DNA from: a virus
Reading direction: 5' to 3' (one strand)
Length of the DNA: 41,580 bases
Virus record (IMG/VR): IMGVR_UViG_3300035438_001307
Coordinates: 1 to 41,580 of that record
The translations under genes were made by a program, and so were the position numbers. Shown in pieces: positions 1-41,580 of the stretch. How positions within the stretch are numbered: the first letter of the stretch is position 1; each line of letters opens with the position of its first letter. The notes beneath the pieces are model-generated. The model did no database searches. It saw nothing but the letters and a program-made list of their open reading frames with translations, and was not told the DNA's origin.

Positions 1-127
1 TGGTCAGCGTGCATGTGCCAGGGGCAGCGGTGCGGCCAAGCTGACAAGCGGTGACGATGACCTGGTCATTCACCTGCAAGTCCACCGTGCCATCGGCATG
101 CGTCTCAGCGATGACACAAGGCAGCGG
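1..127. repeat. Terminal direct repeat, left copy
   Basis: These 127 bases are identical to positions 41454-41580. An exact 127-bp overlap is what an assembler with a k-mer of 127 leaves when it closes a circle, and a gene reads through the join in one frame. I therefore read it as circular closure, giving a unique length of 41,453 bp, and not as a packaged terminal repeat. Confidence 0.93.
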
Positions 128-166
128 CGGGCGATTGGCTTGATGGTAGCAGGCAGGAGTCGGCAT
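1..166 (-). CDS. Small head/head-tail region protein, 5' part (spans the circle junction)
   Basis: This is the N-terminal part of a 72-residue protein whose other part lies at the right end. Starting at the ATG at 166 and passing from base 1 to base 41453, the frame stays open for 219 nt and ends at a TAA at 41401-41403. The product starts MPTPACYHQANRPP, has a hydrophilic middle with a V-D-L-Q-V-N-D-Q-V-I-V stretch suggesting small beta strands, contains three cysteines after the start region, and ends in a basic RRTRSKA tail. Upstream is a TTGACA box 16 nt before the start and an array of CCACTCCA repeats. No family is recognised. Its position between head and tail modules suggests a small virion or head-completion protein, which is inference only. 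Confidence 0.75.
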   Translation of the reverse strand, partial: MPTPACYHQANRPPLPCVIAETHADGTVDLQVNDQVIVTACQLGRTAAPGTCTLT

Positions 167-182
167 GGCAATGGAGGGGGAA

Positions 183-188
183 TGTCAA
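183..188 (-). promoter_or_regulatory. TTGACA box upstream of the junction gene
   Basis: TTGACA on the minus strand, 16 nt before the ATG at 166, separated by a C-rich spacer without a Shine-Dalgarno sequence. It is one of a family of boxes at similar distances from start codons (41312-41317, 4810-4815, 6858-6863, 9923-9928, 26016-26021, 30405-30410, 37016-37021, 39822-39827). Confidence 0.5.
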
Positions 189-199
189 CGGGAGACGGG

Positions 200-249
200 A
201 GTGGTGGAGTGGTGGAGTGGTGGAGTGGTGGAGTGGTGGAGTGGTGGAG
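200..249. repeat. Minisatellite, about six CCACTCCA units
   Basis: A tandem array of an 8-bp unit, CCACTCCA on the minus strand, lies in the leader of the junction gene. Shorter arrays of the same unit precede the genes starting at 32157 and 39792. Confidence 0.9.
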
Positions 250-258
250 CAGCAAAAA

Positions 259-317
259 GCCGAACGTCCGCTGCACCGATCTGAGCTGAGGCTCAGTCGG
301 TGAGCTTTTTGTTATGC
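259..317 (+). other. attC-like integron recombination site 1
   Basis: The order of boxes is R'' GCCGAAC (259-265), L'' GCTGCACCGA (270-279), a small hairpin CTGAGC-TGAG-GCTCAG (281-296), L' TCGGTGAGC (297-305) and R' GTTATGC (311-317). L'' and L' pair except for one extra base in L'', the extrahelical-base asymmetry typical of attC sites. Length is 59 nt, within the attC range. R' overlaps the stop codon of the minus-strand gene 312-473. A close relative is at 30414-30474. A hairpin terminator followed by T residues is the main alternative, and both roles are possible. Confidence 0.6.
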
Positions 318-473
318 TTTGAGTGACCGAAGCGACAGCAGTAGCGCCAGACCTACCGAATAGTGGATAAGTCCCGTTTTCCAGTCACCAGACTTGGCGC
401 ACAGGATGAAATGCACCGGCGCGATACCGATGCAGTAGAGGATTGAGATCATGTCGATTACGAGTCTAAGCAT
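312..473 (-). CDS. Small two-helix membrane protein
   Basis: A 53-residue protein with two hydrophobic segments: residues 3-22 (leucine, valine and isoleucine rich, with a Cys) and about 34-47 (Y-S-V-G-L-A-L-L-L-S). It ends in a basic SLRSLKA tail. The start at 473 is chosen because ATG lies inside the end of the preceding gene (ATGCTTAG overlap, typical of translational coupling). The stop codon sits in the R' box of attC-like site 1, as stop codons often do in integron gene cassettes. No family is recognised. A membrane protein in a moron-like block could alter the host envelope or exclude other phages, but that is only an inference. Confidence 0.55.
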   Translation of the reverse strand: MLRLVIDMISILYCIGIAPVHFILCAKSGDWKTGLIHYSVGLALLLSLRSLKA

Positions 474-675
474 ACCAAGGGCGATGGTGGGCAACCCGCG
501 CCAGCGGGTTGCATTGTTCAGGTATCGGAGCCTGCTGGCGCTGGCTCGGTTGCCACATCTCTTTGTTCGGAGCGCAGTCCATTGTGTGCAGCACATCGAA
601 GATGAGATGGACACCCACAGAAAAGCAGGTTGCCAGGATCAGGGCAGCGAGAGCATACAGAATGCGTTCTTTCAT
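466..675 (-). CDS. Small membrane or secreted protein
   Basis: A 69-residue protein beginning MKERILYALAALILATCF, a basic N-terminus followed by a strong hydrophobic helix (signal anchor or signal peptide). The remainder is hydrophilic with two cysteines and no known motif. It is one of the few genes here with a clear Shine-Dalgarno sequence: GAGGAA lies 8 nt before the ATG at 675. The ATG overlaps the upstream gene stop as ATGA, and the end overlaps the start of gene 312-473, so the two are probably translated together. Function is unknown. Confidence 0.6.
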   Translation of the reverse strand: MKERILYALAALILATCFSVGVHLIFDVLHTMDCAPNKEMWQPSQRQQAPIPEQCNPLARVAHHRPWYA

Positions 676-1001
676 TTCGATAGTTCCTCGCTTCCACTGG
701 CTGATTGGGCTGCGTGCTGTGAAAGGATCACCTCGATGGCAGTGACATTGTGTTCAGGGAACTCGCCAAGCGCGGACTGACAGTGGGCAAAGAGCAGACC
801 GATGTAATACCCCTCCCGATAGGCGGCTAAGTGCTCGCGGCCGCCCATCTTTTTTGGACGCTTGGAATAGGCTTCCTCCATCATGTTTTGAATGGCAATA
901 AAGGCGGCCCGGTAGCCATCTAATTTTGCCTGGCTGTCAGGTGCTGCGGTCGCCGTGAAGTCAGGAGTTTGCCGACTAGGAATTGGTTTGCGAGTCTTCA
1001 T
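672..1001 (-). CDS. Hypothetical protein of the moron-like block
   Basis: A 109-residue soluble protein. Residues 1-22 are basic and proline/threonine rich. Residues 25-85 are probably helical (AKLDGYRAAFIAIQNMMEEAY, then GREHLAAYREGYYIGLLFAHC). It overlaps both neighbours by 4 bp (ATGA), so it sits in a tightly coupled unit with 998-1225 and 466-675. No catalytic motif or known domain is visible. Confidence 0.65.
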   Translation of the reverse strand: MKTRKPIPSRQTPDFTATAAPDSQAKLDGYRAAFIAIQNMMEEAYSKRPKKMGGREHLAAYREGYYIGLLFAHCQSALGEFPEHNVTAIEVILSQHAAQSASGSEELSK

Positions 1002-1225
1002 TCTTCTTCGATTTGGTAGCCCAAGAGATCTGAAGCACCACGCACGAATTTGGAGCAGAAATGGAGATCACATAATAAAGGCGGCTGCTTTGGTTTCATG
1101 GAACCTTGCAGAACCTTGAACAATAATAGCTGCGCCTCTGTTTCACCATTTGGGAGCGAGATTTGATACTCCTTTTCAATGGCACCACAGCGGCGGCACT
1201 TGTATTCAAAGACGGCTTTTTTCAT
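998..1225 (-). CDS. Zinc-ribbon-like small protein
   Basis: A 75-residue protein with a CxxC pair near the N-terminus (Y-K-C-R-R-C-G) and a second pair in the C-terminal half (L-C-D-L-H-F-C). This spacing is compatible with a metal-binding zinc ribbon, although the second pair is C-x4-C instead of the usual C-x2-C. It overlaps the flanking genes by 4 bp (ATGA) and is cotranscribed with the glycosyltransferase-like gene upstream. A nucleic-acid or protein-binding role is the usual reading of such ribbons; the partner is not known. Confidence 0.6.
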   Translation of the reverse strand: MKKAVFEYKCRRCGAIEKEYQISLPNGETEAQLLLFKVLQGSMKPKQPPLLCDLHFCSKFVRGASDLLGYQIEEE

Positions 1226-1893
1226 AGTGGTTGAGCGAAGGATTCGACGTCTTGGAGAGGGTAGATCATCTCGCCGACGTGTTTGAGGATGACGGTGGTG
1301 TCCATCAAGATGTCGAAGCCGAGGTCGAGGGCGCGCTGGCAGAACATCCAGTCCTCGGACAGGTAGCGGCGGCGACCCTCAAAGGCACGGACGCCGGTGG
1401 CGAAGAAGTCATGCTTGACGCCGGACTCGTCACCTTCATCGGGATCATACTCGATCTCGGGGTGCTGATTGATCATGGCGAGGAGGACGGCCCGGGAAAC
1501 CATGAGGCAGCCGGTGCCGGCATACTTGACGCGCTGGAGGCCATCAGGCCGATCAGGCTCGGGCTGGTCGAGGACGTTGCAGACCCAGCCTAACTCTTTT
1601 TGCTTTTTGGGATACAGACCGGCGATGATGTCGATCCCGGCTTCGGCGTGGGCGATGAGCTTGGCGATGTGCTCGGGGGAGAAGATGAGGTCGGTGTCCA
1701 ACTGCAGCATGTGGGTGCAGTCGCTGGCGAGGAATTGCGCGCAGAGGCGATTGCGGGCGCGGGCGACGAGGCTGTCACCGACACAGGGGCGGATGATCAT
1801 GGGGCATGGACGCTGCGTGATGAGAGCGAACATGGAGTGGACGAAGTGCGCGTTGTAGGCGCCGTAAACGGGGAGGCCGAGGAAGAGCTTCAT
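1222..1893 (-). CDS. GT-A type glycosyltransferase-like protein
   Basis: A 223-residue protein. Residues 2-9 (KLFLGLPV) form the first beta strand of a GT-A nucleotide-sugar fold, residues 44-55 carry a basic helix (ARARNRLCAQFL), and L-D-T-D-L at 65-69 supplies a DxD metal-binding motif (D66, D68). Residues 85-96 (AGIDIIAGLYPKK) and a late acidic S-E-D-W motif also fit this superfamily. Phages use such enzymes to decorate virion proteins, DNA or the host envelope; the substrate cannot be read here. I start at 1893, where homology begins; an upstream ATG would add about 44 low-complexity residues encoded by tandem repeats. No Shine-Dalgarno is present. The gene follows a terminator and begins the moron-like block. 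Confidence 0.75.
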   Translation of the reverse strand: MKLFLGLPVYGAYNAHFVHSMFALITQRPCPMIIRPCVGDSLVARARNRLCAQFLASDCTHMLQLDTDLIFSPEHIAKLIAHAEAGIDIIAGLYPKKQKELGWVCNVLDQPEPDRPDGLQRVKYAGTGCLMVSRAVLLAMINQHPEIEYDPDEGDESGVKHDFFATGVRAFEGRRRYLSEDWMFCQRALDLGFDILMDTTVILKHVGEMIYPLQDVESFAQPL

Positions 1894-1930
1894 GAGAAAG
1901 GATGAAGGGTGAAGGATGAAGGGTGAAGGA
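1894..1930. repeat. CTTCACCCTTCATCC tandem repeat before the glycosyltransferase
   Basis: Alternating GAAGGGT/GAAGGAT units (plus-strand reading) lie directly before the start at 1893, giving a pyrimidine-rich leader with no Shine-Dalgarno. A related repeat is inside gene 19714-20316 near 20155-20190. Confidence 0.75.
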
Positions 1931-1934
1931 CACG

Positions 1935-1972
1935 AAAAAGGCCAGGCCCGCTGGAGCTGCGGACACTGGCCT
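1935..1972 (-). terminator. Rho-independent terminator after the head genes
   Basis: On the minus strand, AGGCCAG plus GTCCGC pairs with GCGGGC plus CTGGCCT (one bulged base, one G-U pair, loop of 7), followed by a run of T. It ends head-gene transcription after 2044-2430 and separates it from the glycosyltransferase block. Confidence 0.75.
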
Positions 1973-2043
1973 AAGTTGTGGGCACGAGGCCCGACAGATG
2001 AGAGAAGGCGCGGGAGTGGCTCCACTCACTCCCACGCTGGAGG

Positions 2044-2430
2044 TCAGACGATGATCTCGATGCCGAAGGTGCCATCACCTGCGTTGCCACCATTGGCTTC
2101 ACCCAGCGCGCTGGCGAAGATGTAGGATTTGTCGAGGTTAGGCGGCAGGATCACTTCACGATTGCTGGCGACGTGGTTGGCGGCATTGCCTGCGACAACG
2201 AAGGCACCCTGAACGAGCGATGCGTTGGCACCGTTGGCCTCATTGGAAGCATACAACGAATAGTTGATGTTCTTGGAGTTGGCTCCAGTAGCGACGCCGT
2301 TGTAGAGGCGGACGCGGAACTGGTTGGTGAAGGGACGCACCGCCTGCTGAGGCAGGGCGATGGTGTTGGTATTGACGGTGTTTGCCGCATTGGGCATGGC
2401 CGCTGTTTGGAGGAGGGAATTGTCTTTCAT
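2044..2430 (-). CDS. Small head protein, probable capsid decoration protein
   Basis: A 128-residue protein directly downstream of the major capsid gene and before a terminator. It is rich in Asn, Ala and Thr, with alternating strand-like segments (FRVRLYNGV near residue 37 and a final T-F-G-I-E-I-I-V). There is no signal peptide and no catalytic motif. In lambda-like genomes a small decoration or head-stabilisation protein is encoded beside the coat protein, so that role is likely from position. No sequence family was recognised. The leader is CT-rich with a weak AGGA about 11 nt upstream of the start. Confidence 0.6.
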   Translation of the reverse strand: MKDNSLLQTAAMPNAANTVNTNTIALPQQAVRPFTNQFRVRLYNGVATGANSKNINYSLYASNEANGANASLVQGAFVVAGNAANHVASNREVILPPNLDKSYIFASALGEANGGNAGDGTFGIEIIV

Positions 2431-2458
2431 GGGAGGGAGGTCCTGTGAGGTGAATTGT

Positions 2459-2476
2459 GCAGCGTTAGAGGTTAGG
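2459..2476. repeat. 18-bp dispersed repeat, copy 1
   Basis: GCAGCGTTAGAGGTTAGG, covering the major capsid stop codon, is repeated exactly at 33546-33563, with a shorter relative at 33572-33581 over the stop of gene 33573-34466. Confidence 0.85.
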
Positions 2477-3548
2477 CCTCGATGGCATCCGCCTCACCGA
2501 TGGAGAGATCGGCATAGACGATTGGGATGCCGTTCCAGTTCTCTGGCGGTGGCGGGTAGGTGTTGAAGGTGGCCTGATTGGCGTCACCGGACTGGCCCAT
2601 GACGAAGTTGACGGCCGTGGCCTGACGGCTGGCGGCGAGCTGCTCACCGGAGCGGGAGCCCATGGCGAACTTGGTCGGGCGCTTGCCGGGACCGAAGCTG
2701 CGGGTGAGCTTGGACATGAGGGCATCGGTGAGACCCTTGCCACTGTCGGCGGTGAGGTTGGCGATGCGGCGGAGGCTGAACTGCGTGGGCACCACGGAGT
2801 TTGGCGTCTGGTTGAAGCCAGCGACGCTGAGGCCGATGTGGCCGGAGAACTGCTGCAGGTCATGCAGGCTCTTCTTGGTGGACTCGTTGGCGTCCGGGGC
2901 CTCGTTGCTGGTGACCATCTCGGAGAGCTGGAAGAGCTCGCCCGCACCGGTCATGTCGTTACCCAGCACGAGCTGGACATCGAGCTCGCCTTCGATGAAG
3001 GCGTAGACGCTGGCTGCCGTGTTAGCGGTGGTGCCAGCGGCATTGATGACGGACTTGGCGAAGCTGCTGGCGGCGGCGCTGGCCGTGGCGGCGAGGACGT
3101 TGGCGGTGATGTAGGGCGTGAGCTCCTTGAAGCCGGGGAAGCCCTTGGCATCAAAGGCAGTGCCCTGGATGATCTGCTTCTCGATGGCGATGCCCTGGCT
3201 GCGCATCTTGCTCATGGTCTGGAGATCAAACCAGGTGTAGCCGACCTGACCGTGCTCGGCGTCCCACTTCTGGGCGCTGATGCGCTCGGCCTTGATCTGA
3301 CCGCCGACGAGCGAGCAGTCGAACTCACGCAGGGCGAGGGTGGCCTCGGTCGGGGTGAAGCCTTCACCATAATTCACGAACGCATTGGCAGCGGCGTGAG
3401 CGGTGAGGGCGAGCGACATGAAGCGCGTGCCGCGAGCGGTGCGTGTGTCGAGGGTGGCGAGCAGGGGCGTCTCAGCGATGAGGGCCATGATCAGACCGGC
3501 GGTCAGTGGGACCTGACGGCCTTGGGCGATTTGGAGTGCGTTTGGCAT
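2472..3548 (-). CDS. Major capsid protein
   Basis: A 358-residue protein encoded directly after the protease-scaffold gene, which is where lambda-like phages place the HK97-fold coat protein. The N-terminus (MPNALQIAQGRQVPLTAGLI, then a stretch near A-E-T-P-L-L) resembles the N-arm of coat proteins. The middle holds a long central segment (FDLQTMSKMRSQGIAIEKQI), and the C-terminus ends in strand-rich GIPIVYADLSIGEADAIEA. Few cysteines, no signal peptide. I assign it by position, length and composition; no coat subfamily was identified. The leader is C-rich without Shine-Dalgarno. The stop codon lies in an 18-bp dispersed repeat. Confidence 0.8.
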   Translation of the reverse strand: MPNALQIAQGRQVPLTAGLIMALIAETPLLATLDTRTARGTRFMSLALTAHAAANAFVNYGEGFTPTEATLALREFDCSLVGGQIKAERISAQKWDAEHGQVGYTWFDLQTMSKMRSQGIAIEKQIIQGTAFDAKGFPGFKELTPYITANVLAATASAAASSFAKSVINAAGTTANTAASVYAFIEGELDVQLVLGNDMTGAGELFQLSEMVTSNEAPDANESTKKSLHDLQQFSGHIGLSVAGFNQTPNSVVPTQFSLRRIANLTADSGKGLTDALMSKLTRSFGPGKRPTKFAMGSRSGEQLAASRQATAVNFVMGQSGDANQATFNTYPPPPENWNGIPIVYADLSIGEADAIEA

Positions 3549-3581
3549 GGTAGTCGGTGCGGTGGAGTGTGGGACGCGAGA

Positions 3582-4796
3582 TTAAACGGAGGCGGAGATG
3601 GGGAGGGCCGTCTTGGCGGCATTGCTGCGGCCGAGGTTGATGAGCTGAAGTGCGGTCATTCCGACGACATTCACCGGAGCGGCAGGTGCCTGAGCGGGAG
3701 CGGACGGGGAGGGCGCACCACCGAGGGCGGCGTGGGTGACACCAGCAGCGCCGAGGGCGGCCTGATTGGTGATGTGAGCCTGGACGGCGGCGGTGGCGGC
3801 ATTGGTCACCATCTGATTGATCTGCTCCTGCGTGAGCTGCACCATGTTCACCGGAGCGGCAGCATTCACGGGCGCAGCGGCGGGCGCTGGTGCGGATGCT
3901 GCGGCTGGCGCTGGAGCAGCGGCGGCGACGGGGGCTGGGACGGGTGCGGCACCTCCACCAGCAGGTGGCGTTTCGGTGGCGGCGTTCAGGAGTGGGGTGC
4001 GGAGCTTCATGGGCGGTGGAGATGCGGCGAGCGCGTTCGAGACGCGGGACATGTCAAACAGGGCGAGCACTTCTGCGGGTGCGGCGGCGAGCATGGCGCG
4101 ATTCGTGGGCTGCAAGGTGCCGGCACGCGCGGCGAGATTGGCCAGGGGCTCAATAACGGTGTCGGCGAAGCCGGAGTCGACGGCGGTCTGGCCGTCCATC
4201 CACGTTTCTTCCTGAATCAAAATGCGGATTTCTTCGGGTGTCTGGCCGGTGCGCTTGGCGTAGAGATTGACCAGGGTGGCGTCAATGCTGTCGAGCATGT
4301 CGGCATACTGGCGCATGTCATCGGCTCCGCCGCAGGCGCAGCCGTTGCTGCCATGGATCATCATCCAGGCATTGGCCGGGATGCGGATCTCATCACAGGC
4401 CATGGCGGGATAGGTGGCGGCAGAAGCGCAGATGCCATCGATGACGCATATCTTCTGCGCGGGGTGACGGGACAGGAGATTGTGGATGGCCATGCCGGTG
4501 AAGACGTCGCCACCTTCACTGAAAATGGTGAGCTGGATTTTCTTCACGTCGCCGAGCTCCTCGAGCTCGTGCTCGAACTCTTTCAGGGTGCCGGCACCGT
4601 CGGTCTCGATCTCTTCACCACACCAGTCGGTGGTGACTTTTGGCATGCCAATGTAACCGCGAAGTTTGATCTCAGCATACCCGGACTCGGCGTAGTTGGT
4701 GACCTTAAACCAAGGGGCTGCGGAGGCTGGGGTGGCAGGGGTCGGCGCAGGGGCACGATTGGAGGGAGGGAGGATCTTACGTTTATCACGGCGCAT
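3582..4796 (-). CDS. ClpP-like head maturation protease fused to a scaffold-like tail
   Basis: A 404-residue protein. Residues 40-215 form a ClpP/crotonase-fold serine protease: S-E-G-G-D-V-F-T-G (93-101) is the oxyanion strand, Ser125 in G-I-C-A-S-A-A is the nucleophile, and His148 in M-I-H-G-S is the general base. Residues 265-330 are an Ala/Pro linker, followed by a helical segment (QLTQEQINQMVTNAATAAV) and another Ala/Pro region. This fits a protease carrying its own scaffolding domain, as in lambda C/Nu3-type genes. It would cleave scaffold during prohead maturation. A TTGACA box lies 13 nt before the ATG. It is separated from the portal gene by a strong palindromic terminator. Confidence 0.9.
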   Translation of the reverse strand: MRRDKRKILPPSNRAPAPTPATPASAAPWFKVTNYAESGYAEIKLRGYIGMPKVTTDWCGEEIETDGAGTLKEFEHELEELGDVKKIQLTIFSEGGDVFTGMAIHNLLSRHPAQKICVIDGICASAATYPAMACDEIRIPANAWMMIHGSNGCACGGADDMRQYADMLDSIDATLVNLYAKRTGQTPEEIRILIQEETWMDGQTAVDSGFADTVIEPLANLAARAGTLQPTNRAMLAAAPAEVLALFDMSRVSNALAASPPPMKLRTPLLNAATETPPAGGGAAPVPAPVAAAAPAPAAASAPAPAAAPVNAAAPVNMVQLTQEQINQMVTNAATAAVQAHITNQAALGAAGVTHAALGGAPSPSAPAQAPAAPVNVVGMTALQLINLGRSNAAKTALPISASV

Positions 4797-4809
4797 GTGG
4801 CTGCGCGGA

Positions 4810-4815
4810 TGTCAA
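4810..4815 (-). promoter_or_regulatory. TTGACA box before the protease gene
   Basis: TTGACA on the minus strand followed by exactly 13 nt and then the ATG at 4796. It lies only 10 bp after the palindromic terminator, so any transcript of the protease gene that starts downstream of that terminator would begin near this box. Confidence 0.5.
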
Positions 4816-4824
4816 TGGACACGA

Positions 4825-4858
4825 AAAAGCCCACCACGGAATTCCGTGGTGGGCTTTT
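4825..4858. terminator. Perfect 34-bp palindrome, bidirectional terminator
   Basis: Bases 4825-4858 read the same on both strands: AAAAGCCCACCACGGAA and its reverse complement. The hairpin would have a 17-bp arm with AATT at the centre and runs of A and T on both sides, so it can terminate on either strand. It lies between the portal stop (4868) and the protease start (4796). A 24-bp part of it recurs inside gene 13862-15994. Confidence 0.8.
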
Positions 4859-4867
4859 CGGAGGTGA

Positions 4868-6535
4868 TCACTCGGCAGGGGGCGGGATGAGCGGGGGCAG
4901 GCCGGCATTTGGATCGATGAATCCACCCTGACCGGACTGGCCGACCATCTGACCAGGCATCATGCTTTTCACGAGATCGTAAGGGACGCCTTCAGCGGCG
5001 CAGAGGTTCATCCAGTCTTTCACCTCGAGCACGCGGGCGCGGCGGACGTCGCTGGCTTCCTGACCGAGTTCAGCGTAAAATTCCTCTTCAGTGCCGAGGC
5101 CTTTGTCGAGGCGGTCGAGCCACGTTTTGTAGAAGTAGCGCTCGTCGATGGTGATCTTGCGCGGGCCATGCCAGCGGCAGAGGAAGGGATCAGCTCCATT
5201 GCGCGGAAGGCGGCCACCATTGATGCGGCCGGTGAGGATGCCCCAGCGCACAACGAAGTCACGGGTGGGCTTGCAGAAGCGGCTGATCATGCGGCGCATG
5301 ATGAAGCGGAAGAACCAGTCGGCCTGACTGAGGGTGAAGCGGGTCTCGGGGCCGGTGCGGCCACTGATGGCCCACACAAAGGAGGGCGGGATGCCGAAGC
5401 CCCAGGCGATGTCATTCACGAGCCAGTCCATGAAGCCGGTGAAGGTGAGGCTGGGGCGCTCACTCTTCACCATGTCGAGCTTCTCACCTTCCTTCAGCAC
5501 AGGGATCAAAGCGCCGCCCATGAAGTTGGCGTATTTGCGGAAGTTGTCGGTGCTGGTGGTCTCGGTGGCGGTGCCATTGGTGACAGGCCGGCCCTCGCTG
5601 GTCTTGGAGAAGCGGCGCTTGAAGACCTCACTCTCGAAGCCTTCCGGGATCTCGCCAGTCGGGGTGGTGATGACGGCTCCGAAGAAGGCGTTCAAGTAGG
5701 CAGCGGATTCTTCGAGGGTCTTGAGATCCATCATGGTGATGGCGGAAGATTGGCCGTGATGTGTCCAGGGCATGCCGCGCCCCTGACCGATGCGCTTGGG
5801 ATCGAGCACGAGCATGAAGTCCTGCGCGGCGAACTCGGTGAAGCTCTGCGGGGCATAACCATACGCGGCGGGATAGCCGGGGCCTGTCTCCATCTGGACG
5901 CGGTAGCGCTCAGGGCGACCATTGGCACCACGCAGGACGCCATCACGCCAGCCAGTGGTGCCGCCGAAATTGGACATGCCGCCGAGCCAGCCATCGGTGA
6001 TCTGATCGGAGGCGAACACTTGAAGTTTCGGGTAACCAATGATGCGACCGGAGGTGTCACGCGGCAGGATTTTAACGACGCCGCAGTCGCCATCAGTCAT
6101 CATGGCGGGGGCGATGAGCTCCTGCAGCTCGTAGAAATTATGCATGCCTGCGACATCGAGCCGGGACCAATCCTCTGCGGCCTCAAACACGGAGTCACAG
6201 AGGCGATTGCATGAGTCGTCGAACTCCTGATCACCAGTGCTGGCGTAGGGGATGATGCCACCACCGATGGAGTAGCGGGTGCTGCCCTCCACCATGGCGC
6301 GGCCGAGGCCGGTGCGGTTCACGATGAACCGGCTGCGGATCATGGAGGTGCGCCGGTCGACGGGCTTCATGTCCTGCAAATGGCGGGAGGTGAGGCCGGA
6401 GGGATCGGTGCCGCGCCCGGTGGCATTGGTGCCGAAGGGTGAGAGGGCGGCAGCGGAGGAGTCGGGCGCGACACTGTTCACCGGACGTGCGGTGAGTGCG
6501 GCGGCGACGCTGGTGAGGTAATTGCGGAGCTTCAT
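4868..6535 (-). CDS. Portal protein (lambda gpB family)
   Basis: A 555-residue protein between the connector gene and the head protease, the lambda B position. The N-terminal third contains F-I-V-N-R-T-G-L-G-R-A and a G-G-G-I-I-P segment, followed by D-G-D-C-G-V-V-K-I-L-P and the V-L-D-P-K-R-I-G-Q-G-R-G-M-P region typical of this portal family. The C-terminus is Pro/Gly/Gln-rich. Twelve copies would form the portal ring that binds terminase and the tail. The start at 6535 lies 3 nt after the connector stop, so the two are coupled. The strong palindrome follows the stop. Confidence 0.92.
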   Translation of the reverse strand: MKLRNYLTSVAAALTARPVNSVAPDSSAAALSPFGTNATGRGTDPSGLTSRHLQDMKPVDRRTSMIRSRFIVNRTGLGRAMVEGSTRYSIGGGIIPYASTGDQEFDDSCNRLCDSVFEAAEDWSRLDVAGMHNFYELQELIAPAMMTDGDCGVVKILPRDTSGRIIGYPKLQVFASDQITDGWLGGMSNFGGTTGWRDGVLRGANGRPERYRVQMETGPGYPAAYGYAPQSFTEFAAQDFMLVLDPKRIGQGRGMPWTHHGQSSAITMMDLKTLEESAAYLNAFFGAVITTPTGEIPEGFESEVFKRRFSKTSEGRPVTNGTATETTSTDNFRKYANFMGGALIPVLKEGEKLDMVKSERPSLTFTGFMDWLVNDIAWGFGIPPSFVWAISGRTGPETRFTLSQADWFFRFIMRRMISRFCKPTRDFVVRWGILTGRINGGRLPRNGADPFLCRWHGPRKITIDERYFYKTWLDRLDKGLGTEEEFYAELGQEASDVRRARVLEVKDWMNLCAAEGVPYDLVKSMMPGQMVGQSGQGGFIDPNAGLPPLIPPPAE

Positions 6536-6538
6536 TGG

Positions 6539-6841
6539 TTAGCCGAGAATGGAGCCGAACTGAACCTGCAGGAGTGAGCCGCTGCTGCCGAGATCGGTAT
6601 CACCGAGGTAGCGAAGGGCACCGACGATGGCGTCATGATTGGCCTGATCGGTGACGCGGCGGGCGCTGGTGCTGCTGCCGCCATCACTGGTGGAGCTGGT
6701 GATCTCATGGTCGCCAGCGCGGACGGCTTCGGAGTATTTCCGGCGCTCCACTTTCAGCCAGGCGATCTGGGCGGCAGTGTCGGCCCCGGCCTGATCGGCG
6801 GCATCGAGCAGCCAGAGATTGATGAGTGAGCGGTCGGCCAT
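6539..6841 (-). CDS. gpW-like head-tail joining protein
   Basis: A 100-residue protein between the large terminase and the portal, exactly where lambda has W. The first half is helical (LINLWLLDAADQAGADTAAQ, then AWLKVERRKYSEAVRAGD) and matches the helix pattern of gpW-like connectors; a Ser/Thr-rich linker and a short second half follow. Lambda gpW has 68 residues, so this is longer. It would plug the portal after DNA packaging. A TTGACA box lies 16 nt upstream of the ATG. Confidence 0.7.
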   Translation of the reverse strand: MADRSLINLWLLDAADQAGADTAAQIAWLKVERRKYSEAVRAGDHEITSSTSDGGSSTSARRVTDQANHDAIVGALRYLGDTDLGSSGSLLQVQFGSILG

Positions 6842-6857
6842 GTGCGGGAGGGCCGAG

Positions 6858-6863
6858 TGTCAA
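6858..6863 (-). promoter_or_regulatory. TTGACA box before the gpW-like gene
   Basis: TTGACA on the minus strand, 16 nt before the ATG at 6841, in the 27-nt gap after the large terminase stop. The spacer is C-rich and has no Shine-Dalgarno. Confidence 0.45.
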
Positions 6864-6868
6864 AGGTT

Positions 6869-9037
6869 TCAAGACTCGGAGTCGGGCTCGGTCTCTTCGA
6901 TCTCGACGTGATTGGTTAGGCTAGAGCTGACGCCGCGAGGGCGGAGCTTATACCACTGGGCGAGGCACATGAGGAAGGCATCGGCGAAGTCTTCAGGGCC
7001 GCCATCGCGGAACCAGTCGCCGACTTTCAGGACTTTGCTGCGGCGGGTGCCGGGCTTGCGCTTGGCGCTGGACTTGGCTTTTTCGTCTTCCTCGGTCCAC
7101 CTGCGCTTGGTGGTGAACTCGATGCAGAGATCGGTGTCGGGATTGCTGAAGAAGCGGAGCTGACCGATGGGCGGCGTGAGATGATTGGCCAGCGCGGTGG
7201 CGATCTCGGCAGCGCGGCCGATGCGCTCGTCGTAGAGTTCCTCGTGGAAGGCATCAGCATTGAAGAGGTAGCGGGGCAGGCTGATTTTATCGTATCGATT
7301 CTTTGCCTGCATGGTGACGAGGTCGGGCATGCTGGCAGTCTGTGAGCCACCGCGCCCTTTGGCGGGCCAGAAGAGACGGCGTGCACCAGGGGAGGCGCAG
7401 AAGGCGAGCACTCGCTTTGTGAATGCGCCGTCGCCCTCATCGATCCAGGCGGAGTCGACGGTGGGCGGGATGCGATCGGCCTCAGGGATGTCCTGCCAGT
7501 CGTCGATGATGATGGGCTTTTCGGCTTCGGGAATGAGGCCATCGAAGCCTTTGAAGACGATGCCATAATCGAGGAGCTCACAGGAATCGTCCTCATAGAA
7601 TGCGGCTTTGACCCACTTGCGGCCGTAGTGCTGGGTATCGACACCCATGAGGATGGCGAGCGGGACGCGGCTGCAATGACCACGGGCGAAGCGGGCCTGC
7701 AAGGTGAGGAGGTGGGCGAGGGTGCGGCCATTGTCACTGAGCATGCGCTGGACGGGCAGGCCCTCACGGGAGCGGCGGAACTTGCGCTGCTTGCTGAGAT
7801 TGGTGGCGGTGACGATCTCAACGGCTAAATGCCCGAACGTGGAGTCGGGCTGATGGGCGAGGGCGTAGAGATCGGAGCACTGGAAGCTGAGCTTGCGCGG
7901 AACGGGCTGGGGATGACCGGCATCGCTGTCGGTCTCGGTGGGATCGCGGTCGGTGCGGAAGGTGATGCAGTCATCCTGCAGGGCTCCATGCGGTGTATTG
8001 GTGGGGAGGTATAACCGATAGCGTAGCATCCAACTCTTATGCCGGTCCTCGATGCGGCCGTGGCACCAGAGGCACTCGTAGTAGGTGTCGGCGAGGATGA
8101 GGTCGAGATCCCACTGCCGGGAGTTTTCCCGGCGGCAATGCTGGTATCTGAGGCCGGAGCGGACGAGGACCTGATAGCCGGGAGGCAGGGGCTGAGGCAG
8201 GTGATCGAAGAGCCGTGCGGTGTCATCGGTGGCCTGCGGGGGAAGGGTGCCACTGCAATGGGGGCAGGGGACAAAGACGCGGTGCCGGCTGCCGTGGAGA
8301 TACTCGGGCCAGATAATGTCGTCCTCATTGCGGGGCTTGCTGATGACGAAGAGCTTCGAGCCTTCCTGCCGTTTTAAGCGATCGCGAGCAAGGTCGACGG
8401 CGGTGGATTCGCCACCGCGCATTTCTTCGGGAGTCTCGTCGACTTCATCGAGCTCACACCAGTCGAGGGATTTGTTCGCCAGGCCACCGACGCTCTGACC
8501 GCCTAACAAGTAGATGGTCAGGCCGACGAGGTAGAGGGTCATGTTCTGGAGCTTGTCTTTGTCTGAGGGGATGCGCTGAGCGATGGCATTGCAGGCGCGC
8601 AGCATGGGCTGCAGGCGATTGATGCCGATACGCTGGATTTCCTCGCGATTGTTGATGACCATGGCGACGTCACGCGGGGCGAAGCGGATCTTGTGCATGA
8701 GGGCACCGAGGAAGGCGAGGGTCATGCCGATCTGACTGGGCTTCACGCAGATGAACTCCTTCCAGTATGGGGACTGGATGAAGTCGAAGAGGATGGTGCA
8801 GACGGGCGATAACTCAGGGTCGTAGTAGCCGGGGAATTGCTTGGATTCCTCCGCGCTGAGGATGACGTTTTCACGTATCCACGGTGAGATGGGCGGGGGT
8901 AGCTCGATGCGCGAATGCTGCGCGAAGATGCGGTCGATGAAGGCGGCGACCTCCTGACGATCACGCTCCTGGTATGGCAAGGCCCGGCGCAGGTAGGCGG
9001 CCGGGACGAGGGAGGGAAGCGGAGGTAGGGCAGTCAT
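6869..9037 (-). CDS. terL: Terminase large subunit, GpA family
   Basis: A 722-residue packaging motor. K-P-S-Q-I-G-M-T (99-106) is the Walker A-like P-loop, and C-E-L-D-E-V-D-E (194-201) is Walker B with the catalytic Glu. A CPHC near residue 275 and a later CLWCH pair form a zinc ribbon, and the C-terminal half carries the RNase H-like nuclease (acidic residues around MGVDTQHYGRKW and WIDEGDG). This is the lambda gpA type, normally linked to cos packaging. Longer reading to 9520 is rejected because that region encodes the small terminase in another frame; the ATG at 9037 comes 22 nt after the TerS stop. No Shine-Dalgarno. Confidence 0.95.
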   Translation of the reverse strand: MTALPPLPSLVPAAYLRRALPYQERDRQEVAAFIDRIFAQHSRIELPPPISPWIRENVILSAEESKQFPGYYDPELSPVCTILFDFIQSPYWKEFICVKPSQIGMTLAFLGALMHKIRFAPRDVAMVINNREEIQRIGINRLQPMLRACNAIAQRIPSDKDKLQNMTLYLVGLTIYLLGGQSVGGLANKSLDWCELDEVDETPEEMRGGESTAVDLARDRLKRQEGSKLFVISKPRNEDDIIWPEYLHGSRHRVFVPCPHCSGTLPPQATDDTARLFDHLPQPLPPGYQVLVRSGLRYQHCRRENSRQWDLDLILADTYYECLWCHGRIEDRHKSWMLRYRLYLPTNTPHGALQDDCITFRTDRDPTETDSDAGHPQPVPRKLSFQCSDLYALAHQPDSTFGHLAVEIVTATNLSKQRKFRRSREGLPVQRMLSDNGRTLAHLLTLQARFARGHCSRVPLAILMGVDTQHYGRKWVKAAFYEDDSCELLDYGIVFKGFDGLIPEAEKPIIIDDWQDIPEADRIPPTVDSAWIDEGDGAFTKRVLAFCASPGARRLFWPAKGRGGSQTASMPDLVTMQAKNRYDKISLPRYLFNADAFHEELYDERIGRAAEIATALANHLTPPIGQLRFFSNPDTDLCIEFTTKRRWTEEDEKAKSSAKRKPGTRRSKVLKVGDWFRDGGPEDFADAFLMCLAQWYKLRPRGVSSSLTNHVEIEETEPDSES

Positions 9038-9059
9038 CTGACGCGGGCGCTGGGTGGAC

Positions 9060-9908
9060 TCACGCGTGCAACTGCAATGGCGGCGGCACCTGCCCCTGCA
9101 GCCAGGCAGCGCACTCCAACCAGATTTCTGCCGGCAGGCGGGCCATGTGCTCAGGCACAAACTTGCCCTGCAGCAGCGGCGCGCAGTGCTCGACCCACAG
9201 GGAGCGCCGCCGAGCACGACGGGCGGCTGGATCGGTGATGGCATCCAACTGCGGCTCGATGCGATCGAGGAAATACATGCCACCGATGACGACGCCGGTG
9301 ATGCGCGGCGCGAGATCCTGCTCGACGCCAGCACGCGAGATGAGGAGCTTGCGCTTTTCAAGGACCTCGATGGCGCGCTTCTCGGCGATGGTGAGATCGT
9401 TGAAGGCTTCGCGGTAGCGGCTGTCCTGCAGGTCGCCCTCGGTGCGGAGCTCAGCGGCGTAGGCTGCATCTCGCGCCTGGCGAAGGGATGCCACACGGGA
9501 GCGGAGCTGATGCAGCTCATGCTCTAGGCCCTGATACTCGGCATCCACGATGGGTGAGGTAGGAACACTGACGACCGGAGCTTCTGGCGCTACCTGCTCA
9601 GGCTGCGCACCAGGCTGCTCAATGGGCGAAGATCCCATATGCGCTGCGATCGCCTCCCTCATGTCAGCCGGGAACTGATGCTTGAACACGCCGCGCTGCC
9701 GCATCCGAGAATACCAGGACTCGATCTGCGCGGGCTCATCAAAGGGCGGATAGTCATCATGCGCCTGCCCATAATCCCGCCAGCGAAAGTAGGTCCTCCG
9801 CCGAATTCCAAGGTGCACATACCCATCCGGGTGGGATTTATAGCGCACTCCACCCCCTTTCACAGGGGCGCACGGTGGCACCAAAACTAGATCGGGGGAG
9901 TCGCTCAC
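9060..9908 (-). CDS. Putative terminase small subunit
   Basis: About 282 residues, immediately upstream of the large terminase. Near the N-terminus is a helix-turn-helix-like stretch (GYVHLGIRRRTYFRWRDYG), then a Pro/Gln linker, a long coiled coil (EHELHQLRSRVASLRQARDA onward) and a C-terminal region with a conserved-looking W-L-E-C-A-A-W. HTH plus coiled coil is the organisation of lambda gpNu1, which binds cos and recruits the motor. I choose the GTG at 9908: it lies 14 nt after a TTGACA box. An ATG at 9959 would add 17 residues with AT-ending codons unlike the rest. Assignment rests on position and architecture. Confidence 0.75.
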   Translation of the reverse strand: MSDSPDLVLVPPCAPVKGGGVRYKSHPDGYVHLGIRRRTYFRWRDYGQAHDDYPPFDEPAQIESWYSRMRQRGVFKHQFPADMREAIAAHMGSSPIEQPGAQPEQVAPEAPVVSVPTSPIVDAEYQGLEHELHQLRSRVASLRQARDAAYAAELRTEGDLQDSRYREAFNDLTIAEKRAIEVLEKRKLLISRAGVEQDLAPRITGVVIGGMYFLDRIEPQLDAITDPAARRARRRSLWVEHCAPLLQGKFVPEHMARLPAEIWLECAAWLQGQVPPPLQLHA

Positions 9909-9922
9909 TGAAATCGAGCCAG

Positions 9923-9928
9923 TGTCAA
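9923..9928 (-). promoter_or_regulatory. TTGACA box before the small terminase
   Basis: TTGACA on the minus strand, 14 nt before the GTG at 9908. It supports the shorter start of this gene, since the same box precedes several other starts at 13-16 nt. Confidence 0.4.
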
Positions 9929-10156
9929 TAAGCCGTGCCTCAAACAAAAACATACCCATGCCTAAAACTAGCCTGCGCGAGTTCAGCTCAGGGGAGGGTG
10001 TGACTGAGGGGCGGAAGCCTCCTAGCTAGGGGGGGGTGGGGCGTGCCTGAATGGGCGCTGATTCCGCTAGGTGCCTGAGGTCAGTGGTCGGTTTAATCTT
10101 TGGAGCTTACGAGGCACTTTTTAAAGACATACACTGAACCCCCAAAAACCTCTACC

Positions 10157-10305
10157 ACCTGTCAGACCTATCAAGAATCAATCAACGGCGGGCTTTCCAC
10201 GGCTGATAGGTTCACTCAAAAACACCACAGGTCTGTCAGGTAATAAGATGGCACCTCATTTTCTCCGGCACTTTTTGCCTTGAATTGGGCACAGGTCTGA
10301 TAGGT
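10157..10305. repeat. Four iteron-like CTGAYAGGT repeats
   Basis: AGGTCTGACAGGT is on the minus strand at 10157-10169, and on the plus strand CTGATAGGT (10203-10211), AGGTCTGTCAGGT (10229-10241) and AGGTCTGATAGGT (10293-10305). The flanking DNA is the most AT-rich of this gene-free interval. Repeats like this are typical of protein binding at an origin, a cos or an operator. Confidence 0.7.
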
Positions 10306-10521
10306 CGAAGCATTACCCCACAAGAGAGAGAGGGGTGCGGGGAGCGGCGGTGCGGGAGACTGGAGAGCGGCGCTGGCGCGCCGACGCTCACGCGGGCAGG
10401 GACACACTCATGGACGCCCTAGATCACTCGCACGGAGGCCCGCAGCGGCCGCGTGTGCCGCCCTGGCTGATCCGCAGGCTTAGGCCCAGCGCCCGCCTCG
10501 GCACGGCCGTGGCCGCTGCTG

Positions 10522-10533
10522 ACGGAATTCCGT
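10522..10533. repeat. GGAATTCC palindrome, intergenic copy
   Basis: ACGGAATTCCGT with imperfect CTG/CAG flanks, the core of the palindromic element also seen at 4825-4858 and 15193-15208 and partly at 11006-11015. It is followed at 10541-10555 by a separate hairpin. Confidence 0.6.
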
Positions 10534-10703
10534 GGCAGTCCTGCCCTTCGGGCAGCGCCAGCGCCTCTCGGCACCTATGTCACCACACCGACCTCTTGCG
10601 CGCAGGTGACCCGCGCTCACTCGCTCCCCTCATCACATGCCCCAGCCATGACAGTCGTGGTCACTGGCTTCATCTCCCTGCCGGCCCCGCGCTCATCGAG
10701 CGA

Positions 10704-12485
10704 CTACTGCGCCACGCGGGTGACGGCATATCTGGCGGGCGACATACGCGGCCGCTTCTTGACGTGGTATTGATAGCCATCAGGCCCGGTGAAGAAGAGA
10801 TCGTTCAAGCGCTGATCCAGCGCCTTGCCGAAGCTGCTGCGCGTCTTCGGCGTCAGCCACTCACTCGCAGAGCGCGCACGCTGCTCCTCCTCATTCGGCG
10901 GTGGGAAATCCTCACACGGTGAAGGCTCATACTTCCAGCCATCCTTCTTGCCCTCAGTCGTCAGGACCGCGTCCACGTCCTGCTCAGGCCACAGTGCGAA
11001 CGTGGCCACGGAATTCCGCCGTGCCACGCCAGCGAACTGCTGCACCGTGATCTCGAACGTCGGCAGCATCGTCACCTTGTCTGCATCGCGGCCAAACTCA
11101 GCCAGCGCCATCTCAGCCATCGCACGGTATTCGCGGGCGTCCTTGTCGCCGATCTCTTCATTCGAGCTTAGCGCCATGCAGTCCCACACCTTGCCGCCAG
11201 CCTCACGACCCGCGAAGGCCACCACCGCAGGCACCACAGCCGCCCAGCTTTCAAACGAGCCCAGGAGTCGACCTTCCTTCTTCGGCCTACCTGCCTTGTC
11301 CCATTCGCGGATGATTGCCCACAGCGCCATCAGACCACGCTTGCGGTTCGCATGGTCCGCGAAGAAATGCCCATCGATCAGCGTCGCCCCGGGCGGCAGC
11401 ACACGATCAGCTCCCGCAAGCGGATTCCACAGATCGATCATCAGGGATCTGCGCTGGATGTCCGTGCTCACCTTCAGGTTGTTGCCCGTCATCAGCGTCA
11501 CACCGCGCAGCTTCGGCGCGATCATCGAGTTCGTGTTCAGCCTGCGGAAGTCCCACTCATCATTGCTGATCCATTGGTCGAGCAACTCCGTCTTCACCGG
11601 CTTATTGCCCCAGTCGACGTTATCAAAGATCGTGTAGGCCGCGCCCGCCAGCGCCATCGAGTTCAGCGTCTCCTGCAGCTTGCCTTCCTGATCTTGCAGC
11701 AGTGGCTTCGTTGCCTTCGTGCCGTGGCACAGCCACGTTGCATACCAGGCCAGCGTCGTCTTGCCGCTCTCTTGAATGTTCGCGTTGTAAACAAACATCG
11801 GTGCCTTGGCCTCATACAAGCCACGGCCAAACATCGTCACCAGGGCCGCCAGATGAATCGCAAAATCCCGCGACTCATTCCGCCACGCAAACGTCCGGAA
11901 CAGCTCATAAAAATAGTTCACTGCGTCGAAGAGCTCCATGTCCGCATCGAAGTCCAGCGCACCTGCCGTGTAGATTCCCGTGGGCTGATCGTAGCCACGG
12001 CTGAGCAGGCGTAGCTTGCGCAGCCCGCGCTCATCCTTCTCATCATCCAGCCACGGCAGCCGCACATGATGCACCGCCTTCAGCACCGGCAGGCGGGCGC
12101 GTAGGATATCACTGTTCAGGATCACCTCTGCCTGATCCTTCGTTAGGCTGCCCTTGATTGGCTCTCCCTCTTTGGTCCATGACTTGATCGGCATCACACT
12201 GCGCGCACTCGGCAGCCAGGTGCGGAAGCTCGCCGACTTCATCAGCTTAATCTGACCCGTCAGCGCATCCACCGTCACCAGCTCATCCTGGAAGACGAAC
12301 AACTCCTCCGAGCCATCCGCGCAGCCGAGAATGTCCGCCACCTTGTTGGCCAGTTCATCGGAAGCCAGACCGAGGAACAGCGAGCGCGCCTGACTCTCCA
12401 CCGCCGCAGGCTCCGGCAGGCCAGCGCTTCTCGCCACGTCGCGCAGGCCATCTGCCAGCGCCATGTTGGTGCCTCGATCATGCAT
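10704..12485 (-). CDS. Replicative helicase / DNA-dependent ATPase
   Basis: A 593-residue protein. N-A-N-I-Q-E-S-G-K-T-T (234-244) is a Walker A P-loop and Y-T-I-F-D-N-V-D (284-291) is Walker B. A likely sensor region (VTLMTGNNLKVSTDIQRRS) follows, where the Asn and Arg residues fit an AAA+/superfamily-3-type helicase. About 220 N-terminal residues precede the motor and 250 residues follow it. It is encoded directly downstream of the primase; ATGCATGA overlaps the primase stop, so the two are translationally coupled and probably act together at the fork. A partial GGAATTCCG palindrome lies in frame at 11006-11018 (residues RRNSVA). Confidence 0.85.
   Translation of the reverse strand: MHDRGTNMALADGLRDVARSAGLPEPAAVESQARSLFLGLASDELANKVADILGCADGSEELFVFQDELVTVDALTGQIKLMKSASFRTWLPSARSVMPIKSWTKEGEPIKGSLTKDQAEVILNSDILRARLPVLKAVHHVRLPWLDDEKDERGLRKLRLLSRGYDQPTGIYTAGALDFDADMELFDAVNYFYELFRTFAWRNESRDFAIHLAALVTMFGRGLYEAKAPMFVYNANIQESGKTTLAWYATWLCHGTKATKPLLQDQEGKLQETLNSMALAGAAYTIFDNVDWGNKPVKTELLDQWISNDEWDFRRLNTNSMIAPKLRGVTLMTGNNLKVSTDIQRRSLMIDLWNPLAGADRVLPPGATLIDGHFFADHANRKRGLMALWAIIREWDKAGRPKKEGRLLGSFESWAAVVPAVVAFAGREAGGKVWDCMALSSNEEIGDKDAREYRAMAEMALAEFGRDADKVTMLPTFEITVQQFAGVARRNSVATFALWPEQDVDAVLTTEGKKDGWKYEPSPCEDFPPPNEEEQRARSASEWLTPKTRSSFGKALDQRLNDLFFTGPDGYQYHVKKRPRMSPARYAVTRVAQ
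11006..11018. repeat. GGAATTCC palindrome relative inside the helicase gene
   Basis: CCACGGAATTCCG in the helicase reading frame, encoding R-N-S-V-A, the same residues produced by the related element in the ParB-like gene. The outer bases do not pair fully, so this may be a decayed copy or a coincidence. Confidence 0.4.
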
Positions 12486-13566
12486 GAGTGTAGATGAGCC
12501 CCTCCCCGATTGGTCTATGCGTTGCCTTGGGGTTCAGGTAGAGCAGGCGCTGCTTCGCAGGCCCACCATGAAAAGGCGTGAACTGCCGCTCCGATCCCTT
12601 GCCCTTCATCTTGCCCTCACGCAGCACGTTGGGCAGCCGCATGTTCACACTCGGATTGCTCAGCGCCTGACTGTCACAGCCCAGCGATGCCAGCGTGTCG
12701 CGCACTGTGATCACGCAGTCCTTCCAGTCCGTCACCGTCTGACAGCCGATCTTAACCAGCGCATGGCAGCTCCGGCCGCCGCTGGTCACGATTGCCACCA
12801 CCGGCAGGCCCAGCCGCGCCAGCATGTTCAGCCACAGGTCTGCAGGTGCCTCGTCAGACTCGAGCAATAAATAAGGGAAGGCCGCCACGGATTTCAGCGT
12901 GCGCCTGCTGAGCTGGGGCTTGCCCATCACCGCATGCCACTTGCCATCCACCGGCTGAATCAGCCACACCATGCCTTCCTTGGTCCGCTCAGGGATCGCC
13001 TTGATCTCGCGGGCCTTCACATCCGGCGACTTCCCGAGCTCATACCAGCGACCCCGCCAGCGCATCCAATCACCCCGGCTGCTCATCGACCCAAAGACCA
13101 TCACCTTCTGATCTTCCGCATACAGCAGGTCCAGCACCTGGCCGGCCGTAACACTGCGCGGATCGATCGGTGACCGCGCGCGCAGGAAAGCCTCATCCAC
13201 CTTCCAGTCCGTGCGCTGCGCACGTTTCAGTGCCTCCAGATCAAACTTCACCGCCTCACGCTTCTTCGGCACCACATAATCCGGCAGCTTGCCCATGTCA
13301 GCATCACCTTCCACCAGGTGACCGCGTGGCTGGCTGTGCTGCGTTGTCAGCGCACTGCGCAGCTTATGCCACAGATCATACTGTGACCACGCAGGCGCGC
13401 AGCCTGCGTTGTATTCCAGCATCAGCGGCATCGCCTCTTCAGGTGAGAAACCAAAGCCCCACACCAGCGCGCAGGCCACTCTGAAGGTGGCCCCATGGCC
13501 GCCCTGACCGGCGATCGCCGGGGGGCATGTGGCCATCAGTCTTCGTGCTCGTTCGACCAGAGTCAT
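12478..13566 (-). CDS. Primase, archaeo-eukaryotic type (RepB/PriCT-like)
   Basis: A 362-residue protein. The C-terminal half has the three motifs expected of an AEP-type primase: an acidic L-L-L-E-S-D-E strand, then T-S-G-G-R-S-C-H-A-L with the S-x-H catalytic pattern, then a late S-V-N-M-R-L-P-N segment. The N-terminal 70 residues resemble a small helical PriCT-like domain (FRVACALVWGFGFSPEEAM). It would make primers for the phage fork together with the helicase encoded next. Key acidic residues were inferred by pattern, without alignment. A short gap separates it from the P-loop miniprotein gene upstream. Confidence 0.75.
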   Translation of the reverse strand: MTLVERARRLMATCPPAIAGQGGHGATFRVACALVWGFGFSPEEAMPLMLEYNAGCAPAWSQYDLWHKLRSALTTQHSQPRGHLVEGDADMGKLPDYVVPKKREAVKFDLEALKRAQRTDWKVDEAFLRARSPIDPRSVTAGQVLDLLYAEDQKVMVFGSMSSRGDWMRWRGRWYELGKSPDVKAREIKAIPERTKEGMVWLIQPVDGKWHAVMGKPQLSRRTLKSVAAFPYLLLESDEAPADLWLNMLARLGLPVVAIVTSGGRSCHALVKIGCQTVTDWKDCVITVRDTLASLGCDSQALSNPSVNMRLPNVLREGKMKGKGSERQFTPFHGGPAKQRLLYLNPKATHRPIGEGLIYTHA

Positions 13567-13593
13567 TGTCCGATTGTAAGTTAGGGGTTCAGC

Positions 13594-13830
13594 TCAGCGG
13601 CGGTGGCACATCTCCACGATTTTGATGCGGCGATTCTCGTTGAATTGCCCCTCATCGGGCGCGCGGCATTCCACATCCCGCGCACCCTCCGACCGGAAGC
13701 AGCGCACCTCGCAGCCGTAGAGTTTCAGCATCGCATGCAGGTCACCCATCAGGGCTGACTTGCCGCTACCTTTGCCGCCATAGATCAGGACAGTGATGTC
13801 AGGTCCGGCAGTGTGTTGAGCGTGTGGCAT
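13594..13830 (-). CDS. P-loop miniprotein
   Basis: A 78-residue protein with a perfect Walker A, G-G-K-G-S-G-K-S, at residues 18-25 after a beta strand (DITVLIYGG). The next strand (CEVRCFRSEG) and R-R-I-K-I-V-E-M follow, but no clear Walker B acidic residue is present and the protein ends soon afterwards. It is far shorter than ordinary P-loop ATPases, so it is either a truncated relic or a dedicated small NTP-binding partner of the neighbouring primase/helicase or ParB-like protein. A C-rich leader precedes the ATG. The frame is intact, which argues for a functional gene. Confidence 0.65.
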   Translation of the reverse strand: MPHAQHTAGPDITVLIYGGKGSGKSALMGDLHAMLKLYGCEVRCFRSEGARDVECRAPDEGQFNENRRIKIVEMCHRR

Positions 13831-13861
13831 GATTGGGAGTGTGAAGGGTCAGGTCAAAAAC

Positions 13862-15994
13862 TCAGGCAGCCTCCACCTGCTTCACGGCCCGCTGCAGCTT
13901 CAGCCTGCGCGCATCCCAGGCCTTGCGCTCCGGTGCCTCTTTGGCAGGCGTCTTGCCGATGATGTCCGCCATCTTGTGCGTGCCCACCACCAAGGCCCCG
14001 ACCTGCTCCTCGAAGCTCATTTCAGCCGGTGCCTGGTCATCGATCAATTCATCACAAATCGAGGCCGCCAGATCGTATGAGATCAGCAGCGCATCCGCCA
14101 CCGCCGCTACACCGCAGCCCGGATTCTCAGCGCGCCATTCTGTGATCGTCCGCTTGATCTCCGCCCGCTGATCCTGAAGTGCTGCTGAAGCGTCGAGCTG
14201 CGCAGCGAGTTGCTCACCTTGCTCACCGATCCATTCATCCAGGGAACGCGGACCATTCTTAAACTCTGAGTCCGCCATCTCAGTCACCACCTCCGCAGGC
14301 TGCACTGGCGGCTCTTCCTTCTTCACCTTCTTGCCCGCATCCAGCAGCGCGGCCGCGCGTCTCTCCAGCTCCACATCCTTCACGCCAAAGCGCGTCTTGA
14401 GCTCAGCAAAATCTTCGCCCTTCGAGCCCGAGTATTTGATGTGCTTGCACAGCAGCGCCGCCGTCAGGTAACCCATCCAGGCAGCCTGCGTTGTCGCTCT
14501 TGCCCGCACATGGGTCAGGATCGCGTCCTCATAATCGCGCTCACAGCTCACCGTGCCCTTGGGCATCTTCACATCCAGCCACAGGCGCATCGACCGCATG
14601 CCATCCGCGCCGCTTTGCTCCAGGGCGATCTGGAACAGGTAGTCCAGATCCTCCAGCCCCATGCCGCGACGCTCGATCGCTGCGACCAGATCGCTCAGTC
14701 CTTCATTCACCATGTGCTGCTCGATCTTCTGCGCACGGATTTCCTTGGCTCGGCGCTCCTTCTCGATGTCGGCCGCCTCATTGGCATCCTTGATCTCCGC
14801 GTCCGCATCCCGGCCATGTAGCTGCGCCTTCGCAATGATGATGGCCTGCTTCTTTTCCACCAGCTCGATGCGCTGACCACTCACCGGATGGCGGGCCAGC
14901 ACCACATCGATGTCCACGCCTTTCAGCAGTTGCTTCCACGTCTTCTTGTTCTCATAGGCGATCTGGCCCAGCTCACTGTATTCAGGCTTGGCAGACAGGT
15001 CCACATAGCCAGCATCATGAGTCAGAGACCCCCGATAGCCCTTGAAAATCTCCCTCGCACCATCGCCCTCGATGACTCGCGTGTTCTGCGCTTCCGCCGC
15101 ACCGCGCAGGATCTTCCACGCCGCGTCCTGCTTCTTCCGGTGGCATGCAGGCAATGTGCAGAGCGCATGAGTGCCCGTGCCGCGTGATCCCGCCACGGAA
15201 TTCCGTGGTGGGCTTTCTGAGTTGCTCGCATCGGTCAGATACGGGCAGTCCAGGCAGCTCCCGCCCATCAGCCGCTCACCCGTGATCTCATCATGCACCA
15301 CCGGCAGCAGCTCGGCGGCCTCGATGTCGAATCCCGGCTTTTGCAGGCTCACCATGAAGTGCTCCCGCACCATCTCGCGGGTCTGCTCATAGTTCAGCGG
15401 CACCTCCTGGATCTCCGGCGTCAGCACCTTACGGGCCGCCGCCTCACGCAGCTTGGCATCAGGGATGCGGCCCACCAGCATGGCCGTGCTCAGCGCCACC
15501 TCACCCGACTCCACCGCATTCACCAGGGACTCAGGGCAGAGCAGCAGCTTCAGCCGGTCGGCGATGTGGCTGATCGATTTCCCGATCTTTGCCGCCAGCG
15601 TCGCCTGCGTGTAGCACGGCAGGCCCGCAGCATCCCGCAGGTCCAGCACCTTGCGGTAACCTCGCGCCTCTTCCCGCACCGTCAGATCCTCACGCTGCAG
15701 GTTCTCGATCAGCACGATCTCCTGCGCAGCGCCATCATCCAGATCATGCACGATCACCGGCACGCGCTCCAGCCCTGCCAGCTTCGCCGCCCGCAGTCTC
15801 CGCTCACCCGCCACCAACTCCAGCCGCTCAGGATCTCGGGGGCTGCTGCGTGCTGTCAGTGGCTGGATGATGCCATGCTCACGCACACTGCTCGCCAGTT
15901 CCTCCAGCGTTTCAGGGGCAAAATTCTCGCGCACTTGGTAAGGGCTCGGATCGATCAGGGTGACAGGGCAGTGGGTGACTTCGATTGCTTTCAT
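13862..15994 (-). CDS. ParB/Srx-domain protein with HTH and Cys cluster
   Basis: A 710-residue protein. Residues 10-105 are a ParB N-terminal domain (E-L-V-A-G-E-R-R-L-R-A-A-K at 59-71; IENLQRED at 96-103). Residues 105-180 hold the DNA-binding HTH (LAAKIGKSISHIADRLKLL). Residues 247-284 contain four cysteines (247, 250, 279, 284) like a zinc site. A long helical charged C-terminal half follows. There is no ParA beside it. In phages such proteins regulate transcription or partition DNA. Residues 259-272 are encoded by a palindromic repeat set between the two Cys pairs, an in-frame insertion. Confidence 0.85.
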   Translation of the reverse strand: MKAIEVTHCPVTLIDPSPYQVRENFAPETLEELASSVREHGIIQPLTARSSPRDPERLELVAGERRLRAAKLAGLERVPVIVHDLDDGAAQEIVLIENLQREDLTVREEARGYRKVLDLRDAAGLPCYTQATLAAKIGKSISHIADRLKLLLCPESLVNAVESGEVALSTAMLVGRIPDAKLREAAARKVLTPEIQEVPLNYEQTREMVREHFMVSLQKPGFDIEAAELLPVVHDEITGERLMGGSCLDCPYLTDASNSESPPRNSVAGSRGTGTHALCTLPACHRKKQDAAWKILRGAAEAQNTRVIEGDGAREIFKGYRGSLTHDAGYVDLSAKPEYSELGQIAYENKKTWKQLLKGVDIDVVLARHPVSGQRIELVEKKQAIIIAKAQLHGRDADAEIKDANEAADIEKERRAKEIRAQKIEQHMVNEGLSDLVAAIERRGMGLEDLDYLFQIALEQSGADGMRSMRLWLDVKMPKGTVSCERDYEDAILTHVRARATTQAAWMGYLTAALLCKHIKYSGSKGEDFAELKTRFGVKDVELERRAAALLDAGKKVKKEEPPVQPAEVVTEMADSEFKNGPRSLDEWIGEQGEQLAAQLDASAALQDQRAEIKRTITEWRAENPGCGVAAVADALLISYDLAASICDELIDDQAPAEMSFEEQVGALVVGTHKMADIIGKTPAKEAPERKAWDARRLKLQRAVKQVEAA
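15193..15216. repeat. Palindromic element inserted in the ParB-like gene
   Basis: CCACGGAATTCCGTGG (15193-15208) plus TGGGCTTT match 24 bases of the terminator palindrome at 4825-4858 in the same orientation. The reading frame stays open and the element supplies residues between Cys250 and Cys279 of the protein. Confidence 0.75.
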
Positions 15995-16036
15995 CTTGGG
16001 GTCTTTGTTGTGTTGTTTGGGTTAGGGGAAAAATCA

Positions 16037-16732
16037 TCAGGCCGCATCACGCGGCGGGCTTGCCTGCTCACGCTTGCGGCGCGCTCCTTCGGCACGGTTC
16101 GTGTTGCCCTGCTGGGCTTGGCGGCAGCGCTCGCGGTGCGCCTCACTGCGCTGGCCGCCCAGGGCATGGAATCCACGCGCACCACCTCGGCGCAGCGTGT
16201 CCTCAACCAGCCGCTTCTCACGGGCATGCACCTTGGCCCGGCTCTCACCCAGGCGACGTCCCACATCGGACATGCTCAGGCCAAACTCACGCAGCGCTTC
16301 AGGTCTGAATCTGCGCGCAAAGGCCAGCGTCTTCCGCATCACCTCTTCCGCCGTCTTGCAGCCGCTGACTTGATAGTCCAGGAACTGGCGGAAGTAGCGC
16401 AGCCGCAGCTCGCGCACATCCGTCTCGGCATCATCCGCCACCTGCTGCTCCAGATCATCTGCAGGCACCGCCAGCAGCTCAGCCATCGACACCGGCTCCA
16501 CGCCTTCCAAGCGGTGATCTTCCTCTTCCTCATCATGGGCCACCGGACCACCGCTGAACTCCACCTGCTGCAGGCGCCGCGCCAGTCCCTCGATCGCCAC
16601 ATGCAGATCAGTCAGCGTCACGCAGGCCTTGTCGCGCTGCTTCCTGCCCGCCATCAGCCGCTGCAGCTTCGTCAGCAGCGCATGCCCTTCGCGGAACAGC
16701 TCCTCCGTTGTTTTACCAGCTCCAGGGATCAT
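16037..16732 (-). CDS. Putative DNA-binding regulatory protein
   Basis: A 231-residue protein. The N-terminal half is helical and coiled-coil like; a Glu-rich loop (DEEEEDH near 87) follows. Around residues 150-170 (LREFGLSMSDVGRRLGESRA) lies an HTH reminiscent of sigma-region or phage regulators. The last 50 residues are strongly basic (RRKREQASPPRDAA), suggesting nucleic-acid contact. It ends the run of early genes coupled by 4-bp overlaps and precedes the ParB-like gene. Role is inferred from the HTH and position only. Confidence 0.6.
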   Translation of the reverse strand: MIPGAGKTTEELFREGHALLTKLQRLMAGRKQRDKACVTLTDLHVAIEGLARRLQQVEFSGGPVAHDEEEEDHRLEGVEPVSMAELLAVPADDLEQQVADDAETDVRELRLRYFRQFLDYQVSGCKTAEEVMRKTLAFARRFRPEALREFGLSMSDVGRRLGESRAKVHAREKRLVEDTLRRGGARGFHALGGQRSEAHRERCRQAQQGNTNRAEGARRKREQASPPRDAA

Positions 16733-17010
16733 GCCGCCTCCTCTCTGTCCAGCGAATGATCACCAGCGCGGTGCAGGCTGATGAGCATCTGCTCACACTG
16801 CATCGTCTCACCCACCATGCGCAGCGCCTCAGTCGTTGATCTCAGCGCCTGGACTTGAGAGGTCAGCAGGATCATGCGATGCCGCAGCTCCAGCGTCAGC
16901 TCGACCAGTTGTGGCGCGGCCTTTTCCAGCCGGGTGATCTCCGCTCGCATTTGCTCCAGTGTGTTCAGCACCGTGCCCTCCTCCGCTGCATGTCGTGTGT
17001 TCAGGCTCAT
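16729..17010 (-). CDS. Small coiled-coil protein
   Basis: A 93-residue protein, almost entirely helical. Residues 13-60 show a heptad-like pattern (LNTLEQMRAEITRLEKAAPQ, then LVELTLELRHRMILLTSQ). It overlaps both neighbours by 4 bp. No known domain; likely a structural or adaptor protein of the early operon. Confidence 0.6.
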   Translation of the reverse strand: MSLNTRHAAEEGTVLNTLEQMRAEITRLEKAAPQLVELTLELRHRMILLTSQVQALRSTTEALRMVGETMQCEQMLISLHRAGDHSLDREEAA

Positions 17011-17348
17011 GGTTGGTAGTTGTCGATCTCTTGAGTTAATCTCTCTGCCAGCTCGATCAGATTGGCCGCGCGCAGCTCATCCAGGCGCACCTGCCCGGCC
17101 GCTGTCAGCAGGTAGCTATCCGTGGGCCGGTCATAGCTCGCCCATCCCAGCTTCACCGCCTGCCCCAGGCCGGAGGCCGTGGCCCCCGTCAGGCCATTGC
17201 CATCAATCTTGCGCGGCAGCGGTCCTTCACGCAGCCGCAGCAGCAGCCCCACCATGCGCATGCCCGCGCCGTTGTAGAGGATGCCAGCCGCTTCACAGGC
17301 TTGGAAAAAGCGCTTTCCACAGGCATTCACAAAGGACATCCGGGTCAT
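17007..17348 (-). CDS. Winged-helix-like small protein
   Basis: A 113-residue protein. Residues 27-75 (GMRMVGLLLRLREGPLPRKI, GLTGATASGLGQAVKLGW) and the tail from L-L-T-A-A-G-Q-V-R-L-D-E-L look like a winged helix domain with its wing and recognition helix. I start at 17348 because ATGA overlaps the upstream stop. It may be a DNA-binding regulator; no close family was recognised. Confidence 0.55.
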   Translation of the reverse strand: MTRMSFVNACGKRFFQACEAAGILYNGAGMRMVGLLLRLREGPLPRKIDGNGLTGATASGLGQAVKLGWASYDRPTDSYLLTAAGQVRLDELRAANLIELAERLTQEIDNYQP

Positions 17349-17737
17349 GCGTCGATCCCTTTCTTGTGAGCAGAGGCCCGCTGCCATTTCCCCATCGTCA
17401 CCGCATAGCGGCGCGCCATCCGCAGCACCGTCCCGCGACCCGTTGGCACCCGGCCCGCACTGCCGGCCGCGACCACTCCATAGAGTGTCTGCACCGCCGG
17501 GCTGTCGATCTCATGCGCCAGCTTCAAATCTTCCGCTGTCATCCAGGCCTCCGTCAGCATCTCAGCCGGATCAAACTTCCAACGGCCCTCCGCCAGCGCC
17601 CGCCCGATATCCTGCGCCAGGCTGATCAGTAGTGCCTGCGCCAGCACCATCGGCACATCAGCCGCCGTAAAATAACTGGCCGCCATTTTTGGGGAGACAT
17701 ACTCGCCCACCACTCGCGTGTGACAGGTCTGGCGCAT
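17345..17737 (-). CDS. Hypothetical early protein
   Basis: A 130-residue protein. Residues 20-55 are hydrophobic and helical (AASYFTAADVPMVLAQALLI), followed by a helical middle, and the C-terminus is basic (RMARRYAVTMGKWQRASAHK). Start 17737 is an ATG overlapping the previous stop as TGATG; a GTG one codon upstream is possible. It is part of the coupled early operon; function unknown. Confidence 0.6.
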   Translation of the reverse strand: MRQTCHTRVVGEYVSPKMAASYFTAADVPMVLAQALLISLAQDIGRALAEGRWKFDPAEMLTEAWMTAEDLKLAHEIDSPAVQTLYGVVAAGSAGRVPTGRGTVLRMARRYAVTMGKWQRASAHKKGIDA

Positions 17738-18132
17738 CACGCAGCCCTCCTTTTTGAGCGGCTTTCTCTTTGATAGTTCGCCTGATACTCTTTCTGGTAG
17801 AGCTTCATGCGCTCCTTCTTTGCCGCCATTTGTTCAGCGGTCAGTTTCATTCGGCTCTTCCGCTGCATTGGCCGAGGTGATGACCTCATCTTATCAATGT
17901 TTGCTCGCAGCATTTCAGGGAAAAGATCACGCCCAAAAAGCATCCCGACATAATCGCAAAAAAACTCGGCAATAGGTGAGCTCAACCATTCAGCCGCTTC
18001 AGCGCGCACAGCAGCCGTCTCACCCCACGCCAAATCCCGCTGCACAGAGTCAGCCACCGCCAGCAGCAGCATCCTGATCCCACTATCAACCGAGTCGACA
18101 TGCTCGGCAAAGTCGATCCCAGAGTTGGTCAC
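17737..18132 (-). CDS. Hypothetical early protein with a basic tail
   Basis: A 131-residue protein. Residues 20-80 are helical (DSGIRMLLLAVADSVQRDLAW, then EWLSSPIAEFFCDYVGML). Residues 92-131 are highly basic and Lys/Arg/Gln/Tyr-rich (KERMKLYQKEYQANYQRESR), a nucleic-acid-binding type tail. The start is read as a GTG at 18132 overlapping the upstream stop (GTGA). Longer in-frame starts exist but overlap the neighbour. Function unknown. Confidence 0.55.
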   Translation of the reverse strand: MTNSGIDFAEHVDSVDSGIRMLLLAVADSVQRDLAWGETAAVRAEAAEWLSSPIAEFFCDYVGMLFGRDLFPEMLRANIDKMRSSPRPMQRKSRMKLTAEQMAAKKERMKLYQKEYQANYQRESRSKRRAA

Positions 18133-18632
18133 GGCAGCACCTCCCGCGTCAAATCCTGATGCACGGCCGCCCATTGATAATCCTGCCACACCTGAGAGGC
18201 CAGCAGCCGCCGCTCACCATCAGGCAGCTCGATCTCCACAAAGCCCACCGGGCGCGGTCTAACCATCCGCACGCCATATCCATATCTCAAGCGCAGATCC
18301 AAGGCCTCCATGTCCAGCAGGCTCAGCGCCTCGGCGGGTTGTGGATAAGTCGCCTGAACCAGATCCTTCACCGCTGTCTCTGGTGGTGTGAACACACCCG
18401 CCAGCACCGCCTCGCGCAGCTTCTCCAGGCTCATGCGCTGATACACCAGCGCCGCCTCCGGTGTCAGCTCGGCGGGCATCTCCACCCACTCGCCCTCGAT
18501 CTGGCCGGGCTCGAAAACATACAGGCGCAGGTGAATGCGTTTCCCGGTCTCCGTCGTCCAGTCCAGATTCAGCCCATGCTTGCAGGGCCTTGTGATCGTC
18601 ATGCCACCGTGCTCCAGAATCGTCTCGCTCAT
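18129..18632 (-). CDS. Hypothetical early protein
   Basis: A 167-residue protein of mixed alpha/beta type. Residues 10-55 are strand-rich (MTITRPCKHGLNLDWTTETG, then IHLRLYVFEPG), the middle is helical (LTPEAALVYQRMSLEKLREA) and the C-terminus has G-F-V-E-I-E-L-P-D. It overlaps its neighbours by 4 bp. No known motif; small replication or regulation factor is a guess. Confidence 0.55.
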   Translation of the reverse strand: MSETILEHGGMTITRPCKHGLNLDWTTETGKRIHLRLYVFEPGQIEGEWVEMPAELTPEAALVYQRMSLEKLREAVLAGVFTPPETAVKDLVQATYPQPAEALSLLDMEALDLRLRYGYGVRMVRPRPVGFVEIELPDGERRLLASQVWQDYQWAAVHQDLTREVLP

Positions 18633-18910
18633 GCTGCCTCCTTCGTGATTGATTTTTTCCTTCGTGCCGCCATCGCCGCCGCGCAGCGCTCCAGCTCCCC
18701 ATGCAGTTGCTCCACCGTCAGCGGCTCACCGACCGTCCGCTTCGCCAGCCAGCCATGCAGGCCGAAGAGCGACACCTTCCGTGCCGGCCGCGTCGCCGTC
18801 GGCACCTCGATCGCAGGCAGCCCATCCAGCTCGATGCGCCGCCCGATCTCATCCGGCCGCTGCCCCAGGAACTCAGCGATCACCGCCAGCGGATACAGTC
18901 CCGCGCTCAT
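18629..18910 (-). CDS. Small protein, possibly HTH
   Basis: A 93-residue protein. Residues 7-50 (PLAVIAEFLGQRPDEIGRRI) resemble the start of an HTH or excisionase-like fold, and the C-terminal helix ends in a basic RRKKSI. It overlaps its neighbours by 4 bp within the early operon. Role unknown. Confidence 0.5.
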   Translation of the reverse strand: MSAGLYPLAVIAEFLGQRPDEIGRRIELDGLPAIEVPTATRPARKVSLFGLHGWLAKRTVGEPLTVEQLHGELERCAAAMAARRKKSITKEAA

Positions 18911-19242
18911 CGCGTGCCCCCCTTCGCTTTAGAGATTGCGGCGCGGGCTGCATTGATCGCAGCCTGATAAGGCGGCGAATTGCAACCATTCCCATCGTCC
19001 TCTTGCAGGAATGGCCACACCGACTCCAGAGCCTCCAACATCTCCGGCGCGGCCGCAATCAGTGCGGCGTTTGCTATTGCTTCCTCTGCCGTCCTGCCAC
19101 GCACTCCGCCGTCATCTAAACAGTTTTGGGCACATCCCCAAACGACAATGCTCAGAGGCAGGTCAGATGCTTCAATGCCAGGATTTTCGTCAGGTGAAGC
19201 CGGCAGCACATACCATGGCCCTGGTGTATGTTGTGCGCTCAT
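18907..19242 (-). CDS. Phage-type HTPGPW protein
   Basis: A 111-residue protein beginning with H-T-P-G-P-W near residue 5 and carrying A-I-A-N-A-A-L-I-A-A-A-P-E-M-L-E-A-L-E in the middle. This combination recurs in many small phage early proteins of unknown function. Overlaps on both sides by 4 bp place it in the coupled early unit. The family is recognised by pattern; the biochemical role is not known. Confidence 0.7.
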   Translation of the reverse strand: MSAQHTPGPWYVLPASPDENPGIEASDLPLSIVVWGCAQNCLDDGGVRGRTAEEAIANAALIAAAPEMLEALESVWPFLQEDDGNGCNSPPYQAAINAARAAISKAKGGTR

Positions 19243-19460
19243 CGCTGCACCTCCCGCGTCACCACCTTTTCCGCAGTCTCAAGGTCCACCAGCCACTCCG
19301 GAGCCGCGCAGCGCACGATCACCAGGTAAGCCAGAGCAGCGGTGAGCCCGAACAGCAGCGCCGCATCCACACCCAGCCAGAACAACTCCTGCAACTGGCG
19401 GCGCCGACGCATCACGCAGCGCGTGATCGGGGCCGTGTGGTATAATTCGCGCGGCCTCAT
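19239..19460 (-). CDS. Small single-pass membrane protein
   Basis: A 73-residue protein with a strongly basic N-terminus (RCVMRRRRQ), a hydrophobic segment of about 20 residues (ELFWLGVDAALLFGLTAALA through YLVIV) and a hydrophilic tail. This arrangement puts the N-terminus in the cytoplasm. It overlaps its neighbours by 4 bp in the early operon. Function unknown. Confidence 0.55.
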   Translation of the reverse strand: MRPRELYHTAPITRCVMRRRRQLQELFWLGVDAALLFGLTAALAYLVIVRCAAPEWLVDLETAEKVVTREVQR

Positions 19461-19717
19461 GGCCGGACCTCCTCATAATGGAATGTTGAGACGGGCTTGC
19501 CTTTCGGCAGCTTAGCTGCACGGGCTTTGGCCATAAGTTTGGCATCAAAATTTAAAGCCTCATCCTGAAACCTTTTTATCTCCGCCTCGTCTATACGCAC
19601 ACAATTTGAGGAATATCGGCGGACCTGTATTCTGCCAGCACCAATCCAGCGGCGAAGAGTGATCAAAGAAATTCCCAGCATCTTCGCAGCTACTTTATAC
19701 GTGAGGGGTTTATTCAT
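19457..19717 (-). CDS. HTH-17/excisionase-type DNA-binding protein
   Basis: An 86-residue protein whose first 60 residues match an HTH-17/MerR-like DNA-binding domain: Y-K-V-A-A-K-M-L-G-I-S-L-I-T-L-R-R-W-I-G-A-G-R-I-Q-V, then a wing and I-D-E-A-E-I-K-R-F. Phage excisionases and small regulators have this fold. The start at 19717 overlaps the upstream stop as ATGA. It could be the Xis partner of the integrase, but it lies in the early operon 4 kb from int, so a regulatory role is equally possible. Confidence 0.7.
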   Translation of the reverse strand: MNKPLTYKVAAKMLGISLITLRRWIGAGRIQVRRYSSNCVRIDEAEIKRFQDEALNFDAKLMAKARAAKLPKGKPVSTFHYEEVRP

Positions 19718-20316
19718 CGGGCACCTCCCGTCCACAGCATGACAGCCGTTGTGTAGTTGCTCAGCCCGTTTCTTGCAGACCATTGAGCAGGGCCTAGCGT
19801 CTGGCTTTCACGCTGGATTGCCTTCGCGAGGTTCAGTAATTTTTCGCTTCTGCGGAGAGCTGCAGTTTTCAGCGCTGGACTGGCCTCGACACCATGCCAT
19901 TTTGGCCAAAGATTCAGGCGGACAGCCCGCACGATCAGGAGATTCTTCTCAGTAGGCTGATCGCACAGCACCATATTCATCGGCACCACCGCGATCTCGC
20001 GGCTAGTGAAGCACACTTGCCGATCACTGCCCGTGATGCGCACCAGGACAGCCGAGCCCTCAATAGCCGGACCAACCACCGTGCCATAGCGGCCCTGGAG
20101 TCCATCATAGTCAGCCAGAATGCGGACGGTGTGGCCCACCATCACCGCCCGCCTTTCTTCATCCTTCATCCTTCCACCTTCATCCTTTCCCCCTGCAGTC
20201 TCCCCACTTGCGACCAACTGGCCGCCAGTCCCTGCGCCACCCGTCGACCGCGCTTGCGCAGGCCCTTGTCTTCTTCTCGGCATCGCGGTCATCACCGCTC
20301 CGTTGTTATAGCTCAT
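19714..20316 (-). CDS. KOW-like protein, first gene of the coupled early operon
   Basis: A 200-residue protein. The first 55 residues are Gly/Ala/Arg-rich and include a repeat-encoded stretch (GGKDEGGRMKDEERR). Residues 58-100 form a KOW-like beta barrel (HTVRILADYDGLQGRYGTVV). Helices follow. It has the clearest Shine-Dalgarno of the early region, GGAGGAAC at 20321-20328, 4 nt from the ATG side, while the next ten genes use overlapping starts. So ribosomes probably load here and read on. A role in transcription or RNA binding is suggested by the KOW resemblance only. Confidence 0.65.
   Translation of the reverse strand: MSYNNGAVMTAMPRRRQGPAQARSTGGAGTGGQLVASGETAGGKDEGGRMKDEERRAVMVGHTVRILADYDGLQGRYGTVVGPAIEGSAVLVRITGSDRQVCFTSREIAVVPMNMVLCDQPTEKNLLIVRAVRLNLWPKWHGVEASPALKTAALRRSEKLLNLAKAIQRESQTLGPAQWSARNGLSNYTTAVMLWTGGAR
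20155..20190. repeat. CTTCATCC-type repeat inside a coding region
   Basis: A short array of CTTCATCCTT-type units, related to the one at 1894-1930, lies in frame in gene 19714-20316 and encodes the K-D-E-G-G-R-M-K-D-E-E stretch. Confidence 0.6.
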
Positions 20317-20382
20317 ACGTGTTCCTCCGTTGTTGCTTGGTTGTTGCTGCCGCAGAGCCCCTGCGGCGCGGGATCTTGAAAA

Positions 20383-21261
20383 TCAGTTGCTGGACAGCGC
20401 CATCCCGGACTCGCGGCTCTGTCTCACGTGGTAGCGTCCGCGCCGCAGCGTCACACAGAGGCCGCTCGGGAAAACACAGCCGTCATACCGGCTGATCAGC
20501 TTTCCAAAGGCACTGCGCTCACTGGCCAGACTGGCAGTTGGGCTGAAAATGCTGGGGAAAAGCTGCATCGTTTTCGCCATGCCGCGCATCACTTCCGGCA
20601 GATAGTCAGCCTCACCGTCACGCAGCCAGGCGCTTTCCAGCAGCCTTTCCAGTTCCGCCGCATCACCATCCGTCAGCGTCGCTGTCCGGGCATACAGTCC
20701 GCGCACTTCATCCAGCACACAGCGCGGGAAGGTGAAGACCCGGCCCAGCCCCGGCATCCGCTCCACTTGGAAAACCAGACCCATCGCCTTGCTGTATCGG
20801 CGCGCCGTCAGGCCCAGCTCAATCTGGCGATCCAGACTCCAACCCTGGCAGGACTCTCGCACAAATTGCAGCAGACTCACCCGGTCCTCACTCCCGTCAT
20901 TCTGCGGCAGCACATACTTGCCCGTCTCCCGCAATGCCGGCAGCACCTCCGACGTCACCCATTTGCGGAACACCTTGGCCTCAGGCTTCCGACTCTTAAA
21001 GACGAGGGAGTAAAGGCCGGACTCGGAAATGATCTGCATTCCTCGGTTCGGAATCCTAACGTCGGTAGTAGCGACATTAGAACGAAGACTCTCAGCGGTG
21101 GCAATTTCGCGCTCATCTTCATCAAGCTCACTGATCGCATCACGGCTATTCGTGATTTCCAGCACCCGGCACACGTCCGCCGCCACAAACCACGGCTGCT
21201 CATCACGCAGCAGAGTGCGGATTGGCGCATCATTAAAATCAAAGGTCGTCAGATTCATCAT
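20383..21261 (-). CDS. BRO-N family antirepressor
   Basis: A 292-residue protein beginning at M-M-N-L-T-T-F. Residues 1-100 are a BRO-N domain: F-V-A-A-D-V-C-R-V-L-E-I-T-N-S-R-D-A-I, D-E-D-E-R, I-S-E-S-G-L-Y-S-L-V-F-K-S-R-K, and F-R-K-W-V-T-S-E-V-L-P-A-L-R-E. The C-terminal 190 residues are a second, basic domain with helix-rich DNA-binding character. BRO-type proteins in phages antagonise repressors and set the lytic-lysogenic choice. The start follows the previous stop by one base (TAA-A-ATG). The ATG at 21258 is an alternative. Confidence 0.85.
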   Translation of the reverse strand: MMNLTTFDFNDAPIRTLLRDEQPWFVAADVCRVLEITNSRDAISELDEDEREIATAESLRSNVATTDVRIPNRGMQIISESGLYSLVFKSRKPEAKVFRKWVTSEVLPALRETGKYVLPQNDGSEDRVSLLQFVRESCQGWSLDRQIELGLTARRYSKAMGLVFQVERMPGLGRVFTFPRCVLDEVRGLYARTATLTDGDAAELERLLESAWLRDGEADYLPEVMRGMAKTMQLFPSIFSPTASLASERSAFGKLISRYDGCVFPSGLCVTLRRGRYHVRQSRESGMALSSN

Positions 21262-21262
21262 T

Positions 21263-21679
21263 TTAGAGGCTTGAATTGTTGCTGTTTCCGGTTTGGTTCG
21301 CGTCATGGCCACCAAACCCGACCCGCTGATCCAGATCGCCGCTGCCCTTGAAGGGTGTGCGCACGGCCTGCACTGCATCGCCAACAGCCTTCAAAGACTT
21401 GGCAACGGTGATGCCGCGACCGGCGGCATTGGAGCCATTGAAGGCCTGTCGATGGCTCTTAAAGAAGCCATTCAGGATGCGGCGGAATCCGTCTCCTCCT
21501 CGCTGCGGCGGGATGAAGAGTGATCCGCACCCGCATTCGTAATGGCGCTCATTGAGGCGGCGACTCATCGTCTGATCACAGGCTGGACAATTCACGACGC
21601 TCACCCTGCAAGAGGCCCTGTTCGCATTCGAACAGGCATGCACTACGGTTGGTTTGTTAAGCTTGGTATTCATCGTCAT
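21263..21679 (-). CDS. Zinc-ribbon protein
   Basis: A 138-residue protein. The N-terminal half contains N-C-P-A-C-D-Q and E-C-G-C-G-S-L-F, a CxxC...CxC pair typical of a zinc ribbon. The C-terminal half is Gly/Asn/Ser-rich and of low complexity, and it overlaps the plus-strand reading frame 21305-21523. It ends one base before the antirepressor start, a spacing that supports it being real. The role is unknown; a regulator of the immunity region is a possibility. Confidence 0.6.
   Translation of the reverse strand: MTMNTKLNKPTVVHACSNANRASCRVSVVNCPACDQTMSRRLNERHYECGCGSLFIPPQRGGDGFRRILNGFFKSHRQAFNGSNAAGRGITVAKSLKAVGDAVQAVRTPFKGSGDLDQRVGFGGHDANQTGNSNNSSL
21305..21523 (+). CDS. Possible small antisense protein
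   Basis: A 72-codon frame on the plus strand, inside the C-terminal half of the minus-strand zinc-ribbon gene. The product is amphipathic and helix-like (PLIQIAAALEGCAHGLHCIA, then GAIEGLSMALKEAIQDAAES) and reads more like a folded protein than the opposite strand does here. No Shine-Dalgarno. Only one of the two overlapping frames may be used; I list it because its codon use and helical pattern look coding. Confidence 0.35.
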   Translation: MATKPDPLIQIAAALEGCAHGLHCIANSLQRLGNGDAATGGIGAIEGLSMALKEAIQDAAESVSSSLRRDEE

Positions 21680-21700
21680 TAGAGTTCAGTTTCCAGTAAC

Positions 21701-21877
21701 TCAGGCTGCCTTTTGCGTGGTTAAGCGTCCCTCCCGGCGTCTTCTCACCAGCTCCTTCGCGGACTCAAAAAGCACCCGCTCAATAGGCTTGTTGGTTTCG
21801 AGACTCTCCTCAGTCAGCTCCCGCAACTCATCGGCATTCAGGTGCTGGCTCAAATTCAATTGTAGTGTGGATGTCAT
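21701..21877 (-). CDS. Small regulator, possible Cro/Arc-like
   Basis: A 58-residue protein divergent from the repressor. A short strand (TLQLNLSQHL) leads into helices (LRELTEESLETNKPIERVLF, ESAKELVRRRREGR), a pattern compatible with a ribbon-helix-helix or small HTH regulator. I start at 21877 because the -10 box at 21902-21907 would place transcription initiation near 21896, downstream of the ATG at 21901 that gives a longer frame. By position it is the likely Cro-type opponent of the repressor. Confidence 0.55.
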   Translation of the reverse strand: MTSTLQLNLSQHLNADELRELTEESLETNKPIERVLFESAKELVRRRREGRLTTQKAA

Positions 21878-21901
21878 ATACAGCGGGTATGTTTCGCTCA
21901 T

Positions 21902-21929
21902 ATAATGATACCCATTGGGAATGTGTCAA
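21902..21929 (-). promoter_or_regulatory. Promoter and operator region of the lytic operon
   Basis: On the minus strand TTGACA (21924-21929) and CATTAT (21902-21907) are separated by 16 bp, a sigma-70-type promoter. Overlapping it is TACCCATTG (21909-21917); a mirror-image CATTGGGTA is at 21944-21952. These inverted repeats are the probable repressor operators. A TATAAT also runs on the plus strand at 21901-21906 but has no good -35. Confidence 0.6.
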
Positions 21930-21943
21930 AGGAAAAAGATGGA

Positions 21944-21952
21944 CATTGGGTA
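21944..21952. promoter_or_regulatory. Second operator half-site, CATTGGGTA
   Basis: Inverted relative to TACCCATTG at 21909-21917 and close to the repressor start (21976), so both divergent genes could be controlled by one repressor. Confidence 0.5.
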
Positions 21953-21975
21953 AAATCGAGCGTTTTTATAGCTCC

Positions 21976-22470
21976 ATGACACCTGAACAACTCCGAACCC
22001 TGCGTGAATCAAGGGGTCTAACACGCGACGAATTGGCAAACGAACTTGGTAGCTGCACAGCACAAGCCATCGTGAAATGGGAGCGTGGCGAAAGGCCAGT
22101 CCCAGCATGGGTCGAGGAAAAAATGCTCAGTAACGTTCGCCTGGAGTTTCCACTTCACGAGCTGCACGAACTGCTAGATCTAGCCCGCGCTGAAGACCTC
22201 TCTTTTGAGGACCTTTTAGCCGAAGCCGTTCGGTATCTAGTTAAGACTCGGCGCTCCCGCCCAAAGCCGATGCCCCAGAAAGCGGGGCAGGACTCAACCT
22301 CACCTGCGAACCAACCTGCCGATTCGCCATCCAATATCACGCACATACACGCGCAGAATCCGCAGCAGCATCACCACATCGCCGCCGACGAACCAAGCGA
22401 CACCAGCGACATACCGACCCCAACCAAAGTCAGCTATGGCTCTGGCAAGAGCCGGAAAAACCGAGCGTAA
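21976..22470 (+). CDS. XRE-type repressor (CI-like)
   Basis: A 164-residue protein, the main gene on the plus strand. Residues 1-40 form an HTH of the XRE family (EQLRTLRESRGLTRDELANE, then L-G-S-C-T-A-Q-A-I-V-K-W-E-R-G). Residues 55-90 are helical and the last 70 residues are low-complexity, His/Gln/Pro/Ser-rich. There is no LexA-type peptidase, so RecA-driven self-cleavage is unlikely; release from repression may instead use the BRO antirepressor. I start at the ATG at 21976; the longer frame from 21865 crosses the operator. A clean terminator follows. Confidence 0.85.
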   Translation: MTPEQLRTLRESRGLTRDELANELGSCTAQAIVKWERGERPVPAWVEEKMLSNVRLEFPLHELHELLDLARAEDLSFEDLLAEAVRYLVKTRRSRPKPMPQKAGQDSTSPANQPADSPSNITHIHAQNPQQHHHIAADEPSDTSDIPTPTKVSYGSGKSRKNRA

Positions 22471-22502
22471 CACCACCCGCCACCATCTCCAACCTCATCC
22501 AA

Positions 22503-22528
22503 GGCCCGTGGTAATCACGGGCCTTTTT
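22503..22528 (+). terminator. Rho-independent terminator of the repressor gene
   Basis: GGCCCGTG (22503-22510), loop GTAAT, CACGGGCC (22516-22523), then five T residues. It ends the repressor transcript just before the stop of the converging minus-strand gene. Confidence 0.9.
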
Positions 22529-23346
22529 CATGGGGCAAGATCACCCTCGCGGTCACTGTAGATGCTCTGGAGTTCGCTGCCTTTATAGGTCATCCGCCAG
22601 ACATGCGGGCCATTCGTTCGCTGAAACTCCACCCACACTTGCTTCTGAAGAGCATCACCTGAGCTCCGCACCCGATAAATAAAACGAGGAGAGGCGCGCC
22701 GCTTAACATCACTGATCGCCATCTTCTCAAAGGGATCATTCGTTGTAGGTTCGGTGAATACCTTCGCAGCAGGCTTGGAAGCATTCGCTTGTTTAAGGTC
22801 GGCAATTTTCTTTTCACTCCAGCCGGAAAAGACACCCAACCCGAAAGCCTGAAAAGCCACCATCACCAATGGCACCAAAATCCAGATGCCAATCAGATCC
22901 ATGATACCACGTCCCACGCGGCCTTTCACCATGGTCAAAACACACAGGATCGTGCCCACGGACAGCAGCAGCCCATAAGCCACAATACCACCCACGAATC
23001 CCAGGCCGGGCACCAATGCGATAAGACAGGTCAGCCCTGCCATCCAGTTGACCGCTGAACTGAACCGCTTCGCCAGGTATTCATCACGGCGGCGCAGGCT
23101 CTCCTCAAAACTTGGCTGGCGTGGAACAGCCGCCACAGGCTTAGTCATCATCGGCGGACACTCGATCTCGATCGATTGCAGCTCATCATCCAGCCTCAGC
23201 CATTCCTCCTCGCCATTCCGGCAAAGCAGCGATTCACCCGTGATCTCGCCCGAGGCCTTCCATCTCCGCAGTTGCCCAACTGTCACAGGCCCCTCCGTCG
23301 CAGCACCTGTTGTTCGGCTGAGCCAGTAAGTCGTCAGGGGTTTCAT
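22528..23346 (-). CDS. GYF_2-domain membrane protein
   Basis: A 272-residue protein. Residues 5-60 match a GYF_2-like domain (YWLSRTTGAATEGPVTVGQL, then W-L-R-L-D-D-E). Residues about 90-170 carry three or more hydrophobic segments (WMAGLTCLIALVPGLGFVGG, then GIVAYGLLLSVGTILCVLTM, then ILVPLVMVAFQAFGLGVFSG). The C-terminal 90 residues are soluble. It sits between repressor and integrase, where lysogenic conversion genes often lie, and would be expressed from the prophage. A superinfection or envelope function is plausible. A GTGACA lies 16 nt before the ATG, a variant of the TTGACA box. Confidence 0.65.
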   Translation of the reverse strand: MKPLTTYWLSRTTGAATEGPVTVGQLRRWKASGEITGESLLCRNGEEEWLRLDDELQSIEIECPPMMTKPVAAVPRQPSFEESLRRRDEYLAKRFSSAVNWMAGLTCLIALVPGLGFVGGIVAYGLLLSVGTILCVLTMVKGRVGRGIMDLIGIWILVPLVMVAFQAFGLGVFSGWSEKKIADLKQANASKPAAKVFTEPTTNDPFEKMAISDVKRRASPRFIYRVRSSGDALQKQVWVEFQRTNGPHVWRMTYKGSELQSIYSDREGDLAP

Positions 23347-23388
23347 GCCGGCATCCTGCCCATGTCACTCACGCATGGCAAGCCACAT

Positions 23389-24627
23389 TCACAGCCCGAG
23401 CGCAAACCACGCGGCACCATCCTCAGCACGCAGAGGCCTGCGGTATTTCCGCCGCACCTCGCTCTCTGAGTTGCCCGCCCACTCCGCCACCTGCCCGTGG
23501 CCATGCCCTTCCGCCAGTCGATAGCTGATGTAGCTGTGCCGCATCACATCCGGCGTCCACTCCTCAATGATCCCATGCCTGCGAGCCAGCGCTGATAGAT
23601 GCATCGCATCATCCGTCCCGCAACACACCGCCTCGTGGCGACCGCGCGTCTTGGTCTTCTGGCGCGGATCATGCATCACCCCGCCTAACAATGAACGCAC
23701 ATTGTCAGGGATCGGCACAAACCGATGCTGCATCACCTTTGCCGCCACCTCTGGTGAAACATCCACATAACCACGCAGCCAATCCCACGCAGCCGGCCGC
23801 AGCCGCTGGATCTCCGTGGGCCGCAGGCCCAGCCAGCATCCGATCACCAGGTAATTCAGCAGAGCCGGGGCCTCACTCCGCACCGCTGCCAGCAACTGCT
23901 CCGCCTGGTGCACCGTGAAAATCTGCGGGATACGATCCGCCTCCCGTTTCCGCTCCAAAAGCTCACCCGGATGCTTCTCACCCCGCGGCCACAGATTCCA
24001 TGAGCGACACCGATTCAGAAACGTGCGCCACACATTGAGCCGGTTATTGTGCGTCCGCGCCTCCACCGCGTCACCATCACCCTTGGCGCGCGATACCCAG
24101 GCGGCCAGCATGTCATTGGTCAGGTCACTGACCGCCAGCGTCCCGTAGGTCTTGCAGAACAGGTCCAGCTCCTTCCGCAGCGTCGACGTCGTCTCCTTGT
24201 CCCGCGTCTCATAGCTATCGAGAAACCGCACCCGCGCCGTCTGCATCGTCACGCGCTCCACCCGCGCCATGCCCGAGGCCTCGTAATGTCGCAGCGCCCG
24301 GCTCAGCACCTCCACCCCGCCCAGCCTGGCCTGCGCATCCTCCAGCTCCTCGAGCAGCACAAACGGCGACCGCTCACCCGCCACCCGACGCATTCGCTGC
24401 ACTAGCTGCGCATCCTCCACCGTCATCAGCCGGCCACCCTGACCACCCGCCAGCTCGCGCACCTTCCGCGCCGCGAAATCCAGCGCATCCTTCTTCGCCA
24501 CCTTCGTCGTCGACCGACCCCGTCCCGCCTCCCTCCAGCGCACCACCCACAGCCCATTCCCACGCATCTTCACCAGCGCCCGCGCGCCACCATACTTCAC
24601 CTCAATGCTCCCATTTTCCGCCTCCAT
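23389..24627 (-). CDS. int: Tyrosine recombinase integrase
   Basis: A 412-residue phage integrase. The N-terminal 130 residues include a DNA-arm-binding-like domain and the SAM-like core-binding domain (KTYGTLAVSDLTNDMLAAWV region, 159-178). Catalytic residues in the C-terminal half: Arg269 in G-L-R-P-T-E, Arg363-His364 in V-M-R-H-S, and Tyr395 in R-R-K-Y-R; the usual first His of HxxR is Asp360, as in many verrucomicrobial enzymes. It recombines attP with a tRNA-linked attB. The gene starts right beside attP (24628 onward), the usual phage arrangement. Confidence 0.95.
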   Translation of the reverse strand: MEAENGSIEVKYGGARALVKMRGNGLWVVRWREAGRGRSTTKVAKKDALDFAARKVRELAGGQGGRLMTVEDAQLVQRMRRVAGERSPFVLLEELEDAQARLGGVEVLSRALRHYEASGMARVERVTMQTARVRFLDSYETRDKETTSTLRKELDLFCKTYGTLAVSDLTNDMLAAWVSRAKGDGDAVEARTHNNRLNVWRTFLNRCRSWNLWPRGEKHPGELLERKREADRIPQIFTVHQAEQLLAAVRSEAPALLNYLVIGCWLGLRPTEIQRLRPAAWDWLRGYVDVSPEVAAKVMQHRFVPIPDNVRSLLGGVMHDPRQKTKTRGRHEAVCCGTDDAMHLSALARRHGIIEEWTPDVMRHSYISYRLAEGHGHGQVAEWAGNSESEVRRKYRRPLRAEDGAAWFALGL

Positions 24628-24850
24628 TTTTACACCCTTTTACACCCTCCAAAGGGCTAAAAAAAGCATAAAATGGCATCATTCGGCAATAATTAAACCG
24701 CAGCCAAAAACGCCACAAAGCCCCATTCTACGGGGCAAAGCACCCTCTTTCAGAGAGTGCCCAGGGAGGGATTCGAAACGTCCGATGGATGTTGGTAGAA
24801 CGGGCGACGGAGGGTGCTGGGAATATTTACACCCTGATTACACGCTCAGG
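24628..24850. other. attP region
   Basis: Adjacent to the integrase start. The core 24758-24777, read on the minus strand as TTCGAATCCCTCCCTGGGCA, is the T-loop, T-stem and acceptor 3' strand of a tRNA gene, the usual phage attachment core. Two exact tandem copies of TTTTACACCC (24628-24647) and a third TTTACACCC (24826-24834) flank it and look like integrase arm sites. Hairpins (24727-24736 area and 24739-24760) lie beside the core. The tRNA would have a GCCCAGG acceptor 5' strand. Confidence 0.7.
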
Positions 24851-24883
24851 CTGCGCAGGATGACGCGGCGGCGTTCTGGGCGC

Positions 24884-25420
24884 TTAAGCCGTGAAATCCC
24901 ATTCCCACGAGCACGGGACGGTGAATGGAGGATTGAGGCCGAGCAGCTTGGCACAGGCTGGGTTTAGATCGATGCGACCAGGGGCGGAGATGCGATCCTC
25001 CACGGTGGCGCGGATGATGCGGCCATTGGCTGAGACGCGGACTGCTTTGTGCGCAGCCCCTGCCACGGTGCCCCACTTGGCGACCATGGCATTGCGATGC
25101 ACGGCGATCATGGGCGTGTGCTCCTGCGCGGTGATCTTGCCGAATTGACCGATGCCATTGTCACCGACGGCGAAGCAGGCGAGGTCGCTCTTCCCTTGAG
25201 CTTTGCAGCGCTCAAAGGCGCGGATGTCGGCGGGATCCGCGAACGATGATGCGATGCATCGAAACTTGAGCGGTGCCGTGGCTGTGGAATCTGGCTGCGG
25301 CTGCTCCGCGTGTGGCGGCAGTGCCTTATCGAGCGCGGCGAGGGTGATGGCTCCGGGCTCGGCATCGGGCAGGACACCGAGGCGGGTCTGGACGAGGCGG
25401 GTGAAGGCGGCGGTGGTCAT
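24884..25420 (-). CDS. Endolysin-like DPBB lytic transglycosylase
   Basis: A 178-residue protein. Residues 3-35 (FTRLVQTRLGVLPDAEPGAI) look like a short peptidoglycan-binding domain. Residues 52-170 resemble a double-psi beta-barrel as in RlpA/MltA: K-W-G-T-V-A-G-A-A-H-K-A-V-R-V-S-A-N-G, V-E-D-R-I (Asp142) and R-I-D-L (Asp151), which supply the paired acids of this fold. Cys55, 72, 82 and 154 could form disulfides. It would cleave cell-wall glycan strands at lysis. There is no signal peptide, so export needs a holin. The start ATG at 25420 overlaps the 35-codon gene upstream as ATGA; a TTG three codons earlier is possible. Confidence 0.7.
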   Translation of the reverse strand: MTTAAFTRLVQTRLGVLPDAEPGAITLAALDKALPPHAEQPQPDSTATAPLKFRCIASSFADPADIRAFERCKAQGKSDLACFAVGDNGIGQFGKITAQEHTPMIAVHRNAMVAKWGTVAGAAHKAVRVSANGRIIRATVEDRISAPGRIDLNPACAKLLGLNPPFTVPCSWEWDFTA

Positions 25421-25524
25421 CGGGAGCAAGGGATGGAGAGGATGGCGAAGATGCAGATGGCGAGCACGAGTGAGCCGATGCCCATGGCATGGGTGAGGTG
25501 GTGCATGGCTGCGATAAGGATCAT
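25417..25524 (-). CDS. 35-residue membrane protein
   Basis: A tiny frame, start ATG at 25524 and stop at 25417, with ATGA overlaps to both neighbouring genes. The product has a hydrophobic helix (G-I-G-S-L-V-L-A-I-C-I-F-A-I-L-S-I) and a short hydrophilic start, i.e. a single transmembrane segment. Coupled overlaps on both sides make it a likely real gene. Possible holin partner, antiholin or spanin-like peptide. Confidence 0.55.
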   Translation of the reverse strand: MILIAAMHHLTHAMGIGSLVLAICIFAILSIPCSR

Positions 25525-25706
25525 GGGAAGAGGCTGATTCGACCTTTGGTGATGTATCGGAGTCCGATGTTGAACAGACCGTAGATCACCATCGTCTCGG
25601 TGGGATGGGCCGCCACAACAGCAGCGATCGGTGGATAGAATGCGGCGGCAATCGTGAGGGCCTGCGCGGCGATGGTTTTTGAGGCGAAGAGGGACTTGGT
25701 ATTCAT
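25521..25706 (-). CDS. Holin-like small membrane protein
   Basis: A 61-residue protein with two hydrophobic stretches (T-I-A-A-Q-A-L-T-I-A-A-A-F, then T-M-V-I-Y-G-L-F-N-I-G-L) separated by a short hinge and followed by a basic R-Y-I-T-K-G-R tail. Small membrane proteins of this type occur beside endolysin genes in phages of several phyla. It probably controls the timing of lysis. Confidence 0.6.
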   Translation of the reverse strand: MNTKSLFASKTIAAQALTIAAAFYPPIAAVVAAHPTETMVIYGLFNIGLRYITKGRISLFP

Positions 25707-25735
25707 GGGCGGGTGATGAGTTAGGAGTGATGTAG

Positions 25736-26002
25736 TTAAGGCGAGACACCACGCAGCACTGCCTTGGCGCTGGTGTAGTCAGAGAGAGTGTCGAACTCGG
25801 TGCGTGTAGCTGTATTCGTGGCGCGCGCTGCGCTGTAATCGCCGAGCACCCTCATGAGCAGGGTGGCGGTCTGGCCGGGGGTGACGCCGGTGGCGAGTTG
25901 GTAGCGCGCTGCGGCTGGTCCGGTGCAGCCAATGGTGCCGAGCATGAATCCAAGGATGGCCAGCAGGGCGATGAGGGTCAGCAGGCGGTGGCGAGGGCGC
26001 AT
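25736..26002 (-). CDS. Putative lipoprotein of the lysis cassette (o-spanin-like)
   Basis: An 88-residue protein with a signal peptide (HRLLTLIALLAILGFMLG) and a lipobox-like T-I-G-C. A Thr at -3 is less common than Leu but allowed. The mature part is Ala/Thr-rich and helical. Small outer-membrane lipoproteins of lysis cassettes act as Rz1-type o-spanins; a partner i-spanin is not obvious, though gene 26018-26401 has a membrane anchor and a coiled coil. A TTGACA box lies exactly 13 nt before the ATG. Confidence 0.55.
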   Translation of the reverse strand: MRPRHRLLTLIALLAILGFMLGTIGCTGPAAARYQLATGVTPGQTATLLMRVLGDYSAARATNTATRTEFDTLSDYTSAKAVLRGVSP

Positions 26003-26015
26003 GAATGCCGAGGCA

Positions 26016-26021
26016 TGTCAA
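26016..26021 (-). promoter_or_regulatory. TTGACA box before the lipoprotein gene
   Basis: TTGACA on the minus strand followed by exactly 13 nt and the ATG at 26002. It shares its TGA with the stop codon of the upstream gene. Confidence 0.5.
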
Positions 26022-26401
26022 TGGGGCTTGAGCTTGTCATCGATGGCAGCTTTCACAAAAGACCTGAAGTGCGTGAGCTGCTCTTCTCCGAGTTCTGCGA
26101 TGCGCTCCAGCCGGGCACCGGTCTGGTCGAGGGCTGTGACCATGCGGTCTTCACGCTTGGCGCTGTCGGCTTTGTGCTCCTCCCATGTCGCGATCATCTC
26201 AGCCTTGTGCTCCTTCTGCGCCTGTAAAAATAAGCGGCCGATGTAATATACAGCGAACAGCAGGATGCCCTTGAGCCCGATCTCATCCCAGCCCTTGAGA
26301 TCCATGGCGGCGGAGGCATCCGCGAGCCAGGCGGACATGCCGATGACAGCGGCGATGGTGAGTTTGATCTCGGTGCAGTAGTCGCTGAGGTGGGAGAGCA
26401 T
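26018..26401 (-). CDS. Membrane-anchored coiled-coil protein (holin or i-spanin candidate)
   Basis: A 127-residue protein with two hydrophobic segments (IKLTIAAVIGMSAWLADASA region and GILLFAVYYIGRLFL) and a long charged coiled-coil tail (ATWEEHKADSAKREDRM region). This organisation suits a holin of two helices or an i-spanin. It is in the lysis cassette, after the tail-fibre-associated gene. Which role applies cannot be decided from sequence. Confidence 0.5.
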   Translation of the reverse strand: MLSHLSDYCTEIKLTIAAVIGMSAWLADASAAMDLKGWDEIGLKGILLFAVYYIGRLFLQAQKEHKAEMIATWEEHKADSAKREDRMVTALDQTGARLERIAELGEEQLTHFRSFVKAAIDDKLKPH

Positions 26402-26407
26402 GGGTGA

Positions 26408-26857
26408 TTAACTCAGGATGGCGGTGGAGCGCTCCGTGGTGAGGATGCCAGCAGAGGTGAGGGCAGCGAGCCCGGTGAGGATGCGCTGATCATCGGCACG
26501 CACGGTGGCGGTCCACATCGTGAGTTCCTTGTCGAGCATCCTGATTCCAATGTTCGTGCTGGTGATGATTCCAGCCTTTTCCTCGTCGGTAAACTCGGCC
26601 CAAAACTCAGCCTTGGAGGGCCATGCTTTCACGGCGGGCGGGAGCGCTTCGATCTGCCAGCCGTAATGCACAGTGCAGGCGTCTGCGTCGATGGTCTCAG
26701 TGCCGACAAGCCGCTGCGTGAGCGGGTCAAACTCTGGCGCATCATCACGCGTCACGGTCATGGTCAGGTAGTCGGATGATAAGCCCGAAACGGCATCATC
26801 ATCGCCGCGAGGATAGCGAACGAGTTCCTGCGTGGTCGTGTTGTAAAGCAGTTTCAT
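26408..26857 (-). CDS. Tail-fibre-associated protein
   Basis: A 149-residue protein just after the LamG-like fibre gene and overlapping it by 4 bp (ATGA). It opens with a strand-rich region (LLYNTTTQELVRYPRGDDDA) then Y-L-T-M-T-V-T-R-D, typical of small fibre-accessory proteins. Residues 85-110 carry F-W-A-E-F-T-D-E-E-K and a helical stretch follows. It might be a fibre assembly factor or baseplate component. Confidence 0.5.
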   Translation of the reverse strand: MKLLYNTTTQELVRYPRGDDDAVSGLSSDYLTMTVTRDDAPEFDPLTQRLVGTETIDADACTVHYGWQIEALPPAVKAWPSKAEFWAEFTDEEKAGIITSTNIGIRMLDKELTMWTATVRADDQRILTGLAALTSAGILTTERSTAILS

Positions 26858-27585
26858 GAGTCAGGTAATGCGCCAGTTGGAGCGGTGAAGTCGGCGGTGT
26901 AACGGCCAACACCTTTAGTCACTCGGACCTCATCAACCTTGCTGGTGAGATAGGCTGAGCCGATGGTATCATATCCTATTTTCCACGTGGTTGTGCACGT
27001 GAAACTGGTGCTCGATGTGAGCGTTGAGCCGCTCTGCACGCCATCGACAAAACATTTCAGCGCGCTGCCGCTGCGGCTGATTGCTACGTGGTGCCATGCG
27101 TCGTTCGTGATCGTGCCGAACGTGGTTATGCCTCCCGCTGTGCTATACCAAACGATGGTGTTTGAGTAGTGGTAAAGGCCATAAGTCCCGCTGCCAAAAA
27201 TGGTCTTATAACTGCCGCTGCTGGTCGTGAGATAGACCCAAGCTTCCAGGGTGAAGTCTCCCGCAAACTCAAAGTCAGCGCTGCTTGGCGTGTCGATGTA
27301 ATCGCCAGTGCCATCCAGCAGGAGCGCCGCGCTACCGTATTTGGGCGAAGTGGTGGTCAGTTGCGCGTTGCCATAAAATGTCATGGCCCGCGCCGATGAA
27401 CTGGAGTCGGTGGCGCTGGTCGCCCCGTTGCTGCCATCGAGGTGCAGCAGGAGTTTGACGCTGGAGAAATATGGATCGCCACCACCGCCCGCGACGACGA
27501 AACGAAACGGGTTGATGATGAAGCCCAACGCCGGACAAGCCGCAGCAAGCCAGACGATCGCGACGATGTGAGAAAGCGTTTTCAT
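26854..27585 (-). CDS. Secreted LamG/concanavalin-like lectin, tail region
   Basis: A 243-residue protein. Residues 1-21 (MKTLSHIVAIVWLAAACPAL) look like a signal peptide. Residues 45-235 are a LamG-3/concanavalin fold: K-L-L-L-H-L-D-G-S, G-D-F-T-L-E-A-W-V-Y-L, D-A-W-H-H-V-A-I-S-R and K-V-D-E-V-R-V-T-K-G are its standard strands. Such lectin domains bind sugars. The start at 27585 forms ATGA with the upstream stop. Receptor binding at the host surface or coating of released virions is plausible; the signal peptide is unusual for a virion protein. Confidence 0.75.
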   Translation of the reverse strand: MKTLSHIVAIVWLAAACPALGFIINPFRFVVAGGGGDPYFSSVKLLLHLDGSNGATSATDSSSSARAMTFYGNAQLTTTSPKYGSAALLLDGTGDYIDTPSSADFEFAGDFTLEAWVYLTTSSGSYKTIFGSGTYGLYHYSNTIVWYSTAGGITTFGTITNDAWHHVAISRSGSALKCFVDGVQSGSTLTSSTSFTCTTTWKIGYDTIGSAYLTSKVDEVRVTKGVGRYTADFTAPTGALPDS

Positions 27586-29828
27586 CGGGTGCCAATGATC
27601 CAAACTTTGACGCCTTCACCGGTGTTGTCCGTCGTCGTGCCGACTTGATCAATGAATAGCTCGATCAGCGCATCATCAGCGAGCGCGGTGTCAGTGAGTG
27701 TGTGAGCCGTGGCAGCAGTGGTGCTGGTTGTTTCACTCGCATCCACTGACAGTTTGTTAGTCGTCATCACCGTGGTGCCAGATTCGTGCAGGTCCACGAT
27801 GACGATTGCTCCCGTCGAGGCTTTGGTCAGGCTGCATCGCAGGCTGGTGATCGTCATCGCGAAGGGCATGCGAAAGGTCACCTTCGGCACCGTGCTGCTG
27901 GCGGTGTTGTCGCTGGTTTCGTCGGAGAGGGCAATGCCGATCTCGACTTTGGTTGCGCTAACCAAACGTGTGTCACTTCCCTGCACCGCAACACTGGCAG
28001 CAGTCTCGCCATCCGTGGCAAGCTCGACGCTGCCGCGTGCGGAGGTCGTTGCGGCAGCGACGGCGGTGCCGGTGAGTGATCCATCGGCGAGGTCGGTGAG
28101 GTCAGCGTCGAGCGGCTGATAGCTACTGGCTGCAGTGGCGCTGAGCAGGTAGTCGGTGATGGTGGCGCTTTGGGTGGCGAGGGTGCCGAGGCCGAGCGTG
28201 GTGCGCTGAGCAGCAGCATCAGCGTCATCGAGCAAAGCGCGGCCCGCCGTGGTGGTGGTCAGGGCAGCGATGCTGGTAAGGTCACTGTCGAGCGGCTGGT
28301 AGCTGCTGGCGGCGGTGGCGCTGAGCAGATAGTCGGTGATGGTGGCGCTCTGGGTGGCGAGGGTTCCGAGGCCGAGCGTGGTGCGCTGAGCGGCGGCATC
28401 AGCGTCATCGAGCAAGGCGCGGCCTGCGTTGGTGGTGGTCAATGCAGCGATGCTGGTGAGGTCGGAGTCGAGCGGCTGGTAGGTGCTCGATGCGGTAGCG
28501 CTGAGCAGGTAGTCGGTGATGGTGGCGCTCTGGGTGGCGAGGGTGCCGAGGCCGGTGATCTGGCCAGCCGTGATGCCGGTCAGCGATGCGCCGCTGCCAG
28601 TCGTGGTGAGGATCACACCGGTGCCGGACTCGTCCGACAAGACACCATTGATCTGCGCTGAGGTGGTGGCAGCGAATTGGGCCAGAGTGCCACTGGTGAG
28701 TGCGTCACCACCACCGCTGATGGTCTGCCAGGTATTGTCGCCGCGCAGATATTTGGTGGTGATGGCTGAGCCACTGCCGAGTCGTGCAGCGGCGACGGTG
28801 CCAGAGGTGATGTTGTCGGCGTTAAGATTGGTGAGACTGGCACCACTGCCGGACGTGGTGAGAATAGTGCCAGCCACACTGCCTCCCGCCAGATCAGCGG
28901 TCCCCATCGTGAGTGATCCACCTGCGATGGTGGAGATGCTGCCTGCGTTCTGTCCAGGCGTGCCATACATATTCAGACTGCCACCGTTGCCACCGTGCTG
29001 GCCGTCAGCATCGGCACCTTGCAGCAACAAAGAGCCACCAAGACCTCCATGCCAAGGGGCTGCATTGGCACCACCGAAAAAGCGCACCATGCCATCTGAG
29101 TATCGAGCGACTCCAGCGACACGGCCTTGAATATCACCGTCCGCCACCATTTGCCCAGTAAACGATGGTGAAGCCAGCGGGGCATAGGTGCTGGCGGCGG
29201 TGGCACTGGTGAGGTATGCGCTCAATTCCTGGTCCCCTGTATTTGTGCCGGATGAGGTGCCGCTGAACGTGCCGCTCTGTGTAGCGAGGGTGCCGAGGCC
29301 GAGCGTGGTGCGCTGGGCTGCGGCATCGGCATCATCGAGCAGGGCGCGGCCTGCGGTGGTGGTGGTCAGTGCAGCAATGCTGGTGAGGTCGGAGTCGAGC
29401 GGCTGGTAGGTGCTGGCTGCACTAGCGGTGGTCAGATAGTCAGTGATGGTGGCGCTCTGGGTGGCGAGGGTGCCGAGGCCCGTGATCTGGCCAGCCGTGA
29501 TGCCGGTGAGAGATGCCCCGCTGCCAGTGGTGGTGAGGATCAAGCCGGTGCCGGACTCGTCGCTGAGCACACCGCGCAGCTGCGCGGAGGTGGTCGCTGC
29601 GAATTGGCTGAGGGGATCACTGATCAGGGCATCACCGGTGCCTGCGCCAACACCTCCAACACTGATCATAGCAGGCACGCCTGCCGTGAATCCGATGGCC
29701 TTGCCATTCTCGGCCGTGATGCCGTAAGAGGTGAAGCCAGATGACGTGCGCTTGCGCAGCTCGAACTGGCCGACGGTCTGTGCGCAGGCGGTGCTGACGA
29801 GGAAGATGGAGAGGAGGATGTGACGCAT
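27582..29828 (-). CDS. Tail fibre with 60-residue repeats and signal peptide
   Basis: A 748-residue protein. Residues 1-17 (MRHILLSIFLVSTACAQ) are a Sec signal peptide, unusual for a phage fibre. The middle contains several 60-residue repeats (core T-L-A-T-Q-S-A-T-I-T-D-Y-L and D-L-T-S-I-A-A-L-T-T) and Gly-rich turns, forming a trimeric shaft. The C-terminal 120 residues form a receptor-binding-type head (T-F-R-M-P-F-A-M-T-I, I-V-D-L-H-E-S-G-T, ending K-V-W-I-I-G-T-R). It follows gene 29831-30391 by 2 bp. The domain plan fits a side-tail fibre. Confidence 0.85.
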   Translation of the reverse strand: MRHILLSIFLVSTACAQTVGQFELRKRTSSGFTSYGITAENGKAIGFTAGVPAMISVGGVGAGTGDALISDPLSQFAATTSAQLRGVLSDESGTGLILTTTGSGASLTGITAGQITGLGTLATQSATITDYLTTASAASTYQPLDSDLTSIAALTTTTAGRALLDDADAAAQRTTLGLGTLATQSGTFSGTSSGTNTGDQELSAYLTSATAASTYAPLASPSFTGQMVADGDIQGRVAGVARYSDGMVRFFGGANAAPWHGGLGGSLLLQGADADGQHGGNGGSLNMYGTPGQNAGSISTIAGGSLTMGTADLAGGSVAGTILTTSGSGASLTNLNADNITSGTVAAARLGSGSAITTKYLRGDNTWQTISGGGDALTSGTLAQFAATTSAQINGVLSDESGTGVILTTTGSGASLTGITAGQITGLGTLATQSATITDYLLSATASSTYQPLDSDLTSIAALTTTNAGRALLDDADAAAQRTTLGLGTLATQSATITDYLLSATAASSYQPLDSDLTSIAALTTTTAGRALLDDADAAAQRTTLGLGTLATQSATITDYLLSATAASSYQPLDADLTDLADGSLTGTAVAAATTSARGSVELATDGETAASVAVQGSDTRLVSATKVEIGIALSDETSDNTASSTVPKVTFRMPFAMTITSLRCSLTKASTGAIVIVDLHESGTTVMTTNKLSVDASETTSTTAATAHTLTDTALADDALIELFIDQVGTTTDNTGEGVKVWIIGTR
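28090..28560. repeat. 180-bp direct repeats in the fibre gene
   Basis: The phrase AGTCGGTGATGGTGGCGCT starts at 28151, 28331 and 28511, exactly 180 bp (60 codons) apart, and again near 29435. The unit encodes one shaft repeat, so copy number can change the fibre length without breaking the frame. Confidence 0.9.
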
Positions 29829-29830
29829 GG

Positions 29831-30391
29831 TTAGACGGGCGGCTCGCCGGTGTTGAGGCCGATGTGGAAGACATCGCCATCGGCATTGACCAGGCGGAGG
29901 TAGCCACCGGCATTGATGCGGTCGGCGAGCTGGGCGATGAGCCAGGCATCTGCCACCTCACTGGTGGGATCTGGGGCGGAGTCGGCGGTGCGGATGTAGG
30001 CCTGCCCGATGAGACATGGGAAGCTGACGCGCTCAACGACGCCTGCGATCGTCCACTCGATTTCAGCGGTGGCATTCAGGCTTGCCTGGTCGCCGATGGC
30101 GGTGCGCAGGGCGGCGGAATCGACGCTGGTGATGCTGAAGACGTAGCTGTCAGCGGTCTCGGTGGCGGTGTTGGTGAAGGCGAGCGGGGTGCCGGTGGCC
30201 GTGGCCTTCAGCGCAAAGCGAAAGGTCGGCGTGCCGGTGAGCAGAGCCGGGTCATCACCGGAGGTCGCGATGAATGAGACGGTGAGATCGAGCGCGGCCT
30301 GCAGGCGGCAGAGCAGCACCGGTGCAGCGATGCCCGAGATGGTTGCCGCTGCGGCACGAGTGGTGAGGTTGACGAAGACGGTGGACTCCAC
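29831..30391 (-). CDS. Baseplate/fibre attachment protein (BppU-like)
   Basis: A 186-residue protein. The N-terminal 120 residues contain a BppU-like beta domain (L-D-L-T-V-S-F-I-A-T, S-A-A-L-R-T-A-I-G, A-T-A-E-I-E-W-T-I-A-G, V-S-F-P-C-L-I), also found in the N-terminal part of gene 30898-32157. Two such paralogs suggest both attach fibres to the tail tip. The GTG at 30391 is chosen: a TTGACA box lies exactly 13 nt before it. Only 2 bp separate it from the fibre gene. Confidence 0.7.
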   Translation of the reverse strand: MESTVFVNLTTRAAAATISGIAAPVLLCRLQAALDLTVSFIATSGDDPALLTGTPTFRFALKATATGTPLAFTNTATETADSYVFSITSVDSAALRTAIGDQASLNATAEIEWTIAGVVERVSFPCLIGQAYIRTADSAPDPTSEVADAWLIAQLADRINAGGYLRLVNADGDVFHIGLNTGEPPV

Positions 30392-30404
30392 ATTGCCCGC
30401 CGTG

Positions 30405-30410
30405 TGTCAA
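30405..30410 (-). promoter_or_regulatory. TTGACA box before the BppU-like gene
   Basis: TTGACA on the minus strand followed by exactly 13 nt and the GTG at 30391. It lies 3 bp from the edge of attC-like site 2, so the box belongs to the phage side of that boundary. Confidence 0.5.
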
Positions 30411-30413
30411 TCC

Positions 30414-30474
30414 GCCGAACGTCCGCTGCACCGAGCTGAGCCACGAGGCTCAGTCGGTGAGCTCTTTGTTCGCC
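30414..30474 (+). other. attC-like integron recombination site 2
   Basis: R'' GCCGAAC (30414-30420), L'' GCTGCACCGA (30425-30434), hairpin CTGAGCC-ACGA-GGCTCAG (30436-30453), L' TCGGTGAGC (30454-30462) and R' GTTCGCC (30468-30474). L'' has one extra base compared with L'. The first 21 bp equal those of site 1. R' touches the stop codon of the lipoprotein gene. The perfect R' partner of R'' (GTTCGGC) is found at 30891-30897, on the other side of that gene. Confidence 0.6.
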
Positions 30475-30843
30475 TTATTGCTGCGGCAGCGCGTCGAGGT
30501 GCTTCCACTTGCCTGTCCACCGCCCGAATGCGTAGCTTTCCCATAGCGTGGGTTTGCAGAGCGATTCCTTGGCCGACTTGGTTGCCGCCTCAATCGCTTG
30601 TTGCCAGTTCTGCCTATCTCCGCTGAGCGTGGTGGGCGTTCCCGCCATGATGGCTTTCACCTGCTCGGCTACTGCTTTCTGTTCCTCCGGCGTGGTCGGC
30701 TCATAGCGGACATGCCAGTATTTGCGCCCATCTTCATCGCTGCACGAGCATAGCATGAGAGCGACGACAAAAGCGAACACTGCGCTGGTGCCAAGCCTTT
30801 GATGCTTGACCTTCGATGGTTTATTCTGGTCAGTGGGTTGCAT
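30475..30843 (-). CDS. Lipoprotein in an attC-bounded insert (moron candidate)
   Basis: A 122-residue protein. A basic N-terminus (PSKVKHQRLGTSAV), a hydrophobic helix (FAFVVALML) and the lipobox L-C-S-C mark an exported lipoprotein. The mature part begins SDEDGRKYWHVRYEP and is soluble with several Trp. It stands alone between two fibre/baseplate genes and ends at the R' box of attC-like site 2. Single lipoproteins among tail genes often block superinfecting phages, which is a guess here. I start at the ATG at 30843; a TTG at 30852 is the longer frame. No Shine-Dalgarno. Confidence 0.7.
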   Translation of the reverse strand: MQPTDQNKPSKVKHQRLGTSAVFAFVVALMLCSCSDEDGRKYWHVRYEPTTPEEQKAVAEQVKAIMAGTPTTLSGDRQNWQQAIEAATKSAKESLCKPTLWESYAFGRWTGKWKHLDALPQQ

Positions 30844-30886
30844 GGTATTCAATGGGTTGAGGCTTCGTTTTCGGCTGGCACAGCTA

Positions 30887-30897
30887 GGACGTTCGGC
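30887..30897 (+). repeat. Inverted copy of the attC outer sequence
   Basis: GGACGTTCGGC, the exact reverse complement of GCCGAACGTCC at 30414-30424, marks the right edge of the lipoprotein segment and abuts the stop codon of gene 30898-32157. Confidence 0.7.
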
Positions 30898-32157
30898 TTA
30901 CGCTGCCGGGATGTTATTAGCCAGGGATGCATCAAGCAGAGCCTTGGCGAGACGGCTGACATTTTGCAGGCCATCGGCGATGTCTTGGACCTCGGCGGCG
31001 GTGTAGCTGCCGCTGATGGTCGGGGCGGTGTAGGTGGCGTGGCTGGTTTTGTCTGCGGTGCCAGTCCAGGCGGTGTAGCCTGTGTCATCACCAAGGATGG
31101 TGCCAGCGGCTCCAGCATCACCTGTGGCTCCAGTGGCACCAGTGGCTCCACGAATGTCGATGCCTGAGGCGATGTCTGAGGAATAGCCACTGGCTGTGAG
31201 ATACCAGCCTACATAAGATGTCTCAGTGCTGCCCGTGCCGCCGACCCATGCCGTGAGCTGCAGCACCCGCCGATCACCATCTGAGACGAGGCTGTGCACC
31301 GGCGACCAGCCATTGGTGCCAGCCGCCCCAGTGGCTCCGGTCTCACCACCACTAGGCCCGATGTCACCCTGAGGCCCCGTGGCTCCCGTGGCACCTGTGG
31401 CTCCTGTGCTGCCCGTGGCACCTGTGGCTCCACGCACATCGACGGCATCAGCGAGGACGGTGGTCAGGCCAGTGGCTCCGACGTAGCGCGGGGATGCAGG
31501 AGCGGTGCCGCTGCCACCAGTCCAGCTGGTGATCTGGATGACGCGGCGTGAGCCATCGGTGACGATGGCGATCACGGGCGACCAGCCATCCTCCGCGGTG
31601 GTGAGGCTGGCATCGATGTCGAATAGGATGGTCTTGGCAGGCTCATCGAGTGTGATGGCGCAAGCATCACCAGCGATGAACCGGGACTTGAGCCAGGCCC
31701 ATGAGGCATCGATGGCGGAGTCGGGGAAGGTGTCATCATCGCGGGCGATGGCGTTGAGCACGGTGAGTGGGAAACTGGCGCTGTGAGAGATGACGGATGA
31801 GACGGTCCACTCGACCTGAGCAGAGAGGGTGGCACCCGGCTCACTGCCTAACAAAGTGCGCAGAGCAGCGCCATCGACGACCACGCTGAACGCCTGCCGT
31901 GAGGTGGCTCCGCTGCCACTGCTGGTGAGGGTGGGATCAGTGACGAGCACGGCACCATCAGGAGCATCAGAGGCTTTGATCACGAGGCGGCCGGATGGGC
32001 TGGACAATGCGCTGATGACACCGTCGGAACCAAAGGCGCAGGACAGGGCCAGCGTGTCGCCCAGCGTGACGAGGATGGGCGGCAGGGCGCTGTGGTTGTT
32101 GCTGGCGAAGACGGGGTAGCCAGCACGATCGAGCGCGATGTAGAGTGAGTGAGTCAT
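30898..32157 (-). CDS. Collagen-like tail/baseplate protein
   Basis: A 419-residue protein. Residues 1-140 are a BppU-like domain related to gene 29831-30391 (A-A-L-R-T-L-L-G, A-Q-V-E-W-T-V-S). Then come two copies of a unit (D-G-W-S-P-V-I-A-I-V-T-D-G and N-G-W-S-P-V-H-S-L-V-S-D-G), each followed by Y-V-G and a collagen-like G-x-T run (G-A-T-G-A-T-G). The C-terminus is helical. It would form a trimer on the tail tip. Start 32157 is the first ATG before the homologous domain. CCACTCC repeats precede it. Confidence 0.8.
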   Translation of the reverse strand: MTHSLYIALDRAGYPVFASNNHSALPPILVTLGDTLALSCAFGSDGVISALSSPSGRLVIKASDAPDGAVLVTDPTLTSSGSGATSRQAFSVVVDGAALRTLLGSEPGATLSAQVEWTVSSVISHSASFPLTVLNAIARDDDTFPDSAIDASWAWLKSRFIAGDACAITLDEPAKTILFDIDASLTTAEDGWSPVIAIVTDGSRRVIQITSWTGGSGTAPASPRYVGATGLTTVLADAVDVRGATGATGSTGATGATGATGPQGDIGPSGGETGATGAAGTNGWSPVHSLVSDGDRRVLQLTAWVGGTGSTETSYVGWYLTASGYSSDIASGIDIRGATGATGATGDAGAAGTILGDDTGYTAWTGTADKTSHATYTAPTISGSYTAAEVQDIADGLQNVSRLAKALLDASLANNIPAA

Positions 32158-32162
32158 GCGGG

Positions 32163-32189
32163 GGAGATGGAGTGTTGGAGTGGTGGAGT
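32163..32189. repeat. CCACTCCA repeats before the collagen-like gene
   Basis: Two to three imperfect copies of the 8-bp unit (CACTCCA, CCACTCCA, ACACTCCA) lie between the stop of gene 32195-33136 and the start at 32157. Confidence 0.8.
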
Positions 32190-32194
32190 GATGG

Positions 32195-33136
32195 TTAGGC
32201 GAGCTGGACGTAAGACACGCAGGCACCGGCCTTGACGGTGATGGCGCTGTTTGCCACCTCGCTGGCAAAGCGGGCGATCACATTGCCGCTAGCGCTGGGC
32301 TTGATGATGCCACGGATGATGGCGACATTGCCAGTGGTCAGGCTATCTGTCCCGCAGGTTGATGGGAGGTCATAAGCGCTGTGGTTAGCCAATTTTAAGG
32401 TGGTGCTGGTGAGTGGCCACTGCGCGGTGGTTGCAAGCAGCGTCGGCGTGGCGGGACCATCGATGCCGAAGCGTGCGCCAGTCGTGGTGGCAGCGGCGTT
32501 GTAGGGGATCGTGAACTCGAACTGATACACACCGCCAGCGTCGACCGGGAAGCTGAGACCGGTGATGTCGGCGATGGTGTTGGCGGTGGCGTTGCTGTTG
32601 ACCACATCGCTGGTGATCGTGCGGAAGACGGGGATCATGGTGGGCAGCACGGCGGACTCTTCCGGGGTGCCGGTGGCGGGGTCTGTTTCATCGCCACGCC
32701 AGACGTTGTTATTCACGACGAATGCCACCCGCTGACTGCGCCGCCAGCCGACCGTGGCAGCGGTGGGCTTCCACGCGAGCTGGCACATGAGGGTGGTGGT
32801 CTCGGCATTCTCGCCAGCCTCCAGGGCGGTGCCGATGAGCAGCAGCGAATTGAGCAGAGTGACGTTGTAATTCACTGGCGCATGCCAGCGGCCGGTGGTT
32901 GCCGAATAGGTGAAGGTGCTGGCCAACACATGAGCGGCGGCCTGCCATTCAAGCTCGGGCTTGGCGACGAAGCGGAATACTTCCAGCTCAGTTGGCACTA
33001 CAGGCACGCCCTGGTCGCAGAAGATCAGCTCGATGGCTTCGGCATCGCCACGCTCGGCATAGAGTTGAGTGACAGGGGCAGCCATGCCGGTGGACATGCA
33101 GAGCTTGCTGGTGGCGCGGTCGAAGATGAGGAGCAT
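32195..33136 (-). CDS. Tail tip / receptor-binding protein
   Basis: A 313-residue protein. The N-terminal 150 residues are a beta-rich attachment domain (M-L-L-I-F-D-R-A-T-S-K, E-L-E-V-F-R-F-V-A-K). Residues about 195-313 match a compact receptor-binding beta domain found in tail proteins (L-S-F-P-V-D-A-G-G-V-Y-Q-F-E-F, Y-N-A-A-A-T-T-T-G-A-R-F-G-I), ending S-Y-V-Q-L-A. The two-domain plan of a fibre-like baseplate protein is clear. The leader is CA-rich without Shine-Dalgarno. Exact family name is uncertain. Confidence 0.7.
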   Translation of the reverse strand: MLLIFDRATSKLCMSTGMAAPVTQLYAERGDAEAIELIFCDQGVPVVPTELEVFRFVAKPELEWQAAAHVLASTFTYSATTGRWHAPVNYNVTLLNSLLLIGTALEAGENAETTTLMCQLAWKPTAATVGWRRSQRVAFVVNNNVWRGDETDPATGTPEESAVLPTMIPVFRTITSDVVNSNATANTIADITGLSFPVDAGGVYQFEFTIPYNAAATTTGARFGIDGPATPTLLATTAQWPLTSTTLKLANHSAYDLPSTCGTDSLTTGNVAIIRGIIKPSASGNVIARFASEVANSAITVKAGACVSYVQLA

Positions 33137-33148
33137 GGTGGTGTGAGT

Positions 33149-33544
33149 TTAAGCCTGGCGTTTTTTGGAGAGGAGGAAGAGGAGATGCAGGTGCAGGCGC
33201 TGAAGGTCGGGCACGAAGGCGAGAGCGCAGCGGGTGGTGAGCTGGAAGGGGTTCTTGTCGGACTCGGGAGCGAGGGCGAGAAAGACGTAGTCCTTGAATT
33301 TTTCGAGGTCGCGTTTGAACACGGGGCCGCGTGCGGCGCGGGGACGGAAGGGCTCGGGCTGTTTGCCTGCGGTGGTGGATTGCTGGCCTAACGTGAAGTC
33401 GCGCACGCCCTGTGGGGGCTCATAAGCGGCACCCAACTGCGGGAAGAGCCAGCGGATGTATTCACGCAGCATCCACTGATGCAGCAGGCCGGTGGACTTG
33501 CCCCAACGATAGGGCTCAGTCTTCTGTTTGTGGATGCGGGGCAC
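33149..33544 (-). CDS. Hypothetical tail protein
   Basis: A 131-residue protein. Basic and aromatic start (MPRIHKQKTEPYRWGKS), a middle with W-M-L-R-E-Y-I-R-W-L-F, and a helical C-terminus (LQRLHLHLLFLLSKKRQA). It is flanked by the distal tail gene and the receptor-binding gene. Possibly a small tail tip or hub-linked protein. No motif identifies it. Confidence 0.55.
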   Translation of the reverse strand: MPRIHKQKTEPYRWGKSTGLLHQWMLREYIRWLFPQLGAAYEPPQGVRDFTLGQQSTTAGKQPEPFRPRAARGPVFKRDLEKFKDYVFLALAPESDKNPFQLTTRCALAFVPDLQRLHLHLLFLLSKKRQA

Positions 33545-33545
33545 G

Positions 33546-33563
33546 GCAGCGTTAGAGGTTAGG
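33546..33563. repeat. 18-bp dispersed repeat, copy 2
   Basis: Identical to 2459-2476 (GCAGCGTTAGAGGTTAGG). A shorter form is at 33572-33581, so two related copies lie before gene 33149-33544. Confidence 0.85.
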
Positions 33564-33572
33564 GGCTAAACG

Positions 33573-34466
33573 TTAGAGGTTGGGCTTGAATTTAGGGACG
33601 TAGGTGTGGGTCAGCGTGTAGAGATAGATCTCTTTATCGAGGATCTGGTCCCACTGGACGCCGCTGAGTTTCCAGCCCGGGGGCCAGTTCCAAGTGAAGC
33701 CTGCCGCTGAATACCAACCGGCCTGATCGTAGATGTTGAACATCAGTGGCACGCGCGCTGGCGTGTAGCTGAGACCGACCTTATTCGTCGGGGGCGCGGT
33801 GAAGCTGAGCAGGGTGTGGATGACGCTGACGGTGCTGCTATCGATCTGGGCCTTGCGCTGATCCTCCCAGCCGTTAAACACGCCGTTCTCATCCCGCACC
33901 CACGTCGCTGCGACACCCAGCGAGATGGTGGAACTGGTGGAGGTGGTTTCACCGTTGACGGTGCCCTTCCATTTGCCGGGCTTCGGGTTGCCGGAGCTGT
34001 CCGGGATGATGCCGCGATACGACGCCGAGATGCGGGAAACCTTGGCGGTGACTTTCTCGATGTCATCAAGGCCGACGCACCAGAGAGAGGCGATGTCCGG
34101 ATGCTGATTGCCGATGGCGAAGGCGGTGGGGTCAGTGGTCAGCCAGGTCTGCGGGCCTTCATCCCAACCTTCATCGGGCTGCTTGAGATTGGAGGATTCG
34201 AGCTTGTGACCAGCGCGGAGGAGGCCCTTGCCGCGCAGGTTGTGCGTGTAGGCGATGCCGGGAATTTCTTCGACTGTTTCACACTCTTCAATTTCCATCA
34301 GCGGGTAGCCGGGCATGGGTCCGCCGTTGATAAAAGTGTCTTCGGAGTCGGTCTGCCAACTCAGGGAGAGGGCATCGAGCTTGCGGGGGGAGCTGGTGCG
34401 CTTCTTACCTTCGAGCTGGAAGGTGCGCGAGCCATAGAGTCGGACGGCAGGTGGGGCAATGATCAT
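33573..34466 (-). CDS. Distal tail / minor tail protein
   Basis: A 297-residue protein encoded right after the tape measure and overlapping it by 4 bp (ATGA). The N-terminus (A-V-R-L-Y-G-S-R-T-F-Q-L-E-G) and strand-rich middle (T-G-T-V-N-G-E-T-T-S-T-S) suit a beta-sandwich protein of the tail tip. In siphophages the gene after the tape measure encodes the distal tail protein that starts tail tube assembly, so this is the most likely role. Confidence 0.6.
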   Translation of the reverse strand: MIIAPPAVRLYGSRTFQLEGKKRTSSPRKLDALSLSWQTDSEDTFINGGPMPGYPLMEIEECETVEEIPGIAYTHNLRGKGLLRAGHKLESSNLKQPDEGWDEGPQTWLTTDPTAFAIGNQHPDIASLWCVGLDDIEKVTAKVSRISASYRGIIPDSSGNPKPGKWKGTVNGETTSTSSTISLGVAATWVRDENGVFNGWEDQRKAQIDSSTVSVIHTLLSFTAPPTNKVGLSYTPARVPLMFNIYDQAGWYSAAGFTWNWPPGWKLSGVQWDQILDKEIYLYTLTHTYVPKFKPNL

Positions 34467-36208
34467 GAGCCAGTGAGTGCGGAGAGGATCTGAGGCAGGA
34501 TCTGCGAGACGATCTGCGCGGCCTGCTCGGAGGGATTGGCAGCAGGAGTGGCGGCGGCGGCGGCGGTCTTGCCAGCAGCGACGGCGACGCCACCAGCGCC
34601 TGCTTCGGCGTTCTTGCGGGTCTGGTCGTCGAGGCCGGGATGGAACATGTCAGTGCGGCCCTGGACACGATCGCGGGCATCTGCGACGCGCTGTTCGGCA
34701 CGGGAGCGGGCATCGCCGCGATCGCCCTGCTTATCGGCGGAATAACCTTTGATCTGACTGCGGCCATCCTCACGCTTGCCATCGTCATTGTAGCGGCTGT
34801 TGGAGAGTTTCTTTTGCAGCTTGTCTTCGGCATCGACACGCTCGTTGGCTTTCTTGAGAGCGTCCTCTTCGGAGAGGCCTGCTTCCTCGACGAGGCTGTT
34901 GACGATCTTCTGAACGGAGGCTCGGCGCTCGAGTTCCTCGGTCAGCTTTTTATCACCGGCGAGCTTGGCGTTGATGAGGTCCATCTCATCATTGAAGCCA
35001 CCGAGAGCCTTGTCTTTTCCGGCTTGTTCCTCGGCGGCTTTCTTGGCTTCATCGGCGGCTTTCTTATCCTGATCGGCCATCTCTTTTTTAGCGTCGCGCT
35101 GCTGACTGCCAAGGGCGATGAGCTTCTCTTCCAGCTTGATGCGAGCCGCCTCCATGCCGGGGCCTTGGATCTCCCGCTCGGCTTCGAGCTTGAGCTGCTC
35201 ACGCTTGAGCTCGATGAGCTTCAAGTTCGGCGGCAGGATGGAGAGGTAATCCTGAAAGCGTTTCTCGGTGAGACCGGCCTCGGCATCGCTGAGCTTATTG
35301 AGCTCCTGCTGAGTCTTCACCTGCTCTTTCAGGGCGGCTTCAGTCGCAGCAATAGCACGAGTCTTAGCAAGCTCATCTGCAACAACATCCCGCTTTTTTT
35401 GATTCTCACCAACTTTTTTATCTGCCTCAATTCCTGCTTCTTTCAGGTTTGTGCCAAGAGGATTACCCTTCCATAAATCATTGATCTCCATCAATGTTTT
35501 ACCAAGAAAATTAGAGGCCGTCCCTTTCTGCCGCGACATGAATGAATCAATCTCATCATTCAGCGCAGCCATCGCCATCACAGCTTCCTGCCCCACGGGG
35601 ATAGCATCTGCGAAGGTCTCCTTCAGCGTCTTGCCAGACTGCTCAAGCATCGGGATCAGATCACCCGCCGACTTGCCGAGCAGCGTTAACAAATCATTGT
35701 AACCCATACCTTCAGCCCGCGTTTTCTGGAAGGCTTCTGCGAGGGTGATGATCTTCTGATCGAGAGGGAGGCGGGCGAGGCTTTCGGCGCTGACGCCGTA
35801 GTGGGCGAGGGCATCGCCAGCGGCTTTGTTTTCCACATCTCCGAGCGCTTTTTCGAGCTTGAGAAAGTTGGTCGTGATGCCGTTCAAATCTACCCCAGCG
35901 AGGATCTTGCTGGCGTGCTCGACGCGCTGAAGGGTCTCGACGGATTCATTGAGACGCAGAGCGGTGTCAGCGAGGTCGTCCATCTCGTTGAGCACGCTGC
36001 GGACACCACCGACGATGGCAGCGGCACCCAGGGCAGGCAGGAGGGCACCAAGCTCGGTGCGCAGGCCGCCGAAGAGATTCTTGCCAAGGCCGGCACTTTC
36101 AGTCTTGGCGTGCTCTTTGAGCTTGGAGATCTCGCCACGGGCCTTGGCCATGGATTGCTGGTATTGGGCGATCTCCAGCCGGAGTGAGGCTTCGATGTTG
36201 GCGGACAT
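34463..36208 (-). CDS. Tape measure protein
   Basis: A 581-residue protein. The N-terminus has two basic helices, then a hydrophobic region (L-G-A-L-L-P-A-L-G-A-A-A-I-V-G-G-V) and long coiled-coil helices (LNKLSDAEAGL, KEMADQDKKAADEAKKAA). The C-terminal 60 residues are Ala-rich, ending in a hydrophobic patch. At about 0.15 nm per residue the tail would be roughly 85-90 nm. It sets tail length and is coated by the chaperones encoded just upstream. Standard position after the frameshift cassette. Confidence 0.85.
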   Translation of the reverse strand: MSANIEASLRLEIAQYQQSMAKARGEISKLKEHAKTESAGLGKNLFGGLRTELGALLPALGAAAIVGGVRSVLNEMDDLADTALRLNESVETLQRVEHASKILAGVDLNGITTNFLKLEKALGDVENKAAGDALAHYGVSAESLARLPLDQKIITLAEAFQKTRAEGMGYNDLLTLLGKSAGDLIPMLEQSGKTLKETFADAIPVGQEAVMAMAALNDEIDSFMSRQKGTASNFLGKTLMEINDLWKGNPLGTNLKEAGIEADKKVGENQKKRDVVADELAKTRAIAATEAALKEQVKTQQELNKLSDAEAGLTEKRFQDYLSILPPNLKLIELKREQLKLEAEREIQGPGMEAARIKLEEKLIALGSQQRDAKKEMADQDKKAADEAKKAAEEQAGKDKALGGFNDEMDLINAKLAGDKKLTEELERRASVQKIVNSLVEEAGLSEEDALKKANERVDAEDKLQKKLSNSRYNDDGKREDGRSQIKGYSADKQGDRGDARSRAEQRVADARDRVQGRTDMFHPGLDDQTRKNAEAGAGGVAVAAGKTAAAAATPAANPSEQAAQIVSQILPQILSALTGS

Positions 36209-36209
36209 G

Positions 36210-36983
36210 TCAGGAGGCTTTCAGGCCGGTCTCGCGGGCGAGGCGTTTCATGTAATCGTCCCAGCCGCGCTGGAGGGCTCCGGTGCGGACTTTCATGGCA
36301 AAGTTAATCTGAGCTTGCAGGCCCTTGATGGCCTTGGCGTAGCTGGTCAGGTTGACCATGCGGATGTCGATGCGCTGCTCGTCCGCTGTGACCTTGAGCA
36401 TACCAGGGCCACTGCCTTTGGCGATGCCATAGGGCAGCTTGGCACCGAGGTCCAACAAGGCGTCTTTCCATCCGCCTGCCAGATACCAGACATGCTGCTG
36501 GGCGTTGGTGATGGCGGTCTTGATGAGTGCGGCGTCCTGCACATAAAAGAGCACCTCACGCTTGCGCTGCTTGCCACGGAACTGGTTGGCGGCTTTGCCA
36601 CCATCGAACGGAGAGAAGGACTTGCCGAGATCGGCGCGCAGGATGGCATTGGCAGCGGCGAGCTTGTCATTCTTGAAGTCGGACCAGAAGGCATCCGCAC
36701 GATCCTGACCACTGGCTTTTTTCAGGTCGTCGTAAGCGCTGGAGGGCGTGCCATAGATGTTGTGGTAATCACGGACGATGGCGAGCTTGCCGGCCTTTTC
36801 GGCGGCCTTGCCTGCGAGTGTGTTGCCGGACTTGCCACCGGCAGGCGGGGTGACCTTAGCGACCTCGACAAAGAGCAGCTTGGCCTGCTGCCGCATCACC
36901 TCGACCGCACCACGCTTGCTGGAGCTGATGAGCCGGACGAGGGCGGCATCAAACTCGGCGGACTGGATGACAAGGTCGGACAT
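36210..36983 (-). CDS. Minor tail or head-tail completion protein
   Basis: A 257-residue protein. The first 60 residues (FDAALVRLISSSKRGAVEVM, then L-F-V-E-V-A-K-V-T-P-P-A-G-G) follow the pattern of HK97 gp10/lambda Z-like tail completion proteins, where a helix leads into a loop and a Pro-Pro-Gly turn. The rest is mixed helix and strand. I start at 36983; a TTGACA box lies 32 nt upstream. It sits directly after the frameshifted chaperone and before the tape measure. The family call is tentative. Confidence 0.5.
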   Translation of the reverse strand: MSDLVIQSAEFDAALVRLISSSKRGAVEVMRQQAKLLFVEVAKVTPPAGGKSGNTLAGKAAEKAGKLAIVRDYHNIYGTPSSAYDDLKKASGQDRADAFWSDFKNDKLAAANAILRADLGKSFSPFDGGKAANQFRGKQRKREVLFYVQDAALIKTAITNAQQHVWYLAGGWKDALLDLGAKLPYGIAKGSGPGMLKVTADEQRIDIRMVNLTSYAKAIKGLQAQINFAMKVRTGALQRGWDDYMKRLARETGLKAS

Positions 36984-37015
36984 GACACAGGGGATCGGGA
37001 TTGCCTGTGGGGAGA

Positions 37016-37021
37016 TGTCAA
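37016..37021 (-). promoter_or_regulatory. TTGACA box before the minor tail gene
   Basis: TTGACA on the minus strand, 32 nt before the ATG at 36983. Its TGA is the stop codon of the frameshift extension. The gap is longer than the 13-16 nt seen elsewhere. Confidence 0.35.
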
Positions 37022-37275
37022 AGATCAATGAGGTGCTCGATGCCGGAGGTGCGCCAGGAGGCGAGCTTGTCACGGACGCGGAGCATGGTCTGCCCGGCGG
37101 TGCTGAGGCGTGGATCAGGCCAGACGTAGAGGGAGCCGGAGAGGATGCCACTGGCATGCAGCAGGGAGTGCGCCCAGGTCAGGGACACGGTCCACATGAG
37201 ATCATGCAGGGAAGTGCCGGGAAGTGCCCGTGCCAGCAGCGCGTAGAACTCGGCGCTGCGCACGGGCAGGGCTAG
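37018..37275 (-). CDS. Tail assembly chaperone extension (gpGT -1 frame)
   Basis: The -1 frame downstream of the slippery site. Reading directly from the heptamer gives L-A-L-P-V-R-S-A-E-F with no stop, so the joined product has 287 residues (202 plus 85). The extension is rich in helices (LHDLMWTVSLTWAHSLLHAS) and carries a W-P-D-P-R motif. Without frameshifting this frame has only a poor GTG start at 37263. In lambda the gpGT extension binds the tape measure, and the relative amounts of gpG and gpGT matter for tail length. Confidence 0.85.
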   Translation of the reverse strand, partial: LALPVRSAEFYALLARALPGTSLHDLMWTVSLTWAHSLLHASGILSGSLYVWPDPRLSTAGQTMLRVRDKLASWRTSGIEHLIDL

Positions 37276-37281
37276 TTTTTT
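37225..37281 (-). promoter_or_regulatory. Programmed -1 frameshift signal
   Basis: Slippery heptamer A-AAA-AAC at 37275-37281, in the right frame, directly before the stop TAG (37272-37274). A 6-nt spacer leads to a long stem-loop: TGCCCGTGC+GCAGCG (37268-37254) pairs with CGCTGC+GCACGGGCA (37241-37225) with a TG bulge and a 12-nt loop, 15 bp in all. Heptamer, spacer and stem are all in the classical arrangement. Confidence 0.9.
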
Positions 37282-37880
37282 GTGATGCCCTGACCTCCAC
37301 GGCGCGGCTGATGCATGGCGAGCACGGACTCATGCTGGGTGCTGATCTGGTGAGCGGTGAGGCAGGCGCGGGCGTAGTCAGCGGGGGCGATGTTCTCTGC
37401 GGACCAGGCGGCGATGGCGGAGAAAAAGCGGGTGATCTGAGTGCCACGCAGATGGTTAAACTCATGCGGCTCATGGGCGGCGAGGAAGAGGATCTTCTCG
37501 GCATCCGGCAGATAAGCGGTGAGGTCGACATACGCGGACAGCTCGGAGGTGCTGAGGCCATCAGTCTTGGCGATCAAGGCCTGCATGCGGACGAGCTCAG
37601 CGAGTGGTCTGGATGGCACATCGGCTGCGATGAGGCGGGCAGCGAGGGTGTGGCGCTCATGCGACCAGGGATGTAGAGGCAGGTCACCGAAGGCAGGCTC
37701 GGCGCTGAGATCCCATGCGGTGCTGCGGACAAGCTCGGCAGCGGACTGGAAATCATGCAGGGCGGGTGAATCGGCTGACTGTGGGACAGCGGCGGGCGGC
37801 GGGGTGAAGGGGATGATGTTATCCTCAGCAGGCGGTGCCAGGGCGAGCGGTGGAGCGGGAGGCGGGGTTTTCTTTTTCAT
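37272..37880 (-). CDS. Tail assembly chaperone (gpG-like)
   Basis: A 202-residue protein that would coat the tape measure. The first 40 residues are basic and Pro-rich (MKKKTPPPAPPLALAPPAE); the rest is helical (LVRMQALIAKTDGLSTSELS, F-F-S-A-I-A-A-W-S-A-E). It ends G-I-T-K-N at a TAG that is exactly behind the slippery site A-AAA-AAC. The position before the tape measure and the frameshift identify it as the gpG counterpart. Overlaps the preceding gene by 4 bp. Confidence 0.85.
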   Translation of the reverse strand: MKKKTPPPAPPLALAPPAEDNIIPFTPPPAAVPQSADSPALHDFQSAAELVRSTAWDLSAEPAFGDLPLHPWSHERHTLAARLIAADVPSRPLAELVRMQALIAKTDGLSTSELSAYVDLTAYLPDAEKILFLAAHEPHEFNHLRGTQITRFFSAIAAWSAENIAPADYARACLTAHQISTQHESVLAMHQPRRGGQGITKN

Positions 37881-38737
37881 GTCCAGTGGATCGGGGGTGA
37901 CTTCATGTGGGCGGCGACGTGATCCATCACGCGGCCATCGGCGGCGCTACTGATGAGGGCCTGCCGGGCAGAGAGCACCTCACGGCCGGAGCCGTCACCA
38001 CTGAGGCGATGCGTGGCTTCATCGACCAACAGCAGCGGGGCCTGCGCACCGAGTTCACGCTTGAGCTCGGTGCGATTGTAGAGGGCATCGTAAGCAATGC
38101 AAAGCGGGTGCAAAGGCTGGTCGATCTCCATCTGCAAGCGAAGCGGATCGGTGGAGGAGGGAGCTCGGCGGATGAGATCGGCGGCGCGGTGCAGGTGCTG
38201 CCGGCCATCGGCCAGCAACACGGGATAACCCACGCTGGCGAGATGGAACACATGGCGTCGGCTCTGTGGACAAGTGATCTGAGTGGCCGGGATGCCGAGC
38301 AGACCAACACAGGCGGCGAGGCGGAGGTCATCGGTCGGCACGCGCTCGGCGAGCAGGGTGATGGCGTGGGCCTCGGTGCCGGGCACGTAGCGGGTGAGCT
38401 GGCCGCCAGCACAGGAAGCCAGGCGATAGGTGGCATGGTCCTTGGTCATGGACAGCATGGCGTCATAGTTGGCCTGCGCGAGCATCATCACACAGAGCAG
38501 GTGCATGGGCTCGGTGCGCTGGAGTTCACCACTCCGCCAGGCACCGTAGAGCAGGCGGGCATTGAGCTGCGGAAAGCGCAGGCTGGTCAGCTCAAACAGG
38601 AACTGGGTGCGCGGGGTGTCGGTGCGCTCCTGAATGATGGTCTCGGCATGGTAACGGAAACCGAGGGCGCGGAAGCAGGAGGCGAGCCGGGTGTCGGTGA
38701 TGAGCAGCGCATTGGCTGCATCGACAGCAGTGATCAT
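37877..38737 (-). CDS. Hypothetical tail-module protein
   Basis: A 286-residue protein of unknown family between the putative tail tube and the chaperones. The first 100 residues are helical (LCVMMLAQANYDAMLSMTKD); further segments (RLAACVGLLGIPATQITCPQ, V-G-Y-P-V-L-L-A-D-G) are alpha/beta in type, with a run of Cys-containing strands. No signal peptide or catalytic motif. It may be a terminator or tail-head joining protein, which is a positional guess. 4-bp overlap with the chaperone. Confidence 0.55.
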   Translation of the reverse strand: MITAVDAANALLITDTRLASCFRALGFRYHAETIIQERTDTPRTQFLFELTSLRFPQLNARLLYGAWRSGELQRTEPMHLLCVMMLAQANYDAMLSMTKDHATYRLASCAGGQLTRYVPGTEAHAITLLAERVPTDDLRLAACVGLLGIPATQITCPQSRRHVFHLASVGYPVLLADGRQHLHRAADLIRRAPSSTDPLRLQMEIDQPLHPLCIAYDALYNRTELKRELGAQAPLLLVDEATHRLSGDGSGREVLSARQALISSAADGRVMDHVAAHMKSPPIHWT

Positions 38738-38820
38738 GATCGGGATCGGGGAAAGGATGAAGCGCGATGATGAACGAGGTCATCTCAGAGCCGACGCGCG
38801 CGGCTCAATTCAACACGGGA

Positions 38821-39279
38821 TCAGGACAGCAGCGTGATCTGATCCTTGGCCACGGACGGGAAGTAACGCATGCCGAGGGTGCAGCTTGGAGCGGCTTCAC
38901 CAAGCTCAGTCTTGGCGGACTCGATCATGAGCAGCTTGTCAGCATCACGCGTGTAGCCGTGGCGGGCGATGGCACCACTGTCAGCAGCGGCGAAATGCGC
39001 GCAGGTGGTGACGCTGGTGCCGACGTAGCTGGCAGGCAGGCCATGCACCAGGCCGTTGGCATCAGGGACGACGCCGCCTTTGATCTCGATGGCCAGTGTG
39101 CCGCGCCAGACCTGCACTTGCAGCACCTGACCGAGGGCTCCGGCGGTGTGGCCTTTCTTTTGCTTCACTTCTTGTTCGGGCGTGAAGCTGACGCTTTCCG
39201 TGAGCAGGCCGGTCTCGGCAAACTCACGACGATCATACGGGCTCAGTGGGCCGAATACTTGGACGGGATCAAATGGCAT
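38821..39279 (-). CDS. Major tail (tube) protein candidate
   Basis: A 152-residue protein. The strand pattern (LQVQVWRGTLAIEIKGGV), a charged loop near E-V-K-Q-K-K, and the C-terminal C-T-L-G-M-R-Y-F-P segment fit a tail tube protein. In lambda-like genomes the tube gene precedes the tail chaperones, and this is the candidate closest to that place. The length is smaller than lambda gpV (246), nearer to the smaller tubes of other siphophages. The gene does not overlap its neighbours, consistent with strong, separate expression. Confidence 0.55.
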   Translation of the reverse strand: MPFDPVQVFGPLSPYDRREFAETGLLTESVSFTPEQEVKQKKGHTAGALGQVLQVQVWRGTLAIEIKGGVVPDANGLVHGLPASYVGTSVTTCAHFAAADSGAIARHGYTRDADKLLMIESAKTELGEAAPSCTLGMRYFPSVAKDQITLLS

Positions 39280-39321
39280 ACGCGTGCGGAATGAGGGGTG
39301 AGGATGGCGAGAAACGAGCGA

Positions 39322-39792
39322 CTAAGACGAAGCACCAGCCGCGTGACCACGAGCGCGGAAAGCGGCGGTGGTGGTGGTCTTGGCGACCATGAGGACGGTG
39401 CCAAACCAGCCAGTGGTGATGTCCGCACTCGGTGCAATGCCGCCTGCGGTGGCACTGGCGACATAGACCGGAGTGGCCATGACCAAGGTGAAGCCGGGCG
39501 TGAAGTTGGGGTCTTCCGTGCAGATCAGCGCAGGCTGACCAGAGGCACCACCGTTGATAGCGATGCCAGCGATGAGGGTCTTGCCACTGACATTCACGTC
39601 GGCCAGGTAATAGCGGGCATCGGTGCTGGACTGATACACCACCTGACCGGCGGTGATGGTCTCACCAAAGGTGCCAGGCACAACGGTGGCGGCATCACTG
39701 ACGCGCACGCTGGTCGCGGTGACGGAGACGTCGGCCGCAAAGGTGGCGATGGCAAAGACAAAGAGGAGGAGGATTTGGAGGAGGGACTTCAT
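39322..39792 (-). CDS. Secreted protein in the tail module
   Basis: A 156-residue protein. Residues 1-19 (MKSLLQILLLFVFAIATFA) are a classic signal peptide with an A-x-A cleavage site. The rest is beta-rich and Thr/Ser/Gly-rich (DVSVTATSVRVSDAATVV, then G-E-T-I-T-A-G-Q-V-V-Y). It sits in the head-tail connection region. A TTGACA box precedes it by 29 nt, of which 16 nt are two CCACTCCA repeats. A secreted virion-associated or periplasmic factor is suggested. Confidence 0.65.
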   Translation of the reverse strand: MKSLLQILLLFVFAIATFAADVSVTATSVRVSDAATVVPGTFGETITAGQVVYQSSTDARYYLADVNVSGKTLIAGIAINGGASGQPALICTEDPNFTPGFTLVMATPVYVASATAGGIAPSADITTGWFGTVLMVAKTTTTAAFRARGHAAGASS

Positions 39793-39815
39793 GGAGTGGT
39801 GGAGTGGTGGAGTGG
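39793..39815. repeat. CCACTCCA repeats between TTGACA and a start codon
   Basis: Three CCACTCC(A) units lie between the TTGACA box (39822-39827) and the ATG at 39792. Removing two whole units leaves a 13-nt gap, the spacing found at other genes. Confidence 0.85.
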
Positions 39816-39821
39816 CGGAGA

Positions 39822-39827
39822 TGTCAA
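39822..39827 (-). promoter_or_regulatory. TTGACA box before the secreted protein gene
   Basis: TTGACA on the minus strand, 29 nt before the ATG at 39792, sharing its TGA with the stop of the upstream gene. The gap is 13 nt plus two 8-bp repeat units. Confidence 0.5.
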
Positions 39828-40339
39828 ACAGCAGCGGACCAGGCGCAGTAGAAGCGGACGGTGCAGGCGATCTGGTGACCGGCATCATCCTTGTCACGCT
39901 TGACGGTCTCACAGGACTCGCAGCGGTAGGCCATGAGGCTCCAGCCAGTGCGGTCGACTACATCGAGCGTGGCGATGTAGTCGCTCAGAGCAGTCGTGTC
40001 ACGCAGGCGGGACTCAATGCAATCCATCCACTCGGAGGCCTGCTGGCGGGTGCTGACCTGGACGAGGCTGGCGCTGTCAGTGGGGGCATCGGTGTCCTGA
40101 TTCTTGAGCCGATAAAAAAGAAAGGTGGTGACACCGATGACACGACGGGCAGCGGTCTTGCTATCCTTGTCCTCCATGCCAGCGATGAGCAGGCAGGGCA
40201 GGCGTGAGACCTTGCCGTCATCCATGAGCACACGCGGCAGCACAGACTCGGCGGGCAGGCCGGCAGTGATGCTGCCAGCGGCCGACAGGTAGCCGTGGAT
40301 GATTTTGGCGAACAAATAGTCTGGCGAGGTGCGGGCCAT
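39824..40339 (-). CDS. Tail completion or terminator protein
   Basis: A 171-residue protein. Helical start (YLFAKIIHGYLSAAGSITAG), then a strand pair (LPCLLIAGMEDKD) and the W-M-D-C-I-E-S-R-L-R-D motif with several cysteines at the end (R-C-E-S-C-E-T-V). The shape suits the tail terminator or U-like family of lambda, which lies just before the tube. Assigned by position and general pattern. Confidence 0.5.
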   Translation of the reverse strand: MARTSPDYLFAKIIHGYLSAAGSITAGLPAESVLPRVLMDDGKVSRLPCLLIAGMEDKDSKTAARRVIGVTTFLFYRLKNQDTDAPTDSASLVQVSTRQQASEWMDCIESRLRDTTALSDYIATLDVVDRTGWSLMAYRCESCETVKRDKDDAGHQIACTVRFYCAWSAAV

Positions 40340-40341
40340 GA

Positions 40342-40686
40342 TCAGGGAGCTTTCGGAAGGCGGATGCCGTGGATGAGCCAGGCGGGCTCGGTGGTGAGCT
40401 GGCCCTCGACCTTCCCAGCCTCAAAGCGCAGGGCCTGCGCGGTGATGATGGTCTGGCGGGCGGGGGCGGTGGTGAGGGCAGTCTTGAGCACACGGGCGGT
40501 CATGCGCTGGACGAGCATGGCACCACTGCCATCCGTGTTGGTCTCGTATTCGACCGGGCCGATGTAGATCTCGGCGGCGTAGCTGATGCCGGCAATGACA
40601 AGCACCCCGGGCCGGGAGGCGATGCGGGCGCTGTGATGCAGATCACGATGCGCAGTCAGCGCGGAGGGTGGCGGAAAGGCAGGCAT
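40342..40686 (-). CDS. Head-tail connector candidate
   Basis: A 114-residue protein. Beta-rich middle (GVLVIAGISYAAEIYIGPVE, then M-L-V-Q-R-M-T-A-R-V-L-K) with a C-terminal strand ending L-I-H-G-I-R-L-P. It lies between the nuclease and the tail terminator and could be an FII-like head-tail joiner. No family motif is clear. The ATG at 40339 of the next gene overlaps the stop region closely. Confidence 0.5.
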   Translation of the reverse strand: MPAFPPPSALTAHRDLHHSARIASRPGVLVIAGISYAAEIYIGPVEYETNTDGSGAMLVQRMTARVLKTALTTAPARQTIITAQALRFEAGKVEGQLTTEPAWLIHGIRLPKAP

Positions 40687-40701
40687 GGCAATTGGTCAGA
40701 T

Positions 40702-41298
40702 TCAAGCCATGCCATTGGGCAGGCCTAACAGGATGCGTAGCGCGGCGGCTTCTGCCCGGGCACCTTGGATGGCGAGATGGGGCCGGGGCTCCGGCGGGAG
40801 ATCGAGCAGACTGTAAATCTCATCCGTGCAGAATCCGCGATCGGGTATCGGCTTTTCTGAGGCGATGGCGTAGCTGATGGCGAGCGTGTGCAGATCAATG
40901 GTGCGGTGCGGGAATGGCAGGTCGATGGGATAGCAGGCCTGCAGGCGGATGGCATTGAGCCAGCGCAGGTCAAAGCCGGGATTGAGACCGGCGAGGATGA
41001 CCTTGGTCGAAGCGCCGACACACTGGATGATCCAGGCGGCAAACAAGGCCAGGGCCTCGTATTCATCCGGTAGCGTGGGATTGTGGCAGCGGGCGAGGGA
41101 GCAGCCATTCACCTCCAGCGCTTTAGGCTCAATGAGGGCGGACTCGTGGGCGCGGCAGTCGATGCTGAATTCTTCAAGCTCGGGATCTTCAGGCCCACCT
41201 GAAAGCCACACGGCTCCAATTTGCAGGATGGCTCCGCGCTGTTCATCGAGCGCAGTGGTTTCAAGATCAACAACTAAAATCGGGGGATGGGGAGCCAT
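40702..41298 (-). CDS. DEDDh-fold exonuclease-like protein lacking one catalytic Asp
   Basis: A 198-residue protein with the DnaQ-like exonuclease fold. D-L-E-T-T (Asp11, Glu13) is ExoI, N-P-G-F-D-L-R-W (Asp110) is ExoII, and P-H-L-A-I-Q-G-A-R-A-E (His174) is ExoIII. The fourth acidic residue, five residues after the His in this family, is Gly179. The enzyme may therefore be weak, structural or inactive. Its place in the head-tail region is unusual for DnaQ-like proteins. A TTGACA box lies exactly 13 nt before the ATG, and a terminator stands upstream. Confidence 0.8.
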   Translation of the reverse strand: MAPHPPILVVDLETTALDEQRGAILQIGAVWLSGGPEDPELEEFSIDCRAHESALIEPKALEVNGCSLARCHNPTLPDEYEALALFAAWIIQCVGASTKVILAGLNPGFDLRWLNAIRLQACYPIDLPFPHRTIDLHTLAISYAIASEKPIPDRGFCTDEIYSLLDLPPEPRPHLAIQGARAEAAALRILLGLPNGMA

Positions 41299-41311
41299 GC
41301 CACCAGGCGGA

Positions 41312-41317
41312 TGTCAA
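41312..41317 (-). promoter_or_regulatory. TTGACA box before the exonuclease-like gene
   Basis: TTGACA on the minus strand followed by exactly 13 nt and the ATG at 41298. It is directly behind the terminator at 41334-41364, so this gene needs its own start of transcription or antitermination. Confidence 0.5.
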
Positions 41318-41324
41318 AGGTCGG

Positions 41325-41364
41325 AAAAACAAGGGGCCGCACCCCTAACCAAAAGGTGCGGCCC
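41325..41364 (-). terminator. Rho-independent terminator after the junction gene
   Basis: GGGCCGCACC (reading the minus strand from 41364 to 41355) pairs with GGTGCGGCCC (41343-41334), loop of 11, followed by CTTGTTTTTCC. It lies 36 bp after the stop of the junction gene and before the TTGACA box of the next gene, so it separates head/moron transcription from the tail operon. Confidence 0.85.
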
Positions 41365-41400
41365 TGCTATGTCTCAACCATCCGGAGGAACGCCGGAAAT

Positions 41401-41580
41401 TTAAGCCTTGCTGCGTGTGCGTCGAGCAGGGGCAGGTGATGGCGGGGCATCGTTGGTCAGCGTGCATGTGCCAGGGGCAGCGGTGCGGCCAAGCTGACAA
41501 GCGGTGACGATGACCTGGTCATTCACCTGCAAGTCCACCGTGCCATCGGCATGCGTCTCAGCGATGACACAAGGCAGCGG
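41401..41580 (-). CDS. Small head/head-tail region protein, 3' part (spans the circle junction)
   Basis: The C-terminal 59 residues of the 72-residue protein that starts at 166. The stop TAA is at 41401-41403 and the tail reads R-R-T-R-S-K-A. Bases 41454-41580 repeat positions 1-127, so this copy overlaps the left one. A hairpin terminator follows the gene. Confidence 0.75.
   Translation of the reverse strand, partial: PLPCVIAETHADGTVDLQVNDQVIVTACQLGRTAAPGTCTLTNDAPPSPAPARRTRSKA
41454..41580. repeat. Terminal direct repeat, right copy
   Basis: Identical to positions 1-127. Removing this copy and joining base 41453 to base 1 gives the circle. Confidence 0.93.

Follow-up and report, generated by a model that had tools for sequence, protein, structure and literature searches.

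The putative tail assembly chaperone locus of the viral record IMGVR_UViG_3300035438_001307 very probably relies on programmed −1 frameshifting of the kind known from G/GT of phage lambda. The window, that is, the whole stretch of 41,580 nt analysed here, carries on its minus strand an ORF (G) with the 3' end ACA AAA AAC TAG, in which an in-phase A_AAA_AAC heptamer is followed by a hairpin and by a −1 frame domain (T) conserved as a protein. The lambda G/GT mechanism is already known; the lineage, an exchange of heptamer letters that preserves slipperiness, and relatives in which the two frames are fused are new. The comparison supports lambda-style recoding in a poorly studied phage group and adds a T domain that would be lost with ORF callers.

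Layout of the cassette and its genome setting

The features of the cassette and the neighbouring genes are listed in Table 1. The coordinates agree with the preliminary description, in which a 202-residue frame ended at TAG directly after an in-phase A-AAA-AAC and the −1 frame was open for 85 codons from the heptamer. For the hairpin, the 6-nt spacer, the 9-bp arm and the TG bulge given there were retained, while the proposed 9 + 6 bp with a 12-nt loop was replaced by the MFE structure of 9 + 7 bp with a 10-nt loop, a difference of one closing pair. Past the slip, the −1 frame of the window reads AAA AAA CTA GCC CTG, and removing T would leave a 288-nt gap inside a tightly packed gene module. 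The start at 37157 of a 315-aa ORF, a longer version of the 257-aa gene downstream of T, is probably spurious.

Table 1. Positions of the cassette elements and of neighbouring genes in the window
Feature	Position	Strand	Basis or remark
G, putative tail assembly chaperone ORF	37272..37880	−	202 codons, ends ...ITKN-TAG
Slippery heptamer A_AAA_AAC, phase X_XXY_YYZ	37275..37281	−	sequence; G_GGA_AAC at homologous position in relatives
Zero-frame stop TAG abutting heptamer	37272..37274	−	sequence; TAG likewise in L010, L020, L022, L025, L028
T, −1 frame domain, predicted G-T fusion product only	37018..37281	−	85 codons past heptamer, TGA at 37018
Candidate stimulatory hairpin	37225..37268	−	9 bp + 7 bp, 2-nt UG bulge on 3' side, 10-nt loop, 6-nt spacer
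SD-like GGAGG	37294..37298	−	13 nt upstream of heptamer; E. coli range 6–17 nt; weak evidence
Conserved 257-aa gene, directly downstream of T	36210..36983	−	ATG at 36983; 61% identical to L003; syntenic anchor
Tape measure protein gene, 581 aa	34463..36208	−	phrog_9483 tail length tape measure protein, E 8.8e-11
Candidate major tail (tube) protein	38821..39279	−	position only; homolog in L003

In the proposed mechanism, most ribosomes would read G to TAG and release gpG, while a minority would pause at the hairpin, possibly aided by the upstream GGAGG. With AAA in the P site and AAC in the A site, both tRNAs would slip back by one base and pair with AAA and AAA, after which the shifted ribosomes would translate T and yield gpGT. 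If the two parts act as in lambda, G would serve to coat the tape measure protein and T to recruit tail tube subunits, and the G:GT ratio would therefore be important for tail assembly. The gpG:gpGT ratio in lambda is about 30:1, and G/GT frameshifting is widely conserved among long-tailed dsDNA phages (PMC5009743).

A single gene separates the G/T pair from the tape measure gene downstream, and a putative tail gene, identified by position, flanks the pair on its upstream side. The structural genes, on the minus strand, comprise a gpA-type terminase, a lambda-type portal, a ClpP-type head protease and tail genes extending across the record ends. With its 127-bp exact direct terminal repeat (1–127 and 41454–41580), the record probably represents an entire, circularly closed genome of about 41.45 kb. 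The host probably belongs to the Verrucomicrobia (Verrucomicrobiota). The name tail chaperone, used for G in the preliminary description, fits the gene order and the split architecture, from which we infer this putative role; in Pfam and PHROG, G and T of the window and of the relatives found no family at useful E-values. The predicted structure of G (pLDDT 52) had no PDB match, Foldseek with this low-confidence model being uninformative, as was the AlphaFold model of the candidate tail tube protein (pLDDT 28). A split or fused terminase was also considered for this genome and rejected, as the extra N-terminal stretch of an 883-aa ORF is an overlapping upstream gene that the relatives read in another frame.

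Several other features of the genome were recorded. A weak phage integrase match at 24627–23389 (minus strand; PF00589, E 1.5e-4, below the curated cut-off) hints at a temperate phage. Tandem repeats of 180 bp (28095–29560) lie downstream of the tail genes in a 748-aa ORF (27582–29828, minus strand), perhaps a repetitive tail or adhesin protein. Near-identical palindromic 28-mers (CCCACCACGGAATTCCGTGGTGGGCTTT) at 4830–4857 and 15189–15216 are probably intrinsic terminators.

Slip site and T domain in close relatives

Relatives were reached using the protease, the terminase and the 257-aa downstream gene as queries or anchors; neither G nor the 286-aa upstream gene gave a match when searched directly in IMG/VR. 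The protease (59% identical) led to the first relative, L003 from IMG/VR, in which the join reads GCG GGA AAC TCG, placing G_GGA_AAC at the heptamer position of the window, followed by a two-part hairpin. The terminase and the 257-aa gene then yielded G003 (L010), G008/G009 (L020/L021) and a Verrucomicrobiaceae MAG contig (L022), and a family-wide search brought in L025 and L028. As L010 and L022, and likewise L020 and L021, are nearly identical in T, the relatives were counted as five lineages.

All five lineages (L003, L010/L022, L020/L021, L025/L040 and L028/L044) carry G_GGA_AAC at the heptamer codon of the window and a hairpin after it, and keep both frames as proteins. The zero-frame stop of L003 lies 6 codons past the heptamer, unlike the immediate TAG of the window. 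The window heptamer differs by three substitutions (GGG to AAA) and is still a legal X_XXY_YYZ site. In the tree of the 257-aa protein, the window groups with L003, L020 and L022 (a 100/99 clade), so that its A_AAA_AAC would most simply be derived from G_GGA_AAC. An alignment of chaperone genes in related phages had been proposed in the preliminary description as a check on a programmed −1 frameshift, and this reading is borne out: both frames are conserved, and all close split relatives have retained a heptamer at this one codon, with its letters changed.

The same comparison bears on two other sources of the frame change. An assembly error or a decayed gene might be suspected, as a single record spans the stretch and a 98% identical contig (L002) stops before it; however, independent contigs, a MAG and other genomes are split at the same codon, each with a legal heptamer and with intact and conserved frames, so that this source appears disfavoured and extremely improbable. 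Transcriptional slippage on the six consecutive A of the window would alter the frame of the mRNA itself. Six A are short for efficient bacterial transcriptional slippage, and this explanation, to which we give hardly any credence, was rejected since the close relatives all have GGGAAAC and lack any run longer than three.

T is conserved as a protein, with identities to the window of 42.5% in L003 (E 1.8e-16), 49% in L010/L022 and 42% in L020. G of the window and of L003 is 26% identical (E 3e-7), the G and T frames of L003 differing by −1, and homologs of G were also detected in L020, L022, L025 and L028 by tblastn/HMM. In the alignment of T from the window and the relatives, an invariant K-L-A-L-P opens T right at the slip. 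Over all pairs, the differences in the first 20 codons of T number 52, 52 and 99 (each of 200) at codon positions 1, 2 and 3, respectively, and this concentration at third positions is the pattern expected of a translated frame. The open −1 frame was rejected as evidence in itself, because at least 85 open codons are found at 27% of the minus-strand positions of this GC-rich genome; the coding status of T is proven by its conservation as a protein and not by the openness of its frame.

As an alternative, T could be an independent gene that has its own start codon or is reached by re-initiation behind the TAG, the heptamer then being accidental. The window offers a GTG at 37263, 18 nt from the start of the heptamer, and L025 has GTG at the same place. 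In L003, however, the first T start codon is found only at 102 nt past the heptamer and in L020 at 57 nt, yet the conserved T begins at the heptamer with K-L-A-L-P; moreover, none of the close split relatives has lost the heptamer, although its letters differ. Because L003 lacks such a start codon and the T frame of L025 is closed 3 nt before the heptamer, the whole T would require a shift, and no separate start suffices. A separately initiated T is accordingly very unlikely, and under the programmed −1 frameshift T is predicted from the sequences to be made only as a G-T fusion.

Short pyrimidine-rich repeats were noticed in the window and in some relatives. Tandem arrays of CCACTCCA occur on the minus strand of the window at 198–249, 32166–32194 and 39792–39820 (0 expected by shuffling), and two of the three end no more than about 10 nt from a likely start codon. 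L003 carries another such repeat, CTCCGTTNYCTCCGTTNTCTCCTGT, in five copies (6513, 9007, 12345, 13208 and 14321), at least two of them just upstream of genes, and CATTCCTC-like repeats are found near genes in L010, L020 and L022.

Chance expectation, hairpin strength and efficiency

An in-phase A_AAA_AAC is found once in about 9,020 codons (26 ORFs scanned), and when the codons of G were shuffled, 0.8% of trials had an in-phase motif among the last 10 codons. The 26 ORFs contain two in-phase motifs of the form X_XXA_AAZ or X_XXT_TTZ, the heptamer of G being one of them. The second, A_AAA_AAG at 35399–35393 (minus strand), lies inside the tape measure gene, 309 codons before its stop.

The hairpin is stronger than coding demands. 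Its MFE is −33.2 kcal/mol (z −3.0 against dinucleotide shuffles), and against synonymous recoding of T, which was judged the right null, it was more stable than 500 of 500 recodings (z −3.96). Its 6-nt spacer falls within the range of 4–10 nt after the heptamer used in the test. In the same recoding test, z was −1.5 to −3.1 in the close relatives and −0.26 on average in fused homologs. The SD-like GGAGG, overlooked in the preliminary description, is weak evidence because such an element is found in only 1 of 5 close relatives; it occurs at 7 of 13 other split sites, and by chance the GGAGG core falls in range at 1.8% of minus-strand positions.

The suggestion that A-AAA-AAC may make the shift efficient is doubtful, as in a systematic E. 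coli survey this heptamer, good in eukaryotes, was inefficient in E. coli, where the best bacterial slip motifs end in AAG (X_XXA_AAG) (PMC4066793). On account of this inefficiency, we read the strong hairpin as probably compensating for the weak heptamer, and the GGAGG perhaps contributes too.

Sites of the form A_AAA_AAC are known from eukaryotic retroviruses, the same heptamer there serving unrelated genes. A proven bacterial case is the frameshift of IS elements of cluster A_AAA_AAC_1, also in unrelated genes; it is without an established stimulator, whereas the window has a strong hairpin after the heptamer (PMC4066793). As in lambda G/GT (G_GGA_AAG), the −1 shift lies near the end of the chaperone ORF, the T domain would occur only as a fusion, and the tape measure gene follows shortly after the pair; both genomes also have a terminase module of the gpA type and a protease module of the ClpP type. 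The window differs from lambda by A_AAA_AAC, the strong hairpin 6 nt downstream, the TAG right after the heptamer, an extra gene that separates T from the tape measure gene, and the lack of detectable sequence similarity of G and T to named chaperone families; the G_GGA_AAC of the relatives is one letter off the lambda heptamer. As with the chaperone frameshifts of dsDNA phages (Xu, Hendrix and Duda 2004; SEA-PHAGES, annotated in 2397 of 3679 genomes, PMC10885494), the architecture is conserved despite diverged sequence. These lists, as consulted here, do not name Verrucomicrobiota, the probable host group here, and, unlike the phages listed there, several relatives of the window carry a fused single-frame version.

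Wider Verrucomicrobiales set and frame-fused relatives

A wider set was obtained by an order-wide search with the 257-aa protein, followed by a scan of the upstream DNA. In eight more distant loci, an in-phase heptamer was accompanied by a stop close by and by a continuation resembling T, the heptamer being G_GGA_AAC in L046 and L052, C_CCA_AAC in L047, L048 and L051, and G_GGA_AAG in L049, L053 and L060; as the scan targeted cassettes, this count gives no estimate of their frequency. When the T profiles of the window group and the wider group were compared, the match was not significant (E 0.095, probability <1%), so that the homology of the two T groups is argued from synteny and layout only.

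Hairpin strength differed with the heptamer: in a small and phylogenetically clumped sample, the three G_GGA_AAG loci showed no excess (z −0.9 to 0.1), whereas the AAC loci ranged from −1.0 to −4.0. This contrast agrees with the hairpin acting as compensation for a weak heptamer.

In four more distant loci of the same order (L039, L041, L042 and L043, the last listed as the reverse complement of L039), G and T upstream of the 257-aa gene are joined in a single frame and their junction lacks a slip site; the shift is therefore not indispensable across the whole group. L043 and the split L048 are close in T, and the stretch from a GCR codon to a GAG-CC, both of which they share, differs by one nucleotide (18 against 17), by which the frames are joined or split. 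On the tree of the 257-aa protein, three changes are needed to account for fusion, and well-supported branches force at least two of these.

Tentatively, the chaperone frameshift of Verrucomicrobiales phages might thus be evolutionarily labile, with changing slip letters, hairpins accompanying AAC but not AAG sites, and at least two fused branches. If so, the G:GT ratio, held essential in lambda, would be dispensable or set otherwise in the fused branches. Among the relatives, the heptamer is swapped, the hairpin is present or absent and the frames are in some cases fused, a natural series that makes two questions testable, namely the compensation of weak A-site codons by hairpins and the existence of tails without free gpG.
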